A stretch of DNA of 64,000 nt from NCBI GenBank assembly GCA_029959365.1, contig JASCOA010000005.1:1-64000 (forward strand). Reading direction: 5' to 3'. This DNA comes from Microbacteriaceae bacterium PS02343. GTDB lineage: Bacteria > Actinomycetota > Actinomycetes > Actinomycetales > Microbacteriaceae. The position numbers and the translations under genes were made by a program. This document shows positions 1-64,000 of the stretch, one piece after another; the first letter of the stretch is position 1; the number at the start of each line of letters is the position of its first letter. Below the pieces are notes generated by a model that was given only the letters and a program-made list of their open reading frames with translations, was not told where the DNA came from and searched no databases.

Positions 1-62
1 CGCCGGGGGCGGGGCGGGGGGGCGCGGGGCGGGGGCGCCGCGGCCGGCCCGCCCCCCCCCCC
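1..62. repeat. G/C homopolymer-rich low-complexity tract
   Basis: The first 62 bases contain only G and C, in runs of G followed by a C run of 11 (52-62). No gene fits here. It resembles the tract at 19888-19954 and may be a very strong GC hairpin, a poorly resolved read region or a contig edge. Confidence 0.6.
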
Positions 63-84
63 GCGGACGGGTATCCGCGCCGAC

Positions 85-1347
85 TCAGGCCGCGGGCGTC
101 AGCCCGAGGCCGAGCACCGCGATCTCCCGCAGCGACTCGGTCGCGAGATCGAGGTAGCCGAGGCGCTCGCCGCCCGTCAGCTCGACCTCGAGCAGGCCGT
201 GGTCGTAGTCGCCGCTGAGCGTCTGCCCGAACACCTGCGCCCCGAAGCCCGTGGCGAGCGGATCGGCGTTGCCGCCGAAGAAGGCGCCGAGATTGAGCCC
301 GAGCGCCGCCGGCCCGTCGTTCCGCGCCCGAGCCGCCCAGACGTGCTCGAGCGGTACGGCCAGCTGCGCTGCCGTGCTGACCGTCTCGGCGACGCCCGGC
401 GAGGCGATGAGCACGAGGGCGTCCGCCGTCGCACCGCTCGAGAGCGCATAGGTAGCGACCCGGGTGCCGTACGAGTGCGCCACCACGGCGAGCACCGCAC
501 CGTCGCCGCGCACGGCGCGCACGCCCTCGAGCGCCGAGGCCAGCAGCGCACCGCCGGCGATGGCGCGGTCCTCCAGCAGCACCTCGATGCTGGGCGCCGC
601 GGCCGGCGTGCGGTAGCCGAGCCACGACACCACGGCGTGCGTCGCCTCGGAGCCCTGCTCCTCGAGCTGCTCCTCTTGCTCGTCGTAGAGGTTCAGTGCG
701 GCGGCGGTGAGGGTGCCCAGGTCCTCGTCCACCGAGTAGTCCATGCCGGGCACGAGGAAGGCGATCGTGTCAGCGGTGTCGAGGTCGCCGACCGCGATCG
801 CGGCGCGGGAGTCCAGGGCCTCCGTGTCGTCGAAGGAGACGAGCTGGGCCGAGAGGCCGCGGCGCTCGACGTCGTCCAGCGCATCCGCTACCGACATCGC
901 GGTGGCCATCGTCGCGGTACCCGCCGACGGGCCCGCGAGCACGGCCGCGAGCGCCGCGCGGTTGCCCGCGTCCCGGTCGCGGTAGTCGACGCCCTCGAGC
1001 CGCCCGATCGCGCCGGGCACCTGTTGCAGCAGCACCGCGCGCTGCTCGGGAGCGACCGCCGACCAGTACGCGGCCAGCTCGTCGGCGGCCGGGGCGGTTC
1101 CGGCGCCGAGCGCCCGGATCAGCTCCTCCGGCGTCGCAGCGTCGGGGAGCATTGCCGTCGCGGGCGAGCTGACGGCGGCCATCTGGCGGCCGAGCTCCGC
1201 CACGATGGTCCCGAGGGAGGCACCGGTCCCGGCGAAGCGCTCCGGGAGCAGTCCCGCGAGGCCCGCCACGAGCGCGACGACCAGCACCATCAGGACCAGA
1301 CGCGAGGGGGCGCGGCGGCCGTGGACGGCGACGGTGATGACGCTCAC
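85..1347 (-). CDS. DUF1023 alpha/beta-hydrolase family protein
   Basis: Protein of 420 residues with one N-terminal hydrophobic segment (about 15-35), so probably membrane anchored or exported. The C-terminal half is an alpha/beta-hydrolase fold of the actinobacterial DUF1023 type: the nucleophile elbow is AHSYG, preceded by VVSWLGYRTP and LVPGMD. This family is known from actinobacteria, often as secreted esterase or lipase-like proteins, but the substrate is not known. The start is a GTG that overlaps the stop of a 24-codon upstream reading frame as GTGA, which suggests coupled translation. It lies on the same strand downstream of regX3 with about 157 bases between them, so read-through from the phosphate two-component operon is possible. 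Confidence 0.8.
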   Translation of the reverse strand: MSVITVAVHGRRAPSRLVLMVLVVALVAGLAGLLPERFAGTGASLGTIVAELGRQMAAVSSPATAMLPDAATPEELIRALGAGTAPAADELAAYWSAVAPEQRAVLLQQVPGAIGRLEGVDYRDRDAGNRAALAAVLAGPSAGTATMATAMSVADALDDVERRGLSAQLVSFDDTEALDSRAAIAVGDLDTADTIAFLVPGMDYSVDEDLGTLTAAALNLYDEQEEQLEEQGSEATHAVVSWLGYRTPAAAPSIEVLLEDRAIAGGALLASALEGVRAVRGDGAVLAVVAHSYGTRVATYALSSGATADALVLIASPGVAETVSTAAQLAVPLEHVWAARARNDGPAALGLNLGAFFGGNADPLATGFGAQVFGQTLSGDYDHGLLEVELTGGERLGYLDLATESLREIAVLGLGLTPAA

Positions 1348-1418
1348 AGCGCGGAGGGCGGCCGGTGACGGCGTGCGAGGGCGGGACGGGGCGGGGTGGA
1401 TCGCGTCGGTCGCGACAT
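1344..1418 (-). CDS. Possible 24-residue leader peptide
   Basis: A short frame with an ATG at 1418 behind a strong purine-rich ribosome site (GGAGGAGGGG) encodes 24 residues rich in Arg and Pro. It ends in a TGA whose bases overlap the GTG start of the DUF1023 hydrolase (GTGA). The hydrolase start has no comparable ribosome site, so this frame may serve to deliver ribosomes by reinitiation. It could also be a chance frame; nothing about its sequence is recognisable. Confidence 0.35.
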   Translation of the reverse strand: MSRPTRSTPPRPALARRHRPPSAL

Positions 1419-1504
1419 CCGCTCCCCTCCTCCGTCAGCTGTCGGGCAAGCAGGATACCGAGGATCACCCCCGTTCGGCTGCCCCCTGACGGAGGGTCAG
1501 CGCG

Positions 1505-2185
1505 TCATGCCTCGAAACGGTAGCCGAGACCGCGCACGGTGACCAGCATCACCGGCTCACCCGGCACCTTCTCGATCTTCGAGCGGATGCGCTTGATGTG
1601 CACGTCGAGCGTCTTGGTGTCGCCGAAGTAGTCGGCGCCCCACACGCGGTCGATGAGCTGCCCTCGGGTGAGCACGCGGCCGGCGTTGCGCAGCAGCAGC
1701 TCGAGCAGCTCGAACTCCTTGAGCGGCATCGCCACCTCCTTGCCGTCGACGGCGACGGTGTGGCGCTCGACGTCCATGCTCACCGAGCCGGCCTGCAGGA
1801 TCGCGTCGTCCTCGTCGAGGTCGTCGACCCGGCGGCGCAGCACGGCGCGGATGCGGGCCAGCAGCTCGCGGGTCGAGTACGGCTTGGTCACGTAGTCGTC
1901 GGCGCCCAGCTCGAGCCCCACCACGATGTCGACCTCGCTGTCCTTGGCGGTCAGCATGATGATCGGCACCGAGCTGCGCGTGCGCAGCTCGCGGCACACC
2001 TCGGTGCCCGGGATGCCGGGCAGCATCAGGTCGAGCAGCACCAGGTCGGAGGGCTGGCGCTCAAACTCGGCCAGCGCCGCGGGACCGTCGGCGGCCACGG
2101 TCACCTCGTAGCCCTCGCGGCCCAGCAGGAAGGCCAGCGGCTCGCTGAGCGACGATTCGTCTTCGACGATGAGGATGCGGGTCAC
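1505..2185 (-). CDS. regX3: Phosphate-responsive response regulator RegX3
   Basis: OmpR/PhoB-class response regulator of 226 residues. The receiver begins ILIVEDES and has the phosphorylation site Asp52 in LVLLDLMLPG and the conserved Lys in MLTAKDS. The C-terminal winged helix contains KEFELLELLLRNAGRVLTR and ends with VRGLGYRFE. It is the partner of the kinase just upstream; their frames overlap by four bases (GTGA, with GTG at 2185 as start), a sign of coupled translation. In mycobacteria RegX3 controls pst, phoA and senX3-regX3 under low phosphate. The PHO-box-like repeats at phoU, ppk1 and both pst operons in this window are its probable targets. Confidence 0.93.
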   Translation of the reverse strand: MTRILIVEDESSLSEPLAFLLGREGYEVTVAADGPAALAEFERQPSDLVLLDLMLPGIPGTEVCRELRTRSSVPIIMLTAKDSEVDIVVGLELGADDYVTKPYSTRELLARIRAVLRRRVDDLDEDDAILQAGSVSMDVERHTVAVDGKEVAMPLKEFELLELLLRNAGRVLTRGQLIDRVWGADYFGDTKTLDVHIKRIRSKIEKVPGEPVMLVTVRGLGYRFEA

Positions 2186-3348
2186 AGTGGTTCTCCTGAT
2201 GTCGCGGCGAGCGCGGGCGCGCTCGCGTGGGAGGCCTCGGGGAGGCGGATGGTGAAGGTCGAGCCGCTGCCGGCCTTGGACCAGACGCGGATGTCGCCGC
2301 CGTGGTTCTGCACGACGTGCTTGACGATGGCGAGGCCGAGGCCGGTGCCGCCGGTGTTGCGGGCGCGGGACGGGTCGACCCGGAAGAAGCGCTCGAAGAC
2401 GCGGTCGAGGTCCTCCTCGGGGATGCCCACGCCCTGGTCGGTCACCGCGATCTCGACGACGCCGTCGCGCGCGTGCACGCCGATGCCGACCCGGGTGCCC
2501 TCCGGGGAGTAGTTGATGGCGTTCGAGACGAGGTTGTGCACGGCCATCGTGAGCATGGCGGTGTCGCCGAGCACGACGGTGTCGTCGTCGCCGCCCGTCA
2601 CGATCTGGATGCGCCGCGACTCCGCGATCACCCGGCTCTGGTCCACGGCGGCCACGATCACCTCGTCGAGGTCGACGGGCTCGGGGTGGTCGAGCGAGTC
2701 GCTGGCCTGCAGCCGCGACAGCTCGATGATCTCCTGCGTGAGGCGACCGAGGCGCTCGGCCTCCTTGCGCATCCGCTTGGCGAAGCGCTTGACCTGCTCG
2801 GGTTCGTCGGATGCGCTCTCGAGCGCCTCGGCGAGCAGGCCGATCGAGCCGATCGGGGTCTTGAGCTCGTGGCTGATGTTGGCCACGAAGTCGCGGCGCA
2901 CCTCCTCGAGCCGGTAGCTCTCGGTGCGGTCGGCCGCGAGCAGCAGCACGTAGCGCGAGCCGAGCATGGCCACGCGAACGTCGAGGTACACGCTCGCGTC
3001 GCCGAAGGGGCCGCGGGCCAGCTCGAGCTCCTCGTTCACCGGCTCGCCCGTGCGGCGCACCCGGTCGACGATGTCGATGAGCTCCGGATGCACGAGGGCC
3101 TTGTTCCAGACGAGTCCGAAGGCCATCGCGCCCGGCGAGGCGCGCAGCACGTTGTTCGATCCGTCGAGCACGACACCGGCCGACTCGAGGATCTCGATGA
3201 CCTGGTCGACCCCGTCGGGGACGGCTGCGGTCGCCACGCTCACGGCCCGTTCGCCCCGGTGCGCGGCGGCGCGCAGGAGGACGACGAGCCCACCGCCGAC
3301 GACCGCTCCGAAGAGCAGCGCCACCGGGACCAGCCAGGGCGTATCCAT
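2182..3348 (-). CDS. senX3: Sensor histidine kinase SenX3
   Basis: Membrane sensor kinase of about 388 residues: one N-terminal membrane segment (about 5-26), a PAS-like region (about 45-145), the HisKA phosphoacceptor box NISHELKTPIGSI near residue 160, and an HATPase domain with N box (NLVSNAINYSPEG), G1 (DQGVGIP), F box and G2 (GGTGLGLAIV). It phosphorylates RegX3 and is known to work with PhoU and the Pst transporter to sense phosphate. The ATG at 3348 was chosen because the membrane segment follows at once and a TACGCT box lies seven bases upstream, which suggests a leaderless transcript. A longer frame begins at 3396. The gene is divergent from phoU. Confidence 0.93.
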   Translation of the reverse strand: MDTPWLVPVALLFGAVVGGGLVVLLRAAAHRGERAVSVATAAVPDGVDQVIEILESAGVVLDGSNNVLRASPGAMAFGLVWNKALVHPELIDIVDRVRRTGEPVNEELELARGPFGDASVYLDVRVAMLGSRYVLLLAADRTESYRLEEVRRDFVANISHELKTPIGSIGLLAEALESASDEPEQVKRFAKRMRKEAERLGRLTQEIIELSRLQASDSLDHPEPVDLDEVIVAAVDQSRVIAESRRIQIVTGGDDDTVVLGDTAMLTMAVHNLVSNAINYSPEGTRVGIGVHARDGVVEIAVTDQGVGIPEEDLDRVFERFFRVDPSRARNTGGTGLGLAIVKHVVQNHGGDIRVWSKAGSGSTFTIRLPEASHASAPALAATSGEPL

Positions 3349-3419
3349 GAGCCTCAGCGTAGTTACCCGCCGGGGCGGCGTGGACCACTTGCCCATCCGA
3401 CGGCGGTACTTTAGATGCT

Positions 3420-3452
3420 GTTCGACGAAGGGTCACCGCCCGTTCACCTGCG
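3420..3452 (+). promoter_or_regulatory. PHO box upstream of phoU (three 11-base repeats)
   Basis: Three consecutive 11-base units lie in register: GTTCGACGAAG, GGTCACCGCCC and GTTCACCTGCG. This is the arrangement recognised by RegX3 and PhoP in actinobacteria. It lies between the divergent senX3 and phoU starts. A TTGCCC (3389) to TAGATG (3412) pair with 17-base spacing lies just upstream, so binding could act on more than one promoter. Confidence 0.75.
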
Positions 3453-3525
3453 CTGGCGACCATTGCTCGCGGTGCGCCATCCCATCGCGGCGACCCGAAC
3501 CCCGAAGAGTGAAGAGGCGGAGCCC

Positions 3526-4182
3526 ATGCGCGAGTTGTTCCAGCAGGAGCTGCAGGAGGTCCAGGAGCGTCTGGTCGAGATCGCGAATCTCGTCGCGGAG
3601 GCCATCGAGAAGGCCACCCGGGCGTTCACCGAGTCCGATGTGAGCATCGCCGAGGGCGTCATCGCCTCGGACAAGACCATCGACGAGCTGGCCGTCGAGC
3701 TCGACGAGCTCGCCATCAACATCCTCGCCCGCCAGGCGCCGGTCGCCCGCGACCTGCGCGTCGTGGTGAGCGCGCTGCGCGTCAGCGCCTCGCTCGAGCG
3801 GATGGGCGACATGGCCACCCACATCGCGCAGCTCGCGCGCTACCGGTTCCCCGACAAGGTGGTGCCGAAGAGCCTGCGCGAGACCTTCGCCGAGATGGGC
3901 CAGCTCGACGTGCAGATCGCGAAGAAGCTCGCGGAGCTGCTGCGCACGCAGGACGTGCGCATCGCCGAGGAGATCCGCAACGACGACGACCGCATCGACG
4001 ACCTGCACCTCAGCGTCTTCGACAAGGTGCTCGGGGAGACCTGGAAGGGCGGCGCCGAGGACACGGTCGACGCGACCCTGGCCAGCCGGTACCACGAGCG
4101 CTTCGCCGACCACGCCGTCTCGATCGCCAAGAAGGTGCAGTACCTGCAGACCGGCGACTGGATCCCGGTCGAGGGCCACTGA
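3526..4182 (+). CDS. phoU: Phosphate transport system regulator PhoU
   Basis: Protein of 218 residues made of two three-helix PhoU repeats. The signature acidic metal-binding motifs appear as EASLE-type segments: SASLERMGDMATHIA in the first repeat and YHERFADHAVSIAKK in the second. PhoU bridges Pst and the sensor kinase and keeps signalling off when phosphate is ample. The ATG at 3526 follows a GAGGCGG ribosome site and starts the protein at the usual MRELFQQEL; the open frame extends further upstream through the PHO box but without support. It is divergent from senX3-regX3, the usual actinobacterial order. Confidence 0.93.
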   Translation: MRELFQQELQEVQERLVEIANLVAEAIEKATRAFTESDVSIAEGVIASDKTIDELAVELDELAINILARQAPVARDLRVVVSALRVSASLERMGDMATHIAQLARYRFPDKVVPKSLRETFAEMGQLDVQIAKKLAELLRTQDVRIAEEIRNDDDRIDDLHLSVFDKVLGETWKGGAEDTVDATLASRYHERFADHAVSIAKKVQYLQTGDWIPVEGH

Positions 4183-4197
4183 CCCCCGGCACTCCAC

Positions 4198-4232
4198 CGG
4201 AGCCGCTCCGCGCATCGCGCTGGGCGGCTCCG
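4198..4232 (+). terminator. Hairpin downstream of phoU
   Basis: CGGAGCCGC (4198-4206) pairs with GCGGCTCCG (4224-4232), a 9-base stem sixteen bases after the phoU stop. No T-run follows, as is usual in this window. Confidence 0.55.
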
Positions 4233-4289
4233 TCGTTCCGGGGCTCGTGAGCCGGCGCCCGCTGCGGCCGAGCGGACGTCGCGCGCGGG

Positions 4290-5177
4290 TCAGCGCACGT
4301 GCCGCGCCGCCTCGGCGAGCTCGCGCGCGACCAGGGCCAGCGCGGGCGAGTCCAGCGCCCACTGCTGCCAGTAGAGCGGCACGTCGACGCCCTCGGCGAG
4401 CGGCTCGAGGTCCGGATGCGCCAGCGCCTGCAGCGCCGGCACCATGCCCCAGCCGAGCCCCAGCGCGACGGCCTCGACGAACTCGGTGCTCGCCGGCACG
4501 AAGTGCTGCGGCGGCCGGGCCCCGGGCGCGATGCCGTGCACGTAGGCGCGCTGCAGGTCGTCCTTGCGGTCGAACTCCACCACCGGGGCCGCGGCGATCG
4601 CCGCGGGCGTGACACCGTGCGGGAACCAGCGCGCGCGGAAGGCGGGGGTCGCCATCGGGCGGTACCGCATCCGGGCCAGCGGGGTGACGACGCAGCCCTG
4701 CACCGGCTCGGCCTCCGAGGTGACCGCCGCCATGACCACGCCCTGGCGCAGCAGCTCCGCCGAGTGCGCCTGGTCCTCGCGGTGCAGGTCGAAGACGAGC
4801 GGATGCGCTGCGCTCAGCCGGGCGAGCACCGGCAGGATCCAGGTGGCCAGGCTGTCGCCGTTGACCGCGAGCGCGATGCTCGTGCGCTCCCCCGCCGCGG
4901 GCTGCAGCGCCGCGCGGGCGTCGCGCTGCAGCAGGTCGACCTGGCGCGCGAGCCGCACGACCGCCGCGCCGGACCCGGTCGCCGTGACGGGCTTGCCGCG
5001 ACGCAGCAGCACCCGACCCAGCCGCGACTCGACGGCCTTGACGCGCTGGCTCACCGCCGAGGGCGTGATGCGCAGCGCGCGGGCCGCGCCCTCGAAGCTG
5101 CCGGCCTCGACGACCGCGGCGACCGCGCGCAGCTGGTCGAGCGGCAGGTCGGTGAATGAAGCATCGCTAACGCTCAT
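4290..5177 (-). CDS. lysG: LysR-family regulator LysG (ArgP type)
   Basis: Protein of 295 residues with an N-terminal LysR helix-turn-helix (about 15-75: LRAVAAVVEAGSFEGAARAL, then ITPSAVSQRVKAVE) and a C-terminal ligand domain. LysG/ArgP senses basic amino acids and activates the exporter LysE. The gene is divergent from lysE with 49 bases between starts, the arrangement known in Corynebacterium glutamicum. The ATG at 5177 lies six bases after TAACGT, so the mRNA is probably leaderless. An inverted repeat GCTAACG/CGTTAGC covers its own start and -10 box, which fits autoregulation. Confidence 0.9.
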   Translation of the reverse strand: MSVSDASFTDLPLDQLRAVAAVVEAGSFEGAARALRITPSAVSQRVKAVESRLGRVLLRRGKPVTATGSGAAVVRLARQVDLLQRDARAALQPAAGERTSIALAVNGDSLATWILPVLARLSAAHPLVFDLHREDQAHSAELLRQGVVMAAVTSEAEPVQGCVVTPLARMRYRPMATPAFRARWFPHGVTPAAIAAAPVVEFDRKDDLQRAYVHGIAPGARPPQHFVPASTEFVEAVALGLGWGMVPALQALAHPDLEPLAEGVDVPLYWQQWALDSPALALVARELAEAARHVR

Positions 5178-5220
5178 GTAGGAACGTTAGCTGGACCCGC
5201 ATCCGCTCGCTCCCTAGATT
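5166..5220. promoter_or_regulatory. lysG-lysE divergent promoters and probable LysG operator
   Basis: GCTAACG (5166-5172) and CGTTAGC (5185-5191) form a perfect inverted repeat with a 12-base spacer, a LysR T-N11-A type site that overlaps the lysG start codon and its -10 box (TAACGT, 5189-5184). The lysE -10 box is TAGATT (5215-5220), six bases before the GTG start. A copy of the window-wide decamer GCATCCGCTC lies at 5199-5208 between the two. Confidence 0.65.
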
Positions 5221-5226
5221 CGGTGC

Positions 5227-5835
5227 GTGCCCCTCACCCCCCTCCTCACCGGCTTCGCCAGCGGCGCCGGCCTCATCGTCGCCATCGGCTCGCAGAACGC
5301 CTTCCTGCTGCGGCAGGGGCTGCGTCGCGAGCACGTGCTGCCGCTCGTGCTCATCTGCGCGCTGAGCGACGCCGCGCTGATCCTGCTCGGGGCGCTCGGC
5401 ATCGGCGCGCTCGTCTCGGCGGCGCCGTGGGCGCTCGACGCGCTGCGCTGGATCGGCGCCGCGTTCCTGCTCGTCTACGGCGCCCTCGCCGCCCGTCGCG
5501 CGCTGCGCCCGCAGGCCCTGCAGCCCGGCGAGCAGCCGCGCACCCGGCTCGCCGTCGCGGTGCTCACGGTGCTCGCCCTCACGTGGCTCAACCCGCACGT
5601 CTACCTCGACACGGTCGTGCTGCTCGGCAGCCTGGGCGCGGCGCACGGCGACCCGGGGCGTTGGCTCTTCGCGGCGGGTGCGGCGACGGCGAGCCTCGTG
5701 TGGTTCGCCCTGCTCGGCTTCGGCGCCCGGGCGCTCGGCCGCTTCTTCGCGCGGCCCGCCGCCTGGCGCGTGCTCGACGGCGTCATCGCGCTGACGATGC
5801 TCGCCCTCGCGGTGATGCTCGTGGTGCGCGGGTAG
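5227..5835 (+). CDS. lysE: LysE-family basic amino acid exporter
   Basis: Integral membrane protein of 202 residues with about six helices and the family signature near the N-terminus (GLIVAIGSQNAFLLRQG), followed by ALSDAALILLGALG and LTWLNPHVYLDT. LysE exports lysine and arginine by proton antiport and protects the cell from overload after peptide uptake. The GTG start at 5227 lies six bases after TAGATT, so no leader or ribosome site is expected. It is transcribed away from lysG, its probable activator. The full family length is present. Confidence 0.93.
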   Translation: MPLTPLLTGFASGAGLIVAIGSQNAFLLRQGLRREHVLPLVLICALSDAALILLGALGIGALVSAAPWALDALRWIGAAFLLVYGALAARRALRPQALQPGEQPRTRLAVAVLTVLALTWLNPHVYLDTVVLLGSLGAAHGDPGRWLFAAGAATASLVWFALLGFGARALGRFFARPAAWRVLDGVIALTMLALAVMLVVRG

Positions 5836-5967
5836 CGCGCCGAGGCCCTCCGCCCCCGACCTCGCGCGGGGCCCGCCGAAGCGCCGGGATCCACCGCTCC
5901 GCTCCGCGACGCGCCGCCGGATTCGGACTCGACGACGGGGCGGGCGACGAGGCTGCGCGGGGACGAC

Positions 5968-6001
5968 GGAGGGGCGGAGCCGATGCCGGCCCCGCCCCTC
6001 C
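5968..6001. terminator. Bidirectional terminator between lysE and gpmA
   Basis: GGAGGGGCGG (5968-5977) pairs perfectly with CCGCCCCTCC (5992-6001) across a 14-base loop. It lies between two convergent genes and can serve both strands. The rest of 5836-6020 shows nothing else. Confidence 0.7.
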
Positions 6002-6020
6002 GCTCAGTGCGTCGTGGTGA

Positions 6021-6773
6021 CTACTTCTTGCCCTGCGAGGCGACCGCGGCGGCGCCGGCGGCCGCGGCCTCGGGGTCGAGGTAGGCGGCCGGCTCGACCG
6101 GGCGGAACTGCTCGTCGAGCTTGTAGACCAGCGGGATGCCGGTGGGGATGTTGAGCTCGGCGATGTCCTCGTCGCTCACGCCGTCGAGGTGCTTGACCAG
6201 GGCGCGCAGCGAGTTGCCGTGAGCGGTGACGAGCACGGTCTTGCCTGCGGCGAGGTCGACGGTGATGTCCGACTCCCAGTACGGGATCATGCGGTCGATC
6301 ACGTTCTTGAGCGCCTCGGTGCGGGGCAGGTCGTCGCCGAGGTCGGCGTAGCGCGGGTCGTGCGCCTGGCTGAACTCGCTGTCGTCGGCGAGCTCGGGCG
6401 GCGGCACGTCGAAGCTGCGGCGCCAGGTCTGGAACTGCTCGGCGCCGAACTCCTCGAGGGTCTGCGCCTTGTCCTTGCCCTGCAGCGCGCCGTAGTGGCG
6501 CTCGTTGAGCCGCCAGCTGCGCTTGACGTCGATCCATGCGCGGTCGGCCACGTCGAGGGCGAGATTGGCGGTGCGGATGGCGCGCTTGAGGCGCGAGGTG
6601 TAGAGCACGTCGGGCAGCAGGCCGCTCTCGCGGAGCAGCTCGCCGGCGCGGCGGCCCTCCTCGACGCCCCGCTCGTTGAGGTCGACGTCGACCCATCCGG
6701 TGAAGAGGTTCTTGGCGTTCCACTCGCTGTGCCCGTGGCGCAGCAGGATCAGGGTGTAAGGCGCGGAGGTCAT
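6021..6773 (-). CDS. gpmA: 2,3-bisphosphoglycerate-dependent phosphoglycerate mutase
   Basis: Cytosolic glycolytic enzyme of 250 residues that interconverts 3- and 2-phosphoglycerate. The catalytic histidine motif [10 protein letters not shown] is at 8-17, [15 protein letters not shown] follows, the substrate loop [12 protein letters not shown] is present, and the second catalytic histidine is in [10 protein letters not shown]. The C-terminus carries an Ala-rich tail of about 20 residues beyond the core. In mycobacteria gpm1 sits beside senX3-regX3; here it lies only three genes away. The ATG at 6773 lies six bases from TAGGAT, so the transcript is probably leaderless. Stop codon is TAG. Confidence 0.95.
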
Positions 6774-6864
6774 GCCCGCATCCTACCGAGGGCGGGTGAA
6801 CGGGCCGGGCGAGCGGATGCGGGTGGCGCCGGGCCGCGCATCCGCTCGGTGGTTGGATGGTGGC
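6774..6864. promoter_or_regulatory. Divergent promoter region with inverted decamers
   Basis: Back-to-back -10 boxes lie six bases from each start: TAGGAT (6785-6780) for gpmA and TTGGAT (6853-6858) for the methyltransferase gene. Between them GAGCGGATGC (6811-6820) and GCATCCGCTC (6838-6847) face each other as an inverted pair that could form a hairpin. Confidence 0.5.
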
Positions 6865-7677
6865 ATGCCGATCGGGAACGTCACGCGCGGGACCACCGGC
6901 ACGAACCGGCTGCGGCGCATCGACCGGTGGATCGCCGCGCAGCCGGAGCTGCGGAGGGCCGCGCATCCGCTCGTCGTCGATCTGGGCTTCGGCGGCAGCG
7001 CCGTGACGACCCTCGAGCTGCACGAGCGGCTCGCCGCCGTGCGGCCCGACGTGGAGGTCGTGGGCGTCGAGATCGATCCGGAGCGGGTGGCGCTCGCGCG
7101 CGCCCAGCTCGCCGCCGCGCGGCTCGGCGAGTACGCCGGCGGTCGCTTCGCGCGCGGCGCCCGGGTGTCGTTCGTGCGCGGCGGCTTCGAGGTGCCCACG
7201 CCGCGCGCGCCCGAAGTGCTGCGCGTGCTCAACGTGCTGCGGCAGTACTCCGAGGAGGAGGTGGCCGGCCACTGGGAGCGGATGCTCGCCCGGCTCGCGC
7301 CCGGCGGACTGCTCGTGGAGGGCACCTGCGACGAGCTCGGCCGCATCTGCTGCTGGGTGGCGCTGGGTGGGGAGGGGCCCCGAACGCTGACGATCTCGCT
7401 GCGGCTCGCCGAGCTCGAGCTGCCGTCGATCGCGGCGGAGCGGCTGCCGAAGGCGTTGATCCACCGCAATGTGCCGGGTGAGGGCGTGCACCGGCTGCTC
7501 GAGGAGCTCGACCGGCAGTGGCGCATCGCCGCGCCGCTCGGTGCCTACGGGCCGGTGCAGCGGTGGCTCGCCGTGGTGCGGGCGCTGCGCGGGGCCGGCT
7601 GGCCGGTGCGCGACGGCGTCTCCCGCTGGCGGCTCGGCGAGATCACCGTGGACTGGGCGTCGGTCGCGCCGCGCTGA
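6865..7677 (+). CDS. Class I SAM-dependent methyltransferase of unknown substrate
   Basis: Protein of 270 residues. The Rossmann methyltransferase core shows motif I LVVDLGFGGSAVTTLEL near residue 35, an acidic motif II in VEVVGVEIDPERVALA, and a post-motif strand VLNVLRQYSEEEV followed by LAPGGLLVEGTCDE. The C-terminal third has no recognisable features beyond an Arg-rich region. Substrate cannot be assigned. The ATG at 6865 was preferred over an upstream in-frame ATG at 6772, which would overlap the gpmA start; it lies six bases after TTGGAT and may be leaderless. Confidence 0.75.
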   Translation: MPIGNVTRGTTGTNRLRRIDRWIAAQPELRRAAHPLVVDLGFGGSAVTTLELHERLAAVRPDVEVVGVEIDPERVALARAQLAAARLGEYAGGRFARGARVSFVRGGFEVPTPRAPEVLRVLNVLRQYSEEEVAGHWERMLARLAPGGLLVEGTCDELGRICCWVALGGEGPRTLTISLRLAELELPSIAAERLPKALIHRNVPGEGVHRLLEELDRQWRIAAPLGAYGPVQRWLAVVRALRGAGWPVRDGVSRWRLGEITVDWASVAPR

Positions 7678-7786
7678 CCCAGTCGCCCCGCACGGCTCCG
7701 AGGCGTCCTCCCCGACGGAGGCGCTCCCTCCACGCGATGCGCGACGCGTCCCGCCCCGAGCGCGAGCCGGCCCGGCCCTCGGGGGC

Positions 7787-8293
7787 TCAGGACACGTTGC
7801 CGAGACGCACGACGCCGACGATCAAGCCCGCGAACATGAGCACGAGCCCGCCGATCATCAGCGGCAGTCCGGGCGCCCCGAGCGTCATGGCGACGCCGCC
7901 CGCGAAGCAGAGCGACGAGGCGGCGCCGACGATCACGAGCATCCGCTCGCCCTCGCAGTAGGCGCGCTGCACGTTGCGCGATGTCAGCACCGTCGGGAAG
8001 TTCATGATCCTGGGGCGCCGCGACAGCAGGTCGATGCCGACCTGGATCACCGCCCAGAGCGCGAGCACGCCGACGAGCTCCCACCGTGCGCCCCAGCCGT
8101 CGGCGACGCCGTCGAAGCCGAAGTGGATCGGCACCTCCTCGCCGAGGAACGGCAGCGCCCCGAGCCCGACGACCACGCCGACGATCATCAGCGCTGTGGA
8201 CGCGCGTCGGATGCGGCGGGTCCACCGCCCGGTGACGTAGTCGCGCTCCGGCCGGTCACCGGCGCGGCGGTAGGTGATGACGGGTTCGCTCAC
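7787..8293 (-). CDS. DUF1648 membrane protein
   Basis: Protein of 168 residues with four predicted membrane helices (about 33-52, 72-92, 118-136, 141-160). The first two frame the DUF1648 signature VPIHFGFDGVADGWG. Proteins of this domain occur beside immunity and SdpR-type regulators in Firmicutes but are mostly uncharacterised in actinobacteria. Starts with GTG at 8293. It is convergent with the methyltransferase gene (109 bases between stops) and precedes nothing on its strand, so it is likely monocistronic. No function can be given. Confidence 0.7.
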   Translation of the reverse strand: MSEPVITYRRAGDRPERDYVTGRWTRRIRRASTALMIVGVVVGLGALPFLGEEVPIHFGFDGVADGWGARWELVGVLALWAVIQVGIDLLSRRPRIMNFPTVLTSRNVQRAYCEGERMLVIVGAASSLCFAGGVAMTLGAPGLPLMIGGLVLMFAGLIVGVVRLGNVS

Positions 8294-8346
8294 CCGTCCA
8301 TCGTCCCGAACTCGACGACGGCTGTCGAGCCCGGCGGAGGAGGGGC

Positions 8347-9417
8347 TCAGAGCCGGGGCAGCGCCGCTCGAGCGTCGGCGTCCGGCAGTCCCGTGGCGAC
8401 GAGCAGGTCGACGAGCAGCGGGCGCAGCATGAAGACCAGCACAGCCTCGCCCATCTCCGCCTGCGGCAGCACGATGCGCGGGTCGAGGCGTCCGGCGATG
8501 CCGAGCAGCCCGTAGCGGGCGGTGTTGAGCAGCTGCGGGCGATCCAGGCTCGCGCCGAGGGTCTCGACGGCGGTGGCGACGGCGGCGAGCAGCTCGGCGA
8601 GCTCGGGGCGGGGCCGCCCGTCGGCCACGACGAAGTCGACCCGGCGCACGATGACGCGCAGGTTGCGGGTGGCGAGATCCATGCGGTGCAGCACGCGCTG
8701 CTGCGCGCCGAGGTCGTCGCGGCTGCGGCGGTGGAACGGCGACAGCCGCGCGATCGACACCGCCGACTCGAGGGCCGCGCCCCAGGCGTCGATGAGCGGT
8801 TGGCTGGCCCGCAGCCGCTCGAGGGCCCGATCGGCGGGGGCCTGCTCGGCTCGGCGCAGCGACTCGACGGCGGCGCCGAGCGAGCCGGTGAAGCAGGCGA
8901 AGAGCTGCTCGGCGGCCCGTCGCGAGAGCCGGCGCGGGTCGCGCGGCAGGAGCACGGTGACGAGCAGCGCCACGAGCCCGCCGACCGCCGAGTCGATGCT
9001 ACGCACGAAGGGGCCGCCCTCGGGGTCGGGCAGCAGCAGCACGATCATCGACTGGGTGCCGGCCGCCAGCACGAAGGCCGAGCTGGCGGTGAGGAAGCGC
9101 AGCAGCGCGAGCACGCTGAGCAGCACGACGGCGATCTGCCAGGTGCCCTTGCCGATGAGCTGCAGCCAGAGCTCGGTGAGCACGATGCCGATGAGGATGC
9201 CGCCGGCCGTCTCGATCACCCGACGCGGGCGGGCGTCCCGGCTGAGCCCCAGGGCGGTGATCGTCGTCGTCACCGCGAGCAGCGGGGTGTCGTGGCCGAG
9301 CGCGTAGTGCGCGAGCGCGTACGCGGCGGTGACCGCGAGCACGATCTGCAGGATGGCCGGGAGGCCGTCGGTGAGCCGCGACGTCGCGGCCCGGAGGGGG
9401 AAGCCCGCGGGCCTCAT
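8347..9417 (-). CDS. FUSC/aromatic acid exporter-type membrane protein
   Basis: Protein of 356 residues. The N-terminal half has six tightly packed membrane helices (about 15-165) with the FUSC-like pattern LLAVTTTITALGLSRDARPRRVIETAGGI broken by short loops; the C-terminal half is soluble and helical. This fits the FUSC/YhfK-type aromatic acid exporter superfamily; the exported compound is unknown. The ATG at 9417 overlaps the ygfZ stop as ATGA. It is the last gene of a four-gene run (small membrane protein, nitrobindin-like, ygfZ, this gene). Confidence 0.7.
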   Translation of the reverse strand: MRPAGFPLRAATSRLTDGLPAILQIVLAVTAAYALAHYALGHDTPLLAVTTTITALGLSRDARPRRVIETAGGILIGIVLTELWLQLIGKGTWQIAVVLLSVLALLRFLTASSAFVLAAGTQSMIVLLLPDPEGGPFVRSIDSAVGGLVALLVTVLLPRDPRRLSRRAAEQLFACFTGSLGAAVESLRRAEQAPADRALERLRASQPLIDAWGAALESAVSIARLSPFHRRSRDDLGAQQRVLHRMDLATRNLRVIVRRVDFVVADGRPRPELAELLAAVATAVETLGASLDRPQLLNTARYGLLGIAGRLDPRIVLPQAEMGEAVLVFMLRPLLVDLLVATGLPDADARAALPRL

Positions 9418-10523
9418 CGCTCCCGGCGCACGGCGCCGAGCCGGGGCAGCCGCGGCACGTCGGCGGTGGCGCCGGCGCCCGGGGGCACGATGACCTGCTG
9501 AGCCGCCGCGATCTCGAGGCCCTCGGCGCGCACGAGCAGCTCCGTCTCGGCGTCGGCGCCGCGGCGCACGACGGCGAGCGCGATCGGCCCGAGCTCGTGG
9601 TGCAGCGCGCTCGAGGTGACCGCGCCGATGCTCTTCTCGCCGAGCAGCACCTCGGAGCCGGGCGCCGGCAGCACGCCGTCGGAGCCGTCGAGGTGCAGCA
9701 TCACGAGGCGGCGCGGCGGGTGGCCGAGGTTGTGCACCTTGGCCACCGTCTCCTGCCCGCGGTAGCAGCCCTTCGTGAGGTGCACCGCGCTGCGCAGCCA
9801 GTCGAGCTCGTGCGGGATGGACCGCTCGTCGGTGTCGGCGCCCTGCCGCGGGCGCCAGGCGGCGATGCGCAGCGCCTCGGCGGCGAGCGCGCCCGAGACG
9901 GCCCGCTCCCCCGCGGCGACGGACTCGGCGAGCGCCGCGAGCGACTCGCGCGGCACGATCGTCTCGCTCCAGCGCCACCGGTCGCCGGGGTGCTCGGCCG
10001 CGGCGGCGTACTGCCAGCCGCCGGCGGCGACCTCGCGCCAGGGGTCGTCCCAGACCAGCGGCACGCCGGCGGGAGCGGATGCGGGCAGCCCCGCCCCGTC
10101 CACGGCGCCCAGCACGGCGAGCTCCGGGTGCTCGGCGACCTCGACGCGCAGCATGAAGCGCATCCGGTCGAGCCAGGCGGCCAGAGCGGATGCGGTCTCC
10201 GGCTCCGCGATCAGCCACGCCGTCGCTCCGTCGTCCACGACCCGTACCGCGTGCTCGACGCGGCCGTTCTGGTCGAGCACGAGGGTCTCGGCGGAGCCGC
10301 CGGGCACGAGGCCGGTGAGCCGCTGGGAGGTCATGGAGTCGAGCCAGCTCAGCCGGTCGGGGCCGGCGACCGAGACGACCGCGCGCGGCAGCTCGACGAA
10401 GGCGGCGCCGGACTCGAGGCGGCGCTGCTCGGGCAGCGGCTCGCCGTAGTGCGCGGCCAGGGAGGGGTGCTGCTCCGACGCGACGGCGCCGGGCAACGAG
10501 AGCAGCGCGCTCGGCTCAGCCAA
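9414..10523 (-). CDS. ygfZ: Folate-binding protein YgfZ (GcvT-related)
   Basis: Protein of 369 residues of the GcvT/YgfZ fold, a tetrahydrofolate-dependent factor that helps repair or mature certain iron-sulfur proteins. The diagnostic motif K-G-C-Y-x-G-Q-E appears as LTKGCYRGQETVAKVHNLG near residue 250, and SWLDSMTSQRLTGL lies in the N-terminal part. The start is TTG at 10523, overlapping the upstream stop by eight bases; it is inside a run of coupled genes. In other actinobacteria ygfZ also sits beside the nitrobindin-like (DUF1794) gene, as here. Confidence 0.88.
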   Translation of the reverse strand: MAEPSALLSLPGAVASEQHPSLAAHYGEPLPEQRRLESGAAFVELPRAVVSVAGPDRLSWLDSMTSQRLTGLVPGGSAETLVLDQNGRVEHAVRVVDDGATAWLIAEPETASALAAWLDRMRFMLRVEVAEHPELAVLGAVDGAGLPASAPAGVPLVWDDPWREVAAGGWQYAAAAEHPGDRWRWSETIVPRESLAALAESVAAGERAVSGALAAEALRIAAWRPRQGADTDERSIPHELDWLRSAVHLTKGCYRGQETVAKVHNLGHPPRRLVMLHLDGSDGVLPAPGSEVLLGEKSIGAVTSSALHHELGPIALAVVRRGADAETELLVRAEGLEIAAAQQVIVPPGAGATADVPRLPRLGAVRRER

Positions 10524-11118
10524 CCTTCGCCAGCCGTCCCGAGGCGTGGTTGCGCAGGTCCTTGCCGAGCGCCGCCATGTCCCAGGCCCACAGCAGGTGG
10601 CCCTCGACGAGGCCGTAGAGGCGGGTGGCCGCGCTGTACGGCTTGGCGCCGACGGAGCGGACCACCGCGTCGGTTCCGAGATCGATGCGGGCGTTCTTGA
10701 CCTGCCCGATGTAGAGCTCGTTGACGCCGTTCGGGTGCACGATGGCGACCTCGAGGTCGAAGCCCTCGCGCTCGTTGCGCAGCGGCTCGACCGACTCGAC
10801 GCCGGTGTACGGGGTCGTGGCGGTCGGCGGGATCATGCCGGGGCCGGCGTCGAAGTCCTGCAGGTCGCGGCCGAGGCGCCAGTAGCCGGTCTCGGAGACC
10901 AGTGGCGTCTTCGCATCGTCGAGCAGCCAGGTGAACGAGGAGTAGTTGAGGTACGGCAGGCCGTCGTTCGAGAAGCTGACGCGCTGGCCGAACTCGGCCT
11001 TGTGCACCGTGTCGTCGTCGAGACGGTAGTCGAGCACGCCGGTACCCTCCCAGACCCCGTGCAGCCAGGAGATCGGGCCGAGCTCGGGCGGGAGCGAGGT
11101 GTTGAGATCGAGGCTCAC
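10516..11118 (-). CDS. Nitrobindin-like (FABP/DUF1794) heme-binding protein
   Basis: Protein of 200 residues predicted as a ten-strand beta barrel. It carries the nitrobindin signature GxWxGxG as LHGVWEGTGVLDY near residues 20-30, with FGQRVSFSNDG and the C-terminal GHLLWAWDMAA. Family members such as the M. tuberculosis homologue bind heme and may handle nitric oxide or peroxynitrite; the distal barrel His position was not verified. Starts with GTG at 11118, seven bases after the stop of the 38-residue membrane protein, and overlaps the ygfZ start by eight bases. Confidence 0.85.
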   Translation of the reverse strand: MSLDLNTSLPPELGPISWLHGVWEGTGVLDYRLDDDTVHKAEFGQRVSFSNDGLPYLNYSSFTWLLDDAKTPLVSETGYWRLGRDLQDFDAGPGMIPPTATTPYTGVESVEPLRNEREGFDLEVAIVHPNGVNELYIGQVKNARIDLGTDAVVRSVGAKPYSAATRLYGLVEGHLLWAWDMAALGKDLRNHASGRLAKVG

Positions 11119-11125
11119 CGGGGGC

Positions 11126-11242
11126 TCAGCGCTGGCCCTTGAAGAGGCGCAGCAGCACCACTCCCGACACGAACGCGATGGCCAGGCTGGCGATGACCAG
11201 CAGGCCGACGAAGAAGAGCTCCAGGGCCAGCAGCGAATCCAT
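11126..11242 (-). CDS. 38-residue single-span membrane protein
   Basis: A very small gene whose product begins MDSLLALELFFVGLLVIASL and ends VVLLRLFKGQR: one long hydrophobic helix with a basic C-terminal tail, so the tail probably faces the cytosol. It is too short for most gene finders. Support comes from the TAGACT box (11254-11249) six bases before its ATG, which makes it the likely first, leaderless gene of the operon, and from tight spacing (seven bases) to the nitrobindin-like gene. Function unknown. Confidence 0.65.
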   Translation of the reverse strand: MDSLLALELFFVGLLVIASLAIAFVSGVVLLRLFKGQR

Positions 11243-11317
11243 GCCCCGAGTCTACGCCGCGGCCGAGGCGGGAGCGAGCGACCGCGCTCGGTCGCTCCCG
11301 ACAGCGCGCCGGAGAGC

Positions 11318-11599
11318 TCAGAGGGTGTGGAGGAGGTCGCCGATGCCGGAGGCGATCGCGAGCACGACCACGGCGCCGCCGACGCCCGCGAGCATGCGGT
11401 TGACGAGGCCGGGGCCCGGCATGGCGAGCTGGATGGCGAAGCTCAGCAGCACCGAGCCGCCGAGCACGACGGCGAGCCATGCGTGACCGCCGCGGCCGTC
11501 GAGCAGCGCGAAGACCAGCACGGCGGCGACCGCCGTGGCGATCCACACGGAGACGGCGCTGCCCCAGAGCCTGCGGCGCGCTGCAACGGTCTCGTCCAT
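11318..11599 (-). CDS. Small three-helix membrane protein
   Basis: Protein of 93 residues with three predicted membrane helices (about 15-32, 38-55, 66-85) after a short cytosolic start MDETVAARRRLWG. The frame stays open far upstream, but the ATG at 11599 lies six bases after TGGAAT and gives a compact protein; the upstream part lies opposite the glnR-like gene. It resembles small conserved actinobacterial membrane proteins of unknown role. Divergent from the glnR-like regulator. Confidence 0.6.
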   Translation of the reverse strand: MDETVAARRRLWGSAVSVWIATAVAAVLVFALLDGRGGHAWLAVVLGGSVLLSFAIQLAMPGPGLVNRMLAGVGGAVVVLAIASGIGDLLHTL

Positions 11600-11672
11600 G
11601 CGTCGATTCCACCACAGGTGACGCTCGCCCGCTGCGCTCCTTATAGACTGACCGCGGCATCCGGGAGGGTAC

Positions 11673-12350
11673 GTGGCGCAGCTTCTCATCTTGACCGCGA
11701 CGGTCGAGCAGGAAGTCCTTCCCGCGCTCGGACTCCTGAGCCACCGGGTACGGCAGATCCCCGCCGAGCCCTCGCAGCTGATCAACGCCCCGACGAGCGA
11801 CGTCATGCTGGTCGACGGCCGCCGCGATCTCGCCAGCGCCAAGTCGCTCTGCAAGATCCTCGTGACCACCGGCGTGAACGTGCCGGTGATGCTCGTCATC
11901 ACCGAGGGCGGCCTCACCGCCGTCAACGCCGACTGGGGCGTGGACGACGTGGTGCTCGACGGGGCCGGCCCCGCCGAGGTCGACGCGCGGCTGCGCCTCG
12001 TGATCGGCCGCGCCGCGCAGGAGCAGTCGAGCTCGAAGATCCAGGCCTCCGGCGTGGTCATCGACGAGGCGAGCTACTCGGCGAAGGTGCACGGCCGCCC
12101 CCTCGACCTCACCTTCAAGGAATTCGAGCTGCTGCGCTTCTTCGCCACGCACCCCTCGCGCGTCTTCACGCGCGAGCAGCTGCTCAGCGAGGTCTGGGGC
12201 TACGACTACTTCGGCGGCACCCGCACGGTCGACGTGCACGTGCGCCGCCTGCGCGCCAAGCTCGGCGACCTCGAGTCGCTCATCGGCACGGTGCGCAACG
12301 TCGGCTACCGCTTCAACGTCTACGACGACGACGAGGCGCCCGCGCGCTGA
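11673..12350 (+). CDS. glnR: GlnR-like orphan OmpR-family regulator
   Basis: Protein of 225 residues with an atypical receiver domain and an OmpR/PhoB winged helix. The receiver lacks the usual acidic pocket (it begins [10 protein letters not shown] where DD or ED is normal), keeps Asp48 in MLVDGRRDL, and continues [18 protein letters not shown], as in actinobacterial GlnR, which acts as a phosphorylation-independent dimer. The DNA-binding part has [20 protein letters not shown] and [19 protein letters not shown]. GlnR controls nitrogen genes; no kinase is nearby. A TATAGA box (11642) and GGGAGGG ribosome site precede the GTG start. Its 3' end overlaps the convergent oxidoreductase by 31 bases. 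Confidence 0.7.
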
Positions 12351-12955
12351 CCCGGCGTCGCGTCCTGCGCTGCGGGACGAGCGGATGCGCGGTGCGCGCG
12401 GCCGTCCCGCTGGCCGAGGGAGCGCATCCGCTCGATCCAGCGCTCGCGCTGCTGCGCCGACGAGCCGCGCACCGGCCCGAGCATCGTCGCGCGCCCGGTG
12501 CGGATGCCGCAGAAGCCGAGCACGAGCGTGCGGACCTGCTCGGCCGCGGGGTTGCCGGTGAGCAGCAGGTACCACCAGGGCGAGTCGCTCGTGAGCACGA
12601 GCCGCCCGCGGCGCCCGCGCAGCAGGCCCTCAGGCAGGTTGTTCGCGCCGTAGCGGTAGGCCCGCCGCGGCAGCAGCAGCCGGTCGAAGAAGCCCTTGAG
12701 CTCGGCGGGCACCGAGCCCCACCAGACCGGCGCCACGACGACGACGCGGTCGGAGTCGAGGATCTCGGCCCAGGCCCGCTCGAGATCGGGCTCGAGCTCC
12801 ATCCGCTCGCTGTAGCCGTGGCGCAGCACGGGGTCGAAGGCGAGGTCGCGCACGGCCAGCAGCCGCGCATCGGGATGGGCCTCGGCGTAGGCGCGGGCGA
12901 GGGCGGCGACGAACGAGCCGGCGTGCGGGTGGCCGTCGATGACGAGCGTGGTCAT
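12320..12955 (-). CDS. Flavodoxin-fold NAD(P)H:quinone oxidoreductase
   Basis: Protein of 211 residues of the MdaB/KefF-type NAD(P)H dehydrogenase (quinone) family: [12 protein letters not shown] at the start binds flavin phosphate, [18 protein letters not shown] is the central loop, and a segment like [11 protein letters not shown] follows. Such enzymes reduce quinones by two electrons to avoid radicals. The C-terminal 30 residues are low in complexity and run across the end of the glnR-like gene. Start ATG at 12955 has the ribosome site GAAGGAA. It is divergent from a TetR regulator with two candidate operators between them, so it is probably induced by its substrate through that regulator. 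Confidence 0.8.
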
Positions 12956-12980
12956 GGCGTTTCCTTCGATCGGAGGCGAA

Positions 12981-13017
12981 CTGGACAGTGCCCAGATGCA
13001 AGCAGCCTAGCTAGGAT
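12981..13017. promoter_or_regulatory. Candidate TetR operators and tetR -10 box
   Basis: CTGGACAGTGCCCAG (12981-12995) is a 15-base palindrome with one mismatched pair, and CCTAGCTAGG (13006-13015) is a perfect 10-base palindrome that overlaps the -10 box TAGGAT (13012-13017). Both lie between the divergent oxidoreductase and TetR genes, where an autorepressor would bind. Confidence 0.5.
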
Positions 13018-13024
13018 GTTGCTC

Positions 13025-13615
13025 GTGTCAAGATCGAGTTCGAGCTACCACCACGGCGACCTGGTCACCGCTCTCGAGACCGCGGCCTTCGAGCTGCTCG
13101 CGGAGCAGGGGCACGCCGCCCTGAGCCTGCGGGAGGTCGCCCGCCGCGCCGGCGTCAGCCACAACGCGCCCTACCACCACTTCGGCGACCGCACCGCGCT
13201 GCTGCACCACCTCGCCGAGGCCGCGATGGGCCGGCTGCTCGCCGCGCAGCAGCAGGCGCTGGAGCGCGCGGAGGGAGCGGATGCGGTCGAGCGCGCCGTC
13301 GCCCTCGGCCTCGCGTACACCGGATGGGCGGTGGCGAACCCGAACGCCTTCGCGGTCGTCTTCGACCCCGCCGTCTGCGTGCCCGGCCAGCCGACCGGCG
13401 AGATGGGTCCCCTCATCGCCGAGAACGAGCGCCTCCTCGCCGAGACCGTCGCAGCGCTCGCGCCCGGCGACCCCGACGGGGTCGCCGCGGTGACCAGCTG
13501 GGCCGCCGTGCACGGCCTCGCCGAGCTCGTGATCGCGGGGCACGTGCCCGCGGCGGCGGCGGAGCCGGCCATCCGCTCGCTCATGACCGCGCTGAGCCCC
13601 GCGCACGGGGGCTGA
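13025..13615 (+). CDS. TetR-family transcriptional regulator
   Basis: Protein of 196 residues. The N-terminal helix-turn-helix is clear: [34 protein letters not shown] (about 25-60, given here without a break only in part) follows [15 protein letters not shown]. The remainder is the ligand domain with a C-terminal WHG-type helix. GTG at 13025 is favoured because TAGGAT ends seven bases upstream; an ATG at 13016 overlaps that box. It is probably an autorepressor that also controls the divergent quinone oxidoreductase. It is followed at once by the PHO box of ppk1. Confidence 0.85.
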
Positions 13616-13619
13616 ACCC

Positions 13620-13652
13620 GTTCAACAGCCGTTCACAGGCCGGTGCCATGAT
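13620..13652 (+). promoter_or_regulatory. PHO box and promoter of ppk1
   Basis: Two adjacent 11-base units, GTTCAACAGCC (13620-13630) and GTTCACAGGCC (13631-13641), lie in register at the -35 position. A CATGAT box (13647-13652) ends six bases before the ATG of ppk1. The layout implies phosphate control of a leaderless mRNA. Confidence 0.72.
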
Positions 13653-13658
13653 GGGGCA

Positions 13659-15827
13659 ATGGAGACCGACCCCACCGTGAGCACCGAGATCGTCAGCGGC
13701 GGCATCGACGACGACGACTACCAGTCCTCGAGCGTGGACGACGGCACCCTGCCCGCCGAGCGCTACCTCGACCGCGAGCTGAGCTGGCTGGCGTTCAACC
13801 AGCGCGTGCTCGAGCTCGCCGAGGACGCGGACACGCCGCTGCTCGAGCGCGCCAACTTCCTGGCGATCTTCGCGAGCAACCTCGACGAGTTCTTCATGGT
13901 GCGCGTGGCCGGCCTCAAGCGCCGCATCGCCACCGGCATCGCCGTGCCGACCAACGTGGGTCGCGCCCCGGTCGACGTGCTCGCCGACATCAGCGCGAAG
14001 GCGCACGAGCTGCAGGAGCGGCACGCCAACGCCTTCAAGCTGCTCGTCAAGCCCGCGCTCGACGACGCGAACATCCACGTCGAGACCTGGAGCGACCTCG
14101 GCGAGGCCGATCGGCAGCGCGTGGACGAGATCTTCTCGCAGCAGATCTTCCCGGTGCTCATGCCGCTGGCGGTCGACCCGGCGCATCCGTTCCCGTACAT
14201 CTCCGGCCTCTCGCTCAACCTGGCCGTGCGCGTGCGGCACCCGCACACCCGCAAGGTGCAGTTCGCGCGCATCAAGGTTCCCTCCGTGCTGCCGCGCTTC
14301 GTGCAGCTGCCCGACGACGGCAGCGGGCTGACCCGCTTCATCCCCCTCGAGGACCTGGTGTCCAACCACCTCGAGGACCTGTTCCCGGGCATGGAGGTGC
14401 TCGACCACCACGAGTTCCGCGTCACCCGCAACGAGGACGTCGAGGTCGAGGAGGACGAGAGCGAGAACCTCATCCAGGCCCTCGAGAAGGAGCTGCTGCG
14501 GCGCCGCTTCGGCCCGCCCATCCGTCTCGAGATCACCGACGACATGGACCCGGTGACCCTCGAGCTGCTCGTGCGCGAGCTCGGCATCACCGAGCAGGAG
14601 GTCTACCGCCTGCCCGCGCCGCTCGACCTGCGCGGACTCTTCGAGTTGCAGAAGCTCGACCGCCCGCGGCTCAAGTACGCCAAGCACCTGCCGACGACCG
14701 CCGTCGACCTGCTGCCGGGCGAGCCCAACGCCAAGCCCGACCTCTTCTCGGCGATCGCGCGGGGCGACGTGCTCGTGCACCACCCCTACGAGTCCTTCGC
14801 CACGAGCGTGCAGGCCTTCCTCGAGCAGGCCGCCGCCGACCCGAACGTGCTGGCCATCAAGCAGACGCTCTACCGCACCTCGGGCGACAGCCCCATCGTC
14901 GAGGCCCTCATCGCCGCCGCCCAGTCGGGCAAGCAGGTGCTGGCCCTGGTGGAGATCAAGGCGCGCTTCGACGAGCAGAACAACATCGAGTGGGCCCGCA
15001 AGCTCGAGAAGGCCGGCGTGCACGTGGTGTACGGCCTCGTCGGGCTCAAGACCCACTGCAAGCTCGTGCAGGTGGTGCGCCAGGAGGGCAAGCGCCTGCG
15101 CCACTACAGCCACATCGGCACGGGCAACTACAACCCCAAGACCAGCCGCATCTACGAGGACCTCGGCCTCTTCACCGCCGACGACACCGTGGGCGCCGAC
15201 CTCAGCCGCCTCTTCAACGAGCTGAGCGGCTACGCGATCGAGAAGAAGTTCCAGCGCCTGCTCGTCGCGCCCCGCTACCTGCGCAAGGGCCTGCTCAAGC
15301 GCATCGACAAGGAGGCGCAGAACGCGCGCGACGGCAAGCCCGCCCGCATCCGCCTCAAGGTCAACTCGATGGTCGACGAGGCCATCATCGACGGCCTCTA
15401 CCGGGCGAGCCAGGCCGGCGTGCCCGTGGAGATCTGGGTACGCGGCATCTGCGCCATCCGCCCCGGCGTGCCCGGCCTCAGCGAGACGATCCAGGTGCGC
15501 TCGGTGCTCGGCCGCTACCTCGAGCACTCGCGCATCTTCAGCTTCGAGAACGCGGGCTCGCCGACGGTGTTCATCGGCAGCGCCGACATGATGCACCGCA
15601 ACCTCGACCGCCGCGTCGAGGCCCTCGTCGAGCTGCGCGACCCCGAGCACCTGCGGGAGATCGACGGCCTCTTCGAGGAGGCGATGAGCGACCGGACCTC
15701 GGCCTGGCGCCTCTCCGCGGACGGCACCTGGCTGCGCCGTCACCGCACCGATGAGGGCGAAGCGCTCTCGGACCTGCAAGATAGTGTCATGACCCGTATC
15801 TCCCGAAGGAAGCGCAACGCCCGATGA
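13659..15827 (+). CDS. ppk1: Polyphosphate kinase 1
   Basis: Enzyme of 722 residues that builds and degrades polyphosphate with ATP. After an acidic 30-residue lead it shows the PPK1 core: [40 protein letters not shown] (N domain), [15 protein letters not shown], then the two phospholipase D-like domains with the autophosphorylated histidine in [13 protein letters not shown] and [11 protein letters not shown], and [15 protein letters not shown] near the end. Full length is present. It overlaps mutT1 by four bases (ATGA) and has a PHO box upstream, so it is a probable member of the local phosphate regulon. The same pair is adjacent in mycobacteria. Confidence 0.96.
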
Positions 15828-16765
15828 CCCCAGGCGCAGCGGCGCACGTGGTGGTGGCGGCCGGCGCGGTCTGCTGGCGCGAGGTCGACGGCGAGGTGCG
15901 GGTGCTGCTCATCAGCCGGCACCGGCACGGCGACGTCTCGCTGCCCAAGGGCAAGGTCGACCCGGGTGAGATCCCGCCGGTCACGGCCGTGCGCGAGATC
16001 GCCGAGGAGACCGGTTACGCCGTGCACCTCGGCGCGCCGCTCGGCGTGAGCGAGTACCTGCTGCCCGGCGGACGGCCGAAGATCGTGCACTACTGGGCCG
16101 CCGAGGTGCCGGAGGCGCAGGCCGCGAAGCCCTTCGTGCCCAACGAGGAGGTCGAGTCGATGGCCTGGGCCTCGATCGACGAGGCCAAGGCGCAGGTGAG
16201 CTACCGCCACGACGCCGAGATCCTCGACCGCTTCGCCGCGCTCATCCGCAAGGGCGCGCTGCGCACCTTCGCGCTGGTCATGCTGCGCCACGGCACCGCG
16301 GTGCCGCACGGCTCGGTCGCGAGCGACGCGGCCCGCACCCTCGCGCCGCGCGGCGTCGAGCAGGCGCGCGCCATGGCCGAGGTCATCGCCTCATGGGGCC
16401 CGCAGCGCATCGTCAGCAGCACCGCCGCGCGCTGCCTGGGCACCGTCGCGCCGCTCGCGCAGCGCACCGGGCTCAAGGTCAAGCGCACCGACGACATCAG
16501 CCAGGACGCCTACGAGGACGGCACGAGCGACATCGACGGCGTCGTCGAGAAGCGCCTCGATCGCGCCGTCACCGCGGTGCTCTGCAGCCACGGACCCGTC
16601 ATCCCGGAGATCCTGCGCGAAATCGCGGAGTCCACGGGCGGCGCGTTCAGCGGCGACCTGCGCGCCGCATCCGGCCTGCACACCGGCGAGGCCGTGATCG
16701 TGCACCTGCCGCAGTCGGCGCCGCGCTCCGGCGTCGTGGCCGTGGAGACGCACCGCTCGGCGTGA
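15824..16765 (+). CDS. mutT1: Nudix hydrolase fused to histidine phosphatase (MutT1 type)
   Basis: Two-domain protein of 313 residues. The N-terminal Nudix domain has the box [20 protein letters not shown] (about 45-64), and the C-terminal domain is a histidine phosphatase beginning [13 protein letters not shown] near 150, with the second histidine in [12 protein letters not shown]. Mycobacterial MutT1 has this same fusion and hydrolyses 8-oxo-dGTP/GTP and diadenosine polyphosphates, then removes a further phosphate. Start ATG overlaps the ppk1 stop (ATGA), so the two are co-translated. Confidence 0.92.
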
Positions 16766-16778
16766 GGCGATCGTGCGG

Positions 16779-16856
16779 GCGGATGCGCGCATCCGCTCGC
16801 TCCGCCGCGTCCGGGAACGGAGGAGGGGCCCGGCACCCCTCGAGCCGGACCCCTCC
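16779..16856. terminator. Two hairpins between mutT1 and pstB1
   Basis: GCGGATGCGCGCATCCGC (16779-16796) is a perfect 18-base palindrome built from two facing copies of the decamer core. A second hairpin pairs GGAGGGG (16822-16828) with CCCCTCC (16850-16856) and, inside it, CCGGC with GCCGG. They lie between convergent operons and probably stop both. Confidence 0.7.
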
Positions 16857-16966
16857 GCTTCGGCGCGGGTCTCCCCTGCGCCGGGATCGTGCACCACGAC
16901 GACCCCTGGTGGCGGCCCCTCAGCTCGGGACCGCCGCGGGAGCGACAGCGCGCTCCCGCCGTCCGA

Positions 16967-17746
16967 TCAACCGAAGCGGCCGGAGACGTAGTCCTCGGTG
17001 GCCTGCACATCGGGGTTCGAGAAGATCTTGGTCGTCTCGGCGTACTCGATGAGCTTGCCCGGCTTGCCGGTGCCCGCGATGTTGAAGAAGGCCGTCTTGT
17101 CGCTGACGCGCGAGGCCTGCTGCATGTTGTGGGTCACGATCACGATCGTGTACTGGCTCTTGAGCTCCTCGATGAGGTCCTCGATCGCCAGGGTCGAGAT
17201 CGGGTCGAGGGCCGAGCAGGGCTCGTCCATGAGGATGACCTCGGGCGAGACCGCGATGGCGCGCGCGATGCAGAGGCGCTGCTGCTGGCCGCCGGACAGG
17301 CCCGAGCCGGGAAGGTTGAGGCGGTCCTTGACCTCGTTCCAGAGGTTCGCGCCCTGCAGGCTCTTCTCGACCAGCGCATCCTGGTCGTTCTTGCTCATGC
17401 GGGTGTTGTTGAGCTTGACGCCCGCGAGCACGTTGTCGCGGATCGACATCGTCGGGAACGGGTTCGGGCGCTGGAAGACCATGCCCACCTGACGGCGCAC
17501 GAGCACGGGGTCGACGCCCTCGCCGTACAGGTTGTCGCCGTCGACGAGCACCTCGCCGTCGACGTAGGCGCCGGGGATGACCTCGTGCATGCGGTTGAGC
17601 GTGCGGAGGAAGGTGGACTTGCCGCAGCCCGACGGGCCGATGAAGGCGGTGACCGAGCGGGGCTCGATGGTCATCGAGATGCCCTCGACGGCCTTGAACT
17701 TGCCGTAGTAGACGTTGAGATCGTTGACCTGGATGCGCTTCGACAT
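16967..17746 (-). CDS. pstB: Phosphate ABC transporter ATP-binding protein (operon 1)
   Basis: Cytosolic ATPase of 259 residues: Walker [11 protein letters not shown] (about 35-44), Q-loop in [18 protein letters not shown] signature [14 protein letters not shown], Walker [14 protein letters not shown] and the H-loop THNMQQASR. These are the hallmarks of PstB, which drives high-affinity phosphate import. Last gene of pstS1-pstC1-pstA1-pstB1. It is nearly identical in sequence to the second pstB at 22933, more so than the other genes of the two operons. Start ATG at 17746, 20 bases after the pstA1 stop. Confidence 0.96.
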
Positions 17747-17766
17747 GCTGGTTCCTGTGCTTTCCG

Positions 17767-18852
17767 TCAGCGCCCGAGCTTGGGCGCGAAGATCTTGGCC
17801 ACGAGGCGCGCAACGAGGTTGAGCACCATGACGATGAGGATGAGGGTGAGGGCGCCGGCCCAGGCTCGGGCGATGGCCTCGTCCGGGTACATGCCGGGGC
17901 TGCGGTACTGCGTGTAGACGAACACCGGCAGGGTCGTCATCTGGCCGCTGAACAGGTTCGTGTTGAGGCCCTGGGTGATGCCGGCCGTGAGCAGCAGCGG
18001 CGCGGTCTCGCCGATGACGCGCGAGATGGCCAGCGTGACGCCGGTGGTGATGCCGGCGATCGACGTGGGCAGCACGACCTTCATGATCGTGAGCCACTTC
18101 GGCACGCCGAGGGCGTAGCTGGCCTCGCGGAGCTCGTTCGGCACCAGGCGCAGCATCTCCTCGCTCGAGCGCACGACCACGGGGATCATGAGCACCGAGA
18201 GCGCCACGGAACCGGCGATGCCCATGCGGATGCCGGGCTCGAAGAAGGCGACGAAGACCGCCGAGGCGAAGAGGCCGGCGACGATCGACGGGATGCCGGT
18301 CATGACGTCGACCAGGAAGGTGATCGCCTTCGCGAGCCGGCCGCGGCCGTACTCGACGAGGTAGATCGAGGTCATCAGTCCGATGGGCACCGAGATGACG
18401 GTGGCGCCGAGGGTGATGAGCAGCGTGCCCCAGACGGCGTGCACGGCGCCGCCGCCCTCGCCGATGACATTGCGCATCGACGAGCTGAAGAACTCGGCGT
18501 CGAAGCGAGTGAGGCCGTTGATCAGCACCGTGTAGAGCAGCGACGCCAGCGGGATCAGCACGACCACGAAGGCCGAGACGACGAGCGCGGTGACCAGGCG
18601 GTCCATGGCCTTGCGGCGGTTCTCCGCGACGGTCGAGAAGACCGTCAGCAGCACCACGAAGAGCACGGTGCCGAGGAACATCGTGCCGCCGACGTTGAAG
18701 TCGCCCGGGTCGCCGCCGGTGTTCATGAGGGCGAAGACGCCGCCGACGAGCACCCAGGAGCCGAGGAGGATCGCCCACGGCGCCCACTTGGGCAGCTGGC
18801 CGGTCGTGAGGGAGTTCACGTGCGCCGTCGTGGCGGTGGTCGTGGCGGTCAT
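17767..18852 (-). CDS. pstA: Phosphate ABC transporter permease PstA (operon 1)
   Basis: Permease of 361 residues with six to eight membrane helices. The N-terminal region (first 110 residues) contains extra helices not found in E. coli PstA. The conserved transporter core has [20 protein letters not shown] and the EAA loop [20 protein letters not shown], then GETAPLL, and the C-terminus [15 protein letters not shown]. It pairs with PstC as the membrane pore. Start ATG shares one base with the pstC1 stop (TGATG). Confidence 0.95.
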
Positions 18853-19802
18853 CAGTTGGCTCCCGAGAAGGCCGAGCGGCGGTTGACGATGTACCGCGCG
18901 AGGGCGTTGACCGCGAAGGTGACGAGGAAGAGGATGAGGCCCGTCGCGATGAGCACGTTGACCCCTTCGCCGTAGGCCTCGGGGAAGGACAGCGCGATGT
19001 TCGCGGGGATCGTCGTCGGGTTGGTCGAGGTGAGCAGCTCGACGCTGATCACGCCCGAGACGGAGAGCACCATCGTGACGGCCATGGTCTCGCCGAGCGC
19101 GCGCCCGAGGGCCAGCATCGCCGCGGAGACCATGCCGCCGCGGGCGAAGGGCAGCACGGCCATGCGGATCATCTCCCAGCGCGTGGCGCCGAGCGCGAGG
19201 GCGGCCTCCTCGTGCAGGCGCGGGGCCTGCAGGAAGACCTCGCGGCAGATCGCGGTCATGATCGGCAGGATCATCACGGCGAGCACGAGCGAGGCGGTGA
19301 GGATGGTGCGGCCGGTGGCCGAGACGTCGCCGGCGAAGAGCGGGAACCAGCCGAGGTTCTCGTTGAGCCAGACGTAGAAGGGCCGCACGATCGGCGCGAA
19401 GGTCGTGGCGCCCCAGAGGCCGTAGACGACCGAGGGCACGGCGGCCAGCAGGTCGATCACGTAGCCGATGACGGAGGCGATGCGACGCGGCGCGTAGTGC
19501 GAGATGAAGAGCGCGATGCCGATGGCGAGCGGGGCGGCGACGATGAGCGCGAGCAGCGCGGCCCAGATCGTGCCGAAGACGAGCGGGCCGACGTACTCGA
19601 CGAACGACTGACCGCGCAGGATCGAGACGTCCTCGGGGTCGACCGTGAAGGCCGGGATGCTCTGGGTGATGAGGAAGAGCGCGACGGCGGCGAGCAGCAG
19701 CAGGATGACGATGCCGGCGCCGACTGCGGTGCCGGAGAACACTCGGTCGCCGAGTCGTCGCACGCCGCGCTGAGCGGTTCGGGCGGGTGACGCAGTGGTC
19801 AT
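18852..19802 (-). CDS. pstC: Phosphate ABC transporter permease PstC (operon 1)
   Basis: Permease of 316 residues with six membrane helices and the EAA loop [20 protein letters not shown], followed by [14 protein letters not shown]. The N-terminal 25 residues are cytosolic and basic. It forms the phosphate channel with PstA. It is separated from pstS1 by 168 bases that hold a very GC-rich tract; in many bacteria a processing site or attenuator there lets the binding protein be made in excess. Confidence 0.95.
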
Positions 19803-19887
19803 GGGGTGGAGGTCCTTCCCGGGATCGGGCCCGGTGGTGCGGAAGGGGAGGGTGGTGCGGCTCGCCGTGCGAGCGGGCGGGGGCCCC

Positions 19888-19954
19888 GGGGGGGGGGGGG
19901 GCCGCGGGGGGGGGGGGGGGGGGGGCGGGGGCCCCCCCCCCCCCCCCCCCCCCC
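19888..19954. repeat. G and C homopolymer hairpin between pstS1 and pstC1
   Basis: The tract contains runs of 14 G (19888-19901), 20 G (19906-19925), 5 G and 23 C (19932-19954). The G runs can pair with the C run, so the mRNA could form a very stable stem after pstS1. The run lengths are likely to be unreliable in sequencing. It probably marks an intra-operon attenuator. Confidence 0.6.
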
Positions 19955-19970
19955 GCCGGGTTCGGCTCGA

Positions 19971-21065
19971 TCAGCCGATCAGCGCGATGGCCGACTCGAC
20001 CTCGGTGCGCAGCTCGTCGGAGATCGGCGCGCTGCCGGCCTCGTCGAGGCCGACCTGCTGGCCCTCCTCGCTGGCGATGTAGGAGAAGTAGCCGGCGACG
20101 AGCTCGGCCGTCGCGGGGTCCTCGTACTCGACGCAGCCGATGAGGTAGCTGATGAGGGCGAGCGGGTAGACGCCGGCCTCGGTGGTGGTGCGGTCGAGCT
20201 CGATGGCGATGTCGCCATCGGTGCGGCCCTCGACGCGCGGCGACGCGTCGATGAAGGCGGCGACGGCGTCGGTGGAGTACGGCACGTACTCCTCGCCGAC
20301 CTTGACCGAGACCTTGCCGAGCGAGCCGGCGCGCGAGGCGTCGGCGTAGCCGATCGTGCCTTCGCCGCCCTCGACCGCGGCGACCAGGTTCGAGGTGCCC
20401 TCGGCCGACTCGCCGCCGGTGAGCGGCCAGACGCCGTCCGCCTCGCTGGTCCACGCCTCGGGCGCCACGGCCGCGAGGTAGTCGGTGAAGTTCTCGGTGG
20501 TGCCCGAGTCGTCCGAGCGGTGCACGGGGGTGATGGCCGTGTCGGGCAGCTCGACGCCCTCGTTCTGGTCGGCGATCGCCGGGTCGTTCCAGGTGGTGAC
20601 GGTGCCGTTGAAGATGTTGGCGATGGTCGCCGCGTCGAGGTTGAGCTCGTCGACGCCCTCGAGGTTGAAGATGACGGCGATGGGCGAGACGTAGAGCGGC
20701 AGCTCGACGATCTCGTCCGAGGCGCAGGCGGTGAAGCCGCCGGCGGCGAGCTCCTCCTCGTTGAAGGCGCGGTCCGAGCCGATGAAGGGGCTGGCGCCGG
20801 CGAGGAAGTTCTCGCGGCCCGGGCCGGAGCCGGTGCCCTCGTAGTTGATGGTGACGTCGGGGTTCTCGGTCTGGAACGCGGTGAGCCAGGCGAGCTGCGC
20901 CGACTCCTGCGAGGACGCGCCGGTGCCGTCGAGCTGGCCGGAGAACGAGCTCTCGGGAGCCTCGGACGAGTCGCCGGGGGCCGCCTCGTTCGAGGCGCAG
21001 GAGGCGAGGAGGAGGGTGCCGGTGAGGCCGAGGGCGGCGAGCGTGCCAACGCGCTTGATGTTCAC
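19971..21065 (-). CDS. pstS: Phosphate-binding lipoprotein PstS (operon 1)
   Basis: Periplasmic-side binding lipoprotein of 364 residues. A signal peptide (MNIKRVGTLAALGLTGTLLL) ends in the lipobox LLASC, so Cys23 is lipidated. Mature-domain motifs of PstS are present: a GTGASSQESAQLAWL-type N-terminal phosphate loop, GSGPGREN, ITPVHRSDDSGTTENFTDYL and GYADASRAGSLG. It delivers phosphate to PstCA. GTG start at 21065 follows GAAGGAAA. The promoter region upstream holds three in-register PHO repeats. Confidence 0.95.
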   Translation of the reverse strand: MNIKRVGTLAALGLTGTLLLASCASNEAAPGDSSEAPESSFSGQLDGTGASSQESAQLAWLTAFQTENPDVTINYEGTGSGPGRENFLAGASPFIGSDRAFNEEELAAGGFTACASDEIVELPLYVSPIAVIFNLEGVDELNLDAATIANIFNGTVTTWNDPAIADQNEGVELPDTAITPVHRSDDSGTTENFTDYLAAVAPEAWTSEADGVWPLTGGESAEGTSNLVAAVEGGEGTIGYADASRAGSLGKVSVKVGEEYVPYSTDAVAAFIDASPRVEGRTDGDIAIELDRTTTEAGVYPLALISYLIGCVEYEDPATAELVAGYFSYIASEEGQQVGLDEAGSAPISDELRTEVESAIALIG

Positions 21066-21120
21066 AGAGTTTCCTTCGGGTGCGTGGTTGCAGGTGGGGG
21101 CCGGTGCTGACCCGTCGGCG

Positions 21121-21186
21121 ACGTTACGAAGCCGATGTGACGCGACATGCCTGCGACGGTGAACAGGGGGTGAACGGGCGGCGAAC
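21121..21186 (-). promoter_or_regulatory. PHO box and promoter of pst operon 1
   Basis: On the minus strand three 11-base units follow each other exactly: GTTCGCCGCCC (21186-21176), GTTCACCCCCT (21175-21165), GTTCACCGTCG (21164-21154). A TAACGT -10 box lies downstream at 21126-21121, about 55 bases before the pstS1 start. Confidence 0.82.
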
Positions 21187-21260
21187 TCCGCCCGACCGCA
21201 CGTGGGGCGGGTCGGGTCGGGATCGCGCGAGGCCGCGCGGTCCGCGATGCCGTGGACGAC

Positions 21261-21372
21261 TCAGCGGCTCAGCGGCTCAGCGGCTCAGCGGCTCAGCGGC
21301 TCAGCGGCTCAGCGGCTCAGCGGCTCAGCGGCTCAGCGGCTCAGCGGCTCAGCGGCTCAGCGGCTCAGCGGC
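21261..21372. repeat. Tandem array, 14 perfect copies of an 8-base unit
   Basis: The unit TCAGCGGC is repeated 14 times without a mismatch. The last copy (21365-21372) includes the stop codon of the thrE-type gene, and the array lies upstream of the PHO box of pstS1. A perfect array of this kind is expected to change copy number by slippage. Every unit carries TCA, so all phases in that frame stop. Confidence 0.95.
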
Positions 21373-22810
21373 GGCGCAGCGTGCGGCGGATGTAGCCGGG
21401 GATCAGGCGCCGGTGCGACACACCGGTGCGACGGGCCAGGATCTCGCCGAGCGTGACGCCGGCCGCGAGCGCCAGGCCCGTGAGCCCGGCCTGCAGCAGC
21501 AGCTCGAAGCCGGCGGTCGGATCGTCGCCGGTCACGAGCGCGAGCATGCCCCGGTAGATCGCGAGCCCGGGCAGCAGCGGCACGATGCCGCAGATCGTGA
21601 GCACGATGGCGGGGATGCGCAGGCGCGGGCCCAGCGCCTCCGCGGCGAAGCCGATCACGAGCGCCCCGAGCGCGCTGGCGGCGGCGGGCGCCATGCCCGT
21701 GCCGCCGAGCAGCATCGCGCTGACGAAGGCGGTGGCGCCGGTCGCTCCGGCGAAGAGCGCAGTGCGCAGGCTGGCGTACGACGCCATGGCCCAGGCCGTC
21801 GAGGCCGCGGCGGCGCCGAGCACCTGCACGCCGACCGGCCACGGGCCGACGGGCAGCTCGTCGAGCACGAGGCCGATGCCGAGGCGCCGGGCCAGGTCGA
21901 GCACGGCGCCGATGCCCACCACGATGCCGATCGTCAGCAGCGCGACCTCGACGAGCCGGCCGCTGGCCGTGACCGGGAAGCCGTTGATCGCGTCGTCCGC
22001 GGCGCCGACCAGCGATCCGCCAGCGAGCAGCACGACGATGCCCGAGGCCACGATGAGCGCCGGCGGCAGCGCCGAGACCTCGACGGGCAGGTGCGGAGTG
22101 ACGACGGTGACGACGATCGCGACCGTCGTGGCGATGGCGGCGCCGGTGAGCTGCAGGAAGAACACCGGCAGCTTGAGTACGCCGAGCACCCGGAACGCGC
22201 TGTCGATGAGCGCCGTCGTGGCCGCCGCGAGGACCATCGAGATGGCCCCGCCGCCGAGCAGCACGGCCACCGATGCCGCCATCGCCGCGAGCAGCAGCGT
22301 GACGAGCCCGCGACGGTAGCTGCGCGGCGCGGCGAGCACCTCGTCGAGCCGGGCGTGCGCGGCCTCCAGGCTCTCGCGCACCTCGTCGCGCGCGCCGGGG
22401 TCGACGGAGGCCTCGGCGGCCGCAGGAACGACGGCGCCGTCGCGCACCAGCTCCTCGGCGATCGCGACGACCCGGGCCAGCCGCTCGAAGTCGGCGGCGG
22501 GCGCGGCGACGACGCGCATGACCGTGACGCCGGGCATCCGCTCGGTGCCGTCGTGGGCGACCATGATCGACGTGAAGGTGAGGTCGACCTGACACTCGAG
22601 CTCGTAGACGCGGCAGACGCGGCGGATCGCATCCGTCACCTCCGCGGCCGGTGCGCCGAGCGAGAGCATGGCCTCGCCGATGCGCACGGCCAGCTCGAGC
22701 ACCTCTCGCACGGGCCGCTCGACGGCCGGCGCCGGCGCGCGCACCGGGGCGAGCGCCCCGACCCCGCCGACGACCTTCCGGAGCACACCGCGCAGCTTCA
22801 CGCCGACCAC
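21365..22810 (-). CDS. thrE: Threonine/serine exporter family protein (ThrE type)
   Basis: Protein of 481 residues. The N-terminal soluble half carries the ThrE signature (LSLGAPAAEVTDAIRRV then a cysteine-containing stretch and VDLTFTSIMV), and the C-terminal half holds about ten membrane helices with the conserved DDAINGFPVTASGRLVEV loop. C. glutamicum ThrE exports threonine and serine. Start GTG at 22810 (another GTG at 22801). Its stop lies within the 8-base tandem array. It sits between the two pst operons on the same strand, which suggests it was caught in, or served as one end of, the pst duplication. Confidence 0.88.
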   Translation of the reverse strand: MVGVKLRGVLRKVVGGVGALAPVRAPAPAVERPVREVLELAVRIGEAMLSLGAPAAEVTDAIRRVCRVYELECQVDLTFTSIMVAHDGTERMPGVTVMRVVAAPAADFERLARVVAIAEELVRDGAVVPAAAEASVDPGARDEVRESLEAAHARLDEVLAAPRSYRRGLVTLLLAAMAASVAVLLGGGAISMVLAAATTALIDSAFRVLGVLKLPVFFLQLTGAAIATTVAIVVTVVTPHLPVEVSALPPALIVASGIVVLLAGGSLVGAADDAINGFPVTASGRLVEVALLTIGIVVGIGAVLDLARRLGIGLVLDELPVGPWPVGVQVLGAAAASTAWAMASYASLRTALFAGATGATAFVSAMLLGGTGMAPAAASALGALVIGFAAEALGPRLRIPAIVLTICGIVPLLPGLAIYRGMLALVTGDDPTAGFELLLQAGLTGLALAAGVTLGEILARRTGVSHRRLIPGYIRRTLRRR

Positions 22811-22932
22811 CCTACGAGCGGATGCGGACGGGCCGGCCCACCCGTCGGCGCGGGCTCAGCCGACCGCGGGCGACCGCGCTCGGTCGCGCTCCGCAGCGCG
22901 CCGCAGCGCGCCGCAGGAGCGGCGGCGGCGAC

Positions 22933-23712
22933 TCAGCCGAAGCGGCCGGAGACGTAGTCCTCGGTGGCCTGCACGTCGGGGTTCGAGAAGATCTTGGCCG
23001 TGTCGGCGTACTCGATGAGCTTGCCGGGCTGGCCCGTGCCGGCAATGTTGAAGAACGCCGTGCGCTCGCTCACGCGGCTCGCCTGCTGCATGTTGTGGGT
23101 CACGATCACGATCGTGTACTCGCTCTTGAGCTCCTCGATGAGGTCCTCGATCGCGAGCGTCGAGATCGGGTCGAGCGCGCTGCAGGGCTCGTCCATGAGC
23201 AGCACGTCGGGCGAGACGGCGATGGCGCGCGCGATGCAGAGGCGCTGCTGCTGGCCGCCGGAGAGGCCCGAGCCCGGCAGGTTGAGGCGGTCCTTCACCT
23301 CGTTCCAGAGGTTCGCACCGCGCAGGCTCTTCTCGACGAGGTCGTCCTGCTCGCTGCGCGACTGGCGCCGGTTGTTGAGCTTCACGCCGGCGAGCACGTT
23401 GTCGCGGATCGACATCGTCGGGAACGGGTTCGGGCGCTGGAAGACCATGCCCACCTGACGGCGCACGAGCACCGGGTCGACGCCGGGTCCGTAGAGGTCG
23501 TTGCCGTCGACGAGCACCTCGCCGTCGACGCGCGCGCCCGGGATGACCTCGTGCATGCGGTTCAGCGTGCGCAGGAAGGTGGACTTGCCGCATCCGCTCG
23601 GACCGATGAAGGCGGTGACGCTGCGGGGCTCGATGACCATGTTCACGCCCTCGACGGCCTTGAACTGGCCGTAGTAGACGTCGAGGTCGTTGACCTGGAT
23701 GCGCTTGGACAC
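22933..23712 (-). CDS. pstB: Phosphate ABC transporter ATP-binding protein (operon 2)
   Basis: ATPase of 259 residues, same length as its paralogue at 16967 and close to identical over most of the chain. Walker [12 protein letters not shown]-loop [12 protein letters not shown], signature [10 protein letters not shown], Walker [14 protein letters not shown] and H-loop THNMQQASR are intact. Differences cluster around [12 protein letters not shown] (mid-protein) and the first 25 residues. GTG start at 23712, twelve bases after the pstA2 stop. Last gene of the second pst operon. Confidence 0.95.
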
Positions 23713-23724
23713 GAGGTTCCTTCC

Positions 23725-24792
23725 TTAGCGCCCGAGCTTCGGGGCGAAGATCTTCGCGACGAGGCGCGCGAGCAGGTTGAGCAGCATGACGATGAGGATG
23801 AGGGTGAGCGCGCCGGCCCAGGCGCGGTCGATGTACGCCTGCGCGTCGACGCCCTGGCTGATGTACGAGTTGTAGACGAACACCGGCAGGCTCATCATGT
23901 CGCCGTCGGTGAGGTCGTAGTTCATGCTCTGCGTGAAGCCCGCCGTGATGAGCAGCGGCGCCGTCTCGCCGATGACGCGGGCGATGGCGAGCATGACGCC
24001 CGTCGAGATGCCCGCGATGGCGGTGGGGATGACGACCTTGAGGATCGTGCGCCACTTGGGCACGCCGAGCGCGTAGCTGGCCTCGCGCAGGTCGCGCGGC
24101 ACGAGCTTGAGCATCTCCTCGCTCGAGCGCACCACGACCGGGATCATGAGGATGCTGAGCGCCACGGCACCCGAGAGGCCCATGCGGGAGCCCGGCCCGA
24201 AGAGCAGCAGGAACAGCGAGAAGGCGAAGAGGCCGGCGACGATCGAGGGGATGCCGGTCATGACGTCGACGAAGAACGTGATCGCCCGGGCGAGCCAGCC
24301 GCGCCCGTACTCGACGAGGTAGATGGCCGTGAGCAGGCCGATCGGCACCGAGATGAGGGTGGCCGCGGCCGTGATCTCGAGCGTGCCGACGACGGCGTGC
24401 AGCACGCCGCCGCCCTCGCCGGTGACGTTGCGCATCGACTCGGTGAAGAAGGTGATGTCGAAGCGCGCGGCGCCGCGGCCGACGACCGTGACGATGAGCG
24501 AGATCAGCGGGGTCAGCGCCAGCAGGAAGGCGGCCACCACGAGGTTGCGCATGAGCCGGTCCCTGGCGCGGCGCGGGCCCTCGACGACGCGGGAGAGCAC
24601 GACGAGCAGCACGAGGTAGCCGAGCACCGTCGTGATGACGAAGGCCGGCACCGGGAAGTCCGCCCGCTCCGCCGCGGCCGTGAGCCCGAGGCCCACGCCG
24701 AAGACGACGGCGGCCGCGGCGAAGACCGCGAGGTTGGCCCAGCGCGGCAGACGGCCGGCGGTCAGCGGGTTCGCCCGCGTGATGGCGCTCAT
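23725..24792 (-). CDS. pstA: Phosphate ABC transporter permease PstA (operon 2)
   Basis: Permease of 355 residues with the same plan as the operon 1 copy, including the extra N-terminal helices. The first 110 residues differ strongly between the two copies, whereas the transport core is well conserved: [47 protein letters not shown], and the shared C-terminal [13 protein letters not shown]. Start ATG shares a base with the pstC2 stop. Stop codon TAA, rare in this window. Confidence 0.95.
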   Translation of the reverse strand: MSAITRANPLTAGRLPRWANLAVFAAAAVVFGVGLGLTAAAERADFPVPAFVITTVLGYLVLLVVLSRVVEGPRRARDRLMRNLVVAAFLLALTPLISLIVTVVGRGAARFDITFFTESMRNVTGEGGGVLHAVVGTLEITAAATLISVPIGLLTAIYLVEYGRGWLARAITFFVDVMTGIPSIVAGLFAFSLFLLLFGPGSRMGLSGAVALSILMIPVVVRSSEEMLKLVPRDLREASYALGVPKWRTILKVVIPTAIAGISTGVMLAIARVIGETAPLLITAGFTQSMNYDLTDGDMMSLPVFVYNSYISQGVDAQAYIDRAWAGALTLILIVMLLNLLARLVAKIFAPKLGR

Positions 24793-25718
24793 CAGCCCAC
24801 CGTCCGGCGGTTGACGTACCAGCGCGCGAGCGCGTTGACCGCGAGCGTGATGACGAAGAGCACGAGGCCCGTGGCGATGAGCGTGTTGACGCCCAGGCCG
24901 TGCGCCTCGGGGAAGTTCAGGGCGATGTTGCTCGCGATCGTCGCCGGATTCTGGGTCGTGACGAGCGCGAAGGAGATGACGGTCGCGGGCGAGAGCACCA
25001 TGGCCACCGCCATCGTCTCGCCGAGCGCGCGGCCGAGGCCGAGCATGGCGGCCGAGACGATGCCCGGGCGGCCGTAGGGCAGCACCGACATCGTGATCAT
25101 CTCCCACTGGGTGGCGCCGAGCGCCAGCGCGGCCTCCTCGTTGAGGCGCGGGGTCTGCAGGAACACCTCGCGGCACATGGCGGTCATGATCGGCAGGATC
25201 ATGACGGCCAGCACGATCGCGACCGTGAGCATCGTGCGGCCGGTGCCGGACGCGGGCCCGGCGAACAGCGGGATCCACCCGGCGTTCGCGGTGAGCCAGT
25301 CGGCGAGCGGCACGGTCGCGGGCGCGAGCACCTGGATGCCCCAGAGGCCGAAGACCACGGACGGCACGGCCGCGAGCAGGTCGATGATGTAGCCGAGGCC
25401 GGCCGCGAGGCGGCGCGGCGCGTAGTGCGAGATGAAGAGGGCGATGCCGATGGCCACCGGGATCGCCATGGCCAGCGCGAGCGCGGCGGCCCAGACCGTG
25501 CCGAAGGCCAGCGGCAGCACGTAGGCGAGGAAGGACTCCCCCTCGTCGGTGCCCTGGATCAGCGCCGGCAGCGCCTGCGCGACGAGGAAGATCGCGACCG
25601 CGGCGAGCACGATCAGGATCAGGGCGCCGGCCCAGCGGCTCATCCCCGCGAAGACGGCGTCGCCGATGCGGCGGCCGCGCAGGGCGGCGTCGGTGGACCC
25701 GTTCGTGGTCGCGCTCAT
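24792..25718 (-). CDS. pstC: Phosphate ABC transporter permease PstC (operon 2)
   Basis: Permease of 308 residues, six helices, EAA loop [20 protein letters not shown] and [15 protein letters not shown]. The ATG at 25718 overlaps the pstS2 stop as ATGA, so unlike operon 1 there is no spacer or GC tract between pstS and pstC. The binding protein and the channel are therefore probably made in more equal amounts from this operon. Confidence 0.95.
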   Translation of the reverse strand: MSATTNGSTDAALRGRRIGDAVFAGMSRWAGALILIVLAAVAIFLVAQALPALIQGTDEGESFLAYVLPLAFGTVWAAALALAMAIPVAIGIALFISHYAPRRLAAGLGYIIDLLAAVPSVVFGLWGIQVLAPATVPLADWLTANAGWIPLFAGPASGTGRTMLTVAIVLAVMILPIMTAMCREVFLQTPRLNEEAALALGATQWEMITMSVLPYGRPGIVSAAMLGLGRALGETMAVAMVLSPATVISFALVTTQNPATIASNIALNFPEAHGLGVNTLIATGLVLFVITLAVNALARWYVNRRTVG

Positions 25719-26803
25719 CCGTCCGCTCCGATCGATCGCACGGCCGCGCGCACGCGCTCGGCGGTGGCCTCGGCGAGCGGCGCGGAGCCCGCGCTCTCGG
25801 CCGAGCGGGCCTGGCCCTCCTCGCTGGCGACCCAGGAGGCGTAGTCCGTCAGGAAGGCCGCGTCGCGCGCATCGCGGTACTCGCTGCAGACGACCATGTA
25901 GGAGACGAGCACGAGCGGATACGACCCTGCCGGGCCGGTGCGGTCGAGCTCGATCACGAGGTCGTGCTCGTCGGCGCGCTCCGCGAAGGGGCTCGCGGCC
26001 ACGGCGGCGGCGGCGGCCTCGTCGCTGAAGGAGACCCACTCGCCCTCGACGAGGATCTGCGCCGAGGAGAGGCCGCCGGCGCGCGAGGCGTCGGCGTAGC
26101 CGATCGTGTTGCGGCCGTTGCGCACGCCCTCGACGACGCCGCTGTTGCCCTGGTTGCCGTCGGCGCCGGCGAAGCGGTACGCGTAGGTGTCGCTCGGCTC
26201 CTCGGTCCAGACGTCGGGCGCGGTGTCGTGCAGGTACTCGGTGAAGTTCTCGGTGGTGCCCGAGTCGTCGGAGCGGTGCACGACGGTGATCGGCGCGTCC
26301 GGCAGCGCGGCGTCGGGGTTCAGCGCGGCGATCGCCGGGTCGTTCCAGGTGCCGATCGTGCCGTTGAAGACGGCGGCCATGGTGCCGGGGTCGAGGCGCA
26401 GGTCGTCGACGCCCTCGACGTTGAAGATCACGGCGATCGGCGAGATGTAGACGGGCAGGTTCAGCGCGGTGGCGCCGTCGGCGCAGCTGACCATCGGGCC
26501 CTCGCCCTCGTCGAGCGCCGCATCCGAGCCGGCGTAGACCGTCCAGCCCTCCACGAAGTTCGCCCGACCCGCACCGGAGCCGACCGGCGAGTAGTTGATC
26601 GTGACGCCGGGGTAGGCCTCCTGGTAGCCGGAGATCCAGGCCGCCTGCGCGGCCTCCTGAGCCGAGGAGCCGCTGGCGTTGAAGCGACCGGAGGGACCGT
26701 CGTAGTCGGCGTCGACGCCGGGTTCGTTGGCGGCGCATCCGCTGAGCAGGAGACCTGCTGCGGCGAACGTCGCGAGGAGCGCGCGGGCGCGTGGCAGAGC
26801 GAT
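25715..26803 (-). CDS. pstS: Phosphate-binding lipoprotein PstS (operon 2), unusual start
   Basis: Binding lipoprotein of about 362 residues. The signal peptide LPRARALLATFAAAGLLL ends in lipobox LLSGC, and the mature part has GSSAQEAAQAAWISGY, GSGAGRANF, ITVVHRSDDSGTTENFTEYL and GYADASRAGGLS. No ATG, GTG or TTG lies in frame between the promoter and the signal peptide. A GAGAGGA ribosome site at the correct distance precedes an ATC codon (26803-26801); a CTG lies six bases further on at 26797. Either a rare start codon or a base error is implied. The first in-frame ATG (26971) lies upstream of the promoter. Confidence 0.88.
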   Translation of the reverse strand: MALPRARALLATFAAAGLLLSGCAANEPGVDADYDGPSGRFNASGSSAQEAAQAAWISGYQEAYPGVTINYSPVGSGAGRANFVEGWTVYAGSDAALDEGEGPMVSCADGATALNLPVYISPIAVIFNVEGVDDLRLDPGTMAAVFNGTIGTWNDPAIAALNPDAALPDAPITVVHRSDDSGTTENFTEYLHDTAPDVWTEEPSDTYAYRFAGADGNQGNSGVVEGVRNGRNTIGYADASRAGGLSSAQILVEGEWVSFSDEAAAAAVAASPFAERADEHDLVIELDRTGPAGSYPLVLVSYMVVCSEYRDARDAAFLTDYASWVASEEGQARSAESAGSAPLAEATAERVRAAVRSIGADG

Positions 26804-26845
26804 GACCGGTCCTCTCGTCGCCGTGTGGGGTGCCGTCGGGACGAC

Positions 26846-26889
26846 CCGACGTGAACAGCGTCCCCAGTCTAGGTAAACGGGAGGTGAAC
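26846..26889 (-). promoter_or_regulatory. PHO box and promoter of pst operon 2
   Basis: On the minus strand four 11-base slots are in register; three match: GTTCACCTCCC (26889-26879), GTTTACCTAGA (26878-26868), one non-matching slot, and GTTCACGTCGG (26856-26846). A TAGACT -10 box (26871-26866) overlaps the end of the second unit. The transcript would start about 56 bases before the probable pstS2 start. Confidence 0.78.
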
Positions 26890-26990
26890 GGAAGCCGACG
26901 GCGGTACAGCGCGTGTGCGCCTCGGAGGCGCGGGCGTCACGCGCCCTGGGAGTCCCGGAGGCGCCGCTCATCCGCTCCTAGCCTGCGGGC

Positions 26991-27968
26991 ATGACTGACT
27001 TCGGCTACACCCTCATGACCGAGCAGAGCGGTCCGAAGGAGCTCGTCGGCTACGCCGTCGACGCGGAGCGCATCGGCTTCGACTTCGCCGTCTCGAGCGA
27101 CCACTACTCCCCCTGGCTCGTCTCGCAGGGCCACGCCTCGCACGCCTGGACGATGCTCGGCGCCGTCGCGCAGGCGACCGAGCGCATCGGGCTGATGACC
27201 TACGTGACGGCCCCGATCATCCGCTACCACCCGGCGATCGTGGCGCAGAAGGCCGCCACGCTGCAGCTGCTCGCCGACGGCCGCTTCACCCTGGGCCTCG
27301 GCTCGGGCGAGAACCTCAACGAGCACACCGTCGGCGAGGGCTGGCCGGCCGTCGCGGTGCGGCAGGACATGCTCGAGGAGGCGGTGCACGTGATCCGCGC
27401 GCTGCACTCGGGCGATCTGGTCACCTGGGAGGGGCAGTACTTCCGCGTCGACTCCTCGCGGATCTGGGACCTGCCGGAGGGCGGGGTGCCGATCGGCATC
27501 GCCGTCTCGGGCGAGAAGAGCGTCGAGCGCTTCGCGCCGCTGGGCGACCACCTCGTCGCCGTGCAGCCCGACGCCGCGGCGGTGAGCGGATGGGACGCCG
27601 CCCGCGAGGGGCTTCCGGCCGGTCGCAAGATCGGTCAGATCCCCATCAGCTGGGACCCGGATCGGGAGCGCGCGATCGAGCGCGCGCACGAGCAGTTCCG
27701 ATGGTTCGGCGGCGGATGGGACGTGAACGCGGACCTGCCGACGACGAAGGGGTTCCAGTCCGCATCGCAGTTCGTGCGCCCCGAGGACGTCGCCGGGTCG
27801 ATCGCCTGCGGACCGGACCTCGACGCGATCGCCGAGAGCTTCGCCCCCTTCGTCGAGGCCGGGTTCACCGACATCGCGCTCGTGCAGGTGGGCGACGAGG
27901 CGCAGCAGCGCTTCCTCGACGAGGCCGCGGGGCCGCTGCTCGAGAAGCTGCGGGCGCGCTACTCCTGA
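26991..27968 (+). CDS. LLM-class, F420-type flavin-dependent oxidoreductase
   Basis: Protein of 325 residues, a TIM-barrel luciferase-like oxidoreductase. It starts FGYTLMTEQSGPKELVGYA and contains FAVSSDHYSPW, TYVTAPIIRYHPAIVAQKAA and LGLGSGENLNEHTVG, features of the F420-dependent glucose-6-phosphate dehydrogenase-related group (TIGR03557 type). The substrate is not known. ATG at 26991 is six bases after TAGCCT, so it is probably leaderless. It is divergent from pst operon 2 and convergent with rskA. Confidence 0.85.
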   Translation: MTDFGYTLMTEQSGPKELVGYAVDAERIGFDFAVSSDHYSPWLVSQGHASHAWTMLGAVAQATERIGLMTYVTAPIIRYHPAIVAQKAATLQLLADGRFTLGLGSGENLNEHTVGEGWPAVAVRQDMLEEAVHVIRALHSGDLVTWEGQYFRVDSSRIWDLPEGGVPIGIAVSGEKSVERFAPLGDHLVAVQPDAAAVSGWDAAREGLPAGRKIGQIPISWDPDRERAIERAHEQFRWFGGGWDVNADLPTTKGFQSASQFVRPEDVAGSIACGPDLDAIAESFAPFVEAGFTDIALVQVGDEAQQRFLDEAAGPLLEKLRARYS

Positions 27969-27974
27969 ACGCGA

Positions 27975-28011
27975 CGAAGGCCGGGCCGCCCCGAGGGGCG
28001 CCCGGCCTTCG
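27975..28011. terminator. Bidirectional terminator
   Basis: CGAAGGCCGGGC (27975-27986) pairs perfectly with GCCCGGCCTTCG (28000-28011); the loop contains a small CCCC/GGGG stem. It lies between the convergent LLM oxidoreductase gene and rskA. Confidence 0.8.
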
Positions 28012-28026
28012 CGCTGCGGTGACGGA

Positions 28027-28830
28027 TCAGGTGGCCTGCAGCAGGATCGGCGCCGTCGTGGGCGCCTCGGAGCCACCGGCCGGCTCGACCGTGATGCCGA
28101 TGACGTCGCCCTGGTGCAGCTCGCCGTCCATGACCGCCGAGGTCTCGCCGTCCTCCATGAGGCCGGCCGGGATCGTCTCGCCGTCGCGGATCATCCAGAG
28201 CTGGTAGACGAGGTCGTCGGCCAGCTCGGGCATGTCGTCGCTCGTGATCGCGGCGCTCGCGAGCTCCTCGCTCCAGAGCACGCTGACCGGGGTGCCGTCC
28301 GTGGCGGTGGCCTCGACGCGCTGCAGGTCGTCGGCGTCCTCGAGGGCGCTGATGGCCTGCTGCTGCTCGCTCTGCGGGTTCAGCAGACCGGTGCCCCCGG
28401 CGACGCCGACACCGAGCACGACCACCGCGGCTGCCGCGGCGAGCATGGCGACGGGGCGCGACCAGCGACGGGCGGCCTTGGAACCGGCGGCCGGCTGGAT
28501 CACGTTGCCGCCGAGCGTCGACGCACCCGCGAGCACGTCCTCGCGCGCGCGCTGCGCGGTCTCGTCCGATGGCGCAGGGTCCTCGGCGGGCAGCTGCGGC
28601 GTGCTGGCGATGGCCGCGAGCAGGTTCGCCCGCAGCTCGGGGCTCGGGGCGACCGGCTCGGTCGCGCTGCCCAGCAGCGCAGCCGTGTCGCCGAACTCCG
28701 CCGCCTCGGCGCGCGCGTCCTCTGAACGGCTCAGGTACTGCTCGTACCGGTTCCGCTCGTCGGGCGTCAGGGCGTCGAGCGCGTACGCGCCGGCCCAGCT
28801 GCCGTAGTCCTCGTCTTCTCGCGCGCTCAC
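28027..28830 (-). CDS. rskA: Anti-sigma-K factor RskA
   Basis: Membrane anti-sigma factor of 267 residues: N-terminal cytosolic anti-sigma domain beginning EDEDYGSWAGAYALDALTPD, with ERNRYEQYLSRS, one membrane helix near 130-150 (PVAMLAAAAAVVVLGVGVAG), and the extracytoplasmic RskA domain ending in LWMIRDGETIPAGLM and ITVEPAGGSEAPT. It holds SigK inactive until regulated proteolysis. GTG start overlaps the sigK stop by four bases (GTGA), which fixes stoichiometric synthesis. Confidence 0.92.
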   Translation of the reverse strand: MSAREDEDYGSWAGAYALDALTPDERNRYEQYLSRSEDARAEAAEFGDTAALLGSATEPVAPSPELRANLLAAIASTPQLPAEDPAPSDETAQRAREDVLAGASTLGGNVIQPAAGSKAARRWSRPVAMLAAAAAVVVLGVGVAGGTGLLNPQSEQQQAISALEDADDLQRVEATATDGTPVSVLWSEELASAAITSDDMPELADDLVYQLWMIRDGETIPAGLMEDGETSAVMDGELHQGDVIGITVEPAGGSEAPTTAPILLQAT

Positions 28831-29417
28831 GGCACGACTCCTAGCTCGTCTCGTAGTCTGATCATCCCGTCCCGCAACCGCGTCTTCACGGTGCCGATGG
28901 GGATGCTGAGTCTGGCGGCGATCTCGCTGTGACTGAGTCCGCCGTAGTAGGCCAGCTGCACGGCTTGACGCTGCAGCTCGGTCAACCGGGCGAGCGCCTT
29001 GGCGACGCGCTGGTGCTCCACGCTGACCTCGACGGCCTCGCTCACCTGGTCGAAACCGGGCTCGTAGTCGCGGATGCCGATGCGCACGTCGCGGTCCCGG
29101 CTCGACTGCGACGCCCGCACCCGGTCCACTGCGCGGCGGTGGGCCATCGTGAGCATCCACGTGACCGCGGCGCCCTTGGTGGGCTGGTAGCGGGTGGCCG
29201 TCTGCCAGATCTCGAGGAACACCTCCTGGGCGACCTCCTCGGACTGGGAGTGGTCGATGAGCAGTCGCTTGATCAACCCGAGCACGCGCGGCGCCGTACG
29301 GTCGTAGAGCTCGGCGAACGCCGCTCTATCGCCGGAGGCGACCGCGGTCAGGAGGTCTTCCAGCGAGGCGGGCGCCTGTTCGACGCGTTCCGGTTCCCTC
29401 GTCATGGTCACCAGCAT
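28827..29417 (-). CDS. sigK: ECF RNA polymerase sigma factor SigK
   Basis: Sigma factor of 196 residues of the ECF19/SigK group. Region 2 contains YDRTAPRVLGLIKRLL and EVAQEVFLEIWQTATRYQ, with the DNA-melting segment TWMLTMAHRRAVDRVR; region 4 contains LTELQRQAVQLAYYGG and LSHSEIAARLSIPIGTVKTR. ATG at 29417 follows a GGAGGTGGG ribosome site six bases away; another ATG lies at 29405. In M. tuberculosis SigK controls secreted antigen genes and its own operon. Co-translated with rskA. Confidence 0.92.
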   Translation of the reverse strand: MLVTMTREPERVEQAPASLEDLLTAVASGDRAAFAELYDRTAPRVLGLIKRLLIDHSQSEEVAQEVFLEIWQTATRYQPTKGAAVTWMLTMAHRRAVDRVRASQSSRDRDVRIGIRDYEPGFDQVSEAVEVSVEHQRVAKALARLTELQRQAVQLAYYGGLSHSEIAARLSIPIGTVKTRLRDGMIRLRDELGVVP

Positions 29418-29806
29418 GTCAGGCCCACCTCCATTCCAGCTCTCGCGGCGCGAAGCCTCTCGGTCGACGTCCCGGTCGGGGGCCGTTGACAGGTGTTCGG
29501 AGGAACGGCCGCAGGGGTTTGGGTCGCATCGCGCGGGTGGGCCGTGAAGCCGTCGAGCCGAGCGGATGCGCGAGGCCTCGGTCAGGCGGGCGGCGAGCGT
29601 GGATCGCTGCACGGCGCGCATGCCGGGCGTGGAGAAGCCGGGCCGCTGAGAACGCCTCACGGCGGAAGGCCGCTCGAAGCGGCGAATATTGGAGCCCGGG
29701 GTTACAGCGGCCCGGCGAGATCCAGTGTAGCGAGGGGCGCCGGAGCCCGCGATGCGGTCCGCGGTGCGCGAACGGCGCACGGCCCGGGCGTTGCGCCGAA
29801 CGCCGG
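29418..29806. other. 389-base gene-free region upstream of sigK
   Basis: This stretch contains no convincing gene. It includes an AT-richer patch around 29680-29735, where the sigK promoter probably lies (a TACACT box reads on the minus strand near 29729), and one decamer copy near 29558. A long leader of about 300 bases would result, with no structure recognised. Confidence 0.4.
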
Positions 29807-30436
29807 TCAGTCGAGGGCGGCGTCGTTCCAGAGGTGCGCGGCGGCGGTGAGCTCGTCGGCCATGGTGGTGAGGCGCAGGGCGCGGCGGGTGAGCGCATCC
29901 GCTCGTACCGGCTCGGTGGCCTCGACGTCGTTGGCGACGCTCGTGGAGCCGCGGGCGGCGAGGCGGCAGAACGACGCCGCGCGCTCGAGCGCGATGGCGA
30001 GGTCGCCGTCGAAGACGCCGCGCAGGATGAGGTCCGAGAGCTCGAGCACGTCGGCGGGGCCGGCCGGGTCGGCGGCGCCGGCCACGACGGGGTCGATCGT
30101 GCCCAGCTCGTCGACGCCCCGCTGGAAGAGCCAGCTCGACTCGGTGGCGTCGTGGGTGATGAAGGCTCGGGTCAGGTAGACGCGCCAGAGGGCGCCGGGC
30201 AGGGTCTCGGGCCGGCTGTGCGACCAGAGCTCGGCGACGGTCTCGAGGCCGTGCTCGTCGGTGAAGTGCACGAGCCGCTCGACGACCGCCGGGTCGGAGC
30301 CGTCCCGCACGCGGGAGAGCAGCGCCTGCGCGGTCTCGTGCGCGGCGCGGCTGCGCTGCGCGGGGTCGGGCGCGCCCTCGAAGACGTCGAAGCGGTGGCC
30401 CGCCATGAGCGTGGGCTTGTGGAAGTCGTCGGCCAT
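29807..30436 (-). CDS. Conserved actinobacterial protein of unknown function
   Basis: Soluble, mostly helical protein of 209 residues beginning MADDFHKPTLMAGHRFDVF and containing AAHETAQALLSRVRDG, LWRVYLTRAFITHD and VVAGAADPAGPADVLELSDL. It resembles a protein family found across Microbacteriaceae that databases have sometimes labelled as an RNA polymerase subunit without good reason; there is no polymerase motif here. No membrane segment or signal. Downstream of nothing on its strand except a 110-base gap from the restriction gene; likely its own unit. Confidence 0.7.
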   Translation of the reverse strand: MADDFHKPTLMAGHRFDVFEGAPDPAQRSRAAHETAQALLSRVRDGSDPAVVERLVHFTDEHGLETVAELWSHSRPETLPGALWRVYLTRAFITHDATESSWLFQRGVDELGTIDPVVAGAADPAGPADVLELSDLILRGVFDGDLAIALERAASFCRLAARGSTSVANDVEATEPVRADALTRRALRLTTMADELTAAAHLWNDAALD

Positions 30437-30545
30437 AGGTGGACCAGGGTACGCCGACCCGAGCGGATGCGGGAGCGGTTCGCCCAGGGCGTGCGGGCGC
30501 GCGCCTCCGGTGCGTCGGACCTCGGACGCGCCGCGGCCCCCGACG

Positions 30546-31379
30546 TCAGAGCAGGTCGAGCCTGCGGGCCGCCTGCTCGAGGTCGTCGCGGAAGCGGTCG
30601 AGGGTGGCGAGCGTGTAGAGCCCGTCGATCTCGCCGCCGGCCCAGAGCGCGTGGATGCGGCGCAGGTCGGACTGGCGGCTGAGCCAGCCGATGCCGTCGA
30701 CGACCGCCATGACGTACTGCGTGGGCTTGCGCACGCTCGCCATCTCGACGATCTCGCGCACGGCGTCGCCGAGCTTCGAGCCGGTCGAGTCGAACCCCTT
30801 GGCCGCGACGGCGATGACGGGCTCGTCGCCGCGCATGACGAGCAGGTCGGCCGGGGCGTCGTGGCCCCGGCCCTGGAACCGCGTGCGGGTGCGCACCTCG
30901 AGGCCGAGCCCGACCGCGATCGCCTCGATCTGGTCCTCGATGCGGCGGCCCGAGCGGCCGGCGGCCGCGGCCCGGGCCCGCGAGCCGGCGCGGGCGACGA
31001 GCAGGTCGCCGAAGGTGAAGGTGGCGGCGCGGTTGGCCGCGAGGGTGCGCACGAGGTCGTACTCCTCGTCGAAGAAGCGCACGAGGGCCACCGGGTCGCG
31101 CAGGGCCAGCTGGCGCGCGCTCGTCGTGGCGAAGCGCTCGCGCAGCACGTTCTTCATCCGCTCCTGCGTGAGGCCCACGACGAGCCCCAGCAGCGCGGCT
31201 TCCTCCGGGTTCGTGAAGACCCAGGCGGCCAGGGACTCCGCGTCGACCGCGTCGAGCTCGGCGAGCGCCGCCGCGCCCCAGCGGATGCGCTCCGACTCCT
31301 CGGTGGTCGCCAGCGGGTCGACGTGCACCGAGAGCCGGCCGAGCGAGCCGAGGTACTCGTCGAAGCCGGGCACCGCCAT
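30546..31379 (-). CDS. Putative DpnII-like type II restriction endonuclease
   Basis: Protein of 277 residues following an adenine methyltransferase gene with a one-base overlap (TGATG), the usual form of a two-gene type II system. The C-terminal half resembles DpnII-type enzymes: PADLLVMRGDEPVIAVAAKG, then FDSTGSKLGDAVREI, and YVMAVVDGIGWLSRQSDLRR. The PD-(D/E)xK nuclease core would give Asp in ADLLV and the Lys of VAAK, but the residue two before that Lys, usually Glu, is Ala. The enzyme may be inactive or use a displaced acid. The recognition sequence cannot be read from the protein. Confidence 0.65.
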   Translation of the reverse strand: MAVPGFDEYLGSLGRLSVHVDPLATTEESERIRWGAAALAELDAVDAESLAAWVFTNPEEAALLGLVVGLTQERMKNVLRERFATTSARQLALRDPVALVRFFDEEYDLVRTLAANRAATFTFGDLLVARAGSRARAAAAGRSGRRIEDQIEAIAVGLGLEVRTRTRFQGRGHDAPADLLVMRGDEPVIAVAAKGFDSTGSKLGDAVREIVEMASVRKPTQYVMAVVDGIGWLSRQSDLRRIHALWAGGEIDGLYTLATLDRFRDDLEQAARRLDLL

Positions 31380-32446
31380 CAGCGCGCCACGAAGATGAAC
31401 TCGGAGACCGCCCGCCGGGTGGCCGCAGCATGGGTGCCGAAGGAGTAGGAGTGCGCCACCGGCAGCACCTCCACCGCGGGCTTGACCCGGCGCAGCAGGG
31501 CCTCGATGGTCTCGGCGTCGGGCACGGAGTTGCTGGAGTAGGAGAGCACGATGGTGCCCGCGTCGGAGAACTGCTCGAAGGTGCGCTCGAGCGCGGCCTC
31601 GACGGTGCGCCGGTAGGCGAAGGGCGTGAAGCGCTTGGCGATCTTCTTGGTCTTGGTCTCGGGCATGATCTCCTGCCCTCGCCAGTACGTGGCCAGGCCC
31701 TGCAGGAAGTGGTACCGCTTCATGTAGTCGGCGTCGTCGCTCGGCGGCGCGTAGGGCGGGTCGAGGTAGACCAGGCTCGGGTCGGCGACCGCGAGCTCGG
31801 TGACGTCGCCGCACTGCGCGAGGTGCCCGGCGCCGCGATCGAAGACGGCCGCGTTGTACTCGGCGGCCCGCTCGACGAAGTGCTCGCGCAGGGTGAGCCT
31901 GAGGTCGCGGCGGCCGTCGTCGTAGCGCGACGAGTCGGTGAAGGTGAAGACGCCGCGCGGCTGCTTGCGCGCCGCCGACAGCACGAGCGCCGAGATGGCG
32001 AGCGCGCGCTCGGCGCCGACGAGCAGGTCGATGTGCGACCAGGCGCTGTCGAGGAAGCGCCGGTCGTCGGCGTCGAAGTAGAGGCCGTCGAAGGTGCTGG
32101 CGATGAAGTCGCGGTCGTCGAGCGGCTCGCCGGCGATGCGGGCGATCAGCTCGTCGCTCAGCTGCTCGCGCTGGTTGACGACGACCGCCTCGGCGATCGC
32201 CGTCGGGAAGGCCAGGAAGTCGTTGGAGACCACCCGGTAGCCCTGCGCCTTGAGCAGGTACGAGACCACGCCGCTGCCCGAGAAGGCGTCGACCGCGGTG
32301 CCGCCGCCGGACTGCTCGAAGACCTCGGCGAGCGGGCGCGCGAGGCGGTACTTCGAGCCCATGTAGCGCAGCCGCGGGAAGCTCGTCACCTGCTGCAGCG
32401 CCCCGTCGACGGAGCTCGGCGTGGCCGAGTGCTCCGCGAAGGGCAT
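31379..32446 (-). CDS. DNA N6-adenine methyltransferase (D12/Dam class)
   Basis: Protein of 355 residues of the alpha class, with motif X (RYMGSKYRLARPLAEVF) first, then AdoMet motif I AVDAFSGSGVVSYLL, and catalytic motif IV LVYLDPPYAPP near residue 225. It methylates adenine in double-stranded DNA and is the protective partner of the nuclease gene that follows. ATG at 32446 lies six bases after CAGAAT; an in-frame ATG 27 codons upstream (32527) is less likely. Base composition is like that of its neighbours, so recent transfer is not evident. Confidence 0.88.
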   Translation of the reverse strand: MPFAEHSATPSSVDGALQQVTSFPRLRYMGSKYRLARPLAEVFEQSGGGTAVDAFSGSGVVSYLLKAQGYRVVSNDFLAFPTAIAEAVVVNQREQLSDELIARIAGEPLDDRDFIASTFDGLYFDADDRRFLDSAWSHIDLLVGAERALAISALVLSAARKQPRGVFTFTDSSRYDDGRRDLRLTLREHFVERAAEYNAAVFDRGAGHLAQCGDVTELAVADPSLVYLDPPYAPPSDDADYMKRYHFLQGLATYWRGQEIMPETKTKKIAKRFTPFAYRRTVEAALERTFEQFSDAGTIVLSYSSNSVPDAETIEALLRRVKPAVEVLPVAHSYSFGTHAAATRRAVSEFIFVAR

Positions 32447-32657
32447 CCGCTCATTCTGCCCGAGCGGGGCGGGGCGGCCGGCGCCGCGAGCGGGCGCCGA
32501 CGACGTGCGGAGAGCGGAGGAGGGCATGCGGCCAGTGTGCCGGGCGCCGCCGACACGGCGGCGGCGCGCATCCGCTCATCCGCCCGCGGACCGGATCGCC
32601 GTCCTCCGTCCGGCCGGCGACCGGCGCGGGGCCGCTCGCCGAACGGACGGATCCCGC

Positions 32658-33158
32658 TCAGCCCTCGTCGGGCGTCGCCGTGCCGACCAGGATCGCGCGG
32701 CCGAGCACGTGACCGATGGCGGTGAACTGCAGCGCGGCCGGGCTCGCCTCGGGCGGCAGGTCGAGGTGCTCGACGTCGAGCGCCGTCGCGGTGAAGAAGT
32801 AGCGGTGCGTGCCGGTGCCGGCGGGCGGGGCGGCGCCCGTGTAGCCGGTGCCGCCGAGCGAGTTGCGGTAGCGCAGCACGTGCTCGGGCAGGCGGATGCC
32901 GGCCTCGAGCTCGGTGAGCCCCGCCGGCAGGATGGCGAGCCAGTGCCAGAAGCCGCCGGCGATCGGGGCATCGGGGTCGAAGACCGTGAGCAGCACGCTC
33001 TTGGTGCCCTCCGGCAGCGGTCCGATCGACAGCGACGGCGAGATGTGGCCGCCGTGCGCCCAGGCGCGGGTCGGCAGTGCGCCGCCCTGCTCGAAGTCGG
33101 CGCTCGAGATCTCGAACGACGGGGCGGGGATGGCGTTCTCGTACGGGTCGTAGCCCAT
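32658..33158 (-). CDS. YbhB/YbcL-type PEBP family protein
   Basis: Protein of 166 residues of the phosphatidylethanolamine-binding fold. The signature is present as VLLTVFDPDAPIAGGFWHWL and, later, the GTHRYFFTATALD strand. Bacterial members are soluble and of uncertain role; some affect protease inhibition or kinase signalling. ATG at 33158 follows GAAGGACC. Flanked by 210 gene-free bases on the left, which contain two decamer copies, and divergent from the epimerase gene. Confidence 0.88.
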   Translation of the reverse strand: MGYDPYENAIPAPSFEISSADFEQGGALPTRAWAHGGHISPSLSIGPLPEGTKSVLLTVFDPDAPIAGGFWHWLAILPAGLTELEAGIRLPEHVLRYRNSLGGTGYTGAAPPAGTGTHRYFFTATALDVEHLDLPPEASPAALQFTAIGHVLGRAILVGTATPDEG

Positions 33159-33295
33159 GGGGGGTCCTTCCGGTCGGGAGCCCCCAGTCTGCCGCGCCCG
33201 CACGGCGCGCACCCGGATGCCCGCCGGGAGTCGCCCAGCGCGGGCCGACGCACGGCTGCCAGAATGCCGGGACGGTACGGCGAGGGGATGCGGGC

Positions 33296-34375
33296 ATGGC
33301 GCAGGACACGGGACGGCTGCTGGTCACCGGCGGGGCGGGCTTCATCGGCGGCGCCGTGGTGCGCGCCGCGCTCGAGGACGGCTGGTCGGTACGGGTGCTC
33401 GACTCGCTGCGCGAGGACGTGCACGGTGCGGCGGATGCGGCCCTGCCGCCCGGCGTGGAGCTGCTGCGCGGCGACGTGCGCGACGACGAGGTGCTCGAGC
33501 GGGCGCTGGACGGCGTCGACGCCGTGAGCCATCAGGCCGCGAAGGTCGGTCTCGGCGTCGACTTCTCGGACGCGCCGGACTACGTCTCGAGCAACGTGCT
33601 CGGCACCGCGCAGCTGCTCGCGGCCATGGAGCGCGGCTCGGTGCGCCGGCTCGTCGTGGCCAGCTCGATGGTGGTCTACGGCGAGGGCGCCTACCGCGGA
33701 CCTGCCGGCGCCGCACGACCCGCGGCGCGCACCGTGGCCGACCTCGACGCCGGGCTCTTCGACCCGCGCGACGCCGACGGCGCCGTGCTCGAGCCGGGCG
33801 TGATCGAGGAGGACGCGGCGCTCGATCCGCGGAACGCCTACGCGCTGAGCAAGCTCGCGCAGGAGCACCTCGCCGCCACCTGGGCCCGCTCGACGGGCGG
33901 CCGGGCCGTCGCGCTGCGGTACCACAACGTCTACGGCCCGGGCATGCCGCAGAACACGCCCTACGCGGGCGTCGCGTCGCTCTTCCGCTCGGCGGTCGAG
34001 CGCGGCGAGGCTCCGCGGGTCTTCGAGGACGGCGCCCAGCGCCGCGACTTCGTGCACGTGGCCGACATCGCCGGCGCGAACGTCGCCGCGCTCGCCGCGA
34101 CCGGCGGCGAGCGCCTCGACGCGCACGCCGGCTTCCGCGCCTACAACGTCGGCAGCGGCGTCGTGCACACGATCGGCGACCTCGCGGAGGCGCTGAGCCG
34201 GCACGCCGGCGGCGCGCATCCGATCGTCACCGGGCAGTACCGGCTCGGCGACGTGCGGCACATCACCGCCTCCTCAGAGCGGATCGCCCACGAGCTCGGC
34301 TGGCGGGCGAACGTCGGCTTCGACGAGGGCATGGCCGAGTTCGCGACCGCCCCGCTCCGGGCCGCCGTGCGATGA
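33296..34375 (+). CDS. NAD-dependent epimerase/dehydratase
   Basis: Extended short-chain dehydrogenase of 359 residues. The NAD-binding glycine motif is VTGGAGFIGGAVV (about 10-22) and the catalytic Tyr-Lys pair is in NAYALSKLAQEH, with Ser in VVASSMVVYGEG and the NVYGPGMPQNTPY loop. This fits nucleotide-sugar epimerases; the sugar is not identifiable. ATG at 33296 has GAGGGG upstream. First of three tightly linked genes with the GT2 and DUF2064 proteins, a combination seen in other actinobacteria. Confidence 0.85.
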   Translation: MAQDTGRLLVTGGAGFIGGAVVRAALEDGWSVRVLDSLREDVHGAADAALPPGVELLRGDVRDDEVLERALDGVDAVSHQAAKVGLGVDFSDAPDYVSSNVLGTAQLLAAMERGSVRRLVVASSMVVYGEGAYRGPAGAARPAARTVADLDAGLFDPRDADGAVLEPGVIEEDAALDPRNAYALSKLAQEHLAATWARSTGGRAVALRYHNVYGPGMPQNTPYAGVASLFRSAVERGEAPRVFEDGAQRRDFVHVADIAGANVAALAATGGERLDAHAGFRAYNVGSGVVHTIGDLAEALSRHAGGAHPIVTGQYRLGDVRHITASSERIAHELGWRANVGFDEGMAEFATAPLRAAVR

Positions 34376-34455
34376 GCGGGGGTCCCCTCCGCTGGATACG
34401 GGCTGGACGTGCGCGGCGCGGCGGGCCGAAACGGCGAGGGCTCCGAAGCACCCCC

Positions 34456-35211
34456 ATGCAGTCATCCCAGGGGCACACCGTCGACGTCGTCTTCCCGGCG
34501 CTGAACGAGGAGCGGGCGCTGCCGCGCATCCTCGGCGAGCTGCCCCCCGGCTACCGCGCGATCGTGGTCGACAACGGCTCGACCGACCGCACCGCGGAGG
34601 TGGCCGCCGAGCTCGGCGCGATCGTCGTGCACGAGTCGCGCCGGGGCTTCGGCGCCGCCGCGCACGCCGGACTGCTCGCCGCGACCGCCCCGATCGTCGC
34701 CTTCTGCGACGCGGACGCCTCGATGGACCCGCGCGACCTGCCGAAGGTGGTCGACCCGGTGCGCTCCGGCGAGGTCGACCTCATGCTCGGCCGCCGCCGC
34801 GCCACGAGCCTGCGCGCCTGGCCGCTGCACGCCCGCTTCGCCAACCTCGTGCTGGCCCGCCTCATGCGGCGCGCCACCGGGGTGCGCCTGAGCGACCTCG
34901 GCCCGATGCGCGCGGCCCGCCGCGAGCAGCTGCTGCGGCTCGATCTGCTCGACCGGCGCAGCGGCTACCCGCTCGAGATGGTGCTGCGCGCCTCGGGCGC
35001 CGGCTTCCGCATCCACGAGATCGACATCCCCTACTCGCCGCGCGAGGGCCGCTCGAAGGTGACCGGCACGGTGCGCGGCACGATCAATGCGGTGCGCGAC
35101 ATGTCGCGGCTGCTGGCGGCCGAGGGCGCGCGACCCATCCCCGAGACGGCACGGCTCCGAACCTCCGGCATCAACCGGGAGTTCAGCCAGCACGAGGAGG
35201 CGGCACGATGA
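34456..35211 (+). CDS. Family 2 glycosyltransferase
   Basis: Protein of 251 residues, GT-A fold without membrane helices. DVVFPALNEERALPRIL opens the nucleotide-binding domain, VVDNGSTDRTAEVAAEL follows, the metal-binding motif is FCDADAS (DxD), and the acceptor region has YSPREGRSKVTGT, like dolichyl/polyprenyl-phosphate sugar transferases. ATG at 34456 starts close to the first strand; an earlier ATG at 34372 overlaps the epimerase stop (ATGA) and would add 28 Arg-rich residues. Overlaps the next gene by four bases. Confidence 0.85.
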   Translation: MQSSQGHTVDVVFPALNEERALPRILGELPPGYRAIVVDNGSTDRTAEVAAELGAIVVHESRRGFGAAAHAGLLAATAPIVAFCDADASMDPRDLPKVVDPVRSGEVDLMLGRRRATSLRAWPLHARFANLVLARLMRRATGVRLSDLGPMRAARREQLLRLDLLDRRSGYPLEMVLRASGAGFRIHEIDIPYSPREGRSKVTGTVRGTINAVRDMSRLLAAEGARPIPETARLRTSGINREFSQHEEAAR

Positions 35212-35837
35212 CCGCACTGATCCTGATCGCCAAGCCGCCGCTGCCGGGTCGCGCGAAGACGCGCCTGCATCCGCCGCTCACCCTCGAGGAGGCGGCCGAC
35301 GTCGCCGCGGCGTGCCTCGCCGACAGCCTCGAGTTCGCGCGCGACTCGCCCGCCAGCCGCCGCATCCTGCTCTGGGACGGCGACGAGGCGCCGGCCGGCT
35401 CGCAGGGCTTCGACGTGATCCGCCAGGTCGAGGGCACCCTCGACGTGCGCCTCGGCGCCGTCTTCGACGCCGTCGACGAGCCCTGCGTGCTCATCGGCAT
35501 GGACACTCCGCAGCTGCAGCCCGCGCACCTCGCGATGCCGCTGGACTTCTGGCCGGACGACGCGGATGCGGTCATGGGCCCCGCGAACGACGGCGGCTGG
35601 TGGTCGCTCGGCTTCCGCGAGCCGAACGGCGACCTGCTGCGCGGCGTGCCGATGTCGCAGGACGACACCGCGCTGCACCAGCGCCGCCGCATCGAGGCAG
35701 CCGGCCTGCGACTGCACGAGCTGGCGACGCTGACGGATGTGGACACCTACGACACGGCGATCGAGGTCGCCGAGGCGAACCCGCTGACCCGCTTCGCCGC
35801 GACCTTCCGCTACCTGGACAGCCGACTGCCGCTCTGA
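35208..35837 (+). CDS. DUF2064/TIGR04282-type glycosyltransferase-like protein
   Basis: Protein of 209 residues with a nucleotidyl or glycosyl transferase fold (CofC-like): LILIAKPPLPGRAKTRLHPP at the start, then the acidic motif IGMDTPQLQP and MGPANDGGWWSLGF. It starts as ATGA on the stop of the GT2 gene, so the two are co-translated. Proteins of this type usually accompany a GT2 enzyme and a molybdenum oxidoreductase in actinobacteria; the product is not known. Confidence 0.85.
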   Translation: MTALILIAKPPLPGRAKTRLHPPLTLEEAADVAAACLADSLEFARDSPASRRILLWDGDEAPAGSQGFDVIRQVEGTLDVRLGAVFDAVDEPCVLIGMDTPQLQPAHLAMPLDFWPDDADAVMGPANDGGWWSLGFREPNGDLLRGVPMSQDDTALHQRRRIEAAGLRLHELATLTDVDTYDTAIEVAEANPLTRFAATFRYLDSRLPL

Positions 35838-35899
35838 GCGCGCCGGCGGATCCGCGGGGAGCGCTGCCGCGCGTCAGCCGCATCCGACAGGATGAGCCC

Positions 35900-36379
35900 A
35901 TGCACGACGGTGCGCGCAAGCGCGATATCCAGGCCGAGGCCCGCGCCTCGGTCCGCGGCGTGCTGCTGCTCGGCGACGCCCGCGGGCTGCTCGAGGGGCT
36001 GCGCCGCGGCGTGCTCGAGGAGGGCCTGACGCTCGTCGCCCCCGGCGTCGAGGGCGCCCGAGCCTCGCTCGCGCTCATCGCGGTCGAGGCCCCGCGCGGC
36101 ACCTCGGCCCTGGCCAACGCCGTCGTGCTGGTCAACCTCCACCGCGCCTCGCTCGAGGACGACGCGACGGCGATCGTCATCTCCCGTCGGCGCGCGGCCC
36201 GCATCGCCCCCGCACGGCTGCAGCGGCTGCTCGGACCGGAGCTGCTCTACCAGGCGGAGAGCGCGCTGCCCGCGCCGCTGCGCCCGCGCGTCTCGATGTG
36301 GACGAGCATGCGCCTGAACGCCGCGCGGGGCGCGCTCGCGACCGCGGGCATCAGCCTGGCGCGGTTCCCCGTCGCCTGA
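35900..36379 (+). CDS. Hypothetical protein, 159 residues
   Basis: Soluble Arg/Leu/Ala-rich protein beginning MHDGARKRDIQAEARASVRG, with SLALIAVEAPRGTSALANAV in the middle. No known domain is recognised. ATG at 35900 is six bases after CAGGAT and may be leaderless. Codon use matches the neighbours, and the frame is open for a further 270 codons upstream through the DUF2064 gene, so coding status rests on the start context and on the lack of another gene here. Confidence 0.5.
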   Translation: MHDGARKRDIQAEARASVRGVLLLGDARGLLEGLRRGVLEEGLTLVAPGVEGARASLALIAVEAPRGTSALANAVVLVNLHRASLEDDATAIVISRRRAARIAPARLQRLLGPELLYQAESALPAPLRPRVSMWTSMRLNAARGALATAGISLARFPVA

Positions 36380-36454
36380 GCGCGCCGGGACTCGCTGCCG
36401 GTGCGCACCGCGCTGGGGCGGGCGTCTCGAGCCCGCTCGAACCGAGCGCGACCC

Positions 36455-36691
36455 TCAGCGGTCCTCCGGGGCCCGGGCCGCCTCGCTGCGGCGATGGCGG
36501 CGGTTGGACCAGGCCATCACGAGGACCACGGCGATGCCGCTCAGCGAGCCGACGACCCCGGCCCGGACGAGCACGCCGGCGTCGCTGACGATGCCGGACT
36601 CCAATGCCGCCCAGCCGAGCCCGACGAGCACGGTGACGCCCGCGGCGGCCCAGAGGATCGCGGAGGTGATCTTCGCGGTTCGATTCGGCAT
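36455..36691 (-). CDS. Small two-helix membrane protein
   Basis: Protein of 78 residues with two predicted helices (about 10-28 and 42-60) and a basic C-terminal tail NRRHRRSEAARAPEDR that should be cytosolic. TACCGT (36703-36698) lies six bases before the ATG, another probable leaderless start. Convergent with the previous hypothetical gene. No family recognised. Confidence 0.6.
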   Translation of the reverse strand: MPNRTAKITSAILWAAAGVTVLVGLGWAALESGIVSDAGVLVRAGVVGSLSGIAVVLVMAWSNRRHRRSEAARAPEDR

Positions 36692-36802
36692 GCCTCGACG
36701 GTAGGCGGGCGGCGGCGGACGGGACGCGGTTCTGCGGAACCGCGGAGGCGGCGGTCACCGGACGCCCAAGCGCCTCGAGCGCGTGCCTCGCGAGCTGCTG
36801 GC

Positions 36803-37294
36803 TCAGGCCGCGTCCGCTCCGGACCGGCCGGGCGCATCCGCTCGCCGCGCGGTGCGCGATCGCAGCAGCACGACCGCGATGCTCGCGGCCGTCACCAGCG
36901 CGAGGCCGGCGTAGAAGCGCAGCAGGTTGCCGGCGTAGTCGAGCGGCAGGATCGTGGGGTTCGCGCTGCCGATGCCCTGCTTGAGGATCTCGGGCACCAC
37001 GAGCGCGGTCATGAGGGCGGCGACCACGAGGGCGCCCTGCACGATGAGGATGACGGCCACCGGGATGCGGCGGCCGGCCCGGCGCAGCAGCAGGTGCACC
37101 CCGAGCACGACCGGGGCGATCAGGCCGTCGTGGATGACGAGCGCCCCGGCGAACCAGAGCACGATGCCGAGGTAGCGGGCCGGGTTGACGTCGTTCAGCA
37201 GCACGATGCCGCCGAGGCCGATGACGAGCACGCCGACGACGATCAGGGCGATGCGGATGCGGGTGACGGCGACGGCGATGGTCCCGGTGCTCAT
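36803..37294 (-). CDS. Four-helix membrane protein linked to molybdo-enzyme
   Basis: Protein of 163 residues with four predicted membrane helices (about 13-32, 40-60, 75-95, 120-138), beginning MSTGTIAVAVTRIRIALIVV. ATG overlaps the stop of the membrane-anchored molybdopterin enzyme (ATGA). The strict coupling suggests a structural or electron-transfer partner, although no heme or iron-sulfur motif can be seen. Function unknown. Confidence 0.65.
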   Translation of the reverse strand: MSTGTIAVAVTRIRIALIVVGVLVIGLGGIVLLNDVNPARYLGIVLWFAGALVIHDGLIAPVVLGVHLLLRRAGRRIPVAVILIVQGALVVAALMTALVVPEILKQGIGSANPTILPLDYAGNLLRFYAGLALVTAASIAVVLLRSRTARRADAPGRSGADAA

Positions 37295-38499
37295 GCGATC
37301 ACCTCCAGTCGGCTGAGCCACTTGGTCTGCAGCACGCCGGGGCGACCGGGCGAGATGATGCGCGCCGGGTAGCCGTGGTCGATGTCGAGCTCGTCGCCGT
37401 TCAGCTCGAGCGCGACGAGGGTGAGCTCGTCGCGGGCGAACTCGGGGCCGATCTCGCTGACGCCGTAGGAGCTGTTCGTCTCGAGGCTCACGGCGCGGAT
37501 GCGCGCATCCGCCGGCGCCTCGACCAGGTCGAGCAGGTCGCTGAGCCGCACGCCGGTCCAGGTGGCCATGCGGCTCCACCCCTCGACGCAGGCGATCGGC
37601 AGGTCGACGGTGCGCTGCTCGAGCTCGCGCAGCGCCTCGCGGTCGAGCACGATGCGCCGGGCGCCGGCGACGATCGAGAGCGTCCATCCGGCCGACTGCG
37701 CGAGCTGCACGACCTCGGCGTCCTCCGCGGTGCGGTTGACGGGCAGCCCCTGCGGGCCGACCCGGGGGTCGCGCGGGGCGAAGAGGTTCAGCGGCTGCAG
37801 CGGCGCGAAGGACTGGCCGGCGGTGGTGAGCGCGACGACAGCCGAGCCGGCGCCGACCGTGGCGAGGAAGGCGCGGCGGGAGGTGGTGCCCGAACCGTCC
37901 ATCCAGCGGTGCACCCGTCCCGTGACGCCGGACGTGGCCGCCACGGGCTTGCGCGGCTGCGTGCGCCAGTGCCGCAGGATCACCGGCAGCTTGACGCCGA
38001 TGTGCACGGCCAGCGAGCCGATCACGACGAAGGAGAGCGCGTAGTGCGTCTGCCGGAAGGGGAAGGCGAAGAGCTGGTACCACTGCACCGTGTTGATGAA
38101 GCCGATGGTGATCTGCACGAGCGAGGACGCTACGAAGAGAGCGATGGACGCCCGCTCGAGGAAGTGCGGGAACGAGCGCACCGGCGGGGTCTGGAAGAGC
38201 TGCGGGTAGACGACGTGCAGCTTGCCGAGGATCAGCGGGAAGCAGATGATGCCGGCCGTGATGTGCAGCCCCTGCGTCCACTGGTAGAGCTGCACGGGCC
38301 GGGTCGGGAAGACCATCCACGGCAGCGGGTCCTGCAGGAAGTGCGAGTACAGGCCGGTGCCCATGCAGACCAGGAAGGCCAGGCCGAGCAGACGGCCCAG
38401 CACGACGGCCATGCGCGCGGTGCGCTCCGGCGCGGCGAGCGCGGCGCGGTAGGCGGTCATCGCGCGGCCGGCGACGGCGATGGCATCGCGTGGCGTCAT
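37291..38499 (-). CDS. Membrane-anchored molybdopterin-dependent oxidoreductase
   Basis: Protein of 402 residues. About five membrane helices (30-200) of cytochrome b561-like form, with histidines in HITAGIICFPLILGK, RQTHYALSFVVIGSLAVHIG suited to heme ligation, are followed by a linker with a twin-arginine-like stretch (TSRRAFLATVGAGSAV) and a C-terminal sulfite-oxidase-fold domain. The conserved cysteine that binds molybdenum is in PIACVEGWSRMATW, as in YedY/MsrP. Domain order b561 then SUOX in one chain suggests quinol-coupled reduction or oxidation outside the membrane. Co-translated with a four-helix protein. ATG at 38499. Confidence 0.82.
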   Translation of the reverse strand: MTPRDAIAVAGRAMTAYRAALAAPERTARMAVVLGRLLGLAFLVCMGTGLYSHFLQDPLPWMVFPTRPVQLYQWTQGLHITAGIICFPLILGKLHVVYPQLFQTPPVRSFPHFLERASIALFVASSLVQITIGFINTVQWYQLFAFPFRQTHYALSFVVIGSLAVHIGVKLPVILRHWRTQPRKPVAATSGVTGRVHRWMDGSGTTSRRAFLATVGAGSAVVALTTAGQSFAPLQPLNLFAPRDPRVGPQGLPVNRTAEDAEVVQLAQSAGWTLSIVAGARRIVLDREALRELEQRTVDLPIACVEGWSRMATWTGVRLSDLLDLVEAPADARIRAVSLETNSSYGVSEIGPEFARDELTLVALELNGDELDIDHGYPARIISPGRPGVLQTKWLSRLEVIA

Positions 38500-38565
38500 C
38501 GTCGGCTCCGATCGGTTGCTCGTGGACTCCGCCTCAGGTTCGGAGCGGAACGGCGATAGGACAGG

Positions 38566-40002
38566 ATGGGCCGCATGCGCGCGCCCCTCACCGTCATCCT
38601 GCTGGTCGCGTCGACGGCGCTGACGGCTTTCTCGGTCGCCGCACTGCCGTACTACTTCCGCACCGACCGGGTGACCCTGCCCGTGATCACGGCGGTGCTG
38701 TGGCTGCTCTTCGCCGCGTCCCTCTGGGCGCTGCGCGGCGTTCGCGGGCGGGCGGGCGTCGCGATCGTGCTGCTCGGGGCCGTGGCGCTCGGCGGGGCCG
38801 CGATGGCCGGACCGCCGAACACCAGCACCGACTCGGCGCGCTATGCCTGGGACGGCATCGTGCAGAACGCCGGCATCTCCCCCTACGCCCACGTGCCCGC
38901 CGATCCGGCGCTCGAGGAGCTGCGCCCGGAGTGGCTGTTCCCCGAACCCGTGGTGGAGGCCGACGGCGAGCTCGGCTGCGAGGGGCAGCGCATCATGACC
39001 TTCGAGGAGGTCGGCACCGGCGAGGTGCTCTGCACGGCGATCAACCGCGCGAACGTGCCGACCATCTACCCGCCGGTCGCGCAGGCCGCCTTCGCCGCGG
39101 TGCGCTTCCTCGTGCCGGTCGAGGCCGAGTACTGGCCCATGCAAGCGCTCGGCCTGCTGATCTCGCTGGCGATCACCGGTCTGCTGCTGAGCGCGCTGCA
39201 CCGCGCCGGGCGCGATCCGCGCTGGGCGGCGCTCTGGGCCTGGTGCCCGCTCGTGGCCACCGAGGCCGTGACCAACTCGCACATCGACGTGCTCGGCGCG
39301 CTGCTGCTCGTGCTGGCCACGATGGCGGCCGCCTCGAACCGGCGCTGGCTCGCCGGCATCGCGCTGGGCGCATCCATCGCCACCAAGCTCATCCCGGTGA
39401 TCGGCGCGCCGGCGATCGCCCGACCGGGCTGGTGGCGCATCGCGCTCGCCGCGGTCGCGGTGTTCCTGCTCGTCTACATCCCCGCCGTCGTCAGCGACGG
39501 GCCCGGCGTGCTCGGCTACCTGCCGGGCTACCTCAGCGAGGAGGGGTACGAGTCGGGCGAGCGCTTCATCATGCTGAGCTGGCTGGCGCCCGGGCTCGGC
39601 GCCACCGTGCTCGCGGGAGCGCTGCTCGCGGTCGCGGCGGTGCTCGTCTGGCGCAAGACCGACCCTGCCGACCCGTGGCTGGGGCAGCTGATCCTGATCG
39701 GCGTCGTGCTGCTCGTGGTGACGCCGCGGTACTCCTGGTACGCGCTGCTGCTGCTGCCGATGATCGCGATGACGGGGCGATGGGAGTGGCTGCTCGTGCC
39801 GCTCGCGCTGACCGAGCGGCTGCTCTTCCCAGACGTCGCAGCGGCGCGCATCGCGGTCGTGCTGGCCATCGTCGGGGTGCTGATCGGCACCGTCCGAAGG
39901 GCCCAACCTGGATGGAACCTGCGTGTGCTCGAGGAGATCCGGCACCCTCTGCGGCGCCCCATCCGAGCGGATAAATCCCGGTCAGAGGCCCATTCGGGCT
40001 GA
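38566..40002 (+). CDS. GT87-like polyprenyl-phosphate-dependent glycosyltransferase
   Basis: Integral membrane protein of 478 residues with about ten helices. An acidic loop after the first helices (NTSTDSARYAWDGIVQNAGI and YAHVPADPALEELRP) is typical of GT-C glycosyltransferases that use polyprenyl-phosphate mannose on the outer face of the membrane. ATG at 38566 follows GATAGG; ATG at 38575 is an alternative. Divergent from the molybdo-enzyme operon. The acceptor is unknown; related enzymes elongate lipoarabinomannan-like glycans or glycoproteins. Confidence 0.75.
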   Translation: MGRMRAPLTVILLVASTALTAFSVAALPYYFRTDRVTLPVITAVLWLLFAASLWALRGVRGRAGVAIVLLGAVALGGAAMAGPPNTSTDSARYAWDGIVQNAGISPYAHVPADPALEELRPEWLFPEPVVEADGELGCEGQRIMTFEEVGTGEVLCTAINRANVPTIYPPVAQAAFAAVRFLVPVEAEYWPMQALGLLISLAITGLLLSALHRAGRDPRWAALWAWCPLVATEAVTNSHIDVLGALLLVLATMAAASNRRWLAGIALGASIATKLIPVIGAPAIARPGWWRIALAAVAVFLLVYIPAVVSDGPGVLGYLPGYLSEEGYESGERFIMLSWLAPGLGATVLAGALLAVAAVLVWRKTDPADPWLGQLILIGVVLLVVTPRYSWYALLLLPMIAMTGRWEWLLVPLALTERLLFPDVAAARIAVVLAIVGVLIGTVRRAQPGWNLRVLEEIRHPLRRPIRADKSRSEAHSG

Positions 40003-40122
40003 TCCGATGGCCGCGGCGACGAGCGGATGAGCGAACGGATTCGCAAGATCGCGCAATCCGATCCCGCGGGGTGAGCGAACTCCCCATTGTCCGCAAGTCA
40101 CCGCACACAGAGGATCACGACC

Positions 40123-40812
40123 ATGCGCAAGATCTACAAGTCCACCATCGGCATCGCCGCCGCCGCAGTGCTCATCGGCAGCCTCGCTGCCTGCTCGACT
40201 CCCGCTGAGGAGGAGGCGCCCTCGACGGACAACTCCCCCAGCGCCGAGGCCCCCGCGGCCGACCCGGAGCCCTTGGCTTCGATCCCCTCGCTCGCGGGCG
40301 TCGACACCCAGGTCACCCTGGACGCCGGCTTCGTCGAGGCGCTCACCACGCTCGGCCTGACCCCGGGCGTGCTCGGCGGCGCCACCCTGACGGACGGCGT
40401 GCTCGCCTTCCCGATCACCGGCGGCAACGTCGACTACTACGACCCGGCCGAGGACTACCGTCCGTACGTGCAGGGTGAGATCGACCACGAGGGCTCGGGC
40501 ATCTCGCTCACCGCCGGCGACACCGTCGTCGAGCTGACCGACTTCGTCATCGACCCGGGCACCTCGCGTCTGACGGGCACCGTCACCGCCAACGGCGAGC
40601 TCGTCGGCGAGGACGTGTTCATCTTCAACCTCGACGGTTCCACGCTGAACCCGCTGGAGGAGGACGCTGACGGAAACGCCGTGCTCGAGGGCACGACGGT
40701 CCTCATCAGCGAGGACGCCGCTCCCCTGCTGAACAGCACCTTCGGCACCGACGCCGTCACCGACCAGCTGGTCGTCGGCATCGCCAAGATCACCGCGGCT
40801 GCCGCGTCCTGA
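40123..40812 (+). CDS. Secreted lipoprotein of unknown function
   Basis: Protein of 229 residues with a lipoprotein signal (MRKIYKSTIGIAAAAVLIGS followed by LAAC) and a Pro/Glu/Ala-rich linker, then a beta-rich domain: VTLDAGFVEALTTLGLTPGV, LAFPITGGNVDYYDP and HEGSGISLTAGDTVVELTDF. The last pattern has a weak likeness to HtaA-type heme domains but lacks clear support. The mature chain is strongly acidic, unlike its neighbours. GAGGATC ribosome site upstream. The 120 bases before it contain an AT-richer patch (GAGCGGATAAATC) that may be its promoter. Confidence 0.7.
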   Translation: MRKIYKSTIGIAAAAVLIGSLAACSTPAEEEAPSTDNSPSAEAPAADPEPLASIPSLAGVDTQVTLDAGFVEALTTLGLTPGVLGGATLTDGVLAFPITGGNVDYYDPAEDYRPYVQGEIDHEGSGISLTAGDTVVELTDFVIDPGTSRLTGTVTANGELVGEDVFIFNLDGSTLNPLEEDADGNAVLEGTTVLISEDAAPLLNSTFGTDAVTDQLVVGIAKITAAAAS

Positions 40813-40845
40813 TCACCCCGGCGATCACAGCATCGCCACCACTGA

Positions 40846-40874
40846 GGGCCCGTCGCGCATCGCGCGGCGGGCCT
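40846..40874 (+). terminator. Hairpin after the lipoprotein gene
   Basis: GGCCCG (40847-40852) pairs with CGGGCC (40868-40873), with an inner GCGC/GCGC pair around an ATC loop. It is followed by TTC and lies 35 bases after the stop. Confidence 0.65.
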
Positions 40875-40939
40875 TCAGCCTGTATCCACCGGTTGTTGCA
40901 TCCGTGCCGTCAGACTCGGCGCGTCCCGAGGAGGGCCCC

Positions 40940-42451
40940 GTGACCAGCACCATCGCGCGCCGCCCGCTGATCGGTCGTCGCAGCGCACTGCTGCGCTGGG
41001 CGCCCGCGCTCGTGGGAGCGTTCGCCGCCACCGCATCGCTCGTCGGCGCCACGGTGCCCTCGGTCTGGTACGACGAGGCGGCCACCGTTACCGCTGCGAC
41101 GCGCGGCTGGAACGGCCTCTGGGCCATGGTCGCGAACGTCGACGCCGTGCACGCCGCCTACTACCTGCTCATGCACGGCCTGTTCGAGCTGGTCGGCTAC
41201 TCGCCGCTCGCGCTGCGCCTGCCCAGCGCCCTCGCCGTCGGCGGCACCGCCGCCCTGCTCGTGCTCCTCGGCCGCCGGATCGGCGGCCATCGCCTCGGCC
41301 TGCTGGCCGGCATCGTCTTCGCCGTGCTGCCGCGCACGCTGTGGATGGGCGCCGAGGGCCGCTCCTACGCCATCGCCGCCCTGCTCGTCACCGCCAGCAC
41401 GCTCGTGCTGCTCATCGCCCGAGAGAGCCCGCGCCGCCGCTGGTGGATCGGCTACGCCGGCCTCGCCGCGCTCTCGATGGTGGTCTTCGTCTACTCGGCG
41501 CTGGTGCTGCTGGCCCACGCCCTCGCGGTGCTCGCGGGCCCTCGCGGCCCGGCGGGAACGGCCTCCCGCCGCCGCTTCGCGCTCGTCGCCTCGGGCGCCC
41601 TGCTCGCCGTCGCCCCGCTCGCGCTCGTCATCGTGCAGCAGCGCGGCCAGGTCGCCTGGCTGCCGCGCATCGACGAGGGCACCCTGCAGGCCGTGCTCGT
41701 GCAGCAGTGGTTCGGCGGCGACCGCTTCTCCTGGCCGAGCGGGCCGGTCGACCTGATCGCCGCATCCGCTGGCTGGGCCCTGCTGATCGTCGGGCTCGTC
41801 GCGCTGCTGCGTCGAGGCGGCGGCTCGGGGCCGCTGATGCTCGCGCTCGTGGCGCTGCCCACCGCCGCACTGCTCGCGGCCACCGCCTTCGTGCTGCCGC
41901 TCTACAGCCCCCGATACCTCACGATGAGCCTGCCCTTCGTTGCGCTGGCGATCGGCGCCGGCATCGCGGCTCTGCCGGGAGGCCGCCGGCGCTGGCTCGC
42001 GCTGGCGCTGCTCGTCGCCATCGGCGCCGGCTCGCTCACCGCGCAGCGCGACCCCGAGGCGAAGGAGGGCACCGCCTGGCCCGAGGTCGCCGCCTGGATC
42101 ACCGCCGATCGAGCGGATGCGGGCGAGACCGCCGTCGTCTACGGCCACCTGCGCTTCCACGGCCGGGCGACCGCCGAGGTGATCGCCACGGCGTACCCCG
42201 AGGCCTTCGCCGGCATGACGGATGCGACCCTCGCGCGCAGCGCCGCGGACGCGGGCACGCTGTGGGCCGAGCGCACCCCGATCGCCGACTCCTCCGCGAG
42301 CCTCGGCGGCGCGCAGCGCACCTACCTCATCGGCAGCGAGGTGCAGCACGACCTCGAGGACCAGGCGCTCGTCATCGACCGGGCGGGCTTCACCGAGATC
42401 GAGCGCGTGCGCATCGGCCACGTCGTGATCGTGCGCTTCGACCGGGGCTGA
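40940..42451 (+). CDS. GT-C family membrane glycosyltransferase (ArnT/PMT-like), copy 1
   Basis: Membrane protein of 503 residues with about eleven helices. The first extracytoplasmic loop carries the catalytic acidic motif VWYDEAATVTAATRG; RLPSALAVGG and PRTLWMGAEGRSYAIAAL follow, as in GT39/GT83 proteins. The C-terminal soluble tail has VIATAYPEAFAGMTDATLAR. GTG at 40940 is preferred, five bases after GAGGAGG; an earlier GTG at 40904 lacks one. It faces a clear paralogue on the opposite strand, with a tandem repeat array between their 3' ends. Confidence 0.8.
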   Translation: MTSTIARRPLIGRRSALLRWAPALVGAFAATASLVGATVPSVWYDEAATVTAATRGWNGLWAMVANVDAVHAAYYLLMHGLFELVGYSPLALRLPSALAVGGTAALLVLLGRRIGGHRLGLLAGIVFAVLPRTLWMGAEGRSYAIAALLVTASTLVLLIARESPRRRWWIGYAGLAALSMVVFVYSALVLLAHALAVLAGPRGPAGTASRRRFALVASGALLAVAPLALVIVQQRGQVAWLPRIDEGTLQAVLVQQWFGGDRFSWPSGPVDLIAASAGWALLIVGLVALLRRGGGSGPLMLALVALPTAALLAATAFVLPLYSPRYLTMSLPFVALAIGAGIAALPGGRRRWLALALLVAIGAGSLTAQRDPEAKEGTAWPEVAAWITADRADAGETAVVYGHLRFHGRATAEVIATAYPEAFAGMTDATLARSAADAGTLWAERTPIADSSASLGGAQRTYLIGSEVQHDLEDQALVIDRAGFTEIERVRIGHVVIVRFDRG

Positions 42452-42463
42452 GGACCGGGGTTC

Positions 42464-42545
42464 GCGGTCAGCGCGGTCGTGCGGTCAGCGCGGTCGTGCG
42501 GTCAGCGCGGTCGTGCGGTCAGCGCGGTCAGCGCGGTCAGCGCGG

Positions 42546-42550
<5 letters not shown>
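42464..42550. repeat. Compound tandem array between paralogous glycosyltransferases
   Basis: Three perfect copies of a 17-base unit GCGGTCAGCGCGGTCGT (42464-42514) are followed by four copies of a 9-base unit GCGGTCAGC (42515-42550). The last 9-base copies contain the stop codon of the minus-strand glycosyltransferase (TCA at 42546). Confidence 0.95.
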
Positions 42551-45596
<3,046 letters not shown>

Positions 45597-45662
45597 GACC
45601 GCCACCATCCTAGGCGGCGCGGGACGCGTGCGCCGTCGGGGGTCGGCCGTAGAGTCGTGCTC

Positions 45663-46379
45663 GTGACGACGACCGCCGCACCCCGGGTGCTCACCTTCTC
45701 CTCGGTGGCGTTCGTCGCGGTCTCCGCCGCGCACCTCGTGAGCCTCGTGCCGGGCACCCCCGAAGCGCTGAACCTGGCCACGAAGCCGGCCATCGTGCCG
45801 CTGCTCGCCTTCGCCGTCTTCGCCGCGATCCCGGGCCGCCGCCCGCCCGCGCTGCTGCTCGCGGCGCTGACCGCCTCCTTCGTCGGCGACCTGCTGCTCA
45901 TGGTGCCGGGCACCGAGTGGTTCCTCGGCGGCGTCGCCGCGTTCCTCGTGGCCCAGGCGCTCCTGCTGGCGCTGCTGCTGCCCCGCACCGCGGGGCGTCC
46001 GCTCCTGCTGCCCGTCGTCGGCTACCTGGTCGTGTTCGCGGGCCTGCTCCTGCTGCTCGGCCCCGCCCTCGGCGGCCTGCTGCCCGTGCTCGCCGTCTAC
46101 GGCGCGGTGCTCTGCGCGATGGGCGCCGTCGCCAGCCGCGGCGGCCTCGTGCTCGCACTCGGCGGCGCGAGCTTCGTGGTGTCGGATGCGCTGCTGGCCA
46201 TCGCGAAGTTCCTGCCGGGATGGGACCAGCCGGTCGTGCACATCGTCACGATGGCCACCTACTGCGCGGCGCAGGCGCTCATCGCCTTCGGCGCGCTGCG
46301 GATCGACTGGCGTCGGGCCGGCGCTCCGCGCGCCGTGACCGCCGACGGCGCCGAGCACCACGGGCGGCACGCGCTGTGA
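45663..46379 (+). CDS. YhhN/TMEM86 family membrane protein (lysoplasmalogenase-like)
   Basis: Membrane protein of 238 residues with seven to eight helices. Family motifs are present as LATKPAIVPLLAF, LTASFVGDLLLMVPG and SFVVSDALLAIAKF, in which the acidic residues form the presumed active site. Eukaryotic TMEM86B hydrolyses lysoplasmalogen; bacterial substrates are less certain. GTG start is seven bases after TAGAGT (45650-45655), so it is probably leaderless. Overlaps the HNH nuclease gene by four bases (GTGA). Confidence 0.85.
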   Translation: MTTTAAPRVLTFSSVAFVAVSAAHLVSLVPGTPEALNLATKPAIVPLLAFAVFAAIPGRRPPALLLAALTASFVGDLLLMVPGTEWFLGGVAAFLVAQALLLALLLPRTAGRPLLLPVVGYLVVFAGLLLLLGPALGGLLPVLAVYGAVLCAMGAVASRGGLVLALGGASFVVSDALLAIAKFLPGWDQPVVHIVTMATYCAAQALIAFGALRIDWRRAGAPRAVTADGAEHHGRHAL

Positions 46380-47131
46380 GCCGATCCACCCGACGGCGCC
46401 GCGGCGCCGCGCTCCCCGCCGCGCTCGTGGGCGCGATCGCGCTCGTCGTGCTGCTCGCGACGCAGCTGGGCGGGATCGAGCTCGGGGGCCCCGCGGAGGC
46501 GCCGGCCGCATCCGATCCCGTCGCGATCGCCCCCGCCGAGCCGAGCGGCCGCACCGCCGTCGAGGCGCTCGCCGCACTCGAGGTGAAGGGTCCGGCGCCG
46601 GCGACGGGCTACGACCGCGAGGGCGGCTTCGGCACGGCCTGGCTCGACGTGGACCGCAACGGCTGCGGCACCCGCGACGACGTGCTCGCCCGCGACCTGA
46701 CCGGCATCGACGCGCCGGGCGGCTGCCGGGTGCTCAGCGGCGAGCTGCTCGACCCGTACACGGGCGAGTCGATCGCCTTCGTGCGCGGTCAGGACACCTC
46801 GACGGCGGTGCAGATCGACCATCTCGTGGCGCTGCAGAACGCCTGGCGCACCGGCGCGCAGCAGCTCTCGCAGGAGGACCGGGTGGCGCTCGCCAACGAT
46901 CCGCTCAACCTGCTGGCGGTCGACGGGCCGACGAACTCGGCGAAGGGCGCCCGCGACGCGGCCACCTGGCTGCCGCCGGCCAAGGGCATCCGCTGCGAGT
47001 ACGTGGCCCGCCAGGTCTCGGTGAAGGCGGCCTACGGGCTCTGGGTCGTGCCGGCGGAGCGCGACGCGATCGCGCGCGTGCTCGAGGCGTGCCCCGAGCA
47101 GCCCGCGTACCGGTCGTCACTCGAGTACTGA
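46376..47131 (+). CDS. Secreted HNH (DUF1524/GmrSD-type) nuclease
   Basis: Protein of 251 residues. An N-terminal basic stretch and hydrophobic helix (about 13-30) form a signal peptide or anchor. The nuclease part has the DUF1524 pattern: YDREGGFGTAWLDVDRNGC, VQIDHLVALQNAWRTGAQQL with the catalytic DH, and NDPLNLLAVDGPTNSAKGAR with the metal-binding Asn/His-type residues. It probably degrades extracellular DNA. GTG start overlaps the YhhN stop. Cysteine pairs in GCGTRDD, GGCRVL and RCEYV may form disulfides outside the cell. Confidence 0.85.
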   Translation: MSRSTRRRRGAALPAALVGAIALVVLLATQLGGIELGGPAEAPAASDPVAIAPAEPSGRTAVEALAALEVKGPAPATGYDREGGFGTAWLDVDRNGCGTRDDVLARDLTGIDAPGGCRVLSGELLDPYTGESIAFVRGQDTSTAVQIDHLVALQNAWRTGAQQLSQEDRVALANDPLNLLAVDGPTNSAKGARDAATWLPPAKGIRCEYVARQVSVKAAYGLWVVPAERDAIARVLEACPEQPAYRSSLEY

Positions 47132-47166
47132 GGCCCTGGCGGGCGGACGCTGCGGCCCGCGATGAC

Positions 47167-47439
47167 TCAGGCGAGACCGGCGAAGAGCAGTGGCAGCATC
47201 ACCGCGCCGAAGGCGATCACGATGAACAGCCAGCCGAACAGCACCAGGAAGCTGATGACGATGCCGGCCCAGGCGAAGCCGCGGCCGTCGGGCTCGCGGC
47301 GCAGGCCGACGATGCCGAGCACGAAGGCGGCGATCGGGGCGATGAAGGTCCAGCCGAAGAAGACCGAGGCGATCGCGACGATGAGGCTGGCGACGGAGAG
47401 GCCCCGACCCGGGGCGACGGTTGCGGTGTTCTGGCTCAT
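47167..47439 (-). CDS. DUF4190-type small membrane protein
   Basis: Protein of 90 residues with two long membrane helices and the middle loop GIVGLRREPDGRGFAWAGIV, a pattern seen in DUF4190 proteins of actinobacteria. ATG at 47439 was chosen over GTG codons at 47445-47448 because TAACGT (47452-47447) ends seven bases away, giving a leaderless mRNA. A strong hairpin of inverted decamers separates it from galM. Function unknown. Confidence 0.75.
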   Translation of the reverse strand: MSQNTATVAPGRGLSVASLIVAIASVFFGWTFIAPIAAFVLGIVGLRREPDGRGFAWAGIVISFLVLFGWLFIVIAFGAVMLPLLFAGLA

Positions 47440-47454
47440 GCCCACCACGTTAAC

Positions 47455-47500
47455 GAGCGGATGCGGGGGCGCACCATGGTGCTGTCCCCCGCATCCGCTC
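47455..47500 (-). terminator. galM terminator built from inverted decamers
   Basis: GAGCGGATGCGGGGG (47455-47469) pairs perfectly with CCCCCGCATCCGCTC (47486-47500), a 15-base stem. The loop contains its own palindrome GCACCATGGTGC. It lies five bases after the galM stop and just upstream of the -10 box of the next gene. Confidence 0.75.
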
Positions 47501-47505
47501 GGTGG

Positions 47506-48429
47506 TCACCTGGCGGTGTAGCCCACGCCCCAGCTGGCGCTGAAGCGCTCGCCGGGCTCGAGCCACTGCAGGCCCTCGCCGGTGTTCAGCGCGTTCGGCG
47601 GCGCGGTCATCGGCTCGAGCGCGATCGCGAGCTCCGGGCCGTCGGCGGTCGGGAAGGTCTCGGTCGTGTAGGCCTGCAGCCAGCCGAAGACCTCGTCCTG
47701 CCAGAGGTCGAGCACGCCGTCGGGGCCGGCGACGGTGCTCACCGTGCGGCCGCCGTCGACCGCGAGGCCGCCGAAGGCGTCGTCGAGGCTCAGCTCGCCG
47801 AGGCCCTTGCCGGCGCGCAGGTCGTAGCCGCCGTCGACCGGCACGGTGCCCGTCGGGATGAGGCGCTCGTCGACGGCGTAGCGGATGTCCGCCGGCACGG
47901 TGACGACCAGCTCGGCCTTGGGCGTCGCGCCGAGCCGGAAGAACGGATGCGTGCCGAAGGCCACCGGGGCGCGCCCGGTCGACAGGTTGCGCGCCGTGTA
48001 GGTGACCGTGAGCCCCTCGTCGCCGAGCGCGTAGCGCGCCTCGATGTCGAGGGTGAACGGCCAGCCGTGCTGCGGGTGGATGCGGGCGACCAGCGAGATC
48101 GACGACTCGTCCTGGTCGATCACGCGGTACGGCTGGAAGCGCAGCAGGCCGTGCAGGGCGCTGCCGGTCTTCGGCTCGGTGATGTCGAGCTGCAGCGTCT
48201 CGCCCTCGTGGGTCCAGCGCGAGTCCTCGACCCGGTTCGGCCACGGCGCGAGCGTGATGCCCATGCCGGACGGCGGCTGCGACTCCTCGGGGAAGGTCTC
48301 GACGAGCTCGACGCCGTCGACGGCGAGGTGGCGCAGGCCCGCCGCGACCTCGGTGACGATCGCGCTCCAGCGGCGGCCGTCGGCGGCGGTGCGGGAGAGC
48401 AGGTACTGCTCGCCGGTGGCGGGGATCAT
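47506..48429 (-). CDS. galM: Aldose 1-epimerase (galactose mutarotase)
   Basis: Cytosolic enzyme of 307 residues that interconverts alpha and beta anomers of galactose. Recognised by LAPWPNRVEDSRWTHEG, the catalytic histidine in ALHGLLRFQPYRV, VAFGTHPFFRLG, and the C-terminal ALEPMTAPPNALNTGEG with the catalytic Glu. ATG at 48429 follows AAGGAG. Divergent from galT-galK, with a shared control region of 118 bases. Confidence 0.92.
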   Translation of the reverse strand: MIPATGEQYLLSRTAADGRRWSAIVTEVAAGLRHLAVDGVELVETFPEESQPPSGMGITLAPWPNRVEDSRWTHEGETLQLDITEPKTGSALHGLLRFQPYRVIDQDESSISLVARIHPQHGWPFTLDIEARYALGDEGLTVTYTARNLSTGRAPVAFGTHPFFRLGATPKAELVVTVPADIRYAVDERLIPTGTVPVDGGYDLRAGKGLGELSLDDAFGGLAVDGGRTVSTVAGPDGVLDLWQDEVFGWLQAYTTETFPTADGPELAIALEPMTAPPNALNTGEGLQWLEPGERFSASWGVGYTAR

Positions 48430-48511
48430 AGGGGGCTCCTTCGACGCCTGGGCGCGGGGCTCCGCGCATCCGCCCCCAACGCTAGCGCCGACGCCGGGAT
48501 GATGCGGAACT

Positions 48512-48541
48512 TTGCGTTCTGATCGATTTCGATCGTATGCT
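48512..48541 (+). promoter_or_regulatory. galT-galK promoter with embedded operator
   Basis: TTGCGT (48512-48517) and TATGCT (48536-48541) form a promoter with 18-base spacing; the GTG start of galT is six bases later. The spacer holds the inverted repeat GATCGA-TT-TCGATC (48521-48534), well placed for a repressor. The region also serves galM on the other strand. Confidence 0.7.
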
Positions 48542-48547
48542 GCGCGG

Positions 48548-49633
48548 GTGACCACCACCGCTGCGGGCATCCGCATCACCGCCGACACGCTCGCCGACGG
48601 CCGCGACATCATCTACTTCGACGACGCCGGCAGCGCGCTGCCCGCCACGCGCTCCGCGGACGCCCGCGAGCTCGACCCCCGCCCCAGCACCGCGCACATG
48701 CGCCAGGACGTGCTGACCGGCGAGTGGATCACCGTCGCCGCCTCGCGCTCCAACCGCGCCCACCTGCCGCCGGCCGAGCTCGACCCGCTGGCCCCGCAGA
48801 CCGCCAGCAACCCCAGCGAGGTGCCGAACGACTACGACGTGGTCGTCTTCGAGAACCGCTCGCCGTCCTTCGGGCCCGCGCACCACGCGATCGACGGCGT
48901 CGAGGGGATCGGCTTCGAGCGCTCGCTCGAATCGGTCGGCCGCTGCGAGGTCGTCTGCTTCTCCCCCGCGCACGACGGCAGCGTCGCGAACCTGCCGACC
49001 GCGCGCGTCCGCACCATCATCGAGGCCTGGGCGCATCGCACCGAGGCGCTCAGCGCGCTGCCCGGCGTGGCCCAGGTGTTCCCCTTCGAGAACCGCGGCC
49101 AGGCCATCGGCGTCACGCTGCACCACCCCCACGGGCAGATCTACGCCTACCCCTACGTGACCCCGCGCACGCAGCAGCTGCTGCGTTCCATCGAGCGGAT
49201 CGGGCCGGACCTGTTCCAGCAGCTGCTCGAGCGGGAGCAGGCCTCCGAGCGCGTGCTCGTCCGCGGCGAGCACTTCACCGCCTTCGTGCCCTTCGCAGCG
49301 CGCTGGCCCCTCGAGATCCACCTGCTGCCGCACCGGCACGTGCCCGACCTCGCCGCGCTGAGCGACGAGGAGCGCGACGAGCTCGCCGAGCTCTACCCGC
49401 GGCTGCTGCGCGGCCTCGACGCGCTCTACCCCGACCCGACGCCGTACATCGCGGCCTGGCATCAGGCGCCGGTCGCGCACCGCGACACCGTGCGGCTGCA
49501 CCTCGAGATCACGTCGCCGCGGCGCGCCGAGCACAAGCTCAAGTTCCTCGCCGGGTCCGAGGCCGCCATGGGCGCCTGGGTCGGCGACCTCGTGCCGGAG
49601 CAGACCGCCGCGCAGCTGCGCGCGGTGCTGTGA
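48548..49633 (+). CDS. galT: Galactose-1-phosphate uridylyltransferase
   Basis: Enzyme of 361 residues in the Leloir pathway. The nucleotidylated histidine motif is LHHPHGQIYAYP near 195, preceded by FPFENRGQAIG, and the C-terminal half has EIHLLPHRHVPDL. Zinc or iron-binding residues may lie in GRCEVVCFSP. GTG start at 48548 is six bases after TATGCT, so the transcript appears leaderless. galK follows after 106 bases. No galE is present in this window. Confidence 0.94.
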   Translation: MTTTAAGIRITADTLADGRDIIYFDDAGSALPATRSADARELDPRPSTAHMRQDVLTGEWITVAASRSNRAHLPPAELDPLAPQTASNPSEVPNDYDVVVFENRSPSFGPAHHAIDGVEGIGFERSLESVGRCEVVCFSPAHDGSVANLPTARVRTIIEAWAHRTEALSALPGVAQVFPFENRGQAIGVTLHHPHGQIYAYPYVTPRTQQLLRSIERIGPDLFQQLLEREQASERVLVRGEHFTAFVPFAARWPLEIHLLPHRHVPDLAALSDEERDELAELYPRLLRGLDALYPDPTPYIAAWHQAPVAHRDTVRLHLEITSPRRAEHKLKFLAGSEAAMGAWVGDLVPEQTAAQLRAVL

Positions 49634-49668
49634 TGCACGCCGCCGTGTCCGCTCGCCCGCTGGGCCGT

Positions 49669-49722
49669 CGACCGCTCGCATCCGCTCGTGGGTCGGTCTC
49701 CCGACCGCTCGCATCCGCTCGT
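49669..49722. repeat. Two 21-base direct repeats between galT and galK
   Basis: The same 21-base sequence (CGACCGCTCGCATCCGCTCG plus T) occurs at 49669-49689 and 49702-49722. Each contains one GCATCCGCTC decamer. They make up most of the galT-galK gap. Confidence 0.85.
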
Positions 49723-49739
49723 CCCGCCTGGAGAACCGC

Positions 49740-50876
<1,137 letters not shown>

Positions 50877-50882
50877 GAGCGT

Positions 50883-50920
50883 CCCCGGGCGCCGAGCGGC
50901 CAGAGGCTCGGCGCCCGGGG
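50883..50920 (+). terminator. galK terminator
   Basis: CCCCGGGCGCCGAGC (50883-50897) pairs perfectly with GCTCGGCGCCCGGGG (50906-50920), a 15-base stem with an 8-base loop, six bases after the galK stop. Confidence 0.85.
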
Positions 50921-50954
50921 TCATCGGTCCGGCCGTGGGCCGGGCTCGCCGGGT

Positions 50955-51017
50955 CGCAGCGGTGCGAGACGTGGCGGGTGCGTGTGGGGCGCAGCCGCCA
51001 CGACTCGCACCGCTGCG
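50955..51017. repeat. Long intergenic inverted repeat (23-base arms)
   Basis: Arms 50955-50977 and 50995-51017 are complementary at 22 of 23 positions around a 17-base loop. It follows the galK terminator and ends 31 bases before the GNAT gene, so it could be a terminator, a structured RNA or a repeat element. Key blocks are CGCAGCGGTGCGAG in the left arm and CTCGCACCGCTGCG in the right. Confidence 0.8.
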
Positions 51018-51047
51018 GCGTTCGGTGGGCTGGCGCAGACTGGGGCC

Positions 51048-51608
51048 ATGAGCGCGCAGTGGGTGGTCGAGCAGCCGATCGAGACCGAGCGGCTGCGGCT
51101 GCGGCCGCACCGCATGAGCGACGTCGACGACCTGCTGCGGTTCCACTCGGACCCCGAGGTCGTGCGCTACCTGCCCTGGCCCGTGCGCGATCGCGCGGCC
51201 GTGCTCGAGACGCTGGCCGTGAAGGTCGGGCAGCGCCGGGCCGAGCGGCCCGGCGACTGGCTCGTGCTGGCGATCGAGCTGCGAGCGGATGCGCAGCACC
51301 CCGCCGCCGCGGACCGCGACCGGGTGATCGGCGAGGTGCTCATCAAGCGCGCCGGCGAGCACGAGCCGGCGGATGAGACGGAGCTCGGCTTCGCGATCGC
51401 CCGCGACGCCTGGGGCGGCGGGCTCGCGGGCGAGGCCGCGCGCGCGATGCTCGGGCTCGCGGCGGACTGGGGCCTGGACTCGGCGGTCGCGGTCGTCGCG
51501 CCCGGGAACGAGGGCTCGCGGCGGCTCGTCGCCAAGCTCGGCTTCGAGCCCGACGGCACGGTCGTGCGCCGCGGTGTCGACCTGCTGCGGTTCCGTCGGG
51601 AGCTGTAG
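51048..51608 (+). CDS. GNAT family N-acetyltransferase (RimJ/RimL type)
   Basis: Protein of 186 residues of the acetyltransferase_3 group: IETERLRLRPHRMSDVDDLL at the start, LGFAIARDAWGGGLAGEAAR as the acetyl-CoA loop, and VAPGNEGSRRLVAKLGFEPD near the end. It probably acetylates an N-terminus or small amine. ATG at 51048 is six bases after CAGACT. Alone on its strand. Confidence 0.85.
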   Translation: MSAQWVVEQPIETERLRLRPHRMSDVDDLLRFHSDPEVVRYLPWPVRDRAAVLETLAVKVGQRRAERPGDWLVLAIELRADAQHPAAADRDRVIGEVLIKRAGEHEPADETELGFAIARDAWGGGLAGEAARAMLGLAADWGLDSAVAVVAPGNEGSRRLVAKLGFEPDGTVVRRGVDLLRFRREL

Positions 51609-52012
51609 CGGCGCATCCGCTCGCCGGGGGTGTCGGCGGCTGCAGCGGCGCATCCGCTCTCCCGCGCGCCCCGCGACCGTTCCGATCTGCAGGAGATCGG
51701 CGCCACGACGCGCCCCGAACGCTCGGGGCATGCGGAGTGCAGCGCCTGACGCGTCCCGGACTCCTTCAGACCGGAGGAGGTGCGGCGCCCGGTGCGCGGA
51801 ACGATGCGAGCGGATGCCAGGAGCCGGGCGGCCGCAGCGTGCACGCACGACGGCCGCCGTCGGCCCGACCGGAGTATCCGCTGCGATCGGACCGGCGACG
51901 GCCGGCGCATCCGCTCGACGGGGACCGCCGAGCAGGGGTGCGGTGCGCGCGAGGACGGCACGCACCGGTCGGGGTGCGGTGCGCGCCGACCGCGGGCCGG
52001 CGCGCACCGGGT
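51609..52012. other. 404-base gene-free region with hairpins
   Basis: No gene fits here. It holds four decamer copies (near 51613, 51649, 51806, 51906), two small hairpins that may end the GNAT transcript (CCGATCT/AGATCGG at 51682-51700 and CCCCGA/TCGGGG at 51713-51728), and the fruA terminator. The sequence GGGGTGCGGTGCGCGC occurs twice near 51935-51986. Confidence 0.55.
51978..52008 (-). terminator. fruA terminator
   Basis: GGTGCGCGCCG (51978-51988) pairs perfectly with CGGCGCGCACC (51998-52008), five bases past the fruA stop on its coding strand. Confidence 0.7.
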
Positions 52013-53992
52013 TCAGGCCGCGACGACCTCGGGCTGCGCGGCAGCGACCGGCGCGCTGCGGCGGGCGAAGGCCTTGAGCAGGATGACCAGACCGGCCGAG
52101 ATGACGGCGCCGACGACGACCGAGAGCACGAACAGCGGGAAGTTGTTCATCGCGAAGAACACGAAGACGCCGCCGTGCGGAGCCTGCGACGTGACCCCGA
52201 AGCCCATGAGCATCGCGCCGGTGACGGCCGAGCCGACGATCGCGGCCGGGATGACGCGGAACACGTCGGCGACCGCGAACGGGATCGCGCCCTCGGAGAT
52301 GAACGCCGCGCCGAGCAGCCATGCGGCCTTGCCGTTCTCGCGCTCCACACCGGTGAACAGGCGCGGCGCGACGGTGCTGGCGATGGCCATCGCGAGCGGA
52401 GCGACCATGCCGGCGCCCATCACGGCGGCCATGATGACCCACGGCGCCTGGTTGTCGATGGACCCGGCACCGAGACCGGCCACGGCGAAGGAGTACGCCA
52501 CCTTGTTGACGGGGCCGCCGAGGTCGAACGCCATCATCGTGCCGAGGATGAGGCCGAGCAGGATCGCGCCGGTGCCGCTGAGGCCCGAGAGGAAGCCGTT
52601 GAGCAGGTTCGTGAGGCCGGCGATGGGACCGCCGAGCACCAGGAGCAGCAGGCCGGAGGCCACGATCGAGCCGAGCAGCGGGATGATGACCACCGGCATG
52701 AGACCGCGCAGCCAGCGCGGAACGTCGAGCTTGCCGAGCGCCCAGGCCGCGCCACCGGCGAGCAGTCCGCCGACGATGCCGCCGAGGAAGCCGGCGCCCA
52801 TGGTCGCGGCGATCGCACCCGCCACGAAGCCGGGCGCGATGCCCGGGCGGTCCGCCATCGCGTAGGCGATGTAGCCGGCCAGTGCCGAGACGAGGAAGCC
52901 CATCGAGGCCCCGCCGATCGTGAACGCGACGGCGCCGAGGTAGTCGCCGAGGCCTTCCGGCGGCAGGTTCCAGAGCGAGTAGCCGAGCACGATGTCGACG
53001 TTGTCGTCGGTCACCGTGAAGCCGGCGAGCAGGAAGCCGAGCGCGATGAGCAGTCCGCCGCCCGCGACGAACGGGATCATGTAGCTCACGCCGGTGAGCA
53101 GCCAGCGCTTGACCGCGGCGCCCGGGCGCTCCTTCTGCGCGGGAGCGGATGCGGCAGCGCCCGCCGAGCCCGCCACGCGCGCCGCGTTCGGGTCGGTCGA
53201 GGCCTCCAGGGCCTGGCGGATGAGGCCGTCCGGGTCGTCGACGCCCCGCTTGACCGGGGCCTGCACGACGGGCTTGCCGGCGAAACGGCCGCGGTCGCGC
53301 ACGTCGACGTCGACCGCGAAGACCACGGCCTCGGCGGCGGCGATGAGCGCGGGATCGAGGGGCTTGGTGCCCGAGGAGCCCTGCGTCTCGATGTGCACCT
53401 CGACGCCCGCGCGCTCGCCCGCGGCGACCAGCGCATCCGCCGCCATGTAGGTGTGCGCGATGCCGGTCGGGCAGGCGGTGACGCCCACGATGACGCGGCG
53501 GCCGGTCGGCGCGGCGGCAGCGGGCGCCTCGGCCGGAGTCTCGGGCGCGAGCGCCTCGTCGACGAGCGCCACGACGGCCTCGGGGGTCGCGGCCGAGCGC
53601 AGGCGCTCGACGTACTCGGGGTTCACGAGCGAGCGGGCGAGGCTCGACAGCAGCGCGAGGTGCGCCTGGTCGGCGCCGGCCGGCGCGGCGATGAGGAAGA
53701 CGAGGTCGGCCGGGCCGTCGGCGCTGCCGAAGTCCACGGGGTTCGACAGCCGCGCGAAGGCGAGGGTCGGCTCGCTGACCGACTCGGAGCGGCAGTGCGG
53801 GATCGCGAGGCCGCCCGGCACGCCGGTGTCGGTGAGCTGCTCGCGCTTCCAGGCGTCGGCGAAGAGCGACTCGGTCTCGGTCGCGCGACCGGCCGCGACG
53901 ACGCGGTCGGCGAGGGCGCGGATGACCGACTGGCGGTCGGCACCGAGATCGGCGTCGACGACGACCAGCGCGGGGGTGATGATGGCGGACAT
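52013..53992 (-). CDS. fruA: PTS fructose transporter, fused EIIA-EIIB-EIIC
   Basis: Membrane transporter of 659 residues that imports fructose and phosphorylates it to fructose-1-phosphate. Order: EIIA (about 1-150; phosphohistidine in GGLAIPHCRSESV), EIIB (about 170-265; VGVTACPTGIAHTYMAADAL with the phosphocysteine), an Ala-rich linker, and EIIC with about nine helices (285-640), including GGPVNKVAYSFA and FISEGAIPFAVAD. All three phosphorelay residues are intact. ATG at 53992 is five bases after the fruK stop. Last gene of fruR-fruK-fruA. Confidence 0.95.
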   Translation of the reverse strand: MSAIITPALVVVDADLGADRQSVIRALADRVVAAGRATETESLFADAWKREQLTDTGVPGGLAIPHCRSESVSEPTLAFARLSNPVDFGSADGPADLVFLIAAPAGADQAHLALLSSLARSLVNPEYVERLRSAATPEAVVALVDEALAPETPAEAPAAAAPTGRRVIVGVTACPTGIAHTYMAADALVAAGERAGVEVHIETQGSSGTKPLDPALIAAAEAVVFAVDVDVRDRGRFAGKPVVQAPVKRGVDDPDGLIRQALEASTDPNAARVAGSAGAAASAPAQKERPGAAVKRWLLTGVSYMIPFVAGGGLLIALGFLLAGFTVTDDNVDIVLGYSLWNLPPEGLGDYLGAVAFTIGGASMGFLVSALAGYIAYAMADRPGIAPGFVAGAIAATMGAGFLGGIVGGLLAGGAAWALGKLDVPRWLRGLMPVVIIPLLGSIVASGLLLLVLGGPIAGLTNLLNGFLSGLSGTGAILLGLILGTMMAFDLGGPVNKVAYSFAVAGLGAGSIDNQAPWVIMAAVMGAGMVAPLAMAIASTVAPRLFTGVERENGKAAWLLGAAFISEGAIPFAVADVFRVIPAAIVGSAVTGAMLMGFGVTSQAPHGGVFVFFAMNNFPLFVLSVVVGAVISAGLVILLKAFARRSAPVAAAQPEVVAA

Positions 53993-53997
53993 GGGCC

Positions 53998-54978
53998 TTA
54001 CCCTTCGGACGGCTCGGCGGCGGTGACCGGGAGCGGTGTTGTGGTGACGAGCGACGGATCGACCTGCTCGATCGTGGGGATCTCGGAGCCGGGCAGCGAC
54101 ACCGCTGCGGCTCCGTAGGCGACCGCCCAGGCGAGGCGGTCGGGTTCGGGGAGATCGCGCTCGGCGGCGATCAGGTAGCCGGAGAGGGCGCTGTCGCCCG
54201 CCCCGACGGTGGAGCGCACGGCGACCGGCGGATGCACGCCCCGCCAGCTGCCGGCGCGGGTCACGAGCACCGCGCCGCCGCCGCCGAGCGTGAGCAGCAC
54301 GGCGCCGAGGCCGGCGTGGTCGTCGAGCAGGCGGCGAGCGGCGAGCGCGGCGGCTGCGGGGTCGGCCTCGAGGGCGTCCCCCTCCGCAGCGTCGCCCAGC
54401 AGCTCGGCCAGCTCGTGGGCGTTGGGCTTGACCAGGTCGACCCGCGCATCCGCTCGCACGATCGCGGCCAGCGGAGCGCCCGCGGTGTCGACCGCGATGC
54501 GCACGCCGGGCCGGGCCGCGCGCAGCCGCGCGACGATCTGCGCGTAGAGGGAGGGGTCGCTGCCGGCGGGCAGCGAGCCGGCCAGCACGACCCAGTGGGC
54601 GCGCCGCTCGGCGAGCAGCGCGTCGATGAGCAGCTCCTCGACCGCGAGGTCGAGGCGCTCCCCCGCCGCGTTGAGCTTCGTCGTCGTGCCGCCCGGCTCG
54701 GTGAGCGTGAGGTTGATGCGCACCGGAGCGGATGAGGGCACCGCGTGCACCCGCATCGGCGCGCCCGCGAGCAGCTGCACGAAGGGGTCGTGCGGCGGGG
54801 CCGGCAGGATCGCGACGGCCTCGAGCCCCGCGCCGCCGACCGCACGGGCGACGTTGACGCCCTTGCCGCCGGCCTGGTCGCCGAGGCGGCGGTAGCCGCG
54901 CACGCCGCCGCGCTCGAGCTCGCCCTGGACCGCGAGCTCGCGGTCGATGGAGGGGTTGAGGGTGAGGGTGATGATCAT
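53998..54978 (-). CDS. fruK: 1-phosphofructokinase
   Basis: Ribokinase-family enzyme of 326 residues that converts fructose-1-phosphate to fructose-1,6-bisphosphate. It begins MIITLTLNPSIDREL and has the first PfkB signature GGKGVNVARAVGGAG and the second STVGAGDSALSGYL with the catalytic Asp. ATG overlaps the fruR stop (ATGA), and fruA follows at once, so the whole operon is coupled. Confidence 0.94.
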   Translation of the reverse strand: MIITLTLNPSIDRELAVQGELERGGVRGYRRLGDQAGGKGVNVARAVGGAGLEAVAILPAPPHDPFVQLLAGAPMRVHAVPSSAPVRINLTLTEPGGTTTKLNAAGERLDLAVEELLIDALLAERRAHWVVLAGSLPAGSDPSLYAQIVARLRAARPGVRIAVDTAGAPLAAIVRADARVDLVKPNAHELAELLGDAAEGDALEADPAAAALAARRLLDDHAGLGAVLLTLGGGGAVLVTRAGSWRGVHPPVAVRSTVGAGDSALSGYLIAAERDLPEPDRLAWAVAYGAAAVSLPGSEIPTIEQVDPSLVTTTPLPVTAAEPSEG

Positions 54979-55763
54979 GCGAGCCGGACCTCCGTGCCGG
55001 CGTCGTCGAGCGCGGAGGCGAGCCGCCGGTCCGGCTCAAGGTCCGTGATGAGCACGTCGACGCGCTCGAGCTTCGCGAAGCGGTGCACCGCGATGCGGCC
55101 GAGCTTGCTGCCGTCCGCGAGCATCGCCGTGCGGGCGCCGGAGCGCACCATCGCGGTCTTCACGGCGGCCTCGTGCACATCGGGGGTCGAGCCGCCGAAC
55201 TCGGCGTCGAGTCCGTTGGCGCCGAGCAGCACGAGGTCGGCGCGCAGCTCGTCGAGCGCGGCGATCGTCTGCGGGCCGACGCAGGCGCCGGTGGTGCTGC
55301 GCAGCCGCCCGGGCAGCAGCGCCACCTCGATGGCCGGGTTGCGGTAGATGCGGGCGGCCAGCTCGGGGGCGTTGGTGATCACCACGAGTCGCTCGGCGCT
55401 GCGGCGGCGCGGCAGCTCGGCGAGGGCGTCGGCCATGGCGCCGGTCGTGGAGCCCGCGTCGATGATCACGCTGCCGGGCTGCTCCTCGTGCAGCAGCTCG
55501 AGGGCGCGGGTGGCGATGCGCTGCTTCTCGGCCTCGTGCAGGGTGCGCCGCTCGTCCATCGTGAGCTCGCCGGCGCGCAGCGGGGCGGGCGGCACGGCGC
55601 CGCCGTGCACGCGGCGCAGGCGGCCGAGCGACTCGAGCTTGCCGAGGTCGCGGCGGATGGTCTCCTGCGTGACCCCGAGGTCCTCCGCGACGGCGGTCAC
55701 CACGACGCGACCCGCGCGCTCGAGGCGCGCGAGGATGCGGCGCTGGCGCTCCGTTGCGTACAT
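54975..55763 (-). CDS. fruR: DeoR-family regulator of the fructose operon
   Basis: Regulator of 262 residues. N-terminal DeoR helix-turn-helix: MYATERQRRILARLERAGRV, then VTQETIRRDLGKLESLGRL and RRVHGGAV; the C-terminal sugar-phosphate sensor domain has IIDAGSTTGAMADAL and VITNAPELAARIYR. It heads the fru operon, so it should repress its own promoter until fructose-1-phosphate appears. ATG at 55763; the promoter is about 50 bases upstream. Confidence 0.88.
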   Translation of the reverse strand: MYATERQRRILARLERAGRVVVTAVAEDLGVTQETIRRDLGKLESLGRLRRVHGGAVPPAPLRAGELTMDERRTLHEAEKQRIATRALELLHEEQPGSVIIDAGSTTGAMADALAELPRRRSAERLVVITNAPELAARIYRNPAIEVALLPGRLRSTTGACVGPQTIAALDELRADLVLLGANGLDAEFGGSTPDVHEAAVKTAMVRSGARTAMLADGSKLGRIAVHRFAKLERVDVLITDLEPDRRLASALDDAGTEVRLA

Positions 55764-55815
55764 GGCGGTCCTCCTCGACGACGGCATCATGCTGCCACCG
55801 GAATCGGACGAAGTC

Positions 55816-55833
55816 AACATAAGCAAAAGCAAA
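55816..55833 (-). promoter_or_regulatory. fru operon promoter and probable FruR site
   Basis: On the minus strand a repeated TTTGCT motif (TTTGCTTTTGCT, 55833-55822) lies directly before a TATGTT -10 box (55821-55816). The AT-rich patch stands out in this GC-rich window and fits a DeoR-type operator over the promoter. Confidence 0.55.
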
Positions 55834-55873
55834 CGGGCGAAAAGCCACATCCGTCGCCGGGCGGATGCGGCGG

Positions 55874-56004
55874 GGCGGCGCGGCACGGGCCGGCGGGACT
55901 CGGGCGCAGCACGAGCCGGCGGGACTCGGGCCGGCGCGGCTCGAGGCGGCGCGGCTCGAGGCGGCGGGACCCGAGGCGGCGGGACTCGAAACGGCGCAGC
56001 ACGG
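55874..56004. repeat. Degenerate 15-base tandem repeats
   Basis: About eight imperfect 15-base units of the form GGCGGCGGGACTCGA fill the gap between fruR and the ATPase gene; the clearest run in phase from 55915 to 56004. Two variants alternate, one with GGGACTCG and one with GCGGCTCG. Confidence 0.85.
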
Positions 56005-56044
56005 CCGGCGCGGCCTCCCAATCGCTCGCGGCGGCGCCCTCAGC

Positions 56045-57157
56045 TCAGCGCTGCGGCCAGCTCCACGGCGGGTGCTCGAGCGGCAGCATGCCCTCGATCG
56101 CGGTGTCGCCGACGCCGCTCAGCTCGACCCGGCGACCGTGCTCGCCGAGTCGGCGGGAGAGCTCGGCGCTGTGCGTGATGACGAGCACCTGGGTGCGCTC
56201 GCTCGCGCGCCGGATCAGGCCTGCGAGCGCCGGCACCAGGTCGACGTGCAGCGCCGCCTCGGGCTCGTTGAGCACCAGCAGCCGCGGCGGCCTCGGCGAG
56301 AGCAGTGCGGCGACGAGCAGCAGGTAGCGCAGCGTGCCGTCGCTGAGCTCGTGCGCCAGCAGCGGCCGGAGCAGGTCGCCCTGCAGCAGCCCCACCGTGA
56401 AGCGCCCCGGTTCGGTGCCGACCTCGAGCCGGGCGCCTGGGAAGGCCTCGGCGATCGCCGCGTCGAGCTCGCCGCCGGAGCCCTGGTGCCGGATCGTCGC
56501 CAGCACGCTCGGCAGATCGCCGCCGTCGTCGGCGAGCACGGGCGAGAACGTGCCGGTGTGCGGTCGGCGGGCCGGGGCATCCGCATCGGTGCGGAAGGTC
56601 TCGTGGAAGCGCCAGGCGCGGATCTGCTCGCGCAGCAGCACGATCTCCGGACTGAGGCGCGGGTCGGCCAGCTGGGCCAGGATGGAGTCGTTCTGATCGA
56701 GGGGCACGGCGACCGGCTCCCATCCGCTCTCCCCGCGCACCTCGGCGAAGGTGCCGCGGCGGCGCGCGAGCGACGTGGCGGGCCGCAGGATCTCGCCCGC
56801 CCAGACCGCCTCCGCCTTGACCACCGGGTCGGAGTGGAACGGCCCCATGCCGTTCGTGTGCAGCCCGAAGTCGACCGCGTAGGAGAAGTCGTCGTCGCTG
56901 AAGCCGAGCTTGAGCGCGACCGGCTCGACGGCGCTGCCGTGACGGCGCTTGCCGGCCCAGAGCACCGAGGCGAGCCCGCCCTCCGCGGCGAGCGCGGCGC
57001 CGGCCCGGTTGTGGGCGGTCTCGGCCAGCAGCCGCAGCGCCCGGTACAGGTTCGTCTTGCCCGAGCCGTTCGGACCGGTCACGACCGTGAGGGCGTCCAG
57101 GTCGAGCACCATCGAGCGGATGGAGCGGTAGTGCTCGACCGCGATGCGGCGGATCAT
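56045..57157 (-). CDS. AAA-family ATPase (SMC/RecF-like, OLD-related)
   Basis: Protein of 370 residues. It starts IRRIAVEHYRSIRSMVLDL, has Walker A VTGPNGSGKTNLYRAL (about 27-42), the signature LAHELSDGTLRYLLLVAALL and Walker B LLVLNEPEAALH, with the H-switch VITHSAELSRRL. There is no coiled coil or fused TOPRIM nuclease. Proteins of this class occur as stand-alone ATPases or in defence pairs; no partner gene is adjacent here, since both sides are occupied by tandem repeats. Function unknown. Confidence 0.8.
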   Translation of the reverse strand: MIRRIAVEHYRSIRSMVLDLDALTVVTGPNGSGKTNLYRALRLLAETAHNRAGAALAAEGGLASVLWAGKRRHGSAVEPVALKLGFSDDDFSYAVDFGLHTNGMGPFHSDPVVKAEAVWAGEILRPATSLARRRGTFAEVRGESGWEPVAVPLDQNDSILAQLADPRLSPEIVLLREQIRAWRFHETFRTDADAPARRPHTGTFSPVLADDGGDLPSVLATIRHQGSGGELDAAIAEAFPGARLEVGTEPGRFTVGLLQGDLLRPLLAHELSDGTLRYLLLVAALLSPRPPRLLVLNEPEAALHVDLVPALAGLIRRASERTQVLVITHSAELSRRLGEHGRRVELSGVGDTAIEGMLPLEHPPWSWPQR

Positions 57158-57339
57158 GCGGTTCCTCTCGGTCGGGCCGGGCGCGCGGTCGTGTCCGAGG
57201 TTAGCGAGCGCCCCCGACAGTCCGCCTCCCCGGGTGGCCGCCTCCCCGCGTGGCCGCCTCTCGACCCGGCCGCCCGGCCTCGGTCCGCCAGGGCGCCCGC
57301 GCCATCCACGACCCTTCCCGTCATCCCGCGACCGCGCCC

Positions 57340-57411
57340 GCTCCCGCTGCTCCCGCCGCTCCCGCCGCTCCCGCTGCTCCCGCTGCTCCCGCTGCTCCCG
57401 CTGCTCCCGCG
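57340..57411. repeat. 9-base tandem array, eight units
   Basis: Eight units of GCTCCCGCT follow each other, with GCTCCCGCC in units 2 and 3 and GCTCCCGCG in the last. The array lies between the ATPase start and the folD stop. Confidence 0.95.
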
Positions 57412-57467
57412 AGCGGCCAGTAGTCGCGGGTGTCCGCTTCTCGCACGCCCCACTACTGACCGTTCGC
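57409..57467. repeat. Imperfect inverted repeat downstream of folD
   Basis: GCGAGCGGCCAGTAGT (57409-57424) and ACTACTGACCGTTCGC (57452-57467) pair with two mismatches around a 27-base loop. It abuts the 9-base tandem array and may end the glyA-folD transcript or be a dispersed element. Confidence 0.65.
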
Positions 57468-57532
57468 GGCGGCAGATCGCGAGCGCCCGACGACGCCCCG
57501 CATCCGTCCCGCCCTCCGAGGGATGCGGCGGC

Positions 57533-58411
57533 TCAGGCCAGGCGCGAGGCCGTGTCCACGACGTTCTTGAGCAGCAGCGCGCGGGTCATCGGGCCCACGC
57601 CGCCGGGGTTCGGCGAGATCCAGCTCGCGACCTCGGCGACGGCGGGGTCGACGTCGCCGGCGATGCGCGACTTGCCCGTCTCCGGGTCGGTCACGCGGCT
57701 GACGCCCACATCGAGCACGATCGCGCCCGGCTTGACGTTCTCCGGCGTCACGAGCGAGGGCACGCCCGCGGCCGCGACGATCACGTCGGCGCGGCGCAGG
57801 TGCGCGTCGAGGTCGACGGTGCCCGTGTGGGTGAGCGTGACGGTCGCGTTGAACTCCTTGCGGGTCAGCAGCGAGCCGATGGCGCGGCCGACGGTGACGC
57901 CGCGGCCCACGACCACCACGTCCTTGCCCTGCCACGAGATGCCGTGCCGCTCGACGAGCTCGATCACGCCGCGCGGGGTGCACGGCAGCGGGGTGTCGAT
58001 CGGCTGGTTCACGCGCAGCACCAGGCGCCCGAGGTTGGTCGGGTGCAGGCCGTCGGCGTCCTTCTCCGGCGCGATGCGCTCGAGCACCGCGTCGGTGTCG
58101 ATGTGCTTCGGCAGCGGCAGCTGCACGATGTAGCCGGTGCAGGCCGGGTCGGCGTTGAGCTCGTCGATCACGGCGAAGAGCTCGTCCTGGCCGATGTCCT
58201 CCGGCAGGTCGCGGCGGATGGACTCGATGCCCACCTCCGCGCAGTCCTTGTGCTTGCCGGCGACGTACCACTGCGAACCGGGGTCCGAGCCGACGAGCAC
58301 CGTGCCGAGGCCCGGCACGATGCCGCGCTCGCGCAGCTCGGCCACCCGCACGGTCAGCTCGGCCTTGATGGCCTTCGCCGTGGCGGTGCCGTCGAGGATC
58401 CGCGCCGTCAT
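57533..58411 (-). CDS. folD: Bifunctional methylenetetrahydrofolate dehydrogenase/cyclohydrolase
   Basis: Enzyme of 292 residues that converts 5,10-methylene- to 10-formyl-tetrahydrofolate through the methenyl form. Characteristic blocks: [18 protein letters not shown] with the catalytic Lys nearby, [39 protein letters not shown] for NADP, and [14 protein letters not shown]. Shares one base with the glyA stop (TGATG), so the two folate genes are co-translated. Confidence 0.95.
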
Positions 58412-59712
58412 CAGGCGGCGTGCCCGGACGGGTTCAGGCCCGCGTAGAGCGGGAACGCGTCGGCGAGGGTCGCGACGCGGGCGCGCAGGGCCGGCAGGTC
58501 GGCGCCGGGCTGCAGCGCGAGCGCGATGATGTCGGCGACCTCGGTGAACTCGACGTCGCCGAAGCCGCGGGTCGCGAGCGCGGGCGTGCCGATGCGCAGG
58601 CCGGAGGTGACCATCGGGGGGCGCGGGTCGTTCGGCACCGAGTTCTTGTTCACGGTGATGCCGACCTCGTGCAGCACGTTCTCGGCGTCCTGACCGGTCA
58701 GCTCCGAGTCGCGCAGGTCGACGAGCACGAGGTGCACGTCGGTGCCGCCCGAGCGCACCGTGATCTTGGCGTCGGCGACGTCCTGCTGCGCGAGGCGCTC
58801 GGCGAGGATCGAGGCGCCGCGCAGGGTGCGCTCCTGGCGCTCCTTGAACTCGGGGCTCGCGGCGATCTTGAACGCGGTCGCCTTGGCAGCGATCACGTGC
58901 ATGAGCGGGCCGCCCTGCTGGCCGGGGAAGACGGCCGAGTTGATCTTCTTCGCCAGGTCGGCGTCGTTGGTGAGGATGAAGCCGGAGCGCGGGCCGCCGA
59001 TGGTCTTGTGCACCGTCGAGGAGACGACGTGCGCGTGCGGGATCGGGCTCGGGTGCACGCCCGCGGCGACGAGGCCCGCGAAGTGGGCCATGTCGACCCA
59101 GAGCAGCGCGCCGACCTCGTCGGCGATCGCGCGGAACGCGGCGAAGTCGAGCTGGCGCGGGTAGGCCGACCAGCCGGCGATGATCACCTTGGGCTGGTGC
59201 TCGATGGCGAGGCGGCGCACCTCGTCCATGTCCACGATCGAGGTCTCGGCGTCGACGCCGTAGGCGACGATGTCGTAGAGGCGGCCCGAGAAGTTGATCT
59301 TCATGCCGTGCGTGAGGTGGCCGCCGTGGTCGAGCGAGAGGCCGAGCAGCGTGTCGCCGGGGCGGGCGATCGCGTGCAGCACGGCCGCGTTGGCGCTGGC
59401 GCCCGAGTGCGGCTGCACGTTGGCGAACTCGGCGCCGAACAGGCTCTTGGCCCGCTCGATGGCCAGCTCCTCGGCCACGTCGACGACCTCGCAGCCGCCG
59501 TAGTAGCGGCGGCCCGGGTAGCCCTCGGCGTACTTGTTGGTGAGCACGGAGCCCTGGCTCTCGAGCACGGCGCGCGGCACGAAGTTCTCGCTCGCGATCA
59601 TCTCGAGGAAGCTCTGCTGGCGCTCGAGCTCGGCCTGCAGCACGGCGGCGATCTCGGGGTCGACCTCGGCGAGGGGCGCGGTGAACGATGCGGGCTGGGG
59701 GGACGTGGACAC
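58411..59712 (-). CDS. glyA: Serine hydroxymethyltransferase
   Basis: PLP enzyme of 433 residues that makes glycine and methylene-THF from serine. Recognised by [48 protein letters not shown] and the PLP-binding lysine in [17 protein letters not shown] at 59712 was chosen because GAAGGAG lies eight bases upstream and the protein then starts like its homologues; an ATG at 59736 adds eight residues. A ZTP riboswitch-like element lies in its leader. Confidence 0.95.
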
Positions 59713-59769
59713 GGTGTCTCCTTCGGGGGTGAACATCGGCTCGTCGGGCGCGTGGGATCGCGGTTCCGA

Positions 59770-59848
59770 CGGGGGCCCAGGCGTGCGGTCCCTGCCGAGT
59801 TCATCGCTCCCCGATGGTTGCCCATCTGAACGCCAGTCGCGATGAGCC
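59770..59848 (-). ncRNA. Probable ZTP (pfl-type) riboswitch upstream of glyA
   Basis: On the minus strand the leader contains CGCGACTGGCG (59841-59831), a hairpin GATGGGCAACCATC, then GGGGAGCGATGA, and after a short linker CCGCACGCCTGGGCC (to about 59772). These are the conserved blocks of the pfl/ZTP motif in their usual order. ZTP riboswitches sense the purine intermediate ZMP/ZTP, which rises when 10-formyl-THF is low, and turn on glyA, folD and purine genes. A TAGCAT box at 59855-59850 would start the RNA at the first conserved block. Confidence 0.78.
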
Positions 59849-59920
59849 GATGCTACACGCAGCGGGCGAGCGGAACGAGAGCGGGCGACCGTCACCAGAG
59901 CGGATGCGCCTCTCGCGCGG

Positions 59921-60382
59921 TCAGGAGATGCGGTCGGCCTCGTCCTCGGCGGCGCGCTGCGCGGCCCGGTCGGCGCCCGCATCCGCCTCGGCCTCAGCAC
60001 CGCCGCGGTCGGAGGAGTCGCGCTCGCGGGCCTCGATCGCCTCGATCCGCTCGGCCAGCTCGTCGACCATCAGCTGGTCCTTCGGGAAGGCCTTGGCCCG
60101 GTACGCCGCACGTCCCACCATGTGAGCGGCGACCGGCGAGGTGAGCACCTGGAAGCCGACGACGAGCACGAGGCTGGTGATGACCGCCGGGGTCGGGTGC
60201 TGCAGGCCGACGGCGATGAGGATCGAGAAGAGGCCGAGGTTCTGCGGCTTCGTGGCGGCGTGCATGCGCGAGAGCACGTCGGGGAAGCGCAGGATGCCCA
60301 CGCCGGCGGCCACGGCGAGCAGGCCGCCGAGCAGGATGAGGGCCAGCGAGATCACGTCGCGCACGTTGTCGATCGTCTCCAT
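59921..60382 (-). CDS. mnhG: Mrp-type Na+/H+ antiporter subunit G
   Basis: Protein of 153 residues with three membrane helices and the MnhG/MrpG pattern [20 protein letters not shown] followed by [13 protein letters not shown] long charged C-terminal tail (about 60 residues, ending DEADRIS) goes beyond the usual length of about 110. Last gene of the mnhABCDEFG operon; ATG shares one base with the mnhF stop. Confidence 0.9.
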
Positions 60383-60654
60383 CAGCGATCCCCCTTGCCG
60401 CCGCTGGTCGCGATGAAGCGCGAGACGCTCACCGAGCCGAGCACGCTGAAGAGCACGAGCACGATGAGCACCGGCAGGGTCTCGGTGTGCGCGTTGACGA
60501 CCATCTCGACGCCGAGGCCGCACATGAGCGTGCCGAGCAGCATGTCGGTGGCGACGACGCGGTCGAGCACGGTCGGGCCCTTGATGATGCGCCAGACGGC
60601 GCAGGCGGCGGCGATGCTGAGCAGCACCCCGGCGATGAGGATCACGATGTCCAT
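60382..60654 (-). CDS. mnhF: Mrp-type Na+/H+ antiporter subunit F
   Basis: Protein of 90 residues with three membrane helices and the conserved VWRIIKGPTVLDRVVATDML segment. Part of the seven-subunit cation/proton antiporter complex that exports Na+ and supports pH homeostasis. Overlaps both neighbours by one base. Confidence 0.92.
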   Translation of the reverse strand: MDIVILIAGVLLSIAAACAVWRIIKGPTVLDRVVATDMLLGTLMCGLGVEMVVNAHTETLPVLIVLVLFSVLGSVSVSRFIATSGGKGDR

Positions 60655-61331
60655 CAGGCGTCCTTCCCGGCGCCGCGGCCGGAGCCGGCGGCGCGGCGAG
60701 CCGCCCGCTCGGCGCGCACGATGCGCACCTCCTCGGGCGATCCGAGCGCGAGCACGATGGCCTCCTCGGTGTCGAGCACGCCCCGTCGCACCTTCTCGAG
60801 GGCCTCGGGCGTGGCGGTGTTGAGCGTGTGCAGGTAGAGCCGGCCCTCCTCGCGGTCGGCCTCGACGATGATCGAGCCGGGGATGAGCGAGACCGCCTGG
60901 CCCGTCCACGTGAGGATGAGGTCGCTGGTGGTGTGCAGCGGCACCGCGATGATCGCGTTGCGCGGCGTGGACCGCCAGTCGAACGCCTGCCAGGCGACCT
61001 GCAGCGAGGCGCCGAACATCTGCGCGGCCTGGCGGACGAGGAACCAGACGAGCCGCGGCAGGTTCACCCGGCCGCCGAGCTCGACGGCCGGCAGGTGGAA
61101 GACGCGCACGACGAGCACGGCGAGCACGATGCCGCCGATGATGCTGAGCCAGCTGATCGTGTCCCAGAGCAGCACCCAGACGACGATGAGCAGCAGGAGC
61201 AGCGGCAGCTGGCGCCAGACGTTGGCGCGCTTGCCGCGGCGCTGCGCGCCGGAGTCCTTCGGCGCGTGCTGCGGCGCGGCGCCGGCGTGGGCCTCGGCGC
61301 TGCGCGCGGAGACGTCGTGACCGTCGGTCAT
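60654..61331 (-). CDS. mnhE: Mrp-type Na+/H+ antiporter subunit E
   Basis: Protein of 225 residues: a charged N-terminal extension of about 38 residues, two membrane helices (about 42-80), then a soluble part with MnhE features such as SLIPGSIIVEADREEGRLYL and HTLNTATPEALEKV. A basic C-terminal tail follows. ATG at 61331 overlaps mnhD (ATGA). Confidence 0.9.
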   Translation of the reverse strand: MTDGHDVSARSAEAHAGAAPQHAPKDSGAQRRGKRANVWRQLPLLLLLIVVWVLLWDTISWLSIIGGIVLAVLVVRVFHLPAVELGGRVNLPRLVWFLVRQAAQMFGASLQVAWQAFDWRSTPRNAIIAVPLHTTSDLILTWTGQAVSLIPGSIIVEADREEGRLYLHTLNTATPEALEKVRRGVLDTEEAIVLALGSPEEVRIVRAERAARRAAGSGRGAGKDA

Positions 61332-62890
61332 CGTGCACCTCCCAGCACGGCGTCGATGTAGGTGGAGGGGTCCATCACGTTGCGGGCCGCCTCTGCCGAG
61401 ATGTCGAGCAGCGGACCGGCGAGCACGGTGAGGGCGACCGAGAGCACGACCATCACCGCGGTGGCCGCGATCATGATGCGCGGGGTGGTGCGCACGCTCG
61501 TGCCGCCGGAGTCGTCCGGGTCCTCGGCGAGAGCGCTGACCAGCCGCGACTGGTGGCCGCTCTCCATCTCCTCGCGCGAGCGCCAGAACGCGAGGTTCCA
61601 GACCCGCACCAGGGCGTAGAGGGTGAGCAGGCTCGTGGCCGCGCCGGCCGCGATCGTGACGTAGGCGAGCGGCGTGCCGAGGTCGACGCCCGCGGCGAAG
61701 AGGCCGACCTTGCCGAGGAAGCCCGAGAAGGGCGGGATGCCGCCGAGGTTGAGCGCCGGGATGAAGAAGAGCAGGGCGAGCACCGGGAACGCCTTGAGCA
61801 GTCCGGCGAGGCGCGTGATCGAGGTGGCCCCGCCCATCCGCTCGATCAGCCCGACCACCAGGAAGAGCGTGGTCTGCACGGTGATGTGGTGCACGACGTA
61901 GTAGATCGTGGCCGTCATGGCCTGCTCGGTGCCGATGGCGATGCCGAAGATCATGTAGCCGATGTGGCTGACCAGCGTGAACGAGAGCAGCCGCTTGATG
62001 TCGGCCTGCGCGACGGCGCCCGCGATGCCCACGAGCAGCGTCAGCACCGCCAGCACCATCAGGAAGTCCTCGAGCACGTCGCCCGGGAACAGCACCGTCT
62101 CGGTGCGGATGATCGCGTAGACGCCCACCTTGGTGAGCAGACCGGCGAACACCGCGGTGACCGGCGCGGGCGCGGTCGGGTACGAGTCGGGCAGCCAGAA
62201 CGACACCGGGAACACCGCCGCCTTGATGCCGAAGGCGATGAGCAGCATGAGGTGCAGCAGCAGCTGCACGTCGTCGGGCAGGTCGGCGACCCGCTCGGCG
62301 ATGTGCGCGATCGTGACGGTGCCGGTGGCGCCGTAGACGAGCGCGATGGCGGCGAGGAAGAAGACCGAGCTGACCAGGCTGACGATGATGTACGTGACGC
62401 CGGCGCGGATGCGCGCGCCCGTGCCGCCGAGCGTCAGCAGCACGTAGCTGGCCGCCAGCAGCACCTCGAAGCCGACGAACATGTTGAACAGGTCGCCCGC
62501 GACGAAGGCGTTGAAGAGGCCAGTCGCGAGGATCATGTAGGTCGGGTGGAAGATCGACACGGGGGTGTCGCGGTGCTCGTCGGCGAGGCCCTGGCCCACG
62601 GCGAAGATGAGCACGCCGAGCAGCACGACCGCCGAGACGAGCACCATGAGCGCCGAGAGGCGGTCGGCGACCAGCACGATGCCGATGGGGGTGTCCCAGC
62701 CGCCGACCCGCACGACGGCGGTGCCCTCCTCGCCCACGCGGGCGAGGAGCACGCCGGCGATGACGGCGACGGCCGTGAGCACGACGGTGCTGACGAGCAC
62801 CTGCAGCTTGGTGTTGCGGCCGAGCACGAGGGTCAGTGCGGCGCCGAGCAGCGGCAGGCCGACGACCAGGGGCACGAGGTTGGCGCTCAT
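61328..62890 (-). CDS. mnhD: Mrp-type Na+/H+ antiporter subunit D
   Basis: Membrane protein of 520 residues with about fourteen helices, homologous to proton-pumping subunits of complex I. The core shows FNMFVGFEVLLAASYVLLTL with the key Glu, AVFAGLLTKVGVYAIIR with the key Lys, and KRLLSFTLVSHIGYM. It is one of the two proton-translocating subunits. Overlaps mnhC and mnhE by four bases each. Confidence 0.95.
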   Translation of the reverse strand: MSANLVPLVVGLPLLGAALTLVLGRNTKLQVLVSTVVLTAVAVIAGVLLARVGEEGTAVVRVGGWDTPIGIVLVADRLSALMVLVSAVVLLGVLIFAVGQGLADEHRDTPVSIFHPTYMILATGLFNAFVAGDLFNMFVGFEVLLAASYVLLTLGGTGARIRAGVTYIIVSLVSSVFFLAAIALVYGATGTVTIAHIAERVADLPDDVQLLLHLMLLIAFGIKAAVFPVSFWLPDSYPTAPAPVTAVFAGLLTKVGVYAIIRTETVLFPGDVLEDFLMVLAVLTLLVGIAGAVAQADIKRLLSFTLVSHIGYMIFGIAIGTEQAMTATIYYVVHHITVQTTLFLVVGLIERMGGATSITRLAGLLKAFPVLALLFFIPALNLGGIPPFSGFLGKVGLFAAGVDLGTPLAYVTIAAGAATSLLTLYALVRVWNLAFWRSREEMESGHQSRLVSALAEDPDDSGGTSVRTTPRIMIAATAVMVVLSVALTVLAGPLLDISAEAARNVMDPSTYIDAVLGGAR

Positions 62891-63417
62891 CGCTGCACCC
62901 CTCTCTGGTCGATGTCGGACGGCCCGTCGGCGCGCGCGCCGGGGGCCTCGTCGGTGTCGTCCCGCTCGCCCTCCGCCTGCTCCTCCTGGATGGCGTCGGC
63001 GTCGGCCGTGGTCTCCTCGAAGACGATGTCGGCGTCCTCGACCTGCTCGGGCAGGTCGTCGCCGTCGTCGACGACGTCGCCCTCATCCGGTTGCGCGCCC
63101 TTCGCCTCGGTCCGGGCGAGCCACCAGGCGCGGTAGATGAGCGCGAGCAGGAAGGCGGTGATGCCCATGTTGATGACGATGGCGGTGAGGATGAGCGCCT
63201 GCGGCAGCGGGTCGCTCATGTCCTCGGCGCTGCGGCCGTCCTGCCAGAACGCGGCGGCTCCGGCGCGGCCGGACATGATCAGCAGCAGGATGTTCGTCGC
63301 GTTGCCGACCAGCACGAAGCCGATGACGATGCGGGTGATGCTGCGCTCGAGCATCACGTAGACGCCGGCGGCGTACATGACGGCCATGAGCAGCACGAGC
63401 ACGAGGGAGGCGTTCAT
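62887..63417 (-). CDS. mnhC: Mrp-type Na+/H+ antiporter subunit C with acidic tail
   Basis: Protein of 176 residues. The first 110 form the NuoK-like MnhC domain with three helices (VMLERSITRIVIGFVLVGN, then PLPQALILTAIVINMGITAF). The last 65 residues are an unusually acidic tail (about 20 Asp/Glu) absent from most homologues. ATG overlaps mnhA as ATGA. The tail may interact with other subunits or is simply lineage-specific. Confidence 0.92.
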   Translation of the reverse strand: MNASLVLVLLMAVMYAAGVYVMLERSITRIVIGFVLVGNATNILLLIMSGRAGAAAFWQDGRSAEDMSDPLPQALILTAIVINMGITAFLLALIYRAWWLARTEAKGAQPDEGDVVDDGDDLPEQVEDADIVFEETTADADAIQEEQAEGERDDTDEAPGARADGPSDIDQRGVQR

Positions 63418-64000
63418 CGAGCACCTCCATCGGTCGCGACCTCGTCGGCCTCGGTGTCGGTCTCGAGACCGGTCGGGCGGGTCTCGCGCTGCAGGTCGGC
63501 CGCGATCTCGGCATGCCGGTCGACCTCGCCGCCGAGGCTGCGCAGCACGTCGAGCACGAGACCGACGACCACCAGGTAGACGCCGATGTCGAAGAACATC
63601 GAGGTGGTCAGCGAGACGTAGCCCAGCACGGGCAGCTCGGCGGCCCAGTAGGTGGACTCGAGCGCCTCCTGGCCGAAGAGCAGCGGCACGAGGGCGGTGC
63701 CGACGGCGAGGATGAGACCGAGGCCCAGCACCTTGCCCGCGTCGACGGGCAGCGCCTCGCCGAGCTCGTAGCGCCCGCCCGCGAGGTAGCGCGCCACGAG
63801 CGCCAGGCCCGCGAGCAGGCCGCCGGCGAAGCCGCCGCCCGGGTCGTTGTGCCCGGCGAGCAGCAGGTAGAGCGAGACGAGGATCGCGGGGTGGAACAGC
63901 AGCCGCACGACGACCTCGACCATGATCGAGCGGTTCTCGGCGGAGAGCGTACGACCGGCGACGAGCCAGGTCTGCTGGGTGCCGCCCTCGGTGCGGCTCG
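63414..64000 (-). CDS. mnhA: Mrp-type Na+/H+ antiporter subunit A/B, C-terminal part
   Basis: The reading frame is open to the window edge and the gene continues beyond it. The visible 195 residues include SRTEGGTQQTWLVAGRTLSA and an MnhB-type domain with LLLAGHNDPGGGFAGGLLAG and SMFFDIGVYLVVVGLVLDVL, so MnhB appears fused to the C-terminus of MnhA as in many actinobacteria. An internal ATG at 63923 is unlikely to be the start because the frame upstream of it is clearly coding. A soluble tail follows the last helix. Confidence 0.9.
   Translation of the reverse strand, partial: SRTEGGTQQTWLVAGRTLSAENRSIMVEVVVRLLFHPAILVSLYLLLAGHNDPGGGFAGGLLAGLALVARYLAGGRYELGEALPVDAGKVLGLGLILAVGTALVPLLFGQEALESTYWAAELPVLGYVSLTTSMFFDIGVYLVVVGLVLDVLRSLGGEVDRHAEIAADLQRETRPTGLETDTEADEVATDGGAR

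Follow-up and report, generated by a model that had tools for sequence, protein, structure and literature searches.

The pfl motif was first described in 2010, when glyA and folD were among the 5 gene types named for it (PMC2864571), and later work identified ZMP and ZTP as the metabolites that this class senses (reviewed in PMC7266159). The ZTP riboswitches that have been studied in detail work through terminators; in the pfl switch of C. beijerinckii, an invader strand displaces helix P3 and forms an intrinsic terminator (PMC10085676). A survey of fluoride riboswitches reports nearly no transcriptional variants in Actinomycetota (PMC13273304). Here, we analyzed a 64,000-nucleotide stretch of Microbacteriaceae bacterium PS02343 (contig JASCOA010000005.1, positions 1 to 64,000; hereafter, the window), in which the leader of a glyA-folD pair carries a member of this class.

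A cmscan search of the whole window against all 4,227 families of Rfam 15 revealed a match to RF01750 (ZMP-ZTP) on the minus strand (59850..59768), which spans model positions 1–86 of 86 and scores 56.7 bits (gathering threshold 39; E = 1.5e-6). Besides this element, the scan of the window matched only a tRNA, and a genome search identified no second copy of the ZTP riboswitch. The aptamer does not differ from the RF01750 class, being matched over its full length with all blocks, helices P1, P2 and P3, and the pseudoknot; its leader begins at P1 and its targets, glyA and folD, are those of the first description (PMC2864571). The conserved blocks follow one another in the order ACUGGCG (59837–59831), P2 hairpin GAUGGGCAACCAUC, GGGGAGCG, and CCGCACGCCUGGGC. 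The blocks by which RF01750 membership is recognized, namely, ACUGGCG, GGGGAGCG, and CGCCUGGGC, are all present in the sequence and the Rfam alignment, as is the GGCG/CGCC pseudoknot (minus-strand segments 59831..59834 and 59780..59783), and the alignment indicates that the pocket-forming blocks are intact. It also pairs the P1 5′ strand AUCGC (59839..59843) with the 3′ strand GCGAU (59803..59807), and defines P3 as a hairpin (59773..59791) in which 59791–59787 pair with 59777–59773. The first-pass annotation had proposed a ZTP riboswitch before glyA-folD with the pfl blocks in order, and both points are borne out by the pfl covariance model on the minus strand, where the score did not fall below the gathering cutoff, the outcome named there as refuting; its span, 59770–59855, agrees with 59768..59850 save at the edges, where 59850–59855 correspond to the −10 box TAGCAT rather than to the aptamer.

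On the minus strand, the aptamer is followed by glyA and then folD. The former (58411..59712; NF000586, 590.7 bits, cutoff 335) encodes a 433-amino-acid serine hydroxymethyltransferase (SHMT) and starts with GTG at 59712, 5 bases downstream of the Shine-Dalgarno sequence GAAGGAG (59718..59724). The latter (57533..58411), which overlaps the glyA stop codon by 1 base, encodes a 292-amino-acid methylene-THF dehydrogenase/cyclohydrolase matching the Actinobacteria-type FolD model NF010789 (469.2 bits, cutoff 401); its named relatives come from Microbacteriaceae such as Leucobacter, Microcella, and Leifsonia. The sequence makes it nearly certain that the element is a ZTP riboswitch typical of its class and that glyA-folD, in whose 5′ leader it lies, is its target operon. 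The best explanation of the locus as a whole, to which we assign a probability of roughly 0.93, is a class-typical ZTP riboswitch in the glyA-folD leader, the ligand of which would raise expression. Both the RNA class and its gene context are known, and what is new is this copy.

The physiological role can be inferred from the class. A shortage of 10-formyl-THF would stall PurH, leading to a build-up of ZMP and ZTP; binding of either to the aptamer would increase the expression of GlyA and FolD, which would in turn produce 10-formyl-THF from serine and THF. Because fhs (formate-THF ligase) was not found in the genome, whereas purH is present, with a detectable AICAR transformylase domain, GlyA-FolD is probably the principal route to 10-formyl-THF in this organism, which fits the role in restoring this cofactor that had been attributed to the gene pair. 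The frames further downstream on the minus strand include a short Gly/Ser-rich repeat frame (SSGSSGSSG...; 57154–57453), probably not a gene, located between folD and an AAA-type ATPase (56045–57157). The latter has a RecF-like N-terminus and matches the defence ATPase MAD3 weakly, at a score below the cutoff. A fructose-type PTS IIABC protein is encoded at 52013–53998, also on the minus strand, with a frame resembling a DeoR-type regulator nearby.

The −10 box TAGCAT (minus strand, 59850..59855) was read in the sequence, and its spacing is conserved among relatives: in 123 of the 127 leaders which we extracted from related genomes and parsed, a TANNNT hexamer starts 17–20 bases before ACTGGCG, against a background of 0.0017 per position further upstream. 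With +1 set 7 bases after TAGCAT, transcription is predicted to start at approximately A59843, the outermost base of P1. Neither a consensus −35 element nor a sigma-70 consensus promoter containing one was found at the leader. Given the conservation of the −10 box at a fixed spacing, the conclusion that the aptamer begins at the transcription start throughout the family is well supported on sequence grounds, in line with the first-pass annotation, which had the motif starting at the predicted transcription start; in a limited literature search, we found no paper stating so. Directly upstream, the minus strand carries genes for a multisubunit Na+/H+ antiporter (59921–63923; the subunits scanned include G, F, D, C, and B-type). 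Another frame for a membrane protein lies among the subunit genes, and the gap after this cluster contains a −10 box belonging to the riboswitch itself.

As to how ligand binding might be converted into a change of expression, the complementarity of the individual aptamer parts to the downstream sequence was determined in 87 deduplicated glyA leaders and compared with dinucleotide shuffles. The C. beijerinckii pfl switch shares the aptamer class with the window copy, and both are presumed ON switches; however, neither the P3 invader nor the intrinsic terminator of the former (PMC10085676) was found in the window. The window leader contains no terminator-like site and no U tract, and across the 87 leaders the 3′ strand of P3 displays less complementarity to the downstream sequence than expected (mean z +0.73; significant in 0/87), the P3 duplex of the window itself having a z of +0.74. 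A terminator-type platform with a P3 invader was therefore rejected: the downstream complementarity to P3, on which an invader-type terminator depends, is in deficit.

The strongest rival to the preferred reading retains the same aptamer but assigns it a transcriptional output, in which the ligand prevents either Rho-dependent termination or termination at an unusual, U-poor terminator at 59771–59742. Apart from the precedent of the well-studied ZTP switches, which act by terminators (PMC10085676), this possibility draws on the segment that separates P3 from the Shine-Dalgarno sequence, the folding of which is better than that of its shuffles throughout the family (mean z −0.78 ± 0.12). In the window, this segment includes an expression-platform hairpin (59742..59771, minus strand; −15.8 kcal/mol, z −2.6) with the outer stem CGUCGG/CCGACG and the inner stem CGCG/CGCG. 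No U tract follows the hairpin, though, and 5 T residues within 8 positions occur anywhere before the start codon in only 16 of the 87 leaders; together with the lack of P3 complementarity, this renders a transcriptional output unlikely.

Translational control is instead suggested by a modest excess of complementarity towards the ribosome-binding region, seen for J1/3 and the 3′ strand of P1 while terminator and P3 signals are missing, and a translational output of some kind appears somewhat favored on the basis of these sequence comparisons. In the leaders of relatives, the median distance between the aptamer and the start codon is 52 bases. When J1/3 plus the P1 3′ strand were compared with the 40 bases immediately preceding the start codon, the mean z values were −0.62 ± 0.14 and −0.59 ± 0.14 (± SEM), and the helix reached p ≤ 0.05 in only about 15–17% of leaders. 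The other parts of the aptamer yielded z values near or above zero, with neither the P2 hairpin nor the upstream DNA displaying excess complementarity to the sequence behind the aptamer in the 87 leaders and no family-wide signal being detected for the P1 5′ strand. In the window, complementarity between the P1 5′ flank and 59750–59738 had been noticed by eye, but this candidate was discarded, most of the flank lying upstream of the predicted transcription start. An earlier pairing test in which leaders were swapped between genomes (own −13.4, permuted −12.2 ± 0.24 kcal/mol) is not relied on here; since related genomes share composition, it was replaced by the dinucleotide shuffles of deduplicated leaders.

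In the minimum-energy fold of the window leader, the candidate switching strand in J1/3, UGAACUCGGC (59794..59803, minus strand), pairs with 59740–59730, that is, with the putative partner strand GCCGAUGUUCA (59730..59740), also considered in the duplex tests and located 5 bases upstream of the Shine-Dalgarno sequence. The duplex (−14.9 kcal/mol, p = 0.085) is not significant for the window copy by itself, and because it overlaps P1 by just 1 transcribed base, it may be compatible with the ligand-bound aptamer. Three leaders from the top of the ranked list illustrate the trend rather than prove it: CGACUGACAU pairs with AUGUCAGUCG directly before UAAGGAG in L043, ACAGACACGGA pairs with UCCGUGUCUGU directly before GAAGGAG in L080, and in L107 J1/3 pairs with the Shine-Dalgarno sequence itself. 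Simple sequestration of the Shine-Dalgarno sequence was unsupported by a crude folding model, in which its predicted accessibility averages 0.49 with the aptamer and 0.42 without it and thus does not rise upon removal of the aptamer. The specific J1/3 helix is a possible switch, with the odds somewhat against it. In such a switch, J1/3 and the P1 3′ strand could pair just upstream of the glyA Shine-Dalgarno sequence, or in some relatives include it, when the ligand is absent, whereas the bound ligand would keep P1, P3, and the pseudoknot assembled, leaving the ribosome-binding region free. The output mechanism at work here was not set out in the literature that our limited search found.

The preferred reading, a class-typical and probably functional ZTP riboswitch, is also supported by the conservation of the element among relatives. 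One comparison is with leader L019 of the same-genus genome G001, in which the aptamer, the spacing of the −10 box, the Shine-Dalgarno sequence, and glyA are as in the window. This leader keeps the outer stem of the expression-platform hairpin (z −3.7), but its platform is 17 bases longer in the middle and does not clearly retain the J1/3 partner. Across the 125 leaders scored, the pseudoknot GGCG/CGCC is invariant (125/125), although the pattern used to extract the leaders was anchored in part on these letters. The outermost P1 pair is GC in 97 leaders, GU in 11, AU in 9, and UA in 2, the window and its same-genus relative having AU where most leaders have GC; the next P1 pair is UA in 94, CG in 16, UG in 12, and AU in 2, and one P2 pair is AU in 79 and GC in 30. 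Judging from these counts, the P1 and P2 helices are kept through compensatory changes. That this copy has changed its ligand or is decaying while retaining the aptamer is very improbable: its 56.7 bits are not the maximum but lie mid-range in a family whose scores run from 39 to 65 bits, the conserved blocks and pseudoknot are all intact, and the core of L019 is identical from ACUGGCG to CGCCUGGG. A chance match between 2 genes has a negligible probability and, by sequence conservation and covariation, is already refuted, given the E-value from the whole-window scan, the retention of the motif in 177 of 200 Microbacteriaceae genomes, and the compensatory changes in P1 and P2, even though the folding energy of the whole leader is unremarkable (z −0.37, not better than its own shuffles) and such folding is common in GC-rich DNA.

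The motif is likewise present in 47 of 59 genomes in a wider sample of the family and order. Most of the 20 listed family genomes without it are small (0.9–1.7 Mb), which suggests loss of the riboswitch through genome reduction. As judged by N-terminal sequence, the gene downstream of nearly all 127 leaders is glyA; behind 7 leaders (L004, L015, L021, L025, L066, L083, and L114), the N-terminus read by eye is purH-like. The riboswitches preceding purH are second copies or, in some cases, single copies, with several of these genomes having one copy each before glyA and purH. In another leader, L094 (584 bases, G094:C4:161971-162554; L137 2272-2355, minus strand), the ZTP riboswitch stands directly before a major-facilitator-like gene, read by eye from the translation as a transporter and not as an enzyme of purine or folate metabolism; its 55-residue N-terminal piece has no Pfam match.

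Collectively, the window adds to a known riboswitch class one more copy, well supported and in the expected place, explaining the probable regulation of glyA-folD. We tentatively propose, while regarding it as rather doubtful, that ZTP riboswitches of Microbacteriaceae, including this copy, have P1 at +1 and a translational platform in which, in the ligand-free state, it is J1/3 and the P1 3′ strand, and not P3, that pair with the ribosome-binding region. If true, the J1/3-type platform would join a known aptamer to an expression platform of another kind. In high-GC Actinomycetota, the terminator platform known from well-studied switches does not apply, and the family-wide set of leaders would make the output testable by reporter.
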